DNA of 44,081 bases from Candidatus Kuenenia stuttgartensis. Its GTDB lineage: Bacteria > Pseudomonadota > Alphaproteobacteria > SMXS01. How positions within the stretch are numbered: position 1 is the stretch's first letter; each line of letters opens with the position of its first letter. The stretch is taken from contig CALQFM020000031.1 of the NCBI GenBank assembly GCA_943329845.2, positions 1 to 44,081 on the forward strand. Direction: 5' to 3'. The translations under genes were made by a program, and so were the position numbers. Of this stretch, positions 1-44,081 are shown piece by piece. Below the pieces are notes generated by a model that saw nothing but the letters and a program-made list of their open reading frames with translations, did no database searches and was not told the DNA's origin.

Positions 1-832
1 AGAAGTCCGAGACGATGAAGCCGCGCACGGTCAGCCGCTTGACCACGAACATGCCGGGCACGCCGCGGGGACCATGGGCGGGCGGCGTGCCGTCATAGGC
101 GGAGACCGCGCCGCAGCAGGCGATGCGGCCCATCAGGTTCATCTGGAACAGCACCGCCTCGAAGATGTCGCCGCCCACATTGTCGAAATAAACGTCGATG
201 CCGTCGGGGCAGGCGGCCTTCAGGCTCTTGTAGACCGGGCCGGCCTTGTAGTTCACCGCGGCGTCGAAACCCAGCTCGTCGGTCAGCCAGCGGCACTTCT
301 CGTCCGAGCCGGCGATGCCGACGACCCGGCAGCCGACGATCTTCGCGATCTGCCCGACGATGTTGCCCACCGCGCCGGCCGCCGCTGACACCACGACGGT
401 TTCGCCGGGCTTGGGCTGGCCGACGTCGAGCAGGCCGAAATAGGCGGTCAGGCCGGTGATGCCATAGACGCTCAGCAGATGCGGCAGCGGCTCCAGATGG
501 GGCTGTTTAATCAAATTCCTTCCGGGCCTTACGGCATATTTCTGCCAGCCGCAGTCACCAGATGCCAGGTCGCCCGGCTTGAAATCGGGGTGCCGCGATT
601 CGACCACTTCGGCGAGCGCGCCGCCCGCCATCACCGTGCCTTCCTCGATGGCGTCGCGGTAAGTGGCGCCCTGCATCCACGCCCGGTTGGCGGCGTCGAG
701 CGAAATGTACTTCGCCTTCAGCAGCACCTCGCCGTCGCCCGGCGTGGGGACCTCGCCCGTGCGCAGATGGAAGCAGTCCGCGGTCAACGGGCCGCTCGGG
801 ATGCGCGCGAGCATGAACTGGCGGTTGGTCAT
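1..832 (-). CDS. NADP-dependent MDR oxidoreductase, zinc-independent (3' end outside window)
   Basis: The frame reads without a stop from an ATG at 832 to the left edge, so the C-terminus is missing. The product starts MTNRQFMLAR and has a GroES-like N-terminal half, then the Rossmann signature AAAGAVGNIVGQIAK and the segment KCRWLTDELGFDAAVNYK, typical of the prostaglandin-reductase/CurA-like medium-chain reductases that reduce enones or enals with NADPH and bind no zinc. About 277 of an expected 335-345 residues are present. It lies 10 nt downstream of the acyl-CoA ligase gene and is the last visible gene of a minus-strand operon. It is clearly paralogous to the gene at 27319. Substrate unknown; family assignment is firm. 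Confidence 0.88.
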   Translation of the reverse strand, partial: MTNRQFMLARIPSGPLTADCFHLRTGEVPTPGDGEVLLKAKYISLDAANRAWMQGATYRDAIEEGTVMAGGALAEVVESRHPDFKPGDLASGDCGWQKYAVRPGRNLIKQPHLEPLPHLLSVYGITGLTAYFGLLDVGQPKPGETVVVSAAAGAVGNIVGQIAKIVGCRVVGIAGSDEKCRWLTDELGFDAAVNYKAGPVYKSLKAACPDGIDVYFDNVGGDIFEAVLFQMNLMGRIACCGAVSAYDGTPPAHGPRGVPGMFVVKRLTVRGFIVSDF

Positions 833-842
833 GGCGGTCCCT

Positions 843-2462
843 TCAGATGGTGGGCAGCTTGTAGTCCCTGAACCGCTCGCGCAGCGCCGTCTTCTGCACC
901 TTGCCGGTGGCGGTGTGCGGCAATTCCTCGACGAACACCACGTCGTCGGGCAGCCACCATTTGGCGACATGGCCGCTCAGGTAATCGATCAGCGCCCGCT
1001 TGTCGGGCGGGGCGCCCTTCGGCACCACCACCAGCAGCGGCCGTTCGTCCCATTTCGGGTGATAGGCACCGATCACCGCGGCTTCCGCGACGCCGGGGAA
1101 CCCCATGGCGGCGTTTTCCAGCTCGATGGAGCTGATCCATTCCCCGCCCGACTTGATGACGTCCTTGGCCCGGTCGGTGATCTGCATGTAGCCGCGCGCA
1201 TCGATGGTCGCCACGTCGCCGGTGTTGAACCAGCCCTCGGCGTCGATCGGGCTGTCGTCGCGCTTGAAATAGCCTGAGGTCACCCACGGCCCGCGCACTT
1301 GCAGATTGCCGAATGTCTTGCCGTCGCGGGGCAGCACCGTCCCCTCGTCGTCGACGATGCGCATCTGCACGCCGAATGCGCCGCGGCCCTGCTTGACCAG
1401 CACGTCGAGCTTCTTCTCCTCGGGCCAGTCGAGCATGTCGCGTTTCAGGGTGGCGAAGGTGCCCATCGGGCTCATCTCGGTCATGCCCCAGCCCTGGCGC
1501 ACCTGGATGCCCAGCTTGTGGAACCGCTCGATCATGCTGCGGGGCGGGGCGGTGCCGCCGACGCACACCCGGTTGAGCATGCCGATGCCCTTGTCCGAAT
1601 TCTCTACCTGGTTGAGGAAATCGAGCCAGATCGTTGGAACGGCAGCAGAATGTGTCACGCCTTCCTTGAGCATCAGCGCATGGATGGTGGCGCCGCTGAC
1701 GTCGCGTCCCGGCAGCACCAGCTTGGCGCCAACCGCCGCCGCGCAATAGGGAATGCCCCAGGAATTGGCGTGGAACATGGGCGCCACGGGCAGAATCACG
1801 TCCCAGGCGCTGAACGCATGGACGTCGGGCAGGGATGCCGCATAGGTGTGGATCACGGTCGACCGGTGTGCGTAGAGCACGCCCTTGGGATCGCCTGTCG
1901 TGCCCGACGTGTAGCAGAGCGACGACGCGGTATTCTCGTCGAACTGGGGCCAGGCGAGATCATCGTCCTCGGCGGCCAGTAGGTCCTCGTAGCACAGCAC
2001 ATTGGGCAGCGAGGTTCGCGGCATGTGGGCGGCGTCGGTCAGGATGATCACCGCCTCCACCGACGGCATCCGGCCTATCAGCCGCTCCACCAGCTCGACG
2101 AAGGTCAGGTCGACGAACAGGAACCGGTCCTCGGCATGATTGGCGATATAGGTGATCTGGTCGTCGAACAGCCGCGGGTTGATGGTGTGGCACACCGCGC
2201 CGATGCCCGGGATGGCATAGAACAGTTCGAAGTGGCGCCAGGTGTTCCAGGCCAGCGTACCGACCCTGTCGCCTGTCTCGACACCAAGTCTTTTCAGTGC
2301 CTTGGCGAGCTTTCTTGTCCGGTTGGCGCAGTCCGCGTAGGTGTAGCGGTGCTCGCCGCCCTCGATGGCGCACGAGACGATCTCCGTCTCGCCGTGGTTG
2401 AGCTCGGCGTGCTCGAGCAGCGACGAGATCAGCAGCGGGCGCTGCTGCATCAATCCGAGCAT
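843..2462 (-). CDS. AMP-forming acyl-CoA ligase (medium/long-chain, DmdB/AlkK-like)
   Basis: The 539-residue product has the ANL adenylation-enzyme core: the P-loop-like motif [13 protein letters not shown] near residue 188, the A5-type GWGMTEMSP, the [12 protein letters not shown] segment, and the C-terminal lysine motif [13 protein letters not shown]. The N-terminus ([20 protein letters not shown]) and length match ligases annotated as medium-chain fatty-acid or 3-methylmercaptopropionate-CoA ligases. It would activate a carboxylic acid to its CoA thioester in the cytoplasm. It sits 6 nt after the HpaB-fold gene and 10 nt before the MDR reductase, so the three probably act on one substrate. 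The exact acid cannot be read from sequence. Confidence 0.92.
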
Positions 2463-2468
2463 GCGGCG

Positions 2469-3875
2469 CTACTCCGCGGCCTTGAGACCGGCGTGGCCGG
2501 CCTCTGCAAGCCCGGCGGCTTCGAGCGCCAAAGCCTTGGCCCGCTTCATGTTGTAGTGGTTGCGGGTGACGATGCGCTGGGCATAGAGGCCGCCGCCGGC
2601 CTGGATGGTCGACACCGCCTTGTAGCCGCCATAGGAATCCGCCGTCAGGTCGCGGATGGCGTGGAACAGCTTCGCGCGGTAGATGCCGTCGACCGACTGC
2701 TTGGTGCCGAGATATTTGCGCAGCAGATGGCCGGTGTCCGGATTGTCCAGGTCGCTCATGGACGGGACGGTCAAGATCGAACCGCCGCCGATGTCGTGCA
2801 GGTGGCGCACCATCAGGCTGTAATTGGCCGCGCCGTGATACTTGCCGGCATTGGTGAACAGTTCGTTGGGGAAGGCCGCCCCTTCCGAAGTGACCTCGCT
2901 GTGGGCGATGGCTGCTTCGAGGCACGCCCGGATCAGGGTCGCGTTGATGATCATCTCGGAGATCTTCTCCTTGATGTGGCCGACCTTCTCCAGTCCGTTC
3001 GCTTCGGCGATCAATTGAGCAAGGCCGACCAGCAGGTCGGCGCCGTCGACCAGCGAGGCAAGGCCGCCGAGGCGTTCCCACAATCCCAGGGAATGCGCGA
3101 AGACCGCCGCATAAGCGGTTTCACCATCGAGGAAAATGCGCTCGTTGGGCACGAACACATTGTCGAAGATCACGAAGCCCTCGGGGACGATGCGGTTGCT
3201 GGAGACGGGGAAGTCGCGCGGGTCGCGGTTGCGCGGCGCGGGCATGGTATTGACGATCTTCACGCCTGGCGCGTTGGCCGGCACCGCACAGGCGATAGCG
3301 TAATCCTCTTCGCCTTCATGCATCGCCTTGGTGGGGATCACCAGCAGCTCGTGGCTGGTCGAGGCGCAGGAAATATGCAGCTTGGCGCCGCGGATGACGA
3401 CGCCGTCCGGCCGCCGCTCGACCACATGCAGATAGGCGTCCGGATCATCCTGCTGGCCGGGCTTGCGCGAACGGTCGCCCTTGGCGTCGGTGATGCACTC
3501 GGTGATGCGCAGGTCGTTGTCCTGGACGTGCTTCACGAACCAGTTGATGGCATCGACCGCCTGTGGCCGCGCCGTCTTGACCCGGTCGGCGGCGGTCAGC
3601 AGGGTCATGATCGAGGCGTAGGTGACATGGGTGAGCAGGTCGACCTCGTGGTGCTGCTCGACCTTGCTGCGCAACTCGTCGGCCGATCCGGGCACGGTCA
3701 TGTAGTCGCTTACGGCGCCGGGCTCGGGCTTGTAGAAGCGGTCGTAATCCGCAGCCACGTCCTCGATCGATTTTGCGAACAGGGGATGGGCCATGAGATC
3801 GTCGATCCGTTCGCCCTCGAAATAGGTCGCGCGCCCGTCGTGCAGCGACGCCTTGTACTGCTCGCCCGTCATCAT
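2469..3875 (-). CDS. 4-hydroxyphenylacetate 3-hydroxylase (HpaB)/4-hydroxybutyryl-CoA dehydratase-fold flavoprotein
   Basis: The 468-residue product shows the HpaB-superfamily signatures ITDAKGDRS (about 128-136), DPDAYLHVVERRPDGVVIRGAK and HELLVIPTKAM, all more like the AbfD (4-hydroxybutyryl-CoA dehydratase) branch than true HpaB hydroxylases. AbfD holds a [4Fe-4S] cluster on three cysteines and a histidine. Here no cysteine occurs before residue 127, and the region aligned with the last cysteine ligand (AHSLGLWERLGGLAS) has none, so the cluster is probably absent. It is then either a flavin monooxygenase or a variant acyl-CoA dehydratase/isomerase. It is the first gene of the operon with the ligase and the MDR reductase. 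Two adjacent ATGs begin the frame. Confidence 0.82.
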   Translation of the reverse strand: MMTGEQYKASLHDGRATYFEGERIDDLMAHPLFAKSIEDVAADYDRFYKPEPGAVSDYMTVPGSADELRSKVEQHHEVDLLTHVTYASIMTLLTAADRVKTARPQAVDAINWFVKHVQDNDLRITECITDAKGDRSRKPGQQDDPDAYLHVVERRPDGVVIRGAKLHISCASTSHELLVIPTKAMHEGEEDYAIACAVPANAPGVKIVNTMPAPRNRDPRDFPVSSNRIVPEGFVIFDNVFVPNERIFLDGETAYAAVFAHSLGLWERLGGLASLVDGADLLVGLAQLIAEANGLEKVGHIKEKISEMIINATLIRACLEAAIAHSEVTSEGAAFPNELFTNAGKYHGAANYSLMVRHLHDIGGGSILTVPSMSDLDNPDTGHLLRKYLGTKQSVDGIYRAKLFHAIRDLTADSYGGYKAVSTIQAGGGLYAQRIVTRNHYNMKRAKALALEAAGLAEAGHAGLKAAE

Positions 3876-3991
3876 GGCTCAGGTCTCCCGTTTCCCCGCA
3901 TGAGCGGTGAACGGTGGCAGGACTTCAGGCGGCTGTCCAGCGGCGCCATCCTTTGCTAGCTTCCCGTGGGGTTCGGAAAAGAGGTAACAGG

Positions 3992-4204
3992 ATGCCCAAG
4001 CTGTTCTGGATCGGCGTCGCGATCCTGGTGCTCGGCACCGGGCCGCTCGTCGGGGTCATGCTCGGCGCGATGCTGGGGCTGACCGACGACCCGAATTCCA
4101 ATCCGGTCGGCTTCGGCCTCCTGGCGGGCATCACCTTCTGGCCGGGCATCGCCATGACGGCGATCGGCATCCTGCAGGCGGTGAGGCGCGGCGCCGGCAA
4201 GTGA
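3992..4204 (+). CDS. Small membrane protein, unknown function
   Basis: A 70-residue frame starts MPKLFWIGVAILVLG, preceded by a good ribosome-binding site (gaggtaacagg). It contains two hydrophobic segments (about residues 4-30 and 42-62) separated by a short polar loop DDPNSNP, and ends in a basic tail RRGAGK. It is probably an inner-membrane protein. It lies divergent from the HpaB-fold gene and upstream of ispH, with a promoter in between, so it is likely monocistronic. An upstream in-frame start at 3914 lacks a ribosome-binding site. No family is recognised. Confidence 0.6.
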   Translation: MPKLFWIGVAILVLGTGPLVGVMLGAMLGLTDDPNSNPVGFGLLAGITFWPGIAMTAIGILQAVRRGAGK

Positions 4205-4232
4205 CGGCTTTCGAGTCGATCATGCGTATTGG

Positions 4233-4261
4233 TTGCAGCGCAACAGCATGAAATCTACTAT
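4233..4261 (+). promoter_or_regulatory. Putative sigma70-type promoter for ispH-hpnH
   Basis: TTGCAG and TACTAT are separated by 17 nt, about 78 nt before the ispH start, in a 134-nt gap that is locally AT-richer than the surrounding genes. Prediction from sequence only. Confidence 0.45.
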
Positions 4262-4338
4262 ATAGACCACACGAAACGGCCCAGCCGGGCGTCGGAAGCG
4301 GCGGGCTCACCAGGAAACGTCCCGGGAGAAGCGGACGC

Positions 4339-5280
4339 ATGAAGATACTTCTGGCGCAACCCCGCGGCTTCTGTGCCGGTGTGGAGCGCGCAATCGATAT
4401 CGTCGAACGGGCCCTGATCAAATACGGCCCGCCAGTCTATGTCCGTCACGAGATCGTCCACAACAAGCGGGTTGTCGAGGACCTGCGCGCCAAGGGCGCC
4501 GTCTTCGTCGACGAGCTCGACGAGGTGCCGGCCGGCGCCATCACCATCTTCTCCGCCCACGGCGTCGCCAAGGTGGTGCAGAAGGATGCGGACGACCGCG
4601 GCCTCGAGGTGATCGACGCCACCTGTCCGCTGGTCGCCAAGGTGCATATGGAAGGCCAGCGCTATGCCGGCAACGGCCATGAGGTCATCCTGATCGGCCA
4701 TCACGGCCATCCGGAAGTCATCGGCACGCTGGGGCAGATCGACGGGCCTGCGCACCTGGTGGGCAGCGTGACCGAGGTCAGCCAACTCGATGTCGCGGAT
4801 CCGACAAAGCTCGCCTATGTCACGCAGACGACGCTGTCCGTGGACGACACCCGCGACATCATCGCCGCCCTGAAGCAGCGCTATCCCGCGATCAAGGGGC
4901 CGGACGTGCGCGACATCTGTTACGCCACCCAGAACCGCCAGGAAGCGGTGCGCCACCTGGTCGATCGCTGCGACGTGCTGCTGGTCGTCGGCGCGCAGAA
5001 CAGCTCCAATTCCAACCGGCTGCGCGAGATCGGCGCCGAGATGAACATTCCGTCCTACCTGATCGACGACGCGACCTGCCTCGATCCGGCGTGGCTGGAA
5101 GGCAAGGCCGTGATCGGCATCACCGCCGGCGCTTCGGCGCCGGAGGAGCTGGTCAGGGAACTGATTGCGCGTCTTCGCGAACTGGGGGCGGAAGGCGTGG
5201 AGATGCTCGACGGACTGATCGAGAACGTGCAGTTCAAGCTGCCGTCGCAGGTCCGCAATGTACAGCGGCCGGCCGCCTGA
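4339..5280 (+). CDS. ispH: 4-hydroxy-3-methylbut-2-enyl diphosphate reductase IspH
   Basis: IspH catalyses the last step of the MEP pathway, reducing HMBPP to IPP and DMAPP with a [4Fe-4S] cluster. The 313-residue product has the diagnostic N-terminus with GFCAGV (Cys12), the second ligand in DATCPLV (about residue 98), the third at CYATQNRQ (about 193), the SSNSNRL substrate-binding motif, and conserved histidines in VRHEIVHN and IGHHGHPEV. Length is normal. It lies 38 nt upstream of hpnH on the same strand, so C5 precursor supply is coupled to hopanoid extension. The ATG at 4339 gives the expected N-terminus. Confidence 0.98.
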
Positions 5281-5318
5281 AAGCGGACCGACCGAAGACC
5301 TTTTGAAAGGATAAAGCC

Positions 5319-6470
5319 TTGGCTGTCCCTCTGATCCAGCAAGTGCGTGTTGCCAGCTACATCATGAAGCAGAAGCTGAAGGGCAATAAGCGCTATCCGC
5401 TGGTGCTGATGCTCGAGCCGTTGTTCCGCTGCAACCTGGCGTGCTCCGGCTGCGGCAAGATCGACTATCCCGACGCGATCCTGAACAAGCGCCTGTCGGT
5501 CGAGGAATGCCTGCAGGCCGTCGACGAGTGCGGCGCGCCCATGGTGTCGATTCCGGGCGGCGAGCCGCTGCTCCACAAGGAGATCGACAAGATCGTCGAG
5601 GGCATCATCGCCCGCAAGAAGTTCGTCTATCTGTGCACCAATGCGCTGCTGCTCAAGAAGAAGATGGACCTGTTCACGCCGTCGCCCTACCTGACCTTCT
5701 CGGTTCACCTGGACGGCCTGAAGGAGGAGCACGACAAGTCCGTGTCCCAGGAAGGCGTGTTCGAGCGCGCCGTCGAGGCGATCCAGCAGGCGGTGAAGCG
5801 CGGCTTCCGCGTCACCGTCAACTGCACCCTGTTCAATAACGCCGAGCCCGAGCGTGTCGCCGACTTCTTCGACTACGTGAAGACGCTGGGCGTCGAGGGC
5901 GTGACCGTCTCGCCGGGCTATGCCTATGAGCGCGCACCGACGCAGGATCACTTCCTGAACCGCCTCGACACCAAGGAGCTGTTCCGCAAGGTGTTCCGTC
6001 TCGGCGACAAGCGCGGCAGCAACTGGGTGTTCAACCAGTCCACCCTGTACCTGGACTTCCTGGCCGGCAACCAGACCTACGAATGCACGCCCTGGGGCAG
6101 CCCGGCGCGCAACGTGTTTGGCTGGCAGAAGCCGTGCTACCTGGTCGGCGAGGGCTATACCTCGACCTTCAAGGAGCTGATGGAAACCACCGATTGGGAC
6201 ACCTACGGCACCGGTAAGTATGAGAAGTGCGCCAACTGCATGGTCCATTGCGGCTACGAGCCGACGGCCGTCACCGACACGGTGTCGAACCCGCTGAAGG
6301 CGCTGAAGGTGTTCATGAAGGGCGTCTCGACCGAAGCGCCGATGGCGCCGGATATTCCGCTGCACAACCAGCGTCCGGCGACCTACGTGTTCGAGAAGCA
6401 GGTCACCAACTTCATGCACGACATACATGAAGAAAAGCCGCGGAACCCCGAGAAGAGCAAGGTTGCGTAA
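5319..6470 (+). CDS. hpnH: Adenosyl-hopene transferase HpnH (radical SAM)
   Basis: HpnH attaches the 5'-deoxyadenosyl radical from SAM to diploptene, giving adenosylhopane, the first step of C35 side-chain formation. The 383-residue product has the radical SAM motif CNLACSGC (Cys38, Cys42, Cys45), the MVSIPGGEPLLH motif, and a cysteine-rich C-terminal region (YEKCANCMVHCGYEP). The start is a TTG: the conserved family N-terminus MAVPLIQQVRVASY begins there, gaaagga lies upstream, and the next ATG (about residue 16) would remove conserved residues. It follows ispH by 38 nt and converges on hpnG, whose product acts on the HpnH product. Confidence 0.97.
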   Translation: MAVPLIQQVRVASYIMKQKLKGNKRYPLVLMLEPLFRCNLACSGCGKIDYPDAILNKRLSVEECLQAVDECGAPMVSIPGGEPLLHKEIDKIVEGIIARKKFVYLCTNALLLKKKMDLFTPSPYLTFSVHLDGLKEEHDKSVSQEGVFERAVEAIQQAVKRGFRVTVNCTLFNNAEPERVADFFDYVKTLGVEGVTVSPGYAYERAPTQDHFLNRLDTKELFRKVFRLGDKRGSNWVFNQSTLYLDFLAGNQTYECTPWGSPARNVFGWQKPCYLVGEGYTSTFKELMETTDWDTYGTGKYEKCANCMVHCGYEPTAVTDTVSNPLKALKVFMKGVSTEAPMAPDIPLHNQRPATYVFEKQVTNFMHDIHEEKPRNPEKSKVA

Positions 6471-6558
6471 CGTCTTGCGCGCCGCGCCAAACCTACAGGA
6501 AGAAGTGGCGCGGCGTTCCCAGAAGGGCGAGGTTGCGCAGGGTCCTGCGCGCCGCGCC
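6451..6558. repeat. Imperfect direct repeat, 38-nt copies offset by 70 nt
   Basis: Positions 6451-6488 and 6521-6558 match at 32 of 38 bases, both ending in tgcgcgccgcgcc. The first copy spans the last codons and stop of hpnH; the second lies antisense in the 3' end of hpnG. It looks like a small local duplication at the convergent junction. Confidence 0.6.
6480..6515. terminator. Possible bidirectional terminator hairpin between hpnH and hpnG
   Basis: A perfect 10-bp inverted repeat, CGCCGCGCCA and TGGCGCGGCG, encloses a 16-nt loop between the convergent 3' ends of hpnH and hpnG. No clear T tract follows on either side, so function as an intrinsic terminator is uncertain. Confidence 0.35.
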
Positions 6559-7191
6559 GGTCTGAAGGCCTAGCCGGACCATATCCGCCAGTTCCCATGG
6601 GTGGAGCGCCAGGGCCGTCAGCGCCCGCGCGGTGCTGACGCTGCCATCCGCGTTCGTGGCTTCCAGCGCCGATGACGGCAGCATGCGGGTGGCGCCATCG
6701 GCCACAACGCGCAGGGTCAGGAAGGGCGCACCCCGGTCGCGCGCGATTTCGCCCACGCCGAAGCTTTCCATGTCCACGCCCAGCGCCTTGGTCTGGATAT
6801 GCAGCGACCGTTTGTCACCGGGCGAAACCGCCGGCGGGTCGCTGTGCGCCAGGTTGCCGGTCTGGGTCGGAAACGCAGACTGGCCCAGCGCCTGCGTCAT
6901 CCGCGCCATCCATGCCTTGTCCGTCTCGACGGTGTCGCTCCAGTTGATCACCTGGCCGGCGATCAGCAGGGTTCCCGACTTCACTCCCTCGATCAGCGCG
7001 CCCGCGATCCCGAAACTCAGCAGCGCCTCGCTGCCTTCGTCCAGTAGCCGGGTCGCGGTGCGCCTGGCCGCCATGTAGCTCGGGCCCGCGCAGGCGACGA
7101 TGATGGTGTCCGGCGCGCCGGCCTTGGTCAGTTCGGCCCTGATGATGTCGGCCTCGAACTGCATGCCGGTGACGATTCCCAGCCGGGTCAT
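6493..7191 (-). CDS. hpnG: Hopanoid-associated phosphorylase HpnG (adenosylhopane nucleosidase)
   Basis: HpnG removes adenine from adenosylhopane to give ribosylhopane (or its phosphate). The 232-residue product has a nucleoside-phosphorylase/MTAN-type fold, visible in LSFGIAGAL, the substrate motif LGVDMESFGVGEIA, and RVVADGATRMLP near the catalytic acid position. The chosen ATG at 7191 forms an ATGA overlap with the hpnE stop, so translation is probably coupled. Longer frames upstream only run into hpnE out of frame. The last codons lie in a duplicated segment (6521-6558). It is the final gene of the dxs-hpnD-hpnE-hpnG operon. Confidence 0.93.
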   Translation of the reverse strand: MTRLGIVTGMQFEADIIRAELTKAGAPDTIIVACAGPSYMAARRTATRLLDEGSEALLSFGIAGALIEGVKSGTLLIAGQVINWSDTVETDKAWMARMTQALGQSAFPTQTGNLAHSDPPAVSPGDKRSLHIQTKALGVDMESFGVGEIARDRGAPFLTLRVVADGATRMLPSSALEATNADGSVSTARALTALALHPWELADMVRLGLQTGAARRTLRNLALLGTPRHFFL

Positions 7192-8456
7192 GCCTTCCGT
7201 CCTTTCTGGGGCTTCCATGCCAGCCCGGCGGCGGTTCTGCCGGACCGGATCGCCCCCTCGATGGTGGCAGGCAGGCCGGTGTTCGTCCAGTCGCCCGCGA
7301 GCAGCAGGTTGGCCAGGTTGGTCACAGGGCCAGGCCGTTTGGCGACAGTCGCCGGATCCTGGGCGAAGGTGGCGCGCTTTTCCTTCACCACGCGGAATGG
7401 CGGTACCGGTCCGTGGACGCCCAGCGCGACCTGTACGTCGGCCCAGCAACGGGCGGCGATGTCAGCGGCGTCGAGCTGGGCCTCTTCTCGCGCGGCGCTG
7501 ATGGTGATGGAGACGATGTCGTCGCGCACGAAGATCCACTGCGCGAAGCCGCCAACCACGCCCATCAGCTCGACGGCGCCGTCGCCCATCGGCGCCCGGG
7601 GCAGGCGGAAATGGACGTTGACGATGGGCTCGCCCGCCGCCGGCACCTGCAGGTCGGGCAGCAGCGAGGCCGCGTCCCAGGGCGGCACGGCGAGGATGAT
7701 GTTGTCGCCGTCTTCCAGGGTGACCGATTCGTCGCCGATGGCGAAGCCCGTGGCCTTGCCGTTCTCCGCCGACAGCGTCTGCACCCGCTCGCCGAAGCGG
7801 ATATCGACCCCGCGAGATTCCAGGATATCGATAGCCGGATCGATGAAGGACTCCGCCAGGCTGACCTTGGCGATCAGCGGCCGGCAGGCGGCCGAGCCAC
7901 GCGCGAAGGTCTCCAGCAGGACCGGCTTCATCAGCACGGCGGCGGCCTGGTCAGGCTTGGCGTTGATCGCCGCGATGATCAGCGGCTCCCACAGGCCGCG
8001 GTAGAGCGCGCCCTTCGCGGGCATCACATCGGCCACCGTCTGGCGCGCGCCCGCCGCCAGCAGCTTCAGCGCAGGCAGGAAGGACAGGAACGACGAGCGC
8101 GGCACCCGGCGCCACGGCGCGAACACCCAGAACGGGATTGGCCCCCAGTTGGGCCGCACGGTCCAGCGCTTGCCGTTCGCCACGTCGATGAAGGGGAAGG
8201 CGGCGCCCTTCGGGCCGGCCATCCGGTGTCGGGTGCCGACCTCATCGAGAAATTTCATGGCGGCCTTGTTGCCGCTCATCACCAGGTGGTTGCCGTTGTC
8301 GATGACGCAGTCCAGCGCCGGGTCGTGGAACGAGCGGCAGCGTCCGCCAGCGCGCTTGGTCGCTTCGATCAGCGTCACGTACCGGCCGTTTCGCGACAGG
8401 GTAAGGGCGGCACTCAGGCCGGCAAGGCCCGCGCCGATGACGTAGGTCCGGGCCAT
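7188..8456 (-). CDS. hpnE: Hydroxysqualene dehydroxylase HpnE (FAD-dependent)
   Basis: HpnE reduces hydroxysqualene to squalene, the last of the three HpnC-HpnD-HpnE steps. The 422-residue product belongs to the phytoene-desaturase-like FAD amine-oxidase superfamily. It starts with the dinucleotide-binding motif VIGAGLAGLSAAL, has the following acidic position in TLIEATKRAGGRCRS, and ends with the family signature LLLAGDWTNTGLPATIEGAIRSG. It starts 4 nt after the hpnD stop and overlaps hpnG by 4 nt, an arrangement implying co-translation. Length is normal for the family. Confidence 0.95.
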   Translation of the reverse strand: MARTYVIGAGLAGLSAALTLSRNGRYVTLIEATKRAGGRCRSFHDPALDCVIDNGNHLVMSGNKAAMKFLDEVGTRHRMAGPKGAAFPFIDVANGKRWTVRPNWGPIPFWVFAPWRRVPRSSFLSFLPALKLLAAGARQTVADVMPAKGALYRGLWEPLIIAAINAKPDQAAAVLMKPVLLETFARGSAACRPLIAKVSLAESFIDPAIDILESRGVDIRFGERVQTLSAENGKATGFAIGDESVTLEDGDNIILAVPPWDAASLLPDLQVPAAGEPIVNVHFRLPRAPMGDGAVELMGVVGGFAQWIFVRDDIVSITISAAREEAQLDAADIAARCWADVQVALGVHGPVPPFRVVKEKRATFAQDPATVAKRPGPVTNLANLLLAGDWTNTGLPATIEGAIRSGRTAAGLAWKPQKGRKA

Positions 8457-8460
8457 GGGA

Positions 8461-9342
8461 TCAGAACAGGCCGTAGCGCACGGCGATCCAGAGTTTTTCC
8501 AGCTTGGAAACGCCGTTGCGGGGGCTGTTGGGCAGGTACTTCCAGTCCTCTTCCAGCAGCCGGTCGAGGGTCTTGCGATAGACCATCATCATGATGATCG
8601 CCGGGCGCATGGCCTTGCGCGAGCATCGGGCGATGGCTTCCTCCGCCAGCCGGAATTCCTCTTCGGCCCGTATGGCCAGCGCCCTGCAGCTCTCGCGCAG
8701 CCGTGGATCGCCGATCACCACGCTGGGATCGGCCCACTCGATGCTGGCCAGCGCCAGCAATTCGCGCGGCAGGTAGAGCCGGCCCATGGCCGCGTCCTCC
8801 TCGATGTCGCGCAGGATGTTGGTCAGCTGCAGCGCCAGGCCGAGATGGTCGGCGACGGCCTGTCCCGCCGGCCCGGGCTCGCCGAAGATGCACACGCACA
8901 GGCGGCCTACCGCGCAGGCGACCCGGTCGCAATAGAGAATCAGGTCTTCCATCGACGGGGCGCGGATCGGGCCGATGCCGTCCATCTCCATGCCGTCGAT
9001 CAAGGCGATGAAGTCCTTCTTCTGGAGATGGTAGGCATCGATGGCGGGCGCGATCACGCGGGTGATCGGATGGCCGGGCGAGCCTTCGTAAAGCGCCTCG
9101 ATCTCGGCGCGCCACGCCTCCAGGCCGGCGCGCTTCACGTCGTCCGGGTCGTCGCCGTCGGCGATGTCGTCGACTTCCCGGGCAAAGGCGTATACGGCGA
9201 AGATGGCGTCCCGCTTCTCGGGCGGCAGGAACCGCATCGCCCAGTAGAACGACGAGCCTGCGGCCGTCACGGTTTCGCGCACCCGCGCGAAATCCGCTGC
9301 GGAAGGCAATGTATGGGATGATGTCTGTTGAGCGAGCGCCAC
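8461..9342 (-). CDS. hpnD: Presqualene diphosphate synthase HpnD
   Basis: HpnD condenses two farnesyl diphosphates to presqualene diphosphate. The product shows both aspartate-rich motifs of the squalene/phytoene synthase family, AREVDDIADGDD and NILRDIEEDAAMGRLYLP, plus DGMEMDG. I chose a GTG at 9342, giving 293 residues beginning VALAQQTSS, which fits the usual length. The open frame continues upstream inside dxs, but that extension has no similarity to the family. The start lies 14 nt after the dxs stop; no strong Shine-Dalgarno is visible there, so the exact start is uncertain. Confidence 0.93.
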   Translation of the reverse strand: MALAQQTSSHTLPSAADFARVRETVTAAGSSFYWAMRFLPPEKRDAIFAVYAFAREVDDIADGDDPDDVKRAGLEAWRAEIEALYEGSPGHPITRVIAPAIDAYHLQKKDFIALIDGMEMDGIGPIRAPSMEDLILYCDRVACAVGRLCVCIFGEPGPAGQAVADHLGLALQLTNILRDIEEDAAMGRLYLPRELLALASIEWADPSVVIGDPRLRESCRALAIRAEEEFRLAEEAIARCSRKAMRPAIIMMMVYRKTLDRLLEEDWKYLPNSPRNGVSKLEKLWIAVRYGLF

Positions 9343-9356
9343 GTCGGTACCAGGGA

Positions 9357-11273
9357 TCAGTTGGCGCCCACCTCCCGCACGAGTTGCGGCTGGCCGAGCG
9401 CCCCCAGCACTGTCGTGACCACATCGGACCACGTCAAGCCTGCTTCGGCATATTGCTGCTCGGGCGTGCCGTGACCGACGAAGAAATCGGGCAGGGTCAT
9501 GGTACGGACCTTCAGGCCCTTGTCCAGCAATCCGGCGCCGGCCATGTGCTGCAGCAAATGGGCGCTGAATCCGCCGGCGGCGCCGTCCTCGATAGTGACC
9601 AGCACCTCGTGCTCCATCGCCAGGCGGCGGATCAGCGCGGTGTCGAGCGGCTTGGCGAAGCGGGCATCGGCAACAGTCGGACGCAGGCCGTAATGGCCCA
9701 GTTCGTCGGCGGCGCGCAGGCATTCGTGCAGGCGCGTGCCTAGCGACAGCAGGGCGATGCGATTGCCCTCGCGCAGAATGCGGCCTTTGCCGATCGGCAG
9801 CACCTCGCCGCGGTCTGGCAAGGGAACGCCGACGCCTTCGCCGCGCGGGTAGCGCAGCGCCGACGGGCGGTCGTCGATGGCCAGCGAGGTGACCAGCATA
9901 TGCTTCAGCTCGGCCTCGTCCGCTGGCGCCATCACCACGAAATCGGGCAGGCAGCATAGATAGGCAAGATCGTAGCTGCCGGCATGGGTGGCGCCGTCCT
10001 GGCCGACGAGGCCGGCGCGGTCCATGGCAAAGCGCACGGGCAGCCGCTGGATGGCGACGTCATGCACCACCTGGTCGTAGGCCCGCTGCAGGAAGGTGGA
10101 GTAGATCGCGACGACGGGCCTGAGGCCTTCCGTGGCGAGGCCGGCGGCGAAGGTCACCGCGTGCTGCTCGGCGATGCCGACGTCATAGGTGCGCTCCGGA
10201 AAGCGCTTGCCGAAGATATCTAGGCCGGTCCCGGACGGCATGGCGGCGGTGATCGCGACGATGGACGGATCGTGCTCGGCTTCCTCGATCAGGCCCTGCG
10301 CGAAGACGTTGGTGTAGCTGGGCGCCTTCGGCGACGACTTGGCCTGGACCAGGGTGTCCGGGTCGAACTTGGCAACCGAATGATACTTTTCCGCGTTCGG
10401 CGCGCTGAACGGATGGCCGTGGCCCTTTTCCGTGATGATGTGCAGCAGCACCGGCCCCTGTTTGTCGCTGTCGCGGATGCGGCCGAGCACGGTCACCAGC
10501 TGGTCGACGTTATGACCGTCGACCGGCCCCACATAGGTGAAGCCCAGATCCTCGAACAGGGTGCCCTTGCTCCGGGCACCGGCATAGGCCTTGGCGCGCG
10601 CCTCGGCGTCGGCGAAGTCGGCCGGAAACGCGGCTTCGAGCCGGGACTCGATGTCTGCCAGCGACAGCAGCGGGTTCTCGTCGACGACGCGGGCCAGATA
10701 GTGGCTCAGCGCGCCGACCGCCGGCGCGATCGACATCGCGTTGTCGTTAAGAACCACCAGCAGGCGGGAATTCAGCGAACCGGCATTGTTCATGGCCTCG
10801 AAGGCCATGCCGGCGCTCATGGCGCCGTCGCCGATCACCGCGATGACGCTGTTGTCGCCGTCCTTCATGTCGCGCGCGACAGCCATGCCAAGCGCGGCTG
10901 AGATGGAGGTCGAGCTGTGCGCGGCGCCGAATGGGTCGTATTCGCTCTCGCTGCGCTTGGTGAAGCCGTAGAGACCGCCTTTCTGGCGGATGGAGCGGAT
11001 CCGGTCGCGGCGGCCGGTCAGGATCTTGTGCGGATAGGCCTGGTGGCTGACGTCCCAGATCACCCTGTCGGCCGGCGTATCGAACACATAGTGCAGCGCA
11101 ACAGTCAGCTCGACGACACCGAGCCCTGCGCCGAAATGGCCGCCGGTTTGCGACGCTGCGTCGATGATCTCCGCCCTCAACTCGTCGGCAACCTGCCTAA
11201 GCTGGCCCGGTTCAAGAGCGCGCAGGTTATCCGGAGTGACGATCCTGTCGAGTAGCGGAGTCTTTAACGCCAT
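9357..11273 (-). CDS. dxs: 1-deoxy-D-xylulose-5-phosphate synthase
   Basis: Dxs joins pyruvate and glyceraldehyde-3-phosphate with thiamine diphosphate, the committed step of the MEP pathway. The 638-residue product has the expected order: [36 protein letters not shown], the TPP/Mg motif [18 protein letters not shown] with NDN, the transketolase pyrimidine-binding segment [15 protein letters not shown], and the C-terminal transketolase domain. It heads the dxs-hpnD-hpnE-hpnG operon, placing the flux-controlling enzyme of precursor supply with squalene synthesis. It may be a second, hopanoid-dedicated dxs copy, which cannot be judged from one window. Confidence 0.98.
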
Positions 11274-11446
11274 TTGTCCAAGTCGTTGGTGGTCATGGTC
11301 CGTGGGATGGGACGGTTACACTGCCCCGGCCGTTTTGCATAGCGATATGCGCCACGAAACGCCTGAACCCCGCGCTGATTTCCATATATGGTAGTATATC
11401 GGCGGCCGCACGCCAACGCCTTGTCACATGCCAGCCGAATCGCGGA
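11274..11446 (-). promoter_or_regulatory. 173-nt upstream region of dxs with two palindromes
   Basis: This gap separates hpnB from dxs, both minus strand, so dxs may have its own promoter. It holds the palindrome CCATATATGG (11382-11391), a TATACT on the minus strand (11393-11398) that could be a -10 element, and a small hairpin GCATA-gcga-TATGC (11337-11350). No convincing -35 was found. Confidence 0.3.
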
Positions 11447-12589
11447 TCAGGTGTGACCTTTTTGATACTGCCGGCCTTTCCAGTTGCCCGCAGTGCCGCG
11501 CCAGTAGTTCAGGGCCGAATCCAGCGTCATTGCGCCATAGAGCGCGGCTGTCACCGGTAACAGCAGCGTCTCGGGCGGGGTCCTGCCGTAGTCGCGCAGG
11601 GTCGGCCAATAGGCCGCGGCCATGCCGATCCAGGCCAGCAAGCCAGTGCTTCCGGCGATCATATTTTGGTGAACAGGCCATGAAAGAACCAGCAGGGGCG
11701 GCACCAGGAAGGTGAGGGCGAGGCCCGCGAGCGTGCCCGCCAGCAATACACTTGAATACCGCAACTGCGTAAAGGCGGTCCGGGCGACCATTTGCCACAG
11801 GTCGCGCAGTTTGGCCGAGACCCGCAGGCTCCGCGTGCCGTCGGCGAGACCGAGCCAGATCGCACCACCCGATTGCTTCACCGCGTTCGCCAGAGCGCAG
11901 TCGTCGATCAGGTCGCCCCGGATCGCGCCAATGCCGCCGATCCGCGCCAGTGCAGCCCGGCGCAGCAATACGCAGCCGCCCGCCGCGCCGGCGATCCTGG
12001 ATTTCGGGTCGTTCACGGCGGGGAAGGGGTAAAGCATCTGAAAGAAGAAGATGAAAGCCGGGACCAGCAGCCGTTCCCAGAAATACACGCAATGGAGCCG
12101 GGCCATCAGCGACACCATGTCAAGCCGGCCGGCTTCGGCGAATCCCACCAGGTCTGCCAGCACATGCGGCTGGTGCACGATGTCGGCGTCGGAGAACCAG
12201 AAATAGTCGGCGGGCAGGGCGGCCGCGTGCCGCAGCCCGGTGTCGAGCGCCCACAGCTTGCCGCTCCAGCCGGCGGGCAGGGCGTCACCCGCGATGACAT
12301 CCACATCGCCCGCGATGGCTCGGGCGATGTCGCCGGTGCCATCCGTGCTGGAATCATCGACGACGACGATGGCGAGGGCGCCCGCATAGTCCTGGCGAGC
12401 CAGCGCCTCGACACAGGCGCCAATGGACGGCGCCTCGTTGCGCGCAGGCACGATGGCGACGACCGACGGCCAGCGGCCCGGTGCGGCCCGTTTCGGCAGG
12501 CGCTGGTTGGCACGCCAGAAGCCGTGGTGGAACAGAAGCAGCCAGGCCCAGATGACGAGCGTCACGACGCCCAGCGCCGCCAGTATCAT
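11447..12589 (-). CDS. hpnB: Hopanoid-associated glycosyltransferase HpnB
   Basis: The 380-residue product is a family-2 glycosyltransferase of the HpnB type. It has an N-terminal membrane anchor (ILAALGVVTLVIWAWLLLFH), the GT-A entry motif VVAIVPARNEAPSIGACVEAL, acidic motifs VVVDDSSTDGTGD and FSDADIVHQP, GDLIDDCALANAVK near the catalytic region, and several C-terminal membrane segments. It is conserved in hopanoid clusters, but its substrate is not settled. The start at 12589 makes an ATGA overlap with the hpnC stop; frames reaching further upstream (12634) lie inside hpnC and are less likely. Confidence 0.92.
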   Translation of the reverse strand: MILAALGVVTLVIWAWLLLFHHGFWRANQRLPKRAAPGRWPSVVAIVPARNEAPSIGACVEALARQDYAGALAIVVVDDSSTDGTGDIARAIAGDVDVIAGDALPAGWSGKLWALDTGLRHAAALPADYFWFSDADIVHQPHVLADLVGFAEAGRLDMVSLMARLHCVYFWERLLVPAFIFFFQMLYPFPAVNDPKSRIAGAAGGCVLLRRAALARIGGIGAIRGDLIDDCALANAVKQSGGAIWLGLADGTRSLRVSAKLRDLWQMVARTAFTQLRYSSVLLAGTLAGLALTFLVPPLLVLSWPVHQNMIAGSTGLLAWIGMAAAYWPTLRDYGRTPPETLLLPVTAALYGAMTLDSALNYWRGTAGNWKGRQYQKGHT

Positions 12590-13431
12590 CGCTTGCGGCC
12601 CAGCAGCACGTCGAGCACGCCCGACGCGGCGCAACGCATGGCCGCCGGCTTGCTCAGCTCGACCCGGGTGGCGATCGGATCCTCGCGCACCAGCCGGAGT
12701 GTCAGCCGGTCGGCGATGCGGATGATGACCGCCGATTCGAGGGCGAGCCGCCGGTTTCTCAGCGCTCCGGGAAGCTGCCTCGCGTCACGCAGCAATGCCT
12801 CGGTGCCGGCGAGGCACTGGTCCATCACCCGGCGCAGGCCTGGCGTCGTCACCGGCCTCGACAGGTCCTCGGTGGCGGCGCCAGCCTCGCGCAGCCAGGC
12901 CTGCGGCAGGTAGACCCGGTCCATCTCGGCATAGTCGTCGGCGCAGTCCTGCAGGTGATTGATCACCTGCAGCGCGTTGCACAGCGCGTCCGACCGCATG
13001 TAGCCCGCCTTGTCTTCGCCATGCAGATCGAGCAGGTAGCGGCCCACCGGCGAGGCCGAGCGGTTGCAATAGTCGATCAGCTCGTCCCAGCTTTCGTAGC
13101 GTGTCTTGACCGCGTCCTGCTTGAACGCCGAGATCAGGTCGAGGCAATGCGTTTCGGTGACGCCGGTCTGCTGGTTGCTGCGCCGGATGGCATGGGCCTT
13201 GGCGAAGGCCGGATCGTCGGTCTCGCCGCGCACCGCCTGGGCGAATCCTTCCAGCCGGGCGAGCTTCTCGCCGGCGGGCAGGTGCGGGTTGTCGGCAACA
13301 TCGTCGATGGCGCGGGCGAAGGCGTAGTAGACCGCCACGTGAGGCCGCAGCGCCTTGGGCAACAGGAACGAGCCGACGGGAAAGTTCTCGTCTGCCGCGC
13401 CCTTGCCGGATGGGGTTTCAGCCTCGTTCAT
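12586..13431 (-). CDS. hpnC: Hydroxysqualene synthase HpnC
   Basis: HpnC converts presqualene diphosphate to hydroxysqualene. The 281-residue product belongs to the squalene/phytoene synthase superfamily, with FARAIDDVADNPHLP as first and INHLQDCADDYAEMDRVYLP as second aspartate motif, and RSASPVGRYLLDLHG. It diverges from HpnD within the window in the way expected for the HpnC branch. The ATG at 13431 (MNEAETPSG) is preferred over long upstream extensions that run into the MFS gene out of frame. It overlaps hpnB by 4 nt and follows the MFS gene by 38 nt. Confidence 0.95.
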   Translation of the reverse strand: MNEAETPSGKGAADENFPVGSFLLPKALRPHVAVYYAFARAIDDVADNPHLPAGEKLARLEGFAQAVRGETDDPAFAKAHAIRRSNQQTGVTETHCLDLISAFKQDAVKTRYESWDELIDYCNRSASPVGRYLLDLHGEDKAGYMRSDALCNALQVINHLQDCADDYAEMDRVYLPQAWLREAGAATEDLSRPVTTPGLRRVMDQCLAGTEALLRDARQLPGALRNRRLALESAVIIRIADRLTLRLVREDPIATRVELSKPAAMRCAASGVLDVLLGRKR

Positions 13432-13469
13432 GATGCCGTGATAGCAGCGGCCCGCTACGCGGTCGACTG

Positions 13470-14828
13470 CTACCTGTCGAGCACGTCGAGGTCTGTCTTG
13501 ATATGCCTGCCGGCGAGATAGAAGTGGAACGCGGCCCAGGCATATATGAACAGGAAGGACAGCATGGTGTAGCGGAGCGATTCGTGGCCGAAACGCGCGG
13601 CCATGAAGTCGCTGACGTCGCCGATCACGTAAGGTCCCAGGCCCATCCCCACCAGGTTGGTGAAGGTGAGGAAGATGGCGACGGCGGTCGCGCGCATGCG
13701 GATCGCCACGATCTGCTGGATCAGCGCGTTGACCGGGCCCAGATAGCAGGAATAGGCGGCGCCCGGCACCGCCATGAGGGCGATGGAGATGACATAGGTG
13801 TGCACCGGGATGCCGAACACGGTGTAGATGGTGGTCGGGAGCAGCAGCACGAGCGCCGAGATCGGAATCGCCGGGATCATGGCGATAGCCGGAATCCACA
13901 CGTACCAGCGCGCATCCTTCACCGCCAGCTTGTCGGCAAGCCAGCCGCCCAGCAGCGTCCCGCCCACGCCGCCGGCCACCAGCGACGGCCCCAGCCACAG
14001 GCCTATCTGACCCGAGGTCAGGCCATGCGAGCGCTCGTAGAACGCCGGAATCCAGGTCTGCGAGCCATAGCCGCCGAACACGATCAGCGAGGTGCCGATG
14101 GTGAGATGCACAAGCGTCCGCCGTTTCATCAGGAACGCCAGGGTTTCCCAGAAGGTGGGCAGCGAGCCCTTGCCGGCAGGCTCTGCCTTGTCCGACATGC
14201 CGCGGGGCGGCTCGCGCAGGGTCTTCTGCAATAGCGCGGCGACCAGCAGGCCGGGCACGCCGACGATGAACAGTGCGGCGCGCCAGCCATGGGCATCGTT
14301 GACCAGTCCGCCGATGGCGAACCCGGCCAGGGTGCCGATGGGCACGCCCAGGCCGAAGATCGCCATGGCCAGAGCGCGGCGCTCGCGCGGCACGTAGTCC
14401 GCGATGATTGACTGGGCCGCCGGCACGCATCCTGCCTCGCCGAGGCCGACGCCCATGCGGGCAAGGAACAGCTGCCACATGTTCTGGGTCAGGCCGCACA
14501 GGGCGGTCATCACGCTCCACACCGCCAGCGATGCCGAGATGATGCGCTTGCGCTTGTGTCGGTCCGCGGCCCACGCCAGCGGAATACCCAGCAGGATATA
14601 GGTGGTTGCGAAGGCAAGGCCCGAGATCGCGCCCGCCTGGGCATCGGTCAGCTTCAGGTCGGACGCTATGGAGTTGAGCAGGATCGCGATAATGTTGCGG
14701 TCCATGTGGCTGAACGCGAAAACCACCGTCAGCAGGCCGAGCACATACCAGCGGTAGCGCGGCGAATACAGGTCTGTCCGCCCCTTCGCGGGGGCATCGG
14801 ACGGAACGGCGGTGAACGCTTTCGACAC
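13470..14828 (-). CDS. MFS transporter (spinster-like)
   Basis: The 452-residue product is a twelve-segment major facilitator. It shows the first-segment motif VFAFSHMDRNIIAILLNSI, the loop 2-3 motif AWAADRHKRKRI, and GVGLGEAGCVPAAQSIIADYVPRERR, typical of the spinster/sphingosine-like branch. I chose the GTG at 14828 (VSKAFTAVPSD); longer frames add a cysteine-rich, non-hydrophobic leader that looks non-coding. It precedes hpnC by 38 nt on the same strand, suggesting cotranscription with hpnC-hpnB. Whether it moves a lipid, hopanoid or an unrelated small molecule cannot be inferred. Confidence 0.88.
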   Translation of the reverse strand: MSKAFTAVPSDAPAKGRTDLYSPRYRWYVLGLLTVVFAFSHMDRNIIAILLNSIASDLKLTDAQAGAISGLAFATTYILLGIPLAWAADRHKRKRIISASLAVWSVMTALCGLTQNMWQLFLARMGVGLGEAGCVPAAQSIIADYVPRERRALAMAIFGLGVPIGTLAGFAIGGLVNDAHGWRAALFIVGVPGLLVAALLQKTLREPPRGMSDKAEPAGKGSLPTFWETLAFLMKRRTLVHLTIGTSLIVFGGYGSQTWIPAFYERSHGLTSGQIGLWLGPSLVAGGVGGTLLGGWLADKLAVKDARWYVWIPAIAMIPAIPISALVLLLPTTIYTVFGIPVHTYVISIALMAVPGAAYSCYLGPVNALIQQIVAIRMRATAVAIFLTFTNLVGMGLGPYVIGDVSDFMAARFGHESLRYTMLSFLFIYAWAAFHFYLAGRHIKTDLDVLDR

Positions 14829-14932
14829 TATGAAAATCCGGCAGCAGGCAGCCGTTGTTTTAGGTTCCGTCCGGGGTCCTGACAAGGTGCGCCGCCCCCA
14901 GTGTTGCAGAATATTCTTGCAATGATGCAAAC

Positions 14933-15577
14933 GTGCTACAGGATGGCCGCCGGCCAGGGGAGGCACCGATCAACACGCCCATCGATTTCTATTTCGACTT
15001 CATCTCGCCGTTCGGCTTCTTCGCCGCGAGACAGATCGATGCGCTGGCGGAAAAATATGGCAGGTCCACGCGTTGGCGGCCGTTCAATCTCCGCACCGTG
15101 GCCATCGCGACCGGCTTCGACAAGCCCATGGTCGCCTATCCCATCAAGGGCGAGTATTTCAAGCACGACGTGCCGCGGCTGGCCCGGCTCTACGGCGTCC
15201 AGCCCTGGAACGTGGCCGACGTGCGCAACGCCAACGTGGCGGTTGCGGGACGCGCATTCTATTGGCTGGCCGACCTTGACGAGGGCGCCGCCAAGCGGCT
15301 TGCCCTCGGCATCTACCATGCGCTCTATTGCGAGGCGACCAACGCCTGCGATCCAGAGTGGATCGCGGCGGAGATAGGCAGGATGGGGTTCGACGCGGAT
15401 GCCTACCGCAACAGCGTCGACGACCCGGACATGAAGACGCGCTACAAGCGGATCACGGACGAGGCGATGGAGAAGGGCGTGTTCGGCTCGCCCTATATCG
15501 TCGTCGACGGCGAGCCCTTCTGGGGCTCGGACAGGCTTTGGATGGTGGAGAAGTGGCTGGCTGATGGCGGGTGGTAG
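14933..15577 (+). CDS. 2-hydroxychromene-2-carboxylate isomerase-like DsbA/kappa-GST family protein
   Basis: The product has a thioredoxin-like kappa-GST fold with IDFYFDFISPFGFFAA, where the serine of SPF is the glutathione-binding/catalytic position in this family, and a C-terminal KGVFGSPYIVVDGEPFWGSDRL with the cis-proline motif. It is a glutathione-dependent isomerase or related oxidoreductase, about 200-214 residues, normal for the family. The start is unclear: GTG at 14933 has no ribosome-binding site and adds MLQDGRRPGEAP, whereas aggggagg at 14956-14963 sits 5 nt before an in-frame ATC at 14969, exactly where the family N-terminus begins. It overlaps the downstream kinase-like gene by 14 nt. 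Confidence 0.87.
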   Translation: MLQDGRRPGEAPINTPIDFYFDFISPFGFFAARQIDALAEKYGRSTRWRPFNLRTVAIATGFDKPMVAYPIKGEYFKHDVPRLARLYGVQPWNVADVRNANVAVAGRAFYWLADLDEGAAKRLALGIYHALYCEATNACDPEWIAAEIGRMGFDADAYRNSVDDPDMKTRYKRITDEAMEKGVFGSPYIVVDGEPFWGSDRLWMVEKWLADGGW

Positions 15578-16562
15578 CATCGACGCGGCGCTGGAAGCCG
15601 CGACACGGAAATATCTGTCGGCGACGGGGATCGCCGACCTGAAGCGGCTTTCGGCCGGCGCGTCCCAGGAGACCTGGTCGTTTGACGCGCCAACGGCGGA
15701 TGGGTTGCAGGAGCTGATCCTGCGCCGTGCGCCGGGCGGCGTGCCGGAAAGCCGCTCGACAGCCATCGGCCAGGTCCGCGAGGCCAGGCTGATACAAATC
15801 TGCCACAGTCACGGCGTCAAGGCGCCGAACGTGCGCTACGTGCTGCAGCCCGAGGACGGGCTGGGCGTCGGTTTCGTCATGGACCGGGTGGCCGGCGAGA
15901 CGCTGGCGCCCCGCGTGCTGCGCGACGACCTCTACGCCGACGCCCGTACGAAGATGGCGGGCCAGAGCGGCGAGGCCGCCGCCTCGATCCACAACGTGCC
16001 CATGGGCGAGCTGGATTTCCTCGAGGAGATCACGCCGCTGCAGCAGTGGCAGAACACCTGGAACGCCTACGAGAAGTATTTCCTCGAATGGTCGCCGTCG
16101 CCGGTGTTCGACTATGCGCTGCGCTGGCTGAAGGAGCGGGTACCGGCGCGCGACCGCGTGACCCTGGTCCACGGCGACTTTCGCAACGGCAACATCATCT
16201 GGGGGCCGGAAGGCCTGCGCACCATACTCGACTGGGAAATCGCCCATTTCGGCGATCCCATGGAGGACCTGGCCTGGATCTGCATCAATTCCTGGCGCTT
16301 CGGCAACATCGACAAGCCGGTCGGTGGTTTCGGCCGGCGCGAGGACATGTTCGAGGGCTACGAGAAGGTGTCCGGCATCAAGGTCGACCCGGAGCGGGTG
16401 AAGTTCTGGGAGATCTTCGGCAGCCTGCGTTGGGGCATCACCTGCCGCTCCATGGCGTTCACCCACCTGACCGGGCACGACCGCTCGGTCGAGCGTCCGG
16501 CCATCGGCCGCCGCTCGTCCGAATGCGAGGCCGACCTGATGATCCTGCTGGGGAGGAACTGA
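15564..16562 (+). CDS. APH-like phosphotransferase family protein
   Basis: The 332-residue product has a protein-kinase-like aminoglycoside phosphotransferase fold: a nucleotide-binding lobe (LSAGASQETWSFDA), the catalytic loop VHGDFRNGNIIW and the metal-binding ILDWEIAHFGDPMEDLAWIC. Proteins of this kind (ACAD10/11-like kinase domains) are usually found with acyl-CoA dehydrogenases and may phosphorylate hydroxylated acyl substrates. True drug resistance is unlikely in this setting. It overlaps both neighbours (14 nt upstream, 1 nt downstream), so the three genes form one operon. Confidence 0.92.
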   Translation: MAGGSIDAALEAATRKYLSATGIADLKRLSAGASQETWSFDAPTADGLQELILRRAPGGVPESRSTAIGQVREARLIQICHSHGVKAPNVRYVLQPEDGLGVGFVMDRVAGETLAPRVLRDDLYADARTKMAGQSGEAAASIHNVPMGELDFLEEITPLQQWQNTWNAYEKYFLEWSPSPVFDYALRWLKERVPARDRVTLVHGDFRNGNIIWGPEGLRTILDWEIAHFGDPMEDLAWICINSWRFGNIDKPVGGFGRREDMFEGYEKVSGIKVDPERVKFWEIFGSLRWGITCRSMAFTHLTGHDRSVERPAIGRRSSECEADLMILLGRN

Positions 16563-16933
16563 TGCGTCCCGACCGTCCCACCGCCGACGAGATGCTCGAA
16601 GCCGTCGAGGAATTCCTGCGCGACAAGGTGATGCCGGCCGTCACCGGCCACCTGAATTTCCACGCCCGCGTCGCCGCCAACGTCATCGCCTCGGTCCGCC
16701 GCGAGATCGGCCAGTCGCCCTATATAGAGGCGGATCAGCGCGAGCGGCTGATGCAACTGCTGGGTCACGACGGCGACTGGGAAACCCTCAACCGCGAACT
16801 GTGCGAGGACATCCGCGCCGGCAAGACCGACCTCGACGACCCGGCTCTGCTGGAGCATCTGCGCCAGGTGGCCGTAGAGAACCTGGGCGTGGATAATCCC
16901 AAATACTCGGCCTACGCGCGCCTTAAAGAGTAA
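16562..16933 (+). CDS. DUF6285-like protein
   Basis: This 123-residue, mostly helical and charged protein (MRPDRPTADEMLEAVEEFL) resembles the DUF6285 family, which commonly follows APH-like kinases linked to acyl-CoA dehydrogenases. The ATG shares one base with the stop codon of the kinase-like gene (TGATG), so translation is coupled. No catalytic motif is visible. It could be a partner of the kinase-like protein. An overlapping frame from 16046 to 16933 reads out of frame through the kinase gene before this point and is not real there. Confidence 0.85.
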   Translation: MRPDRPTADEMLEAVEEFLRDKVMPAVTGHLNFHARVAANVIASVRREIGQSPYIEADQRERLMQLLGHDGDWETLNRELCEDIRAGKTDLDDPALLEHLRQVAVENLGVDNPKYSAYARLKE

Positions 16934-16984
16934 GCTTTAAATTACCAACACTATTGTTATCCCGACTTCCACTTGTATGACGGC

Positions 16985-17443
16985 CTAGCGACTGGGCTTG
17001 CAGTACTCGGCCCGGAAGTGCTGGCTTGCTTTATGGCCGCTCGAAAGCTGGATAGAAAATCCACCGGTGTACTGATTTTTGTCCTTTTCAAATCTGTAAG
17101 TGAACGTACCGGAAGAGCATTTTTCAGGGAGTGGACTCCTCTCGGAAAAATACAGGCACATCTTCATTTTCCGCAGATCGATGTTCTGGGATTTGGCGTT
17201 TTGATCTGGTTTGGCCGCCGGTGAAATAAACAGCAAGGGTTTGACGGACGTATACCCCTCGGCGCAACTGCGGGCGACCGTTGCGATCCAGATACCAAAG
17301 CCGTCCTTGTCATGCCAAAGACCGTTGATTTCGGTGTCGTTGTCGGGCTTCGCCGAAACAGGATTTTTCGCATCGGCATCGGATGCAGCCTGGAGACTGG
17401 CCGTCAGGATAATCGACGATACAATTGCTTTTAGAGGGTTCAT
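16985..17443 (-). CDS. Unknown exported protein in an AT-richer patch
   Basis: A 152-residue frame begins MNPLKAIVSSIILTASLQAA, a plausible Sec signal peptide with cleavage near residue 25, and is preceded by ggagaacgcggt. The mature part is lysine-rich with five cysteines (SC, MC, KC, YC and others) that could form disulfides, and has a GLWHDKDGFGIWIA segment reminiscent of small periplasmic beta-barrel domains, but no family is recognised. Base composition is clearly less GC-rich than neighbouring genes, and codon use differs, hinting at acquisition by transfer. It lies 97 nt downstream of the TetR gene on the same strand. Confidence 0.6.
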   Translation of the reverse strand: MNPLKAIVSSIILTASLQAASDADAKNPVSAKPDNDTEINGLWHDKDGFGIWIATVARSCAEGYTSVKPLLFISPAAKPDQNAKSQNIDLRKMKMCLYFSERSPLPEKCSSGTFTYRFEKDKNQYTGGFSIQLSSGHKASQHFRAEYCKPSR

Positions 17444-17540
17444 ACCGCGTTCTCCGCAGCGGGTTGCCGAGAGTTAAGCTTCTCGAACGTTCAATCTCGA
17501 AGCCTTGTCTTGGCAATCGCAGTCGACGGCGGCCAGGAAC

Positions 17541-18176
17541 CTACTTCCCGCCGATCATCCGCCCCATGACGCGCTTGAGCAGATTGATCACCGCCTGCTG
17601 GCGCGCTTCCTTGTCCTGGCCGAATTCGGCGACCGAAAGGCCTTCCAGCGACACGCGCAGAAGATCGCGGGCGACGGCGAAGTTGGGATCGTCGATGGAG
17701 GCGATCTCGCCATAGACCTCGCGGCCCAGCTCAAGCCGGCGCTCGTCATAGCGCTTGCCGGCGTCCTTGACGATCTCCTGCAGCTCCGGGTCGGTTCGGC
17801 CGGCCGCCTGCAGCTCCTGCCAGGCGACGAACAGCGGGTTCTGAACGAAGCGCCAGTAAATGTCGACGCCGCCCTGCAGCCGCTTCTCCTGGGCCGGCAT
17901 CTTGCGCAGCTCCTCGGCATAGGTCTCGATCCACTGGTCGATCATGTGGTCGATGGAAGCGCGCAGCACGTCGGGCGTGGTCGGGAAATAGTATTGCACG
18001 GCGCCACGCGTCACTTTGGCGCGCTTGGCGATCTCGGTGGTCGTTGTCCGGTGGTAACCGAGCTCCAGGAAGCACTGTATGGTCGCGTCCAGGATGCTGT
18101 TCCGGGTCGCGATGCTTTTCTTGGTCTGATGGCGGCGCGCGTCGCGGGCCGAGGGTGCGTTATCCTGAGTGGTCAC
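17541..18176 (-). CDS. TetR/AcrR-family transcriptional regulator
   Basis: The 211-residue product has a TetR-type helix-turn-helix at about 25-70 (ILDATIQCFLELGYHRTTTTEIAKRAKVTRGAVQYYF compressed here to its key points: ILDAT, GYHRTTTTEIA, TRGAVQYYF) followed by a helical ligand-binding domain. It lies 94 nt after the acyl-CoA dehydrogenase gene on the same strand, so it probably responds to an acyl-CoA or xenobiotic ligand and controls the SDR-ACAD unit or itself. A small palindrome lies just upstream (18207-18217). Confidence 0.93.
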   Translation of the reverse strand: MTTQDNAPSARDARRHQTKKSIATRNSILDATIQCFLELGYHRTTTTEIAKRAKVTRGAVQYYFPTTPDVLRASIDHMIDQWIETYAEELRKMPAQEKRLQGGVDIYWRFVQNPLFVAWQELQAAGRTDPELQEIVKDAGKRYDERRLELGREVYGEIASIDDPNFAVARDLLRVSLEGLSVAEFGQDKEARQQAVINLLKRVMGRMIGGK

Positions 18177-18206
18177 AGCTCGATCAATGTTGTTACTGGT
18201 TCCGTG

Positions 18207-18217
18207 AGCATAATGCT
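18207..18217. promoter_or_regulatory. Short palindrome upstream of tetR gene, possible operator
   Basis: AGCATAATGCT is a perfect 11-nt palindrome 30 nt before the TetR ATG. A hairpin CTGCCG/CGGCAG follows at 18227-18249 in the same gap. Autoregulation is a guess based on position. Confidence 0.3.
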
Positions 18218-18270
18218 AAGCCCACCTGCCGCATAGTATTTTCGGCAGCAGTGATTTTTTGTTGCACCTG

Positions 18271-19470
18271 TCAGAGGCCGAGCACCAGCTTGGCCATGAT
18301 GTCCCGCTGGACCTCGTTGGTGCCCGCATAGATCGAGCCTGCCCGCGCGTTCAGGTAGTGCGGCGCCGCGGGCGGCGCGTAGTCCGGGCCGACCGGCTGC
18401 TGGTTGTGCTGGCGCGCCTCGTGGATGGTGAGCGGCGCAGCATAGTAGCCAATCGCCTCCATGGTCAGGGTGGTCACCTTCTGCATGGCCTCGGACCCGC
18501 GAACCTTGATCATCGACGCCTCCGGTCCAGGCGAACCGCCCTTCGACAGCGCCGACATGATGCGCAGTTCGATCATCTCCAGCGCCATCAGCTCCACCTC
18601 GGCCTCGTCGAGGCGGGCGGCGAAGGTCCTGTCGTCGGCAAGACGGCCGCCGTCGGATCGCTCGCTGGCCGCCATCTGGCGCAGATGCGTCAGGTCGGCG
18701 ATCAGCCGCGGCGCCCAGGCGCCGGCGCCGCGCTCCCATTCCAGCAGGTACTTGGCGTAGGTCCAGCCCATGTTCTCCTGGCCGATCAGGCCCGACTTGG
18801 GCACCCGCACGTCGTCGAAGAACACCTGGTTGACCTCGTGGTCGCCACCGAGGGTGATGATCGGCTCCACGGTGATGCCGGGCGTGTCCATGTCGAACAG
18901 CAGGAACGAGATGCCTTGCTGCGGCTTGCCTGTGTCGCTGGTGCGCACCAGGCAGAACATGCGCTGGGCGTATTGCGCATAGGTGGTCCAGATCTTCGAG
19001 CCGTTGATGACGTAGTGGTCGCCGTCGCTCACCGCCTTGGTGCGCAGTGAGGCCAGGTCCGAGCCCGAACCAGGCTCCGAATAGCCCTGCGCCCAGTAGT
19101 CGTCGCCCGACAGGATGCGCGGCAGATATTTCTGCTGCTGCTCCGGCGTGCCGAACCGGATGATCACCGGCCCGACCATGCCCAGCCCGTTGGGTAGCGG
19201 CTTGGGTGCGTGCGCCTCGGTCATCTCCCTGTTGAACAGGTAGCGCTGGGTGACGGTCCAGCCGGTGCCGCCGTGCTCCTTCGGCCATGACGGCGCGATC
19301 CAGCCCTTGCCATGCAGCACCTTGTGCCAGCGCATGGTGGGCTCGAACTCGGCGAAGATCGCGGTCTGGGTCTTCGCGGCGTAGCGCAGGTCGTCGGTGA
19401 GGTTGTCGTCGATGAAGCGCCGCACGTCGTCGCGGAACGCCATGTCCTCGCGGCTGAAGTTCAGGTCCAT
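18271..19470 (-). CDS. Acyl-CoA dehydrogenase family protein
   Basis: The 399-residue flavoprotein shows acyl-CoA dehydrogenase signatures: AQGYSEPGSGSDLASL, NGSKIWTTYAQYA, and the C-terminal RAGSIYAGTNEVQRDIMAK. It is of the length and type often encoded in sterol, terpenoid and aromatic-acid catabolic clusters, and introduces an alpha,beta double bond in an acyl-CoA using FAD and ETF. I chose the ATG at 19470 (MDLNFSREDMAFRDD), 4 nt after the SDR stop; upstream in-frame codons belong to a shadow of the SDR gene. It forms an operon with SDR upstream and perhaps TetR downstream. Confidence 0.94.
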   Translation of the reverse strand: MDLNFSREDMAFRDDVRRFIDDNLTDDLRYAAKTQTAIFAEFEPTMRWHKVLHGKGWIAPSWPKEHGGTGWTVTQRYLFNREMTEAHAPKPLPNGLGMVGPVIIRFGTPEQQQKYLPRILSGDDYWAQGYSEPGSGSDLASLRTKAVSDGDHYVINGSKIWTTYAQYAQRMFCLVRTSDTGKPQQGISFLLFDMDTPGITVEPIITLGGDHEVNQVFFDDVRVPKSGLIGQENMGWTYAKYLLEWERGAGAWAPRLIADLTHLRQMAASERSDGGRLADDRTFAARLDEAEVELMALEMIELRIMSALSKGGSPGPEASMIKVRGSEAMQKVTTLTMEAIGYYAAPLTIHEARQHNQQPVGPDYAPPAAPHYLNARAGSIYAGTNEVQRDIMAKLVLGL

Positions 19471-19474
19471 GGAT

Positions 19475-20245
19475 TCACACCGTGGTCGCGGAGCCGCCAT
19501 CCATCGGGATGACGGCGCCGTGGACGTAGTCGCTGGCCCGCGACGCGAGGAAGATGGCGACGCCGGCCGCATCCTCCGGTTCGCCGAGACGGTTGGCCGG
19601 TACACGCGCCAGGATCTTGTCGCGGGTCTTCTCGATGGTCTCGGCCATCATCTTGCTGGGGAAGGGACCGGGCGCGATGGCGTTGACGCGGATGTGGTCC
19701 TTGGCCAGCGCTTTCGCCAGCACGCGGGTCAGGTGGATAAGCGCCGCTTTCGACGACGAATAGGAGTAGGTGTCCATGTCCGGAACGGTGAGGCCGTTGA
19801 TCGAGGCGATGTTGATCACCTTGGAGGGACGCTCGGCGCTGGCGGCCGCCTTGAGCGCGCTGCGCAGCTGCTGGATCAGGAAGAACGGCGCCTTGACGTT
19901 CATGGCGTAGACCTTGTCCCAGCCGCTTTCCGGGAACTCGTCGAACGGCGCGCCCCAGGCCGCGCCCGAATTGTTCACCAGTACGTCGAGCGTCGGCTCC
20001 AGTTGCTTCATCCGGTCGGCGAGCGCAACGACGCCGGCATGCGTTGACAGGTCGGCCTGCAGCGGAATGCACGTACCGACCTTGGAAAGCTCGGCGGCGA
20101 CTTCCTCGCAGACGTGCAGTTTGCGCGAGGCGATATAGGTTCTGGCGCCGTTTGCGGCGAAGCCGGTGGCGATCATCTTGCCGATGCCGCTCGAGCCGCC
20201 CGTGACCAGGGCGACCTTGCCAGAGATATCGAATAGCGCCTTCAT
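19475..20245 (-). CDS. Short-chain dehydrogenase/reductase
   Basis: The 256-residue classical SDR has TGGSSGIG for cofactor binding (about 16-23), NNSG (about 91-94), an active-site serine in INIASINGL, and the YSSSK catalytic pair (about 165-169), with the C-terminal DGGSATTV. The residue after the second strand is in ASRKLH, which suggests NADP(H). It oxidises or reduces a hydroxy/keto group, plausibly a hydroxyacyl intermediate given the acyl-CoA dehydrogenase gene 4 nt downstream. It is divergent from the NMO/FabK-like gene at 20341. Confidence 0.94.
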   Translation of the reverse strand: MKALFDISGKVALVTGGSSGIGKMIATGFAANGARTYIASRKLHVCEEVAAELSKVGTCIPLQADLSTHAGVVALADRMKQLEPTLDVLVNNSGAAWGAPFDEFPESGWDKVYAMNVKAPFFLIQQLRSALKAAASAERPSKVINIASINGLTVPDMDTYSYSSSKAALIHLTRVLAKALAKDHIRVNAIAPGPFPSKMMAETIEKTRDKILARVPANRLGEPEDAAGVAIFLASRASDYVHGAVIPMDGGSATTV

Positions 20246-20340
20246 GCGTGACTGTTCCCCGTTGATTTCCGGTCCTCACTATGCACGATAGGCCGCCTAA
20301 AAAAAGCCCATACAAATTCATTCTCAGGGAAGCCATCGTC

Positions 20341-21279
20341 ATGAACCGCGTCCTCGAACACCTCGGCACCAAGTATCCGATCATCCAGTCACCCATGGCC
20401 TGGATCGCCCGTTCGCAGCTGGCCGCGGCGGTGTCGAACGCTGGCGCGATGGGGATCGTCGAAACCTCGTCGGGCGAGATGGAGCAGTGCATGGAGGAGA
20501 TCCGCAAGATGCGGACGCTCACCGACAAGCCGTTCGGGGTGAACCTGGCGCTGATGTTCCTGCGCGACGAGCGGATGGTCGACATGGTGATCGACGAGGG
20601 CGTGAAGTTCGTTACCACCTCGGCCGGCAGCCCGGCCAAGTACATCGACAAGTTGAAGAAGGGCGGCCTGACCGTCTATCACGCGGTGCCGACCACGGCG
20701 ATGGCGATGAAGGCGGTCGACGCGGGTGTGGACGGCCTGGTGGTCGAGGGGGCCGAGGGCGGCGGCTACAAGAATCCGGAAGAGGTGGCGCTGTCGGTGC
20801 TGCTGCAGACCGTTCGCGAGAAGAGCGACATCCCGATGGTGGCGGCGGGCGGCATCGTCGATGGGCGCGGCATGGCGGCGGCTTTCGCGGCAGGCGCCGA
20901 GGGCATCCAGATGGGCACCCGCTTTGTCAGTTCGCTGGAGAGCCCGGTGCACCGAAACTTCAAGCAGGCCATCGTCGACCGCGACGAGACCGGCACCGTG
21001 GTGCTGAACAAGAAGTCGACCCCCTGCGTGCGGGCGCTGAAGACCGAACGGTCAATGGCGATTGCAGAAGCCGGCGTCATGGAACGCGCCAAGGGCTTCG
21101 GCTCGGTGCTCGACCTCTATTTCGGCGGCGACATGGAGGCCAGCATCGCCCTTTCCGGTCAGGGAACCGGACTGATCCACGAGGTGAAGCCGGTGAAGCA
21201 GATCATCGACGAAACCGTCGAAGGCTTCTTCGTCATCGCCAACCAGTTCGCGGCACGCGCCCAGGCTCACAGCTTCTGA
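20341..21279 (+). CDS. NMO/FabK-like flavin TIM-barrel oxidoreductase
   Basis: The 312-residue product has the nitronate monooxygenase/FabK fold: PIIQSPMAWIARSQLAAAVSNAGAMGIV at the N-terminus and phosphate-binding glycine motifs MVAAGGIVDGRGMAAAFAAGAEGIQMGTRF. Canonical NMO and FabK carry a catalytic histidine in a GGH motif; here the aligned segment reads AEGGGYKN (about 138-145), so the histidine is replaced by glycine. It is probably not a true nitronate monooxygenase; a flavin-dependent enoyl or acyl-CoA reductase is more likely in this context. The ATG at 20341 has cagggaa upstream; an earlier in-frame start at 20281 is less likely. Confidence 0.88.
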   Translation: MNRVLEHLGTKYPIIQSPMAWIARSQLAAAVSNAGAMGIVETSSGEMEQCMEEIRKMRTLTDKPFGVNLALMFLRDERMVDMVIDEGVKFVTTSAGSPAKYIDKLKKGGLTVYHAVPTTAMAMKAVDAGVDGLVVEGAEGGGYKNPEEVALSVLLQTVREKSDIPMVAAGGIVDGRGMAAAFAAGAEGIQMGTRFVSSLESPVHRNFKQAIVDRDETGTVVLNKKSTPCVRALKTERSMAIAEAGVMERAKGFGSVLDLYFGGDMEASIALSGQGTGLIHEVKPVKQIIDETVEGFFVIANQFAARAQAHSF

Positions 21280-21286
21280 ACCGGGC

Positions 21287-21664
21287 TTATTTGCCGGACG
21301 GCTGTTCCGTCAGCGACGAGATATAGGCCAGTACCGCCTCGATCTCGTCGCGGCTCAGGCTGATTTCCTTCATCGGGCCGTGCGGCCGCGTCAGGAATGT
21401 CCGGTAGTGCTGCGGGTTGGCGACGACCATCGGCAATAGCGATACGAAGGGCGGCGCGGCGTCCATGGCGCTCTGGTTACCGCCCGTGCCGATGACGTGG
21501 CAAGCGCTGCACCACATCCGCGCCAGATCGGCGCCCTTCTGATCCAGCGGATAAGATTCGACGCCCGGTACAGGGGCATCCTTGGCTTCATCCGCCCGTG
21601 CGCCGACCGCTGCGAGCAGCGACAGGCAGAGGGTCCAACTTAACGTTTTCAGAATTCTGGTCAT
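21287..21664 (-). CDS. Exported c-type cytochrome, class I
   Basis: The approximately 125-residue protein has a signal peptide (MTRILKTLSWTLCLSLLAAVGARA) and one haem-binding CxxCH motif (CSACH), with methionine candidates for the sixth ligand near HGPMKEI. It should be a periplasmic electron carrier. I prefer the ATG at 21664, about 8 nt after an aggA-like site; ATGs at 21673 and 21712 are alternatives. It follows the thiolase-like gene by 44 nt on the same strand and converges with the NMO-like gene 7 nt away. It could accept electrons from a periplasmic dehydrogenase, none of which is visible here. Confidence 0.88.
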   Translation of the reverse strand: MTRILKTLSWTLCLSLLAAVGARADEAKDAPVPGVESYPLDQKGADLARMWCSACHVIGTGGNQSAMDAAPPFVSLLPMVVANPQHYRTFLTRPHGPMKEISLSRDEIEAVLAYISSLTEQPSGK

Positions 21665-21708
21665 GCTGTCCATCCTAGCGGGATCGAGCGACGGCGTATT
21701 GCGTAAGA

Positions 21709-23241
21709 TCAAGCCGGCACGAAAACATTTCGTCCGTCGTGGCCGCTGACGGTCCCGGGGCGTCCCAGGCTGTCCTTGTCCATCAGCCCGTTCAGCGTTT
21801 GCGCGTCCGCCGGCGTGTTGGCGACGAACCGCGTGCCGTCCGACTGGCGGCCGACGACGATGCCGCGTTCCGGTCCGGACTTGCCGAAGACGACGGTGTA
21901 GGTCTCGATCGTGGCGGCGCCGGACGGCGTCTCGGTGAACGGCACGTCGGGCAGGGAATCGATTTCGCCCTGGTAGGACGACGGATTTTCCCGCACCCAG
22001 TTCCCCTTCGTCGGCGTCGTCGAATAGATGCCGGTCCCCTGCTTGCTGAGATAGCCGCCATTGGCGCCGATCAGGCCATAGGAACCCGGCTTGGCGCGCA
22101 GCTTGGGCTGCATCGCGGCGATGGCGTTGAGCGAATAGGAATTGCCTGGACCGCCGAAGAAGGGCAGGCCGCCGGTCACGGTCAGGCCGCGCGGGTCGTC
22201 ATAGGCCAGGCCTAGTTCGTCGCAGGCGACCTCGACCGCGGACGGGAAGCAGCTGTAGAGATCGATGAAGCTGACGTCATCGATGCCGATGCCCGCCATG
22301 TCGAGCGCCTTGCGGCCGCTCAGCTTCATGGCGGGCGCCCGGTCGAGCCGCTGGCGGAAGCTGATCAGCTTCTCGACCGCCTCGCCGACGCCGTGGACGA
22401 ACACCCACTTGTCCTGCGGAATGCCCAGTTCGCGGGCCTTCCTGACCGACGTCATGATGACGGCCGAGCCCTGGTTGACGCCGTCCATGGCGTTCATCCA
22501 GCGCGGATAGGGGAAGCTGATATAGCGGTTCGAGCCGGTCGGGTTCGCCAGCTCGTCGGCGGTACGCGCGGTGCCGTAGAACGCATAGGGATTGCTCGCC
22601 GCCACCCGCGTGAACGGTGCGAACAGTTCGCCCATGGCATGCAGGTGCTGCTCCACCGTGCGGCCCTGCCGGCCGCGGATGACGTTCTCGAACAGCGGAT
22701 AGGTCTGGATCGGGATGCCGATGCCGTGGGCGAATTCGTGCGGCGTGATGAAGCTGCCGCCGATACCCCGGTCCTCCAGTGTACCCTCGTCCTCTTCCTG
22801 CCAGTCCAGCTTGATGCCGAGGCGCATGGCGTCCTTGGTGGTCTGGATCGCTTCCGCGCCCGCGATCAGGGCCATGCTTACGTCACCCGACGCGATGCGC
22901 TCGCACATCTCGCTCACCAGCTTCTGCGGGGTGTTCCCGCCAACCTGGGAATAGATGGCGTTGCGCGGATTTGCCCCGATGCGGCGGGCGACGGCGCGCG
23001 GCGGGTTCTCGGCCCGGCCGAAGCCGTGGGTCACGCGCGGGCGGTTGGTCGAGTCCGGGAAGATGCGGATCATCGCCAGGGTGCAGATGTGCGGCGCCAG
23101 CGCCGCGCCCAGCCCGGTGTCCGCCATCGCGGCCTTCGCCGCCTCGGCGGCAATGCCCATGGGCGGATGGGCCTTGTCGGGGGCAACGCCCTTTTCCGTG
23201 AACTGTCCGGCCCCGATCAGGATGGGCGTCGAGTCTTCCAT
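21709..23241 (-). CDS. Thiolase-superfamily protein lacking the usual nucleophilic cysteine
   Basis: The 510-residue product is annotated in relatives as acetyl-CoA acetyltransferase: a thiolase fold (GDVSMALIAGAEA, NAMDGVNQGSAVIMTS, GGLPFFGGPGNSYSLNAIAAM) plus a C-terminal domain of about 100 residues (FTETPSGAATIETYTVVFGKSGPERGIVVGRQSDG, an OB-like fold; key parts ATIETYTVVF and RGIVVGR). At the position where thiolases have the acylated cysteine the sequence is VGGNTPQ (about 100-106), and the HDCF-type motif is DLYSCFPSAVE. Thiolytic activity is thus doubtful. I chose the ATG at 23241 with ggggacaga upstream. Divergent from the acyl-CoA synthetase gene at 23469. Confidence 0.87.
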   Translation of the reverse strand: MEDSTPILIGAGQFTEKGVAPDKAHPPMGIAAEAAKAAMADTGLGAALAPHICTLAMIRIFPDSTNRPRVTHGFGRAENPPRAVARRIGANPRNAIYSQVGGNTPQKLVSEMCERIASGDVSMALIAGAEAIQTTKDAMRLGIKLDWQEEDEGTLEDRGIGGSFITPHEFAHGIGIPIQTYPLFENVIRGRQGRTVEQHLHAMGELFAPFTRVAASNPYAFYGTARTADELANPTGSNRYISFPYPRWMNAMDGVNQGSAVIMTSVRKARELGIPQDKWVFVHGVGEAVEKLISFRQRLDRAPAMKLSGRKALDMAGIGIDDVSFIDLYSCFPSAVEVACDELGLAYDDPRGLTVTGGLPFFGGPGNSYSLNAIAAMQPKLRAKPGSYGLIGANGGYLSKQGTGIYSTTPTKGNWVRENPSSYQGEIDSLPDVPFTETPSGAATIETYTVVFGKSGPERGIVVGRQSDGTRFVANTPADAQTLNGLMDKDSLGRPGTVSGHDGRNVFVPA

Positions 23242-23468
23242 TTCTGTCCCCGTTGTCGTCCCTGCTCCGGTCCCTGATACTAGGTTGACCGTGGGTTGGA
23301 AAGACGCCGTCGTGAAGCGCTTGACCGGCACATGGAAAAGGTTTCCGATAGTTTTCTGAAATGTAGGTTTCCGGACGGTAACTTTTTCGGCCATGCGGGT
23401 TGTCGCGGCTTGGAAACGGCCGCGCTTTCGCCTATCAGAGCCACTGGGATGACGAACGGGATTCAGGC
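23242..23468. promoter_or_regulatory. Divergent promoter region, thiolase-like and acyl-CoA synthetase genes
   Basis: This 227-nt gap separates two divergent genes. It contains the inverted repeat GGAAA-agg-TTTCC (23334-23346) and two ggtttccg direct repeats (starting 23340 and 23366), possible regulator sites. No strong promoter hexamers were identified. Confidence 0.3.
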
Positions 23469-25001
23469 ATGACCGCCATCTACAGCGGCGAACGGGTGCG
23501 GCCGCACGACGAGATCACCCAGAACGCCCTGCGCGCGGCGTCGGGCTTCCAGGCCATGGGCGTGGGACCCGACAGCGGCGTGGCGGTCATGCTCCGCAAC
23601 GATTTCACCTTCTTCGAGGCCAGCCGGGGCGCCACCTTCGCCGGCGCCTATGCCGTGCCGATCAACTGGCATTTCAAGGGCGAAGAGGTGGGCTACATCC
23701 TGCGCGATTCCCAGGCGCGGGCGCTGGTCGTCCACGCCGATCTGCTGCCCCAGCTCGAGGGCGCGGTGCCTGCAGGCGTCGACGTCATCGTCGTCGAGAC
23801 GCCGTCCGAGGTCGCGGCGGCCTATGGCATCCCGGCCGAACGCGCAGCGGTGCCCGCCGGAATGACGCACTGGGACGACTGGCTGGCGTCGCTGCCGCCC
23901 GTCGCCAACCCCTCGATGGCCTCGCGCGGCGCCATGTTCTACACCTCCGGCACCACCGGCAAGCCCAAGGGCGTCAAGCGCGGCGTCATCGACATCCAGC
24001 AGGTCATGGGCCTGATGATCCGTACCGCGTCCGAGGCCTGGGGCTTCACCGGTTCCCATCACCGGGTGCTGGTCACCGGTCCGCTGTATCATTCCGCGCC
24101 CAACGGCTATGCCAACGCCTCGGCGGGAATGGGCGCTTACACCGTGCTGCAGCCGCGCTTCGACGCCGAGGATTTCCTGCGCCAGGTTGAACGCCACCGC
24201 ATCACCCACGCGGTGATGGTGCCGACCATGTTCGTGCGCCTGCTGGCGCTGCCCGACGAGGTCAAGGCCCGCTACGACACGTCTTCGCTGGAATGGATCA
24301 CCCACGGCGCCGCGCCGTGCGCGCCCGACGTGAAGCGCCAGATGATCGAGTGGCTCGGCCCGGTCATCAACGAATACTTCGGCGGCACCGAGATCGGCCT
24401 GATCACCACGGCCAACAGCGACGACGCCCTGCGCAAGCCGGGCACCGTCGGCAAGGCCATCACCGGCGCGAAGATCGCCATCTTCGACGAAGAGGGCAGG
24501 GCGTTGCCGCCCGGCGGGATTGGCGAGGTCTATGTCTGGATGGAGGGCATGCCCGACTTCACCTATCACGGCCTCGACGAGAAGCGCGGCGAGATCGGCC
24601 GCGACAACCTGGTCTGCATCGGCGACATCGGCTACGTGGACGAGGACGGCTACCTGTTCCTGTGTGACCGCAAGATCGAGATGGTGATCTCGGGCGGCGT
24701 GAACATCTATCCGGCCGAGGTCGAGGCCGCGCTGATCACCATGCCGGGCGTGCGCGACTGCGCCGTGTTCGGCATCCCGGATCCCGAGTTCGGTGAAACC
24801 CTGTGCGCCTATGTGGAGCCCGAGCGCGAAGGCGCACTCGACGCCGGCAGCATCAGGGCGTTCCTGCGCGACCGCCTCGCGGGCTACAAGGTGCCCCGGG
24901 TGATCGAATTCGCCGCCGAGCTGCCGCGCGAGGACTCCGGCAAGATCTTCAAGCGCAAGCTGCGCGAGCCCTACTGGGCCGGCATGGAACGCCGAATCTG
25001 A
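23469..25001 (+). CDS. AMP-forming acyl-CoA synthetase
   Basis: The approximately 510-residue ANL enzyme has FYTSGTTGKPKGVKRG, the NEYFGGTEIG motif, the LFLCDRKIEMVISGGVNIYPAEVE hinge region (key part GGVNIYPAEVE) and the C-terminal lysine motif EDSGKIFKRKLREP. It activates an acid to its CoA thioester. The N-terminus MTAIYSGERVRPHDEIT from the ATG at 23469 is shorter than in fatty-acyl ligases but typical for this group, found with the thiolase-like and acyl-CoA dehydrogenase genes. An upstream start at 23400 is possible. It differs from the ligase at 843, so the window has two CoA-activating enzymes. Confidence 0.93.
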   Translation: MTAIYSGERVRPHDEITQNALRAASGFQAMGVGPDSGVAVMLRNDFTFFEASRGATFAGAYAVPINWHFKGEEVGYILRDSQARALVVHADLLPQLEGAVPAGVDVIVVETPSEVAAAYGIPAERAAVPAGMTHWDDWLASLPPVANPSMASRGAMFYTSGTTGKPKGVKRGVIDIQQVMGLMIRTASEAWGFTGSHHRVLVTGPLYHSAPNGYANASAGMGAYTVLQPRFDAEDFLRQVERHRITHAVMVPTMFVRLLALPDEVKARYDTSSLEWITHGAAPCAPDVKRQMIEWLGPVINEYFGGTEIGLITTANSDDALRKPGTVGKAITGAKIAIFDEEGRALPPGGIGEVYVWMEGMPDFTYHGLDEKRGEIGRDNLVCIGDIGYVDEDGYLFLCDRKIEMVISGGVNIYPAEVEAALITMPGVRDCAVFGIPDPEFGETLCAYVEPEREGALDAGSIRAFLRDRLAGYKVPRVIEFAAELPREDSGKIFKRKLREPYWAGMERRI

Positions 25002-25076
25002 AGGCGCTCGTTCATGCGCCGTTCAAGCTGGACGGCACATCGTTCGTGTCTAGGGTTACCGCCTGAGGACGATACC

Positions 25077-25355
25077 ATGCCCACCGATTCGAACGCGCGC
25101 TCCTGTCTCTTGCTTGCGGGCGTGCTGGGTTTTGCGCTGGCGACCGCGGCGCACGCCCAGACCCAGCCCACCTTGAATCTCACCGACAAGGGCGCGAAGC
25201 GGACGAAGGCGGTCCAGCCGGTGCCTGCCGCCGCTCATGGTACCAGCCATCCGGGCGCGAAGAAGACCGACGCCGACCAACCCGACATGATCATGCTGCA
25301 GGAACCGTTCCGCTCCGGGTCTTCGGTGCCCGTGAGCGTCACGCGGGGCAGGTAG
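25077..25355 (+). CDS. Small exported protein, unknown function
   Basis: The 92-residue frame starts at an ATG with tgaggacgatacc upstream and has a clear signal peptide ending in ATAAHAQ. The short mature part is polar and low-complexity (basic stretch KGAKRTKAV, then GAKKTDADQPD). It is probably a small periplasmic protein. No family is recognised. It lies 75 nt after the acyl-CoA synthetase and converges with the LLM gene 31 nt away. Confidence 0.55.
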   Translation: MPTDSNARSCLLLAGVLGFALATAAHAQTQPTLNLTDKGAKRTKAVQPVPAAAHGTSHPGAKKTDADQPDMIMLQEPFRSGSSVPVSVTRGR

Positions 25356-25386
25356 TTCTCTGGCCTGCGCCGGGAGACGGCTGAGG

Positions 25387-26253
25387 TTAGGCCTTCACCA
25401 GCGCCTTCAGCGCCGCTTCATCCGCCTTGCCGTCCCTGCCGAGGGCCTGGATGCAGACCTGGTCGGCGCCCGCCTCAAGATGCTCTTCGATGCGCGCATT
25501 GATCGCCGCCGCGTCGCCCCAGGCGACGATGGCATCGACCAGCCGGTCCGAGCCGCCGCCGTCCATGTCGGCCTCGGTGAAGCCCAGCCGCAGCAGGTTG
25601 TTGCGGTAGTTGGCCGTGCCAAGATAGATCGGGATGGCTTTCCTTGCCTGCTCGCGGGCCTTGGCCGGGTCGGACTCCAGTAGCACCATTTGTTCCGGGC
25701 AGAGCAGCTTGCCCGGCCCCAGGATGCGGCGCGCCTTGGCGGTGTGCTCGGGCGTGACGAAATAGGGATGGGCGCCGTCGGCCTTGTCGCGGGCCACCTC
25801 CAGCATCTTCGGGCCGAGGGCGGCGATCACCGTCTTCGGCGGCTCGGCGGGCTGCGGCGCCATGTACTGGACCTGCGCCATGGCGTCGAGATAGCCGGTC
25901 ATGGCGGCGATGGGCTTGCCGTAGACATGGCCGCGGAAGCCTTCGACGAACGGCTTGTGCGACACGCCGAGTCCCAGCAGGAAGCGCCCGCCCGACTGTT
26001 CGTTGAGCGCCAGCTGGGCCACCTTGGCTGTACGCGCGTCGCGGCCATAGATGTTGGTGATGCCGGTCGCGACCGTCAGCCGTTCGGTATTCGCCAGCAG
26101 CCAGGCCGCCAGCGACAGCGGTTCGCGGCCAAGCCCTTCCGGAATCCAGAGCGTGTCGTAGCCCCATTCCTCGATCCGGCGGGCGAAGGCGGCAGCCTCG
26201 CTCGCCGTATAGCCGTCGAGCCCGGCCCAGACGGCGCGCTTTCCCAGTTTCAT
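25387..26253 (-). CDS. LLM-class (F420-type) oxidoreductase
   Basis: The 288-residue product is a luciferase-like TIM-barrel: EEWGYDTLWIPEGLGREPLSL, TERLTVATGITNIYGRDARTAK, GGRFLLGLGVSHKPFVEGF and the C-terminal EHLEAGADQVCIQAL. The pattern fits the family annotated as LLM class F420-dependent oxidoreductase, so it may use F420 rather than FMN; this is inferred from the family only. The start ATG at 26253 has agggag 6 nt upstream; the ATG at 26259 is too close to that site. It follows the VOC gene by 11 nt in an operon. Confidence 0.9.
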   Translation of the reverse strand: MKLGKRAVWAGLDGYTASEAAAFARRIEEWGYDTLWIPEGLGREPLSLAAWLLANTERLTVATGITNIYGRDARTAKVAQLALNEQSGGRFLLGLGVSHKPFVEGFRGHVYGKPIAAMTGYLDAMAQVQYMAPQPAEPPKTVIAALGPKMLEVARDKADGAHPYFVTPEHTAKARRILGPGKLLCPEQMVLLESDPAKAREQARKAIPIYLGTANYRNNLLRLGFTEADMDGGGSDRLVDAIVAWGDAAAINARIEEHLEAGADQVCIQALGRDGKADEAALKALVKA

Positions 26254-26264
26254 GGCCATCTCCC

Positions 26265-26822
26265 TCACGGAACCTTGTAGCTGCCGTCCGGCTGGTTGAT
26301 GCGGATCGGATCGGTCTTGCCGTCCCAGGTCGCCGCCGCGTCGCTGACTCGCTTGAACGCGGCGCGGATGGCGTCGTTGGGCTCGACGATCTCGAGGAAG
26401 ATGTCGAAGTCCTTGCGCGCGTCGAAATACGCGAAACGCGGCGCGCTGCCGTCGCCGCCGCCATAGGTCGTCGCCGGATAGCCGGCCGCCGGATAGGCCT
26501 TCATGTCGGCCTCGTAGTCGCTGCTCCAGACGCAGCAATGGTGGAAGCCGTGCTGGCCCTTCTTGTACATGTCGCGGTAGGCGCTGTTGCTGTCGCTGTG
26601 CTGCTCGATCAGCTCGATCTGCACGTCGCCCGCCTGGGCGAGGCCCACGGACATGCGCAGCTCGCCCGGCGCCCCGCGGTACTGCACGTTGCCGATGGAC
26701 AGGTTCTGGGTGATGTAGAACGGCCCCACGCCGTAGAACTTGATCCAGCGGTTGCAGGCCGCCATGAGGTCGTCGACGACCCACGCGTTCTGAAAAATCT
26801 TGCGCTCGCTCGGCATGACCAT
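26265..26822 (-). CDS. VOC (glyoxalase/epimerase-fold) family protein
   Basis: The 185-residue protein has the vicinal-oxygen-chelate fold: an N-terminal repeat starting FQNAWVVDDLMAACNRWIKFYGVGPF, then IELIEQHSDSNSAYRDMY, GFHHCCVWSSDYEADM and a final FLEIVEP strand. Metal ligand candidates are H and E in GFHH and FLEIVE, as in methylmalonyl-CoA epimerase relatives. Substrate unknown. The ATG at 26822 has ggggagacaccg upstream. It is divergent from the interrupted EthD gene and 11 nt upstream of the LLM gene. Confidence 0.88.
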   Translation of the reverse strand: MVMPSERKIFQNAWVVDDLMAACNRWIKFYGVGPFYITQNLSIGNVQYRGAPGELRMSVGLAQAGDVQIELIEQHSDSNSAYRDMYKKGQHGFHHCCVWSSDYEADMKAYPAAGYPATTYGGGDGSAPRFAYFDARKDFDIFLEIVEPNDAIRAAFKRVSDAAATWDGKTDPIRINQPDGSYKVP

Positions 26823-26903
26823 CGGTGTCTCCCCTGATGACGGTTCGCCGCATAGTGGCGCATACTCCTTTCCAAAGCCAACACGGCAAACGGGGAAAAC
26901 ACC

Positions 26904-27293
26904 ATGCTCAAGCTCACCTTCTGCCTGCGACGCTAGGCGCATCTGACGCGCGAGGAATTCCAGCGCTACTGGTACGAGAACCACGGACGGCTCGGCCAGC
27001 GGCTGATGCAGCACATCGGCATGGTCCGCTACGTGCAGACCCACACGTCCGACAACCCGCTCAACAAGCTGTTCGTCGACGACCGCGGCGCGCCCGAGCC
27101 CTATGACGGCGTCGCCGAGGCGTGGTGGCCCAGCCTGGAGTTCCTGCAGGAGCGGATGCAGGACCCCGCGGCGCAGGCCGCCATGGCCGAGGCGGTCGAG
27201 GATGAGGCGCGGTTCATCGATTTCGCCCGCTCGCCGATCTGGCTCGGCGAGGAGCGGGTGATCATCGACAACGGCAAACCCATTCCTTATTGA
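26904..27293 (+). pseudogene. EthD-family gene with an in-frame TAG at codon 11
   Basis: From an ATG at 26904 (ggggaaaacacc upstream) the frame reads MLKLTFCLRR, then TAG at 26934-26936, then continues open as AHLTREEFQRYWYENHGRL (key motif REEFQRYW) for 118 more codons to a TGA at 27291. EthD/ferredoxin-like dimeric alpha-beta barrel proteins begin in just this way, with an ordinary residue where the stop lies. One base change from AAG or TTG would restore a normal 129-residue protein. Restarting at the ATG at 27006 would delete the domain core. Either a recent nonsense mutation, a sequencing error, or readthrough. It precedes the MDR gene by 25 nt. Confidence 0.82.
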
Positions 27294-27318
27294 TGACCGA
27301 CATTTCAGGGAGGGAATG

Positions 27319-28338
27319 ATGGCCGACATCAACCGCGAATGGCTGCTGGTGCAGCGCCCGCAGGGCGAGCCCAAGCCGAGCGACTACCAGTGGCGCGAAA
27401 GCCCGGTGCCGGAGCCCGGTCCCGGCGAGTTCGTCGTCCGCGTGCTCTATGCCGCCATGGACCCGGCGATTCGCGGCTGGATGGACGCCCAGGGCAACTA
27501 CATGCCGCCGATCCCGCTCGGCACGCCGGTGCGTTCAGTAGTGCTGGGCAAGGTCGTCAAATCCAACGTGGTTGCCCATCCCGTCGGCCAGATCGTCTCC
27601 GGCCTTGGCGCCTGGGCCGATTACGTGGTGTGCAAACCCGGCTATGTGGGGCCGGTGCCGGTCGAGTGGGGCCATGACCTCACCACTTACCTGCATCCGC
27701 TGGGGGCGGTGGGCGCCACCGCCTATTACGGCCTGTTCGAGATCGGCAGGCTGAAGGACGGCGAGAACCTGCTGGTGTCGGGCGCGGCGGGCGGTGTCGG
27801 CTCGCTGGTCGGCCAGATGGGCAAGATCAAGGGCTGCAAGGTCGTCGGCATCGCCGGCGGCGCGGACAAGTGCCGCTGGCTGACCGAGGAACTGGGCTTC
27901 GACGCCGCCATCGACTACCGCGCGACGAAGGACCTCTCGGCCGAGATCAGGAAGCATTTTCCGGGCGGTTTCGACGTCTATTTCGAGAATGTCGGCGGCG
28001 CGACGCTGGAGGCGGCCATGGACAACATGGCGATGCATGCCCGCATCGCCATCTGCGGCATGATCTCGGCCTACAACGACAGCCACGATCCGCCGCCCGG
28101 CCCGCGCAACATGTGGAACATCCTGGTCAAGCGCGCCCATGTGGAAGGCCTGCTGGTGTCCGACTACATGCACCGCGCCATGCCCGGCTACCAGCAGATC
28201 AACGACTGGATCAAGGCCGGCAAGCTGAAGTTCAAGGTCGACGTCCGCGACGGCCTGGAGAACGCACCGGAAGTGTTCAACAAGCTGTTCACCGGCAGCC
28301 ACGACGGCAAGCTGCTGCTCAAGATCGCCGACGCGTAA
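27319..28338 (+). CDS. NADP-dependent MDR oxidoreductase, zinc-independent
   Basis: The 339-residue reductase has DPAIRGWMDAQGNYMPPIPLG in the substrate half, LLVSGAAGGVGSLVGQMGKIKG for NADPH binding (key part SGAAGGVGS), and KCRWLTEELGFDAAIDYRA. It belongs to the prostaglandin-reductase/CurA-like group and reduces activated double bonds or ketones. An agggaggga site precedes two ATGs at 27316 and 27319; the second has better spacing. It is a paralog of the partial gene at 1-832. It leads a plus-strand run with ABM and DUF1491 genes. Confidence 0.94.
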   Translation: MADINREWLLVQRPQGEPKPSDYQWRESPVPEPGPGEFVVRVLYAAMDPAIRGWMDAQGNYMPPIPLGTPVRSVVLGKVVKSNVVAHPVGQIVSGLGAWADYVVCKPGYVGPVPVEWGHDLTTYLHPLGAVGATAYYGLFEIGRLKDGENLLVSGAAGGVGSLVGQMGKIKGCKVVGIAGGADKCRWLTEELGFDAAIDYRATKDLSAEIRKHFPGGFDVYFENVGGATLEAAMDNMAMHARIAICGMISAYNDSHDPPPGPRNMWNILVKRAHVEGLLVSDYMHRAMPGYQQINDWIKAGKLKFKVDVRDGLENAPEVFNKLFTGSHDGKLLLKIADA

Positions 28339-28352
28339 GAAGGGAAAACATC

Positions 28353-28643
28353 ATGTTTGCACAGATCGTCAAGGTCCGGGTCAAGCCGGGCAAGGAAATG
28401 GAATTCGCCGCCGTCGGCCGCACCATGAGCGGCGTGGTCGAGGCCAACGAGCCCGGCACGGTCGTCTACAAGCTCTTCCGCACCGAGGATCCGCTCGAAT
28501 TCATCATGATCGAGATCTACGAGAACGAGGCCGCGCTGCAGGCGCACCGCGACACGCCGCATGTGGCCGCGGTCCTGCCGCGCCTCGGCGGCGTGGTGGA
28601 CGGCGCGCCGCAGGTCCAGAAGCTGCACGAGGTCGAACTCTGA
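28353..28643 (+). CDS. Antibiotic biosynthesis monooxygenase (ABM) domain protein
   Basis: The 96-residue protein is a single ABM ferredoxin-like domain (MFAQIVKVRVKPGKEMEF, VYKLFRTEDPLEFIMIEIYENEAALQAHRDTPH; key part YENEAALQAH). Members are cofactor-free monooxygenases or small dimeric enzymes of unknown substrate. An agaaggg site lies before the ATG at 28353. It starts 14 nt after the MDR gene and its stop overlaps the probable CTG start of the DUF1491 gene. Confidence 0.92.
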   Translation: MFAQIVKVRVKPGKEMEFAAVGRTMSGVVEANEPGTVVYKLFRTEDPLEFIMIEIYENEAALQAHRDTPHVAAVLPRLGGVVDGAPQVQKLHEVEL

Positions 28644-28978
28644 GCCAGCCGCGTCTCAACGCCAAATTCTGGGTCCAGGCCTATATCCGCCTGTGCGAGA
28701 CCCGGACCATTCCCGCCATGGTCGTCCGCCACGGCGACGACACGGCGGGGACGGTGCTGATCAAGCTGTACCAGCACGGCATCGGCTCGACGGTGTTCGA
28801 GCGCACCGTCGACATGGATGGCAACCGGGCGTGGCTGCGCGCCACCGGGCCGGATCCGGTGGCCGACTCGGAGGCCGACGCGTTCATCGCCCGGCAGGTT
28901 AAGTTCGATCCGGACCTGTGGGTCGTCGAGGTTGAATCCCGCGATGGCAGCCACCTGCTCGACGATCCGATCCTTTGA
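28640..28978 (+). CDS. DUF1491 family protein, probable CTG start
   Basis: The product resembles DUF1491, a short protein family of alphaproteobacteria with unknown function: PRLNAKFWVQAYIR at the N-terminus, AMVVRHGDDTAGTVLIKLYQH, and DPDLWVVEVESRDG at the end. No ATG, GTG or TTG starts this N-terminus; the first ATG (28718) would remove about 26 conserved residues. CTG at 28640 overlaps the ABM stop as CTGA and has gagg at 28629-28632, 7 nt upstream. That gives 112 residues beginning (M)SQPRLNAKF. Annotation pipelines may place the start at 28718. Confidence 0.82.
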   Translation: MSQPRLNAKFWVQAYIRLCETRTIPAMVVRHGDDTAGTVLIKLYQHGIGSTVFERTVDMDGNRAWLRATGPDPVADSEADAFIARQVKFDPDLWVVEVESRDGSHLLDDPIL

Positions 28979-29045
28979 CTTCAATCAAGCAGGATTGCCG
29001 TCCGATAGGCTAATGCTGAGGGACCCTATGTTCCCGGGAGCGGTC

Positions 29046-29909
29046 ATGCAGCCATCGGTAAAGGCGTTCTTCGATCAGGCGACATACACGTTCTCGTATG
29101 TCGTCCGCGATCCCGACAGCACGCATTGTGCGATCATCGATTCCGTCCTGGACTACGATCCCAAATCGGGCCGGACCAGCACGCATTCGGCTGATGCGAT
29201 TGTCGATTACATCGAGGCGCAAGGCCTGAAGGTCGACTGGATCCTGGAAACCCACGCCCATGCCGATCACATCACGGGATCGGTCCACCTGCTCGAACGG
29301 CTCGGCGGCAGGACGGGAATCGGCGCCCGCATCGTCGACGTGCAGGCCACGTTCATGAAGCTCTTCAACCTGACCGGGGATCTGGTGCCGAACGGGCGCC
29401 AGTTCGACCACCTGTTCGAAGACGGCGACCGCTTCGCCATCGGCACCATGAGCGTCGACGTGATCCATACGCCCGGCCACACGCCGGCCTGCCTCACTTA
29501 CCTGATCGGCGACTGCGCCTTCGTCGGCGATACCCTGTTCATGCCGGACTATGGCACGGCACGGGCCGACTTCCCCGGTGGCGACGCCCGGACGCTGTAC
29601 CGCTCGATCAGGCGCGTTCTGTCGCTGCCGTCGGCCACCCGGCTTTTCCTGTGCCATGATTACCTGCCTGAAGGCCGTTCCGAGTATTTTCACGAAACCT
29701 CGGTGGCGGCCGAGCGCGAAGGCAACATCCATGTGCATGACGGCATCTCCGAGGATTCCTTCGTCGCCATGCGCAATGCCCGCGACAAGACACTCGAGAT
29801 GCCGACGCTGATTTTGCCCTCGATCCAGGTGAACATCCGTGCGGGCCACTTCCCCGAGCCGGAAAGCAACCGCGTCGTGTATCTCAAGATTCCGGTAAAC
29901 GCCGTTTAG
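29046..29909 (+). CDS. MBL-fold metallohydrolase (persulfide dioxygenase/Blh-like)
   Basis: The 287-residue product has THAHADHITGSVHLL (HxHxDH metal motif, about 70-76), VIHTPGHTPACLTYLIG with the third histidine, and FVGDTLFMPDYGTARADFPGGD with the bridging aspartate. The DYGTARADFPGGD form is typical of Blh-type relatives of ETHE1 persulfide dioxygenase, so sulfide or persulfide detoxification is likely. No rhodanese or BigR-like regulator is adjacent. I chose the ATG at 29046 with gggagcggtc upstream; frames further left run through the DUF1491 gene. Confidence 0.92.
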   Translation: MQPSVKAFFDQATYTFSYVVRDPDSTHCAIIDSVLDYDPKSGRTSTHSADAIVDYIEAQGLKVDWILETHAHADHITGSVHLLERLGGRTGIGARIVDVQATFMKLFNLTGDLVPNGRQFDHLFEDGDRFAIGTMSVDVIHTPGHTPACLTYLIGDCAFVGDTLFMPDYGTARADFPGGDARTLYRSIRRVLSLPSATRLFLCHDYLPEGRSEYFHETSVAAEREGNIHVHDGISEDSFVAMRNARDKTLEMPTLILPSIQVNIRAGHFPEPESNRVVYLKIPVNAV

Positions 29910-29992
29910 CGGCACCCCGAATCGACGCGATTGCTCTGGCGAAGGGCTCGCCGAGCGATACACTATTCATGTGCGTAACGGAGAGGGGCGTC

Positions 29993-30397
29993 ATGGAAGC
30001 GCTGAGCGTCGAAGTCGTGTCGTATATCATCGTCAAGGCCCGCGAGTTCGACGCGAAGGTCGAGCCGGTCGACGAGAAGCCGGCGTCTGACGAGGCCGAT
30101 GACGGCGAGGGCATCATCCTCGAGGATTTCGCCGACGATCCCACCTATCAGGAACTGCGCGAGGCGATCGATGACCTGGACGAGGACGCGGGTTACGAAC
30201 TGGTCGCCATGATGTGGATCGGGCGTGGCACCTATGACGCCGAAGATTGGGAGGAAGCCCTCGAAACCGCCCGTGACGAAGCCATCAATTCCACCGCCGA
30301 CTACCTGATCGGCACGCCGCAGCTCGGCGATTTCCTGGAGGAGGGGCTGACGGCGCTGGGCTACGAGTTCGATCCAGACGCGCTGAAGCATCTGTAG
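29993..30397 (+). CDS. DUF3775-like protein
   Basis: The 134-residue acidic protein (MEALSVEVVSYIIVKAREFDAK; acidic linker DEADDGEGIILEDFADDP; ELVAMMWIGRGTYDAEDWEEAL) matches the DUF3775 pattern of small alphaproteobacterial proteins with unknown role. The ATG at 29993 has gagaggggcg upstream; the earlier in-frame ATG at 29969 is possible. It lies 83 nt after the MBL gene and is followed by the long intergenic region with the RNA candidate. Confidence 0.82.
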   Translation: MEALSVEVVSYIIVKAREFDAKVEPVDEKPASDEADDGEGIILEDFADDPTYQELREAIDDLDEDAGYELVAMMWIGRGTYDAEDWEEALETARDEAINSTADYLIGTPQLGDFLEEGLTALGYEFDPDALKHL

Positions 30398-30415
30398 GGT
30401 TTTCTTCAGTTCCCT

Positions 30416-30508
30416 GTGATTCTGCGAGCAAAGCGAAGCAGCCCAGCCGTGCGGTTGATGGCCGTGTGGCGGAGGAGCTGGATTGCCGCGCATCGCTCGC
30501 AAAATCAC
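30416..30508. repeat. Degenerate extragenic palindrome (gcgagcgaagcgaagc type)
   Basis: Arms of 31 nt at 30416-30446 and 30478-30508 form an imperfect inverted repeat: GTGATTCTGCGAGC... on the left against the reverse complement of ...GCTCGCAAAATCAC on the right. The core gcgagcaaagcgaagcag resembles the dispersed intergenic palindromes common in alphaproteobacterial genomes. Confidence 0.7.
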
Positions 30509-30558
30509 GGCGAGAGGCGCGCATAGCGTTCCAAAGCCACTCTCACAAGCCCTCACGG

Positions 30559-30604
30559 ATTATTTTGCGAATGAATCGCAAAATAATGTTGCAAGCGATT
30601 CTCA
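30559..30604. promoter_or_regulatory. Two tandem Fur-like operator sites
   Basis: Site 1 is a perfect inverted repeat ATTATTTTGCG-N7-CGCAAAATAAT (30559-30587) containing TGCGAATGAATCGCA. Site 2 is TGCAAGCGATTCTCA (30590-30604), whose right half equals the Fur half-site ATTCTCA and whose left half resembles TGCAAAT. Their centres are 24 nt apart. A weak promoter, TTGCAA (30589-30594) and TTACAT (30611-30616), overlaps site 2. The likeness to 7-1-7 Fur boxes is recognition by eye; no score was computed. Confidence 0.5.
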
Positions 30605-30621
30605 AGTGGGTTACATCTGTC

Positions 30622-30812
30622 TTCAGTTAAGAGACACTCGCAAGTTCCGGCTGGGTAGCGCTGGTGACGGAATTGACCCCCGAAAGGGATCTGCGCTCCC
30701 CGTCACCAGCGCCCCTACCGCCGGAGAGACAAATCGGAATCCCCGTGACGTCAGCCATGACGTCTCCTGAGCGAGCCCGCCGACTCCTCCCCGTGTCGGC
30801 GGGCTTATTCAT
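30622..30812 (+). ncRNA. Candidate structured small RNA ending in an intrinsic terminator
   Basis: Between the Fur-like sites and a strong terminator lie about 190 nt with three non-overlapping hairpins and no credible reading frame. Hairpin 1 (30647-30724) has an outer CCGGC/GCCGG, GGTA/TACC after a bulge, and a perfect 13-bp GCGCTGGTGACGG/CCGTCACCAGCGC stem enclosing CCC-cgaaa-GGG. Hairpin 2 is GACGTCA-gcca-TGACGTC (30747-30764), flanked by GGAGA/TCTCC. Hairpin 3 is the terminator with a C-rich loop (tcctcccc). The next gene has its own promoter after the terminator, so a free RNA is favoured over a leader. The 5' end is a guess. It matched no RNA family I could recall. Confidence 0.5.
30775..30812 (+). 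terminator. Intrinsic terminator of the small-RNA candidate
   Basis: A perfect 10-bp stem GCCCGCCGAC/GTCGGCGGGC encloses a 10-nt loop containing tcctcccc and is followed by ttattcattt. The stem is very stable; the T tract is short and interrupted. Confidence 0.75.
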
Positions 30813-30840
30813 TTGAAACTCCCCACCCCGCGGCTAGACT
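30813..30840 (+). promoter_or_regulatory. Putative sigma70 promoter of the TPP-enzyme gene
   Basis: TTGAAA (30813-30818) and TAGACT (30835-30840) are spaced by 16 nt directly after the terminator, predicting a short leader of about 20 nt before the ATG at 30869, with accgagggga as ribosome-binding site. Confidence 0.45.
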
Positions 30841-30868
30841 CGGTCCTCCTACCGAGGGGAGCCGCCAT

Positions 30869-32407
30869 ATGAACGGTGCGGAAGCACTGGTCGCAGCCGC
30901 CATCAGCGAAGGCGTCGAGGTCTGTTTCGCCAATCCCGGCACCACCGAGATGCCGCTGGTGCTGGCGCTCGATTCGGTGCCCGGCCTGCGCGGCATCCTC
31001 TGCCTGCACGAGAACGTCGCGACCGGCGCCGCCGACGGCTATGGCCGCATGACCCGCAAGCCGGCCATGTGCCTGCTCCATCTGGGGCCGGGCCTGGCCA
31101 ACGGCCTGACCAACCTGCACAACGCCCGCCGGGCCTTCACGCCGGTGCTCAACGTGATCGGCGAACACGCCACCTGGCACCTGCCGGCCGATCCGCTGCT
31201 TGCCACCCATATCGAATGGATCGCGCGGACGGTCAGCGACTACGTGAAGGAGAACCTGGGCGCGACCACCGTCGCCGTGGACCTCGCCGACGCGGTCGAA
31301 GGCGCGAAGCAGGGTGGCGGGCGCATCGCCACGCTGACCGTGCCGCACGATTGCCAGCTTGGCGACGCGGGGACGGCGATTCCGGTGCGCCGATCCGATC
31401 CGCCGAAGACCTATTCCTCCGGCAACGTCATCCAGGCTGCCAAGGCGCTGAAGGCGGGCCGCTGCGCCATCCTGCTGGGCGCCGAGGCGCTTTACGAAGA
31501 GGGCGTTCTGCTGGCGGGCCGCATCGCCGCGGCAACTGGCGCCGACCTGCTCTGCGACAGCTTCTTCGCCCGCATGGAGCGGGGCGGCGGCCTGCCTTAT
31601 GTCGCCAAGATCCCTTATTTCCCCGACCAGGCGATCGAGCTGCTGCGGCGCTACGAGCATGTCATCGTCGCCGGCACGCGACGGCCGGTGTCGTTCTTCG
31701 GCTATCCGGGTATTCCCAGCCACGTCGCTACCGAGCGGCAGACCATCATGCTGGCCAGCCCGCGCGAGGATGCGCTGGGCGCGTTGCGTGCCTTGGCCGC
31801 CGAGGTGAGGGCGCCGGACGAGATCGAGCCGTTCATGGGCGAACTGCCCGACATGCCCTTGGGTCCGCTCGACGCCCAGTCGGTCGCCGCCGTCATCGCC
31901 CGGCTGCAGCCCGAGAATTGCATCATGATGGACGAGGCGCTGACCGTCGGCGTCCACTATTTCGAGGCGTCGCGCCACGCGCCGCGATTCTCCCACCTCA
32001 TGCTCACCGGCGGCGCCATCGGCGAGGGTCCGGGCGCCGCGACCGGCGCTGCCGTCGCGTGCCCGGGGCGCAAGGTGATCAACTTCCAGTCCGACGGCTG
32101 CGGCGCCTATTCGGTGCAGGCGTTCTGGACCCAGGCGCGCGAGAATCTGGACGTGGTCACCATCATCGGTTCCAACCGAAGCTATGAGATTCTGAACGTG
32201 GAACTGCGGCGTGCCGGCGTGACCGAACCCGGGCCGATCGCCCGCTCCATGGCCGGCCTCGACAAGCCGTTCCTCGACTGGGTGAAGATCGGCGAGGGGT
32301 TCGGTGTGCCGTCGGTCGCGGTCGATACGGTCGAAGGGCTGGCGCGGGAGCTGGAGAAAGCGCTGGCCGGGAAGGGGCCGCGGCTGATCGAAGCGATCAT
32401 GGTGTAG
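30869..32407 (+). CDS. Thiamine-diphosphate-dependent decarboxylase/acetolactate-synthase-like enzyme
   Basis: The 512-residue product has the three-domain layout of TPP decarboxylases: the N-terminal pyrimidine-binding domain with the cofactor-activating glutamate in CLHENVATGAADGYGR (Glu48), a middle domain, and a C-terminal TPP/Mg motif where GDG is SDG (FQSDGCGAYS) followed after the usual gap by NRSYEIL with the metal-binding asparagine. It is annotated in relatives as acetolactate synthase large subunit, but resembles benzoylformate or phosphonopyruvate decarboxylases in size and lacks an adjacent small subunit, so it is likely catabolic. It has its own promoter downstream of the RNA candidate. 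Confidence 0.9.
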   Translation: MNGAEALVAAAISEGVEVCFANPGTTEMPLVLALDSVPGLRGILCLHENVATGAADGYGRMTRKPAMCLLHLGPGLANGLTNLHNARRAFTPVLNVIGEHATWHLPADPLLATHIEWIARTVSDYVKENLGATTVAVDLADAVEGAKQGGGRIATLTVPHDCQLGDAGTAIPVRRSDPPKTYSSGNVIQAAKALKAGRCAILLGAEALYEEGVLLAGRIAAATGADLLCDSFFARMERGGGLPYVAKIPYFPDQAIELLRRYEHVIVAGTRRPVSFFGYPGIPSHVATERQTIMLASPREDALGALRALAAEVRAPDEIEPFMGELPDMPLGPLDAQSVAAVIARLQPENCIMMDEALTVGVHYFEASRHAPRFSHLMLTGGAIGEGPGAATGAAVACPGRKVINFQSDGCGAYSVQAFWTQARENLDVVTIIGSNRSYEILNVELRRAGVTEPGPIARSMAGLDKPFLDWVKIGEGFGVPSVAVDTVEGLARELEKALAGKGPRLIEAIMV

Positions 32408-32428
32408 GGCCGAGCGGGCTGCGGCGCA

Positions 32429-32540
32429 CCCCTCACCCTAACCCTCTCCCACAAGGGGAGAGGGGATTTGTCGAGCAGGATCAGCCGTTTACCCTTCTCC
32501 CCTTGTGGGAGAAGGTGGCGCGAAGCGCCGGATGAGGGGG
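32429..32540. repeat. Dispersed extragenic palindrome (ccctcaccctaaccctctccc type)
   Basis: The segment begins cccctcaccctaaccctctc, has cacaaggggagagggg, and ends cccttctccccttgtgggag followed by aaggtggcgcgaagcgccgg and gatgaggggg. Its halves are inverted copies (tctcccacaaggggagag against ctccccttgtgggag). This is the widespread proteobacterial extragenic repeat and sits between convergent genes, where it may help terminate transcription. Confidence 0.85.
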
Positions 32541-32543
32541 CCT

Positions 32544-33893
32544 TTACCGCCCCGGCGGATTGCCGTCCAGGTAGTCGTGCAGCACCTCGTGGAAACGCCG
32601 CACCCGCGTCTCCTGCGCGGCCAGGTAAGGCTCCTGGTAGCCGCGCGAGCGCCAGCCGGCCTGCTGGCCTTCGGTCAGGCCCCAGTCCTGGAATACCACC
32701 GTGTCCTCCAGGTCCATGACGCCCTTGCCGCCGTCGTACTCGCGCAGTTCGAGCTCGGCTTCCTTGAATTCGTAGGGCTTCGACGCCGTCCGGTGGACGT
32801 ACTCGCCCTTGCCTTCGATCGGGTAGGCCATCATCCAGTAGTCGAAATAGCTCTTCTCCGGATCGCTCGGATGCGGCTCCCAGCGGAAGAACGACATCCC
32901 GTCCGACGATGCACCGAAGGCGACATTGGGGAACAGCACGCCGAACGGGCTTTCGGTCAGGTCCTCGTCGGACATGTTCTCGTATTGCAGGAAGCCCTTT
33001 TCCTTCCACAACTTGCGCTTGGCCGCCTTGAGGTCGAGCCAGCCCTGCATCGCCATGGTTTCGTAGTCCGGATACTGCTCCGGGTCGATGCCCCAGGAGC
33101 GCAGCGTGGCCTTGAAGGGATGCTCCTTGCCCTCCGGCACGCGGTCGCGCAGCGACGGGCGGCCCATCTGGATGATGCGCGCGTGGCCCGTGGGGAACAT
33201 CTCGTAGCGCGATGTGAAATGGTCCTGGTCGATCACCGCGGGCACCTGCGGATGCGCCGTGCGGGTGTGGTAGGACTCGCTGAAATTGTCGGACGCGAAC
33301 TTCCAGTTGCAGTTCAGCGCCACGCGGACCTGGCGGATGCGCACCAGCGTCTCGAATGGGTGGTTCCTGTATATCTCGGGCAGCGGCTCCAGGTATTTCA
33401 GCAGCGGCGGGGTCTGGTTGTCCATGGTGTACCAGACGAATCCGCCCCAGGTGTCGACGCGCACGTCGATCAGCCGGACCTTGCCGACGGGGTCGCCCTG
33501 CGGGAAGTCGTCGCGGTCGCAGGCGTCGATCAGGCTCCCGTCTGTGCTGAACACCCACCCGTGGTAGGGGCAGGTCCAGCTGTCCTGCGATCCGTTGGTA
33601 TGCACCAGCTTTTGGGCGCGGTGGCCGCAGGCGTTGTAGAAGCCCTTCAACGACCCATCGGGCTGGCGGGCGATGATGACGGACTCATGCATGAAGTTGT
33701 GGACGATGTAGTCGCCCGGGTCCGGCAGCTGGTTTTCGCGGCCGGCGATGTGCCAGACCCTGGTCCAGAGTTGATCCCATTCCTTCTCCATCCACGCGCG
33801 CGAGTAATAGCGCTCGGGCGTGATCGGGTCGCCGCGCAGGTTGCGCGGATCCTTGCCGTTCATCGCCATCGGATGGGTGATCGTCTCGGTCAT
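32544..33893 (-). CDS. Aromatic ring-hydroxylating dioxygenase, Rieske alpha subunit
   Basis: The 449-residue oxygenase has an N-terminal Rieske [2Fe-2S] domain with CGH (Cys89, His91) and CPYH (Cys108, His111), and a catalytic domain with the mononuclear-iron motif FSESYHTRTAH (His209, His214) preceded by SDN with the bridging Asp202. It hydroxylates an aromatic or related ring or a methyl/amine group with O2. No beta subunit, ferredoxin or reductase gene is near, so it is either alpha-only or uses redox partners encoded elsewhere. Start ATG at 33893. It is divergent from the MDR gene at 34146 across 252 nt. Confidence 0.95.
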   Translation of the reverse strand: MTETITHPMAMNGKDPRNLRGDPITPERYYSRAWMEKEWDQLWTRVWHIAGRENQLPDPGDYIVHNFMHESVIIARQPDGSLKGFYNACGHRAQKLVHTNGSQDSWTCPYHGWVFSTDGSLIDACDRDDFPQGDPVGKVRLIDVRVDTWGGFVWYTMDNQTPPLLKYLEPLPEIYRNHPFETLVRIRQVRVALNCNWKFASDNFSESYHTRTAHPQVPAVIDQDHFTSRYEMFPTGHARIIQMGRPSLRDRVPEGKEHPFKATLRSWGIDPEQYPDYETMAMQGWLDLKAAKRKLWKEKGFLQYENMSDEDLTESPFGVLFPNVAFGASSDGMSFFRWEPHPSDPEKSYFDYWMMAYPIEGKGEYVHRTASKPYEFKEAELELREYDGGKGVMDLEDTVVFQDWGLTEGQQAGWRSRGYQEPYLAAQETRVRRFHEVLHDYLDGNPPGR

Positions 33894-33956
33894 GGTTCAG
33901 CCTTCCCCGTGCATGCGGCGATGCGCGCGTTGCGGCGTCATCGCGATCCTGTCGAA

Positions 33957-33972
33957 TTGGTCGATCGATCAA
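33957..33972. promoter_or_regulatory. Near-perfect palindrome, possible operator of the divergent Rieske/MDR pair
   Basis: TTGGTCGATCGATCAA departs from perfect symmetry at one base pair. It lies 64 nt before the Rieske ATG in the 252-nt divergent region. A regulator site is plausible by position; no regulator gene is adjacent. Confidence 0.35.
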
Positions 33973-34081
33973 TAATGCTTGAGCGGTGGTTCATTTGCAA
34001 GTGGCCCAAGCGGCATTGCTACGCGTCGCTGGGACAGAATGCGTCACGTTGCGAGCGATCTCCACGCGCGGCATCGCAGGC

Positions 34082-34109
34082 TTGCAACGTGCAGGCGTGA
34101 AGGTATTGT
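34082..34109 (+). promoter_or_regulatory. Putative promoter of the MDR-HD-MDR run
   Basis: TTGCAA and TATTGT are spaced by 16 nt, ending 36 nt before the ATG at 34146. Prediction by eye only. Confidence 0.35.
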
Positions 34110-34145
34110 GGCGTCCGGATGCCAAACTGAACGGGGAAAGCGGCC

Positions 34146-35126
34146 ATGAAAGCTGTGCTGTGCGACGAATACGGGTCGCCCGATGTCCTGAAGCTGGTCG
34201 ACCTGCCGGCGCCGGAGATGAAGCCCGGCCATGTGCGCGTATCGATCCGCGCCGCCGGCGTGAACTTCCAGGACACGCTGATCATCAAGGGCACCTACCA
34301 GTTCAAGCCGCCCATGCCGTTCATCCCGGGCGGCGAGGCCGCGGGCGTCGTTACGGAAGTCGCGGACGACGTGAAGGGCTTCGCGGTGGGCGACCATGTG
34401 CTCGCGCTGACCAGCTGGGGCAGCTTCTGCGAGGAGATTGTCGCCCCGGCCGACCGCTGCGTGAAGTTCCCGGCTGGCATGGACTTCGCCGAGGCCGCAG
34501 GCTTCCTGACCAATTTCGGCACGTCCTATCACGCGCTCGTCCACCGGGCGAATCTGCAAAAGGGCGAGACGCTGCTGGTGCTCGGCGCCGCGGGCGGCGT
34601 TGGCCTGGCGGCGGTGCAGATCGGCAAGGCGCTGGGCGCGACTGTGATCGCCGCCGCGTCGAGCGAGGCCAAGCTGAAGATCGCGAAGGAATCGGGCGCC
34701 GACCACCTGATCAACTACGCCGAGGGCGAGTACAAGGAGACGGTCAAGGAATTGACCGGCGGCAAGGGCGCCGACGTGATCTATGACGCGGTCGGCGGCG
34801 ACTATTTCGACCAGGCGCTGCGCTGCGTGAACTGGAACGGCCGGATTCTGGTCGTCGGTTTTGCCAGCGGCCGGATTCCGACCGCGCCGGTGAACCTGAC
34901 CTTGCTGAAGGGCTGCTCGATCGTCGGCGTGTTCTACGGCCGCTTCAAGCAGGAGGAGCCGGAGAAGAGCCAGCAGGCGATCGAGGAGATCGTCGATTTG
35001 TATCGCCAGGGCAAGCTGAAGCCCCATATTTCACGGCGTATGCCGCTGGAGCAGGCCAGGGAAGCCCTGAACCTGTTTGTCAATCGCGAGGCCGAGGGTA
35101 AGATCGTCCTCACAGCAGGCGCATGA
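34146..35126 (+). CDS. NADPH:quinone oxidoreductase family protein (MDR)
   Basis: The 326-residue product is a zinc-free quinone-oxidoreductase-type MDR: GVNFQDTLIIKGTYQFKPPMPFIPGGEAAG (key part PFIPGGEAAG), LLVLGAAGGVGLAAVQIGKALGA for NADPH (key part GAAGGVGLA), and TGGKGADVIYDAVGGDYFDQAL. It reduces quinones or enones or acts on CoA-linked enoyl groups. An acggggaaagcggcc site precedes the ATG. It is the first of a plus-strand run and closely resembles the gene at 35753, with which it brackets the HD-domain gene. Confidence 0.95.
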   Translation: MKAVLCDEYGSPDVLKLVDLPAPEMKPGHVRVSIRAAGVNFQDTLIIKGTYQFKPPMPFIPGGEAAGVVTEVADDVKGFAVGDHVLALTSWGSFCEEIVAPADRCVKFPAGMDFAEAAGFLTNFGTSYHALVHRANLQKGETLLVLGAAGGVGLAAVQIGKALGATVIAAASSEAKLKIAKESGADHLINYAEGEYKETVKELTGGKGADVIYDAVGGDYFDQALRCVNWNGRILVVGFASGRIPTAPVNLTLLKGCSIVGVFYGRFKQEEPEKSQQAIEEIVDLYRQGKLKPHISRRMPLEQAREALNLFVNREAEGKIVLTAGA

Positions 35127-35146
35127 ACCAATCGGGGAACCGGAAC

Positions 35147-35743
35147 ATGACGGACAACTCAGAATCGCACGAACTGTCGCAGTTCACGCGCATGGACGAA
35201 GGCACCGCCGAGGATTGGGAAATCATCGGCCGTGAATACATGAAGATGGCGAGCGGCGTTGTCGACCGGGTCATCGAGCACATGAAGCTGCTCGACGGCG
35301 ACTTTGGCGGCTTCCAGGTCGATCGCCTGACCCACAGCCTGCAGACCGCGACCCGCGCCTACCGCGACGGCAGGGACGAGGAATATGTCGTCTGCGCGCT
35401 GCTGCATGACATCGGCGACACGCTGGGCACCTATCACCACGGCGCGGTCGCGGCGGCGATCCTGAAGCCTTTTGTCTCCGAAGCCAACCGCTGGATGCTC
35501 GAGAACCACACCGACTTCCAAGGCTACTACTATTACGAGTTCGTCGGCCTCGACAAAAACCGGCGCGACAAGTTCATCGACAGCCCGTACTACGAACACA
35601 CTAGGGAATTCATCGACAAGTACGACATGCCGGCGTTCGATCCGAACTACCCGACCATGACGCTCGAGGAATTCGAGCCGATGATGCGCCGGGTGATGCG
35701 CAAGCAGCTCAAGTCCAAGATCGCCAAGTACGCCGCCGAGTAA
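35147..35743 (+). CDS. HD-domain protein, candidate mixed-valent diiron oxygenase
   Basis: The 198-residue product has the HD-fold ligand series His63 (LTHSLQTA), His87-Asp88 (LLHDIGD), His97/His98 (TYHHGA), His121 (ENHTDFQGYYYY) and Asp157 or Asp160 (EFIDKYD). The spacing, especially 24 residues from the first His to HD and 23 between the next two, and the HxxQ form match HD-domain oxygenases such as PhnZ and TmpB more than ordinary phosphohydrolases. A diiron C-H or C-P cleaving oxygenase is therefore possible; hydrolase activity is the alternative. Start: ATG at 35147 (MTDNSE), or ATG at 35123 overlapping the preceding stop as ATGA. It lies between two paralogous quinone-oxidoreductase genes. 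Confidence 0.85.
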   Translation: MTDNSESHELSQFTRMDEGTAEDWEIIGREYMKMASGVVDRVIEHMKLLDGDFGGFQVDRLTHSLQTATRAYRDGRDEEYVVCALLHDIGDTLGTYHHGAVAAAILKPFVSEANRWMLENHTDFQGYYYYEFVGLDKNRRDKFIDSPYYEHTREFIDKYDMPAFDPNYPTMTLEEFEPMMRRVMRKQLKSKIAKYAAE

Positions 35744-35752
35744 GCCAGCGCC

Positions 35753-36739
35753 ATGCGCGCCTGGATCTGTCGCGCCTACAGCGACTACCATGATGTTGTG
35801 ATCGACACCGTTCCCGACCCGGTTGCCGGGCCAGGCCAGGTGCTGATCAAGCCGCGCGCCGCCTGCGTCACCTTCGTCGAGATGCTCCAGGTCCAGGGCC
35901 TGCACCAGCACAAATACCCGACTCCCTTCATCCCGGGCGGCGAATGCGCCGGCGAGGTGGTCGCGGTAGGCGAGGGCGTCACCCGTTTCAAGGTGGGCGA
36001 CAGGGTCATGGGCGGCGTGCGCACCGGCGCCTATGCGGAGCTCGTCGCCGCCGACCAGGGCGGCCTGCATCATCTGCCGGCGCCGTTCGACTGGTATACC
36101 GGTGCGTCGTTCGGCAGCGCGTATCGCACCGCCTGGGTGGGCATCGTCACCCGAGGCCAGATCCAGAAGGGCGAGACCCTGCTGGTGCACGCGGCCTCCG
36201 GCGGCGTCGGACTCGCGGCGGTCGAGTTGGGCAAGATCCTGGGCTGCACCGTCATCGGCACCGGCGGCGACGACAAGCGCCTCGAGATCGCCAGGCAGAT
36301 GGGCGCCGACCACGTCATCAACTACCGCGAGACTCCCCGCTTCCGCGACAAGGTCAAGGAACTCACCGGCGGCAAGGGCGCCGATGTGATCTATGATCCG
36401 GTCGGTGGCGATGTGTTCGATGAGTCGATCCGCTGCATCGCCACGTTCGGTCGGATCCTGATCATCGGCTTCACCAGTGGCCGGATTCCGTCGGTGCCGG
36501 TGAACTATCCGCTGATCAAGCAGTTCTCGGTGATCGGCGTGCGCGCTGGCGAGTATGGCCGGCAGAATCCCGAAGGCGGCCGCAAGGTCACCGCGGATAT
36601 GATGCGCATGGCCAATGAAGGCCTGTTCCACCCCCATGTTCATGCGGTCATGCCGTTCGAAGGCCTGGTCGACGCGTTCGACGCGATTGCTGGCCGCACC
36701 GTGGCTGGACGCATCGTGATGGAGATATCCCGTGACTGA
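35753..36739 (+). CDS. NADPH:quinone oxidoreductase family protein (MDR), paralog
   Basis: The 328-residue product repeats the plan of the gene at 34146: PFIPGGECAGEVVAVGEG, HAASGGVGLAAVELGKILG for NADPH, and TGGKGADVIYDPVGGDVFDES, then GRILIIGFTSGRIPSVPVN. No zinc ligands are apparent. It starts 9 nt after the HD-domain gene and overlaps the Nudix gene by 8 nt. The pair probably arose by duplication and may process the two sides or two successive intermediates of the HD-protein reaction; this is inference. Confidence 0.94.
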   Translation: MRAWICRAYSDYHDVVIDTVPDPVAGPGQVLIKPRAACVTFVEMLQVQGLHQHKYPTPFIPGGECAGEVVAVGEGVTRFKVGDRVMGGVRTGAYAELVAADQGGLHHLPAPFDWYTGASFGSAYRTAWVGIVTRGQIQKGETLLVHAASGGVGLAAVELGKILGCTVIGTGGDDKRLEIARQMGADHVINYRETPRFRDKVKELTGGKGADVIYDPVGGDVFDESIRCIATFGRILIIGFTSGRIPSVPVNYPLIKQFSVIGVRAGEYGRQNPEGGRKVTADMMRMANEGLFHPHVHAVMPFEGLVDAFDAIAGRTVAGRIVMEISRD

Positions 36740-37412
36740 GGAAAAGCCTGTCGAGGCCTACAAGCTGAAGCCCAAGGACGCGGCGACGCTGCTGATCATC
36801 CGCGGCGGCGAAGAAGTGCTGATGGGCGTGCGCAGCGCCAGGCACGCGTTCATGCCGAACAAGTACGTCTTCCCCGGCGGCAGGGTGGACCGCGCCGACG
36901 CGCTGGTGCCACGGCCTGTCGACCTGCGGCCCGACGTGGCGGCCAAGCTGGAGCGCGGCGCGTCGCCCAGCCGCTCGCGGGCGCTGGCCATGGCGGCGGT
37001 GCGCGAGACCTTCGAGGAAGCCGGCATGATTCTGGGCGCCGAGCATCCGCCTGTCCGCACCGGTTCGCCGCACTGGAAGCCGTTCTATGCCAGCGGCCTT
37101 GTCCCGGCGCTCGACAAGCTGGAATACATCGCCCGGGCGATCACGCCGCCCGGCCGTCCTCGCCGCTTCGACACCCGCTTCCTGATGGTCGACGCCGACC
37201 ACCTTCGCGGCGATATCGCCGGGAGCGGCGAACTGTTGAACCTCAACTGGGTGAAGCTGAAGGAGGCGCAGGACCTGGACCTGCCCAATATCACCCGGCT
37301 GATCATCGAGATCGCCCGCCGTCGCATCGACGACGGCGAACACCTGAAGGACGATGCCCGTGTGCCTTTCGTCCGCACGGTCAAGCGCCGGCATATCATC
37401 GGTGACCACTGA
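36732..37412 (+). CDS. Nudix hydrolase with an insertion in the Nudix box (NUDT19-like)
   Basis: The 226-residue product begins at a GTG overlapping the previous stop. The Nudix box is split: the first part is FPGGRVDRADAL (Gly49-50), the second AAVRETFEEAGMILG (Arg91, Glu92, Glu95, Glu96, Gly98), about 37 residues later instead of directly. Such an insertion is known in NUDT19-type CoA diphosphatases, so hydrolysis of CoA or acyl-CoA diphosphates is plausible. That suits a window rich in CoA-thioester genes. It overlaps the next gene by 11 nt. Confidence 0.9.
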   Translation: MTEEKPVEAYKLKPKDAATLLIIRGGEEVLMGVRSARHAFMPNKYVFPGGRVDRADALVPRPVDLRPDVAAKLERGASPSRSRALAMAAVRETFEEAGMILGAEHPPVRTGSPHWKPFYASGLVPALDKLEYIARAITPPGRPRRFDTRFLMVDADHLRGDIAGSGELLNLNWVKLKEAQDLDLPNITRLIIEIARRRIDDGEHLKDDARVPFVRTVKRRHIIGDH

Positions 37413-38937
37413 CGCCCGTGCGCCCCTGGCGACGCCCGGACAGGAGGAAGTTGTCCGCTTCCTCGCCGGCGGGCAGGCTTTCGGCGCACCTGCCGAGCAC
37501 ATCGAAACCCACATCTCGCACCTGTTCCTGGCCGGGGACCGTGCCTGGAAGCTGAAGCGCGCCATCACGCTCAATTTCCTCGACTTCTCGACCGCCGAAC
37601 GCCGCCGCGCCACTTGCGAGCGCGAGGTATTGCTGAACCGCAGGACCGCGCCGGACTTTTATCTCGGCATCACACCGGTGACCTGGGACGGTACGGTACT
37701 CGCCGTTGGCGGAGCGGGCGAGCCGGTCGACTGGCTGATCGAGATGCGGCTCTTCGATCAGGAAACCCTGTTCCACCGGCTCGCGGAACGCGGCGCGCTG
37801 ACCCGGCCCCTGGCCGCCGCTCTCGCCGAGCAGGTGATCGCCTTTCATGGGGCCGCCGAACACCGGCCGGACAAGGGTGGCGCCGCGGCCATCCGCGGGA
37901 CCGCCCGCGATGTGGCCGTCAACCTGCGCGCCATTCCGGCGGGAATCCTGTCCCCGGCCGATGTCGAGGCCTGGGCGACCCGCATCGACGCGGCCTTCGC
38001 CGCCAACGCCCGACTACTGGACGGCCGGCGCGAGACAGGGTTCGTGCGCCTGTGCCACGGCGATATGCACCTGGCCAACATCTGCCTGGTTGACGGCCGC
38101 CCGGCGCTGTTCGACTGCATCGAGTTCAACGACGACATTGCCTGCATCGACGTGCTGTTCGACCTGGCGTTCGTGCTGATGGATCTGCTGTTCCATGGTC
38201 TGGCCGAGGCGGCGAACCTGGTCCTGTCGCGTTACCTCAGCGCGACCCGGGATTTCGCCGGGCTCGCCGCCATGCCGGCATTCCTGTCGCTGCGCGCGGC
38301 GATCCGGGCGATGGCCGTGGGGATGGCAGCCTCGAGCGAAGCCGGCGCAACGATCGCTCGGGACTATATGACCACCGCCGCCACGTTGCTGACGCGGCCC
38401 GAGAGGCGGCTGGTCGCGTTGGGCGGCCTGTCCGGTACGGGCAAGTCGACTCTGGCCATGGGGATCGCCGGGCAGATTGCTCCTGGGGCAGGCGCGGTGA
38501 CCGTCTCCAGCGACGTCGCCCGCAAGCGTCTCATGGGCGTTGCGCCTGAGCAGGCGTTGCCGCTGGAAGCCTACAGGCCGGAGATCAGCGCCCAGGTCTA
38601 CGCGCGGCTGTTCGACGACGTGGCGGCCGCGCTCGGCGCCGGACAGGCGGTGATCGCCGACGCGACCTTCGTCCGGCCTCAAGGTCGGCAACGCCTGCGC
38701 GAACTGGCCGCCGCCGCGGGCGCGCCGTTCCATGGCCTCTGGCTGGAGGCGCCCGCCGAGGTGCTGCGCGACCGTGTCGCCGGGAGGCTCGGCGATCCTT
38801 CCGACGCGGATGTCGGCGTGCTCGAGAGGCAGATGCGGGAGGATGTTGGCACGATCGACTGGACGCGGCTGGATTCCAGCCATCCGGACTTGCGTGCACA
38901 CGCCCTCACGGCGATCGCGTTGCCGGCAGTCGGCTAG
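37402..38937 (+). CDS. APH-like kinase fused to a P-loop (AAA/kinase) domain
   Basis: The approximately 511-residue product combines an N-terminal aminoglycoside-phosphotransferase-like domain (catalytic CHGDMHLANICLVDG and DCIEFND, about residues 210-245) with a C-terminal P-loop domain starting GGLSGTGKSTLA (Walker A, about 345-355) and having FVRPQGRQRLRELA. This fused architecture is widespread and usually named AAA-family ATPase; function is unknown, although zeta-toxin-like or gluconokinase-like small-molecule kinases share the second domain. I chose the GTG at 37402 (VTTDARAP), 11 nt inside the Nudix gene; an earlier GTG at 37354 is less likely. Confidence 0.87.
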   Translation: MTTDARAPLATPGQEEVVRFLAGGQAFGAPAEHIETHISHLFLAGDRAWKLKRAITLNFLDFSTAERRRATCEREVLLNRRTAPDFYLGITPVTWDGTVLAVGGAGEPVDWLIEMRLFDQETLFHRLAERGALTRPLAAALAEQVIAFHGAAEHRPDKGGAAAIRGTARDVAVNLRAIPAGILSPADVEAWATRIDAAFAANARLLDGRRETGFVRLCHGDMHLANICLVDGRPALFDCIEFNDDIACIDVLFDLAFVLMDLLFHGLAEAANLVLSRYLSATRDFAGLAAMPAFLSLRAAIRAMAVGMAASSEAGATIARDYMTTAATLLTRPERRLVALGGLSGTGKSTLAMGIAGQIAPGAGAVTVSSDVARKRLMGVAPEQALPLEAYRPEISAQVYARLFDDVAAALGAGQAVIADATFVRPQGRQRLRELAAAAGAPFHGLWLEAPAEVLRDRVAGRLGDPSDADVGVLERQMREDVGTIDWTRLDSSHPDLRAHALTAIALPAVG

Positions 38938-39009
38938 ATGGTCTCGCATAAGCGTCATACAAATTGAGCGAACAGTCGCTACCATGGCGACAAACCGCCC
39001 TGGAGCTCC

Positions 39010-41655
39010 ATGTCCGTCCGTAACCTAGACAAGCTGTTTCGTCCCGCTTCCGTGGCGGTGATCGGTGCCACCGACCGGCCGTCAGCGGTTGGCGAGGTGG
39101 TCATGCGCAACCTGCTCGCGGGCGGATTTTCCGGCCGCATCATGCCGGTCAGTCCGAAGCGCGACAGCCTGATGGGCCAACCCTGCTATCGCGATGTGGC
39201 CGGCCTGCCCGAGACACCCGACCTGGCCGTGATCTGTACCCCTGCGCCAACCGTGCCGGGTATCATCGCCGAACTGGGCACGCGCGGCACCAGGGCAGCC
39301 GTGGTGATCACCGCCGGCGTTGAACGCGAGGCCATGCTGAATGCGGCCAGGCCCAACCTCTTGCGCATCCTGGGACATAATTGCGTCGGCCTGCTGGTGC
39401 CGGGAATCGGGCTGAACGCCAGCTTCGCGCCTGGCACGCTCGGGGCCGGAGAGATCGCGTTCGTGTCGCAGTCGGGTGCATTGTGCACCGCCGTGCTCGA
39501 CTGGGCAGCCGCGCGGGGCATCGGCTTCTCCCATTTCGTCTCGCTCGGAAACTGTGCCGACGTGGATTTCGGCGACGTGGTCGACTACCTGGCCCAGGAT
39601 CCTGGAACACGGTCCATCCTGCTCTACATCGAGTCGGTGACAGACGCCCGAAAGTTCCTCTCAGCGTGCCGGGCGGCGTCGCGCGCCAAGCCGATCATCG
39701 CCATCAAGGCCGGCCGATTCGCGCAGGGCGCGAAGGCGGCCGCATCGCACACCGGCGCGCTGGCCGGCCGCGACGATGTCTATTCGGCGGCGCTGGAACG
39801 CGGCGGCGTGCTTCGTGTCGATACCACCGAAGAACTGTTCGAGGCGGTCGAGACCCTGGCCCGCGCGCGGCGGCCGGCAGGCGACGGGCTGGTTGTCCTC
39901 ACCAATGGCGGTGGGTTGGGCGTAATGGCGGCGGACGCGCTGGCCGCCCGCGGCGGTGCGCTCGCCGAACTCTCGGAGGCGACCGTCGCGGCGCTGGACA
40001 AGGTCCTGCCACCGACCTGGTCGCGGGGCAATCCGGTCGACATCATCGGCGACGCGCCCGGCGCCCGCTACGGCGACGCGCTCGACGTTCTGCTCTCGGC
40101 GCCCGAAGCCGACGCCCTGCTGGTCATGCACGCACCCACGGGAATCACCTCGAGTGACGAAGTGGCGCGCGGTGTCGTCGAAAAGCTCGATGGCGCGGGC
40201 AAGACCGTGCTGGCCAACTGGATGGGCGGCAAGGTGGTCGCACCGGGCCGGGAGATTCTCGAGACGGCCGGCATTCCATCATTCGAGACCCCGGGCGCCG
40301 CGATCAGCGCATTCAGCCAGCTCAGCGGATACCGCAACCTCCAGTCTCTGCTGTACGAAACCCCGTCCGCCAGTCCGGAACACTTCAAGCCGGACCAGGC
40401 GCGCGCCAGGTCGGTGATCGACGCCGTGCTCGCCGATGGGCGCAGCCTGCTGACCGAGTACGAAGCCAAGGAACTGCTGGATGCCTACGCCATCCCTATC
40501 GTGGTCACCCGCATTGCCGGCGACGCGGCCGAAGCGGTGCGCCTGGCTGACGAGATGGGCTATCCGGTCGTCATCAAGATTCTTTCCCGCGAGATCAGCC
40601 ACAAATCGGATGTTGGCGGCGTCGCGCTCAATCTGAAGTCGGCGGAAGCCGTGCGCTCGGCGGTCGAGACCATTGCCGCGCGGGTGGCCGAGCTTCGCCC
40701 CGACGCCAAGCTGGATGGCTTCACCGTTCAGCAGATGATCGCGCGTCCGACGGCCCACGAGCTGTTGGTCGGCTGCTTCACCGACGATGTGTTCGGACCG
40801 GTCATCATGTTCGGCCAGGGCGGCACCGCCGTCGAGGTGATCCGCGACCGGGCCGTGGCGCTGCCGCCGCTCAACATGGCCATCGCCGCGCGCCTTGTCG
40901 CCACGACACGGGTTTCGCGCCTGCTCGAAGGCTACCGCGACCGGCCGCGCGCCGACATGGACGCGATCCGGCTGGCGCTGCTGAAGCTGGCGCAGCTCGT
41001 GATCGACTTTCCGGAAGTTGCCGAACTGGACATCAACCCGCTGCTCGCCGACGACAAGGGCGTGACCGCTCTCGATGCGCGCGTTGTCGTTCGCGCCGCA
41101 GCGGTCGCCGGCGTCGGCCACCTCGCCATCCGCCCCTATCCGGACGGACTGGAGCAGAAAGTGGAACTCCGTACCGGCGAGACGGTGCTGCTGCGTCCGA
41201 TCCGACCCGAGGACGAGGCGGCGCACGCGGCGTTCTTCGGGCGGCTGGAGCAGGAGGATGTGCGCTTCCGCTTCTTCGCCGTGGTGAAGCAGCCGGACCA
41301 TGAAACGCTCGCCCGCTTTACCCAGATCGACTACGACCGCGAGATGTGCTTCATCGCCACGCGGATGAACGACGGCGCGGCCGAAATGCTGGGCGTGGTG
41401 CGCGCCATCGCCGACCCCGACAACGAGCGGGCGGAGTACGCGATCATCGTCCGCTCCGACCTGAAGGGTGCCGGGCTGGGGCAGGCGCTGATGGAGAAGC
41501 TGATCGCCTATATGCGCGCGCGGGGCACGAAGCAGTTGTGGGGCGATGTCCTGGCAGACAACAATGCGATGCTGGACCTCGCCGAGCGGCTGGGCTTCCG
41601 GAAACGCCCCGGTCTTGATGGATCGGCGATCCGCACCGAGCTGACGCTGACGTGA
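39010..41655 (+). CDS. NDP-forming acyl-CoA synthetase fused to a GNAT domain (Pat/PatZ-like)
   Basis: The 881-residue product has, in order, a CoA-binding domain (SVAVIGATDRPSAVGEV), a succinyl-CoA-ligase-like domain with the phosphorylated-histidine motif AASHTGALAGRDDVY, an ATP-grasp domain (MGYPVVIKILSREISHKSDVGG; key part KILSREISHKSD), and a C-terminal GNAT domain from about 720 (ERAEYAIIVRSDLKGAGLGQALMEKL; key part GAGLGQALM). The order matches PatZ-type protein lysine acetyltransferases, which use acetyl-CoA to acetylate and often inactivate acyl-CoA synthetases. Two AMP-forming ligases are in this window. Start ATG at 39010. Confidence 0.95.
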   Translation: MSVRNLDKLFRPASVAVIGATDRPSAVGEVVMRNLLAGGFSGRIMPVSPKRDSLMGQPCYRDVAGLPETPDLAVICTPAPTVPGIIAELGTRGTRAAVVITAGVEREAMLNAARPNLLRILGHNCVGLLVPGIGLNASFAPGTLGAGEIAFVSQSGALCTAVLDWAAARGIGFSHFVSLGNCADVDFGDVVDYLAQDPGTRSILLYIESVTDARKFLSACRAASRAKPIIAIKAGRFAQGAKAAASHTGALAGRDDVYSAALERGGVLRVDTTEELFEAVETLARARRPAGDGLVVLTNGGGLGVMAADALAARGGALAELSEATVAALDKVLPPTWSRGNPVDIIGDAPGARYGDALDVLLSAPEADALLVMHAPTGITSSDEVARGVVEKLDGAGKTVLANWMGGKVVAPGREILETAGIPSFETPGAAISAFSQLSGYRNLQSLLYETPSASPEHFKPDQARARSVIDAVLADGRSLLTEYEAKELLDAYAIPIVVTRIAGDAAEAVRLADEMGYPVVIKILSREISHKSDVGGVALNLKSAEAVRSAVETIAARVAELRPDAKLDGFTVQQMIARPTAHELLVGCFTDDVFGPVIMFGQGGTAVEVIRDRAVALPPLNMAIAARLVATTRVSRLLEGYRDRPRADMDAIRLALLKLAQLVIDFPEVAELDINPLLADDKGVTALDARVVVRAAAVAGVGHLAIRPYPDGLEQKVELRTGETVLLRPIRPEDEAAHAAFFGRLEQEDVRFRFFAVVKQPDHETLARFTQIDYDREMCFIATRMNDGAAEMLGVVRAIADPDNERAEYAIIVRSDLKGAGLGQALMEKLIAYMRARGTKQLWGDVLADNNAMLDLAERLGFRKRPGLDGSAIRTELTLT

Positions 41656-41662
41656 GACGCCC

Positions 41663-42487
41663 CTAATGGGCCAGCAGCAGCGGCAGGTCCATGCCGCGCA
41701 GCAGGTCGCGGGTGACGCCGCCCAGCACGGTCTCGAACATGCGCGAATGTCCCCACGCGCCGCAGACCAGCAGGTCGGCGCCGAAGTTCCGGGCCTCGAA
41801 CACCAGCGAGGCCGCGGCTGGCCCGTCGACATCCGTCACATAGTCCGCCTCGGCCTTCACGCCGTGCCGCGCCAGATGCTGGGCGATTTCGGCGCCCGGG
41901 ATATGGCGGCTCTCCTCGTCTCCGACGGTCAGCACTTTCACGGCCTCGGCCTTTTCCAGGATCGGCAGGGCGTCGTTGAGCGCACGGGTGGCTTCCTTGC
42001 TGCCGTTCCAGCCGATGATGACCCGCTTGCCGACGCCGGACGACGCGCCGCTCCACGGCACCACCAGCACCGGCCGGCCGGCGGTCAGCACCAGATCGCC
42101 GGGCAGGTTGCCTGCCGCGCCGGCTGGCGCCTGGTCGCCGCCGCCCTGGGGCACGATGACAAGGTCAGTGTAGTGGGCATGCTGGGAGAACACCGCTCGG
42201 ATATCGCCCTCACGGTAGCGCCATTCGGTGCGGATGCCGGTCGCCGCCTCGCGCGCCTTGACCCTGGCCTCGATCTCCCGGGCGGCGGCGCGCGATTCGT
42301 CCATATAGTTTTCTGCCAGGTCCGCCGGCACATAGGGGACGACGCAGGCTGGGACAGGCATGTTGTCGACCACGCTCAGCGCGGTCAGCGTCGCGCCGTG
42401 GGCCTCGGCCAGCGCAAAGGCCACGTCCTCGGTCGCCTGGCCGGCCTGTCCTTCGAACGCATGAAACAGAATGTTCCGGATCGCCAT
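41663..42487 (-). CDS. Universal stress protein, two UspA domains
   Basis: The 274-residue product contains two tandem UspA folds, MAIRNILFHAFEGQAGQATE at the start and GKRVIIGWNGSKEATRALND for the second, which carries the ATP-binding pattern G-x2-G-x9-G in GAWGHSRMFETVLGG. Tandem UspA proteins bind ATP and help survival under stress, including oxygen limitation. The ATG at 42487 has ggagagggtc upstream. A TTGA-N6-TCAA box lies about 72-85 nt upstream (42559-42572), suggesting FNR/FixK control. The gene converges with the acyl-CoA synthetase fusion, with 7 nt between. Confidence 0.92.
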   Translation of the reverse strand: MAIRNILFHAFEGQAGQATEDVAFALAEAHGATLTALSVVDNMPVPACVVPYVPADLAENYMDESRAAAREIEARVKAREAATGIRTEWRYREGDIRAVFSQHAHYTDLVIVPQGGGDQAPAGAAGNLPGDLVLTAGRPVLVVPWSGASSGVGKRVIIGWNGSKEATRALNDALPILEKAEAVKVLTVGDEESRHIPGAEIAQHLARHGVKAEADYVTDVDGPAAASLVFEARNFGADLLVCGAWGHSRMFETVLGGVTRDLLRGMDLPLLLAH

Positions 42488-42558
42488 GACCCTCTCCTGA
42501 TTATGCGGCAATATCACCGCAGCATAAGTCAGGATGGCATGACTGTCCTAACAGGCAA

Positions 42559-42572
42559 TTGACCCTGGTCAA
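42559..42572. promoter_or_regulatory. FNR/FixK-type box upstream of the universal stress gene
   Basis: TTGACCCTGGTCAA is a perfect palindrome fitting TTGAc-N4-gTCAA, the Crp/Fnr-family site of FNR, FixK and DNR. It overlaps the mlaC-like stop codon. A GATATT (-10-like, minus strand 42510-42515) would put the box near -61, a class I position. Confidence 0.5.
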
Positions 42573-43192
42573 TAACCGGGCTTGCTGCCCTGGGCCGCAG
42601 TCTTGCTGGCGATTGCAGCCATCAGGCCATCGAATCCCTGGGTCCGCAGCACGTTGGAGAATTCGGAGCGGCGCAGCGCCACCTCGCTGACGCGCCCGCC
42701 CAGGTAAAGATCCGACACTCGCCATGCGTCGCCGGTCTTGCGCATCACATAGTCGATCGGGATCGAAGGCTCCTGCGGAACCCGCACCTCGCTGTTGACG
42801 ATCACCGTGCCCGAGGGACCCGGGCGTTCGCCGGTCACCGCCAGCGTCTGTCCGATGAAGGACTTGAAGCGGCTGGCGTAGATGGCACAGAGATATTGTT
42901 TGAACTTGCCCACATAGATGGTGCGCTGCTCCTCGCTCCAGCTGTCCCAGACGCTGCGGCCAATGGCCATGGCGCTTTGCAACTTCACGTCCATCCGAGC
43001 CTCGAGCACCGGGCACAGCGCCTCGACACGCTTCTCGAACGGCTGGCCGCTGGTCTTTTTCATGATTCCGAGCATGCCGGTCTGCAGGTCGTCGACGACG
43101 GCCTGCGCCGAACCCGGGGGCGGCGAGGTCTGGGCATGGACTTCCGGAACAAACAGGGCCGCGATCAAAAGCGCGGCGAAAACGGATCTCAA
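42569..43192 (-). CDS. MlaC/toluene-tolerance (Ttg2D)-family periplasmic lipid-binding protein
   Basis: The mature protein shows the MlaC/Ttg2D pattern: about 200 residues, helical start (AQAVVDDLQTGMLGIMKKTSG), WDSWSEEQRTIYVGKFKQYLCAIYASRF (key part KFKQYL), VNSEVRVPQEPSIPIDYVMRKTGDAWRVSDLYLGG (key part IDYVMRKTGDAWRVSDLY). Family members carry phospholipids between the membranes. The start is a TTG at 43192: aggagg lies exactly 7 nt upstream and it gives a clean signal peptide (MRSVFAALLIAALF ... VHA). ATG-initiated longer versions from 43313 put cysteines and prolines before it. No mlaFEDB genes are adjacent. Confidence 0.87.
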   Translation of the reverse strand: MRSVFAALLIAALFVPEVHAQTSPPPGSAQAVVDDLQTGMLGIMKKTSGQPFEKRVEALCPVLEARMDVKLQSAMAIGRSVWDSWSEEQRTIYVGKFKQYLCAIYASRFKSFIGQTLAVTGERPGPSGTVIVNSEVRVPQEPSIPIDYVMRKTGDAWRVSDLYLGGRVSEVALRRSEFSNVLRTQGFDGLMAAIASKTAAQGSKPGY

Positions 43193-43323
43193 CCGGGGGC
43201 CTCCTGAGCACTGGCGGCGCGGGGGGGCGTCGCCGCACGGAATATAGGGGCAGGGTATCGTCATCGCAAAGCCTGTGAGTACTTCGTATTTTTGACAACA
43301 ACAGTTTCTTGCGTCAGCCTGTC

Positions 43324-43338
43324 GTCTTCGCCGAAGAC
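43324..43338. promoter_or_regulatory. Perfect 15-nt palindrome between divergent genes
   Basis: GTCTTCG-c-CGAAGAC lies 26 nt before the TTG start at 43364 and in the gap between divergent genes. It could be a regulator site or an RNA hairpin near the 5' end of the membrane-protein transcript. A TTGACA occurs at 43292-43297, but no good -10 follows. Confidence 0.35.
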
Positions 43339-43363
43339 AGCCCGCACGCTTGGGGAGTGAACG

Positions 43364-43939
43364 TTGCCTGTCTGGAAAAAGTTGCTCGTCGTCCTGCCGG
43401 CTTTCCTGATCCTGCACCTTACCGCCACCGGCGCCGCCGCACTGGTCGACGGACTGCGCGACCTTTGGGTACCCGGCGGTACGGATGAGATCATTCTGCT
43501 GGCGGCCTTCCCGGCGGGCTACGGAATGGGCGCCGCCGTCGGCATGACGGCCGCGCCCGGCCTCACCAGGCCGGTGCTGTCGCTGTCGCTGATCCTGTCC
43601 ATCGCCGGGCTGTACTGGTTCGCCGAACTGGCCAAGGGCTATGGCGCAGGTGGGGCGGCGCAGGCACTCACCGGCTTCGCGGCCGGACTGGCCATGCCGA
43701 TCTGCGCCCGCGCGCTGGGCCTTACCCGCAACGTGATCGCCGGCATCCTCGTGGCGCTGCTGATCGCCGCGGGCTGGTGGCTGTCGATCCCGTTCGTCGA
43801 CTTCTTCAAGCAGGGTCTGCCGATCAGCGGCACGCCCGCTTGGGCCGGGCCCTACTATGCGCAGGGTTTGCTGAGCGTGCTGTGGCTGCTCCTGGTGCTG
43901 TTCCTGGGAGCCGACCGCAATGGCGGCAGACGCCCCTAG
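43364..43939 (+). CDS. Multi-pass membrane protein, unknown function
   Basis: The 191-residue frame starts at a TTG with ggggagtgaacg upstream (MPVWKKLLVVLPAFLILHL). It contains about six hydrophobic segments with short loops, so it is an integral inner-membrane protein. No family is recognised. Its stop codon TAG is immediately before the end of an insertion sequence, and the IS junction may itself supply the stop, so the natural C-terminus could be longer. It is divergent from the MlaC-like gene. Confidence 0.7.
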   Translation: MPVWKKLLVVLPAFLILHLTATGAAALVDGLRDLWVPGGTDEIILLAAFPAGYGMGAAVGMTAAPGLTRPVLSLSLILSIAGLYWFAELAKGYGAGGAAQALTGFAAGLAMPICARALGLTRNVIAGILVALLIAAGWWLSIPFVDFFKQGLPISGTPAWAGPYYAQGLLSVLWLLLVLFLGADRNGGRRP

Positions 43940-44081
43940 GGTCCGGACTCATTTAGCCCAGTAGGTCACGGTGGCAGCGATGAGAACGCCGGAGAGGAAG
44001 TTTTCGGCGATTTTGTCGTATCGGGTTGCGATGCGTCGGAAATCCTTGAGCCTAGCCCACAGTCGCTCGACCTTGTTGCGC
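43940..44081 (-). mobile_element. IS5-family insertion sequence, 3' end only
   Basis: The right edge holds the end of an IS: terminal sequence gtccggactcattt and the 3' end of its transposase on the minus strand. The other end is outside the window. The exact boundary is uncertain by one or two bases around 43937-43941. Confidence 0.8.
43949..44081 (-). CDS. IS5-family transposase, C-terminal fragment
   Basis: The minus strand reads RNKVERLWARLKDFRRIATRYD (key parts KVERLWARLK and RRIATRYD), then KIAENFLSGVLIAATVTYWAK and a TGA. The pattern N-x-V-E-R-x-W-x-R-L-K with RRIATRYDK is the DDE C-terminal signature of IS5/IS427-type transposases; the glutamate is the third catalytic acid. Only about 43 residues are in the window, so intactness cannot be judged. 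Confidence 0.88.
   Translation of the reverse strand, partial: RNKVERLWARLKDFRRIATRYDKIAENFLSGVLIAATVTYWAK

Follow-up and report, generated by a model that had tools for sequence, protein, structure and literature searches.

The window, i.e., the whole 44,081-nt stretch of DNA analyzed here, carries between a DUF3775 gene and a TPP-enzyme gene an intergenic region with the following features:

30559..30587, unstranded: Fur-type box 1, read from the sequence, a perfect 12-bp inverted repeat with the core TTGCGAATGAATCGCAA at 30565-30581
30589..30605, unstranded: Fur-type box 2, TTGCAAGCGATTCTCAA, overlapping the −35 element and present in 7/7 copies with small changes
30589..30617, plus strand: sigma70-like promoter, TTGCAA (30589-30594), N17, TACATC (30612-30617), with a predicted start at ~30624
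30624..30810, plus strand: small RNA gene of ~187 nt, called on structure, covariation, and conservation
30646..30725, plus strand: long central hairpin, an outer arm and a 13-bp stem (30658-30670 with 30700-30712)
30740..30746, plus strand: C-rich segment A, UCCCCGU, invariant in 7/7 copies
30747..30764, plus strand: hairpin 2, GACGUCA-GCCA-UGACGUC, with 98% of cells paired
30764..30772, plus strand: C-rich segment B, CUCCUGAGC, invariant in 7/7 copies, the probable target-pairing segment, complementary to the hemA start region
30774..30810, plus strand: terminator hairpin, stem 30774-30784 with 30795-30805, loop formed by C-rich segment C (UCCUCCCCGU), weak U-tract
30813..30840, plus strand: promoter-like site of the TPP-enzyme gene, TTGAAA-N16-TAGACT, a neighbor lying outside the RNA

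Direct reading of positions 30559-30605 bore out the two Fur-like palindromes, 24 nt apart from center to center, that had been described in an earlier note on this DNA. The arms of the box 1 repeat occupy 30559-30570 and 30576-30587, and this box is present in all seven same-genus copies of the locus, in altered form in three of them (G003, G005, and G006). The earlier note did not mention the promoter within box 2, which places the predicted RNA start at ~30624. The predicted Fur box 2 covers the −35 element, with box 1 upstream at the distance given above. Promoter spacing is constant across the seven genus copies (the −10 hexamer reads TACGAC in G006), and the copy in a sister genus (G007; see below) has a spacer of the same length (TTGCGT-N17-TAGAAC). 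The separate promoter proposed for the next gene is likewise present at 30813-30840 (9/12).

Positions 30600-30815 fold with a minimum free energy of −97.4 kcal/mol, compared with −70.7 ± 4.6 for shuffled sequences (z, −5.8; 0/200 as low). All three hairpins of the original description were recovered (30658-30670/30700-30712, 30747-30764, and 30774-30784/30795-30805); the 13-bp core stem of the first is exact in the window, and the outer pairing is also present. The strong intrinsic terminator claimed for the locus stood in part: the hairpin is there, and its stem is conserved with one compensatory pair, whereas the U-tract 3′ of it is poor (CUUAUUCAUU) and a generic terminator scan performed at chance level (1 found versus 1.0 expected). 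The terminator loop sequence (UCCUCCCCG) is invariant or nearly so within the genus. Predicted unpaired probabilities are 0.57 to 0.85 for segment A (G005, G001, G006, and G007), 0.26 to 0.57 for segment B, i.e., about half unpaired, and 0.65 to 0.87, as a mean, for segment C (seven genus copies). These C-rich segments, which are likely the working parts of the molecule, had gone unnoticed in the first reading.

Covariation was assessed on an alignment of the seven genus copies, using RNAalifold and a count of pairs on the same structure. As anticipated for a genuine RNA, compensatory changes were found among homologs: 8/49 pairs changed on both sides, amounting to nine doubly changed cells, with 98.0% of the cells paired over the seven copies. 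The core stem accounts for 5/13 pairs changed on both sides. The covariation score was 0.129, versus 0.065 ± 0.009 upon shuffling (0/500 shuffles as good) and 0.020 to 0.053, with 0 to 2 doubly changed pairs, in slid-structure controls, figures that are biased in favor of the tested structure by its derivation from the same seven sequences. By eye, seven of the nine doubly changed cells come from G006 and the other two from G001 and G005, and independent covariation events are therefore few. The 3′ half of the RNA, nearly invariant, yields next to no signal in either direction; hairpin 2, in particular, provides no covariation evidence because it hardly varies. The locus thus has the features of a stand-alone, structured, noncoding RNA with its own terminator, albeit one with a weak U-tract, and it is very probably a real small RNA gene under Fur-type boxes.

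Searches at the DNA level matched the block in 6/6 other genomes of the genus and in 0/53 further genomes of the same search. In G003, identity is 0.89 over the RNA and 0.78 over the boxes but 0.16 over the upstream intergenic part, whereas G004, a near relative, shows an identity of 0.92 in the upstream part as well. The exact 19-nt RNA pattern was found on four contigs of a collection holding one genome per species (84,980 species), from which records of the window's genome, or close to it, may be missing; a plasmid collection yielded no match to the block. The Rfam search suggested in the earlier note returned no family: at the gathering score, none of the 4227 families of Rfam 15 matched in the window or in the six relatives. 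A covariance model built on the genus (R1) matched 7/10 genomes of the order, all of one genus, and missed G007. Over 386 genomes of the class, R1 gave matches in 10 at an E value of ≤0.05, 4 of them in its own genus, in a search run with strict filters and few candidates scored per genome, so that distant copies may be lost. The six other matches (E values, 4.8e-4 to 0.04; loci L017-L022) proved partial or terminator-only by eye and were rejected. Hairpins with TCCTCCCC or ACCTCCCC loops were seen in two other alphaproteobacteria (L022 of G196, ~1480-1560; L019 of G346, ~1600-1650) and might be parts of further small RNAs with C-rich loops.

The DUF3775 gene is present in 55/288 genomes of the class. 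Thirty such loci were surveyed, 28 of them by script (the window's own and that of G005 were left out), and 2 gave no frame. Among the scripted loci, box pairs lie behind the gene in G003 and G007 only; the 24 others have no box pair within 350 bases behind the gene (best score, 9 to 12 of 17). The copy in G007 was found via the box pattern in a search of three same-family genomes. There, the boxes lie 23 nt apart behind the same DUF3775 gene and are followed, in order, by a promoter, a leader (CAGTTAATAACGATTCGCA, matching the window at 14/19 positions), TCTCCCCG, ACTCCTGAA, and a terminator; the shared motif set reads CAGTTAAnA..ATTCGCA in the leader, then TCCCCG, CTCCTGA, and the terminator. 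The genus model ranks this copy best within 16.9 kb, weakly (12.1 bits; E value, 0.013), and the fold of the strand is moderate (z, −2.4; 4/200 shuffles as low). Homology is therefore called on position, boxes, promoter, and motifs combined. In a third genus, box pairs of the neighborhood precede a gene that by eye resembles a TonB receptor or encodes a signal peptide (L061/L085 in G008; L060/L086 in G009). As far as these sequence matches go, the family is narrow within the searched set, comprising one genus and one sister-genus genome.

The first step of heme synthesis is catalyzed by the hemA product. In the window's own genome, hemA was identified as encoding 5-aminolevulinate synthase (TIGR01821; 674.8 bits), and its start region bears the site GCTCAGGAG, which overlaps the ribosome-binding site and offers 9 bases complementary to segment B. 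The site is kept in 5/6 same-genus genomes in which hemA was found (G000, G001, G002, G003, and G005), including G003 even though the sequence upstream has diverged, and it carries one mismatch in G006 (GCTCTGGAG); the incomplete genome G004 yielded no hemA. No such site is present in the second hemA-like copies of G001 and G007. In G007, AACTCCTGAA in the RNA faces TTCAGGAGTT in hemA, giving 10 complementary bases; segment B is AACUCCUGAA, one position of the pairing shows a compensatory change (G-C to A-U), and on the other side the match runs further. Predicted RNA-hemA duplex energies are −20.4 for the genus, −21.2 for G003, −15.9 for G006, and −15.0 within G007. However, the best predicted duplex of G007 involves nine of the ten bases and skips the compensatory A-U pair for a C-G pair past a small loop. 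Furthermore, swapping the partners gave −12.9 when the G007 segment was set against hemA of G000-G003 and G005, and −17.0 when hemA of G007 was set against the genus segment, i.e., the genus segment is predicted to bind hemA of G007 better than the segment of G007 itself does. The co-change of RNA and hemA is thus suggestive, not strong. Only 5/766 sampled genes are predicted to equal hemA in their pairing with segment B, and we regard hemA as a likely target on the grounds of this complementarity.

Other start regions of the window's own genome contain related sites. GCTCAGGA occurs 2 to 22 bases before an ATG in 21 match rows, compared with 6 for the reversed pattern; the 21 rows correspond to 18 places, one of which is the reverse strand of the RNA itself. 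The genes concerned include sdhB, a Rieske oxygenase gene, a DUF433 gene, and hemA. Strong GGGGAGGAG start sites number seven in the genome, one of them at a P450 gene and the rest, by eye, mostly at other genes. The 8-nt site of sdhB is found in 5/6 genus genomes in which this gene was identified, is altered in G005, and is absent from G007; sdhB is a plausible target as judged from this predicted pairing. In a sample of 766 called genes (~840 kb; the window and 40 stretches), 12 match the complement of an invariant 17-mer spanning segment B by at least 8 nt exactly. Half of these 12 belong to the listed iron families by Pfam, as opposed to 2/60 random others (Fisher P, 1.4e-4), namely, two Rieske oxygenases, SdhB, an A-type Fe-S carrier, a 2-oxoacid:acceptor oxidoreductase alpha chain, and a radical-SAM protein; when iron-related families were counted more broadly, the figures were 7/12 versus 4/60. 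The 8-nt cutoff was fixed before the match list was printed. The enrichment is nonetheless partly post hoc, because the family list was written once gene names were known, those of the two Rieske genes, sdhB, and a CxxCxxCC gene having come earlier from a top list. The 2-oxoacid oxidoreductase alpha chain partners ferredoxin, and a cluster of its own is only putative. In the sampled stretches, several genes for Rieske proteins and P450s also have GGGGAG-like start sites. Outside the iron families, a MlaC gene (window 42572-43192, minus strand) and a DUF433 gene (L170:7897-8118, plus strand) have beside their starts exact matches of 9 and 11 nt, respectively, to the surroundings of segment B; they are possible non-iron targets or chance matches.

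Prediction of targets by energy was less consistent. On the first 400 genes, the test gave a P value of 2.4e-4, with 0/100 shuffled segment sets as good, but it was read after its top list was known, and 2/20 genes had been assigned to the class wrongly, one encoding the TPP enzyme and the other, by eye, an alcohol dehydrogenase; a generic anti-Shine-Dalgarno string gave a P value of 0.09 on this sample. The preregistered test of the three segments on 366 held-out genes, 9 of which belong to the iron class, failed (P, 0.31; 35% of the shuffled sets did equally well). A P value of 0.009 for the held-out subset of P450 and Rieske genes was discounted, the subset consisting of 4 genes. This failure leaves some room for a Fur-controlled noncoding RNA whose C-rich loops mainly titrate a protein or another RNA, or act at many start sites as a decoy of the general anti-Shine-Dalgarno type, unconnected with iron proteins in particular. 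The presence of three C-rich segments is in keeping with such a role, as are the matches to non-iron genes (those for DUF433, MlaC, and, by eye, reductases). The nearest Rfam scores fit as well, for they include sX13 (17.5 bits; gathering score, 50) and ar14 (RF02344), the latter giving the best subthreshold score (22.7 bits; E value, 0.025 over 371 bases), which is well short of its gathering score, 58.8. Nevertheless, segment B matches the start of hemA in two genera, and half of the exact-match genes fall into the listed iron families; we therefore consider general titration unlikely. Both ar14 and sX13 are RNAs with C-rich loops, a trait that ar14 shares with the present RNA, and we know of no Fur control of ar14.

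The identity of the boxes was approached through similar sites in the window's own genome (3.68 Mb), where box 1 is the sole match to TTGCGAATNANTCGCAA with 0 mismatches. At ≤3 mismatches, this pattern gave 15 + 22 matches, versus 8 + 8 for the reversed control. There are 31 distinct box-like places, i.e., the 2 of the RNA itself and 29 others. Flanks were inspected at 12 of these 29, picked partly by likeness to box 1, and 6 of the 12 adjoin iron or citric-acid-cycle genes, the other 6 showing nothing striking:

C3:27504-27520 (L024): Rrf2 regulator and sufB downstream
C3:19389: beside a bacterioferritin gene
C25:30735: beside sucC, the only one of the six without a plain iron gene
C25:36771-36787 (L038): upstream of the sdhC-D-A operon (sdhC identified by eye)
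C33:36890: beside a TonB-receptor gene
C42:2290: beside feoB

The matches at feoB, the TonB receptor, suf, bacterioferritin, and sdh are weaker than box 1. The genome encodes four Fur-family proteins, the best of which scored 131.5 bits and most resembles the ferric uptake regulator (partial sequence, below the cutoff). Company of this kind, together with an encoded Fur protein, speaks for the predicted Fur identity proposed at the outset. It also makes it improbable that the boxes are bound by another Fur-family or other iron regulator (Mur, Irr, or Zur), with the RNA answering to a different metal or to heme, a reading which draws on the four Fur-family proteins and on a box identity predicted from sequence. 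The sdh and suf boxes suggest that Fur or a relative controls iron-using genes directly, in addition to putative control by the RNA; direct activation by Fur has been reported for Caulobacter in the excerpts of PMC11005374.

The neighborhood of the RNA bears on whether it might instead be a 5′ leader, attenuator, or riboswitch of the TPP-enzyme gene, the alternative raised in the earlier note. By eye, this gene seems to follow the RNA directly, in the same orientation, in the genomes of the genus, as such a role would require, except in G006, where a gene on the opposite strand sits between them. The role fails in that genome, and in G007 the RNA is followed by a convergent TonB-receptor-like gene (by eye). 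A terminator and a second promoter further separate the RNA from the TPP-enzyme gene, and Rfam returned no riboswitch match; the leader reading is contradicted by these neighborhoods and is very improbable. The upstream side varies too, with a symporter gene (by eye) in G005 and G006, and the changing neighbors in G005, G006, and G007 indicate that the RNA is a unit of its own. Two observations concern the flanking genes themselves: the intervening gene of G006 is small and secreted-protein-like by eye (L008, ~940-1457, opposite strand), and the window has a Rieske ring-hydroxylating oxygenase alpha subunit gene next to the TPP gene (32544-33893, minus strand).

The claim that the region contains no credible reading frame held, given that no frame is common to all seven genus copies on either strand. 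The longest closed forward frame per genome ranges from 0 to 47 aa, with none open in the window, and the reverse strand has frames of 41 to 61 aa in 3/7 copies (window, G004, and G002), which start with 25 nearly identical residues, span the invariant 3′ half, and diverge afterwards. A dual-function RNA or short-peptide leader is hardly credible, since the forward frames of 28 to 47 aa in 5/7 copies (those of G001 and G005 starting alike) and the like starts of the three reverse frames are set against the lack of a frame or start common to the seven copies and against sequence changes that follow pairing.

Collectively, these data favor, with a probability of roughly 65%, a Fur-repressed, trans-acting, iron-sparing small RNA that would act on hemA and other start sites. 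With iron available, Fe-Fur would occupy both boxes and block RNA polymerase; without iron, the RNA would be transcribed. Segment B (CUCCUGAGC), perhaps together with the C-rich loop of the terminator, would then cover the ribosome-binding site of target mRNAs by base pairing and stop their translation. The best-supported target is hemA, further candidates being sdhB and other genes for Fe-S or Rieske proteins, and the net effect would be to spare iron. More tentatively, and with odds somewhat worse than even, we propose that a single nine-base segment, co-changed with hemA in two genera, shuts off hemA and succinate dehydrogenase at low iron, that RNA and Fur act jointly on the sdh operon, and that this would be the first directly Fur-boxed alphaproteobacterial small RNA with an identifiable working site.

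Succinate dehydrogenase is a target of both RyhB and PrrF. As described in excerpts of PMC11005374 and PMC3751524, RyhB, PrrF, NrrF, and FsrA are Fur-repressed small RNAs that lower iron-using proteins. HrrF and BrrF are counted among such RNAs, and succinate dehydrogenase is reported as a target of NrrF. The present RNA resembles these six in its predicted Fur repression and in the predicted lowering of iron-using proteins. It is set apart from them by Rfam 15, where it reached no threshold match, and by its features, i.e., the C-rich segments and the long central hairpin. Most likely, it forms a family of its own within a functional class already known. Control of this sort is well known in other bacteria and has so far not been clearly shown in alphaproteobacteria. 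For the latter, our comparison draws on excerpts of PMC11005374, PMC3751524, PMC6120978, and PMC9549626; among the open-licence literature matches listed (titles and abstract starts), none describes a Fur-boxed small RNA of this class. RusT of Caulobacter is an intergenic small RNA induced by iron starvation and kept in related Caulobacteraceae, but, unlike the present RNA, it is NtrYX-controlled and without an identified Fur site (PMC11005374). R0117, a 1-kb Caulobacter RNA, is upregulated under iron limitation and in a fur mutant, and the same excerpts (PMC6120978) report no conserved Fur box upstream of any iron-responsive small RNA studied there. The CC0681-CC0682 region is a Fur-repressed operon with two suggested small RNAs that were not validated as separate RNAs, and an unidentified iron-responsive small RNA is proposed in the same text (PMC3751524). 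Both R0117 and this region share the link to iron or Fur with the present RNA and differ from it in the points just given. A Fur-boxed RNA in another alphaproteobacterial lineage would show that the arrangement occurs in the class. The locus and its nine-base target site are now defined and predict that an RNA links iron starvation directly to heme synthesis. IsrR of Staphylococcus belongs to another phylum, and hemA as a target is a proposal made here, for an RNA without an Rfam match; the likeness between the two lies in their being found throughout one genus (PMC9410917), and the narrowness of the present family fits the picture of such RNAs arising repeatedly.
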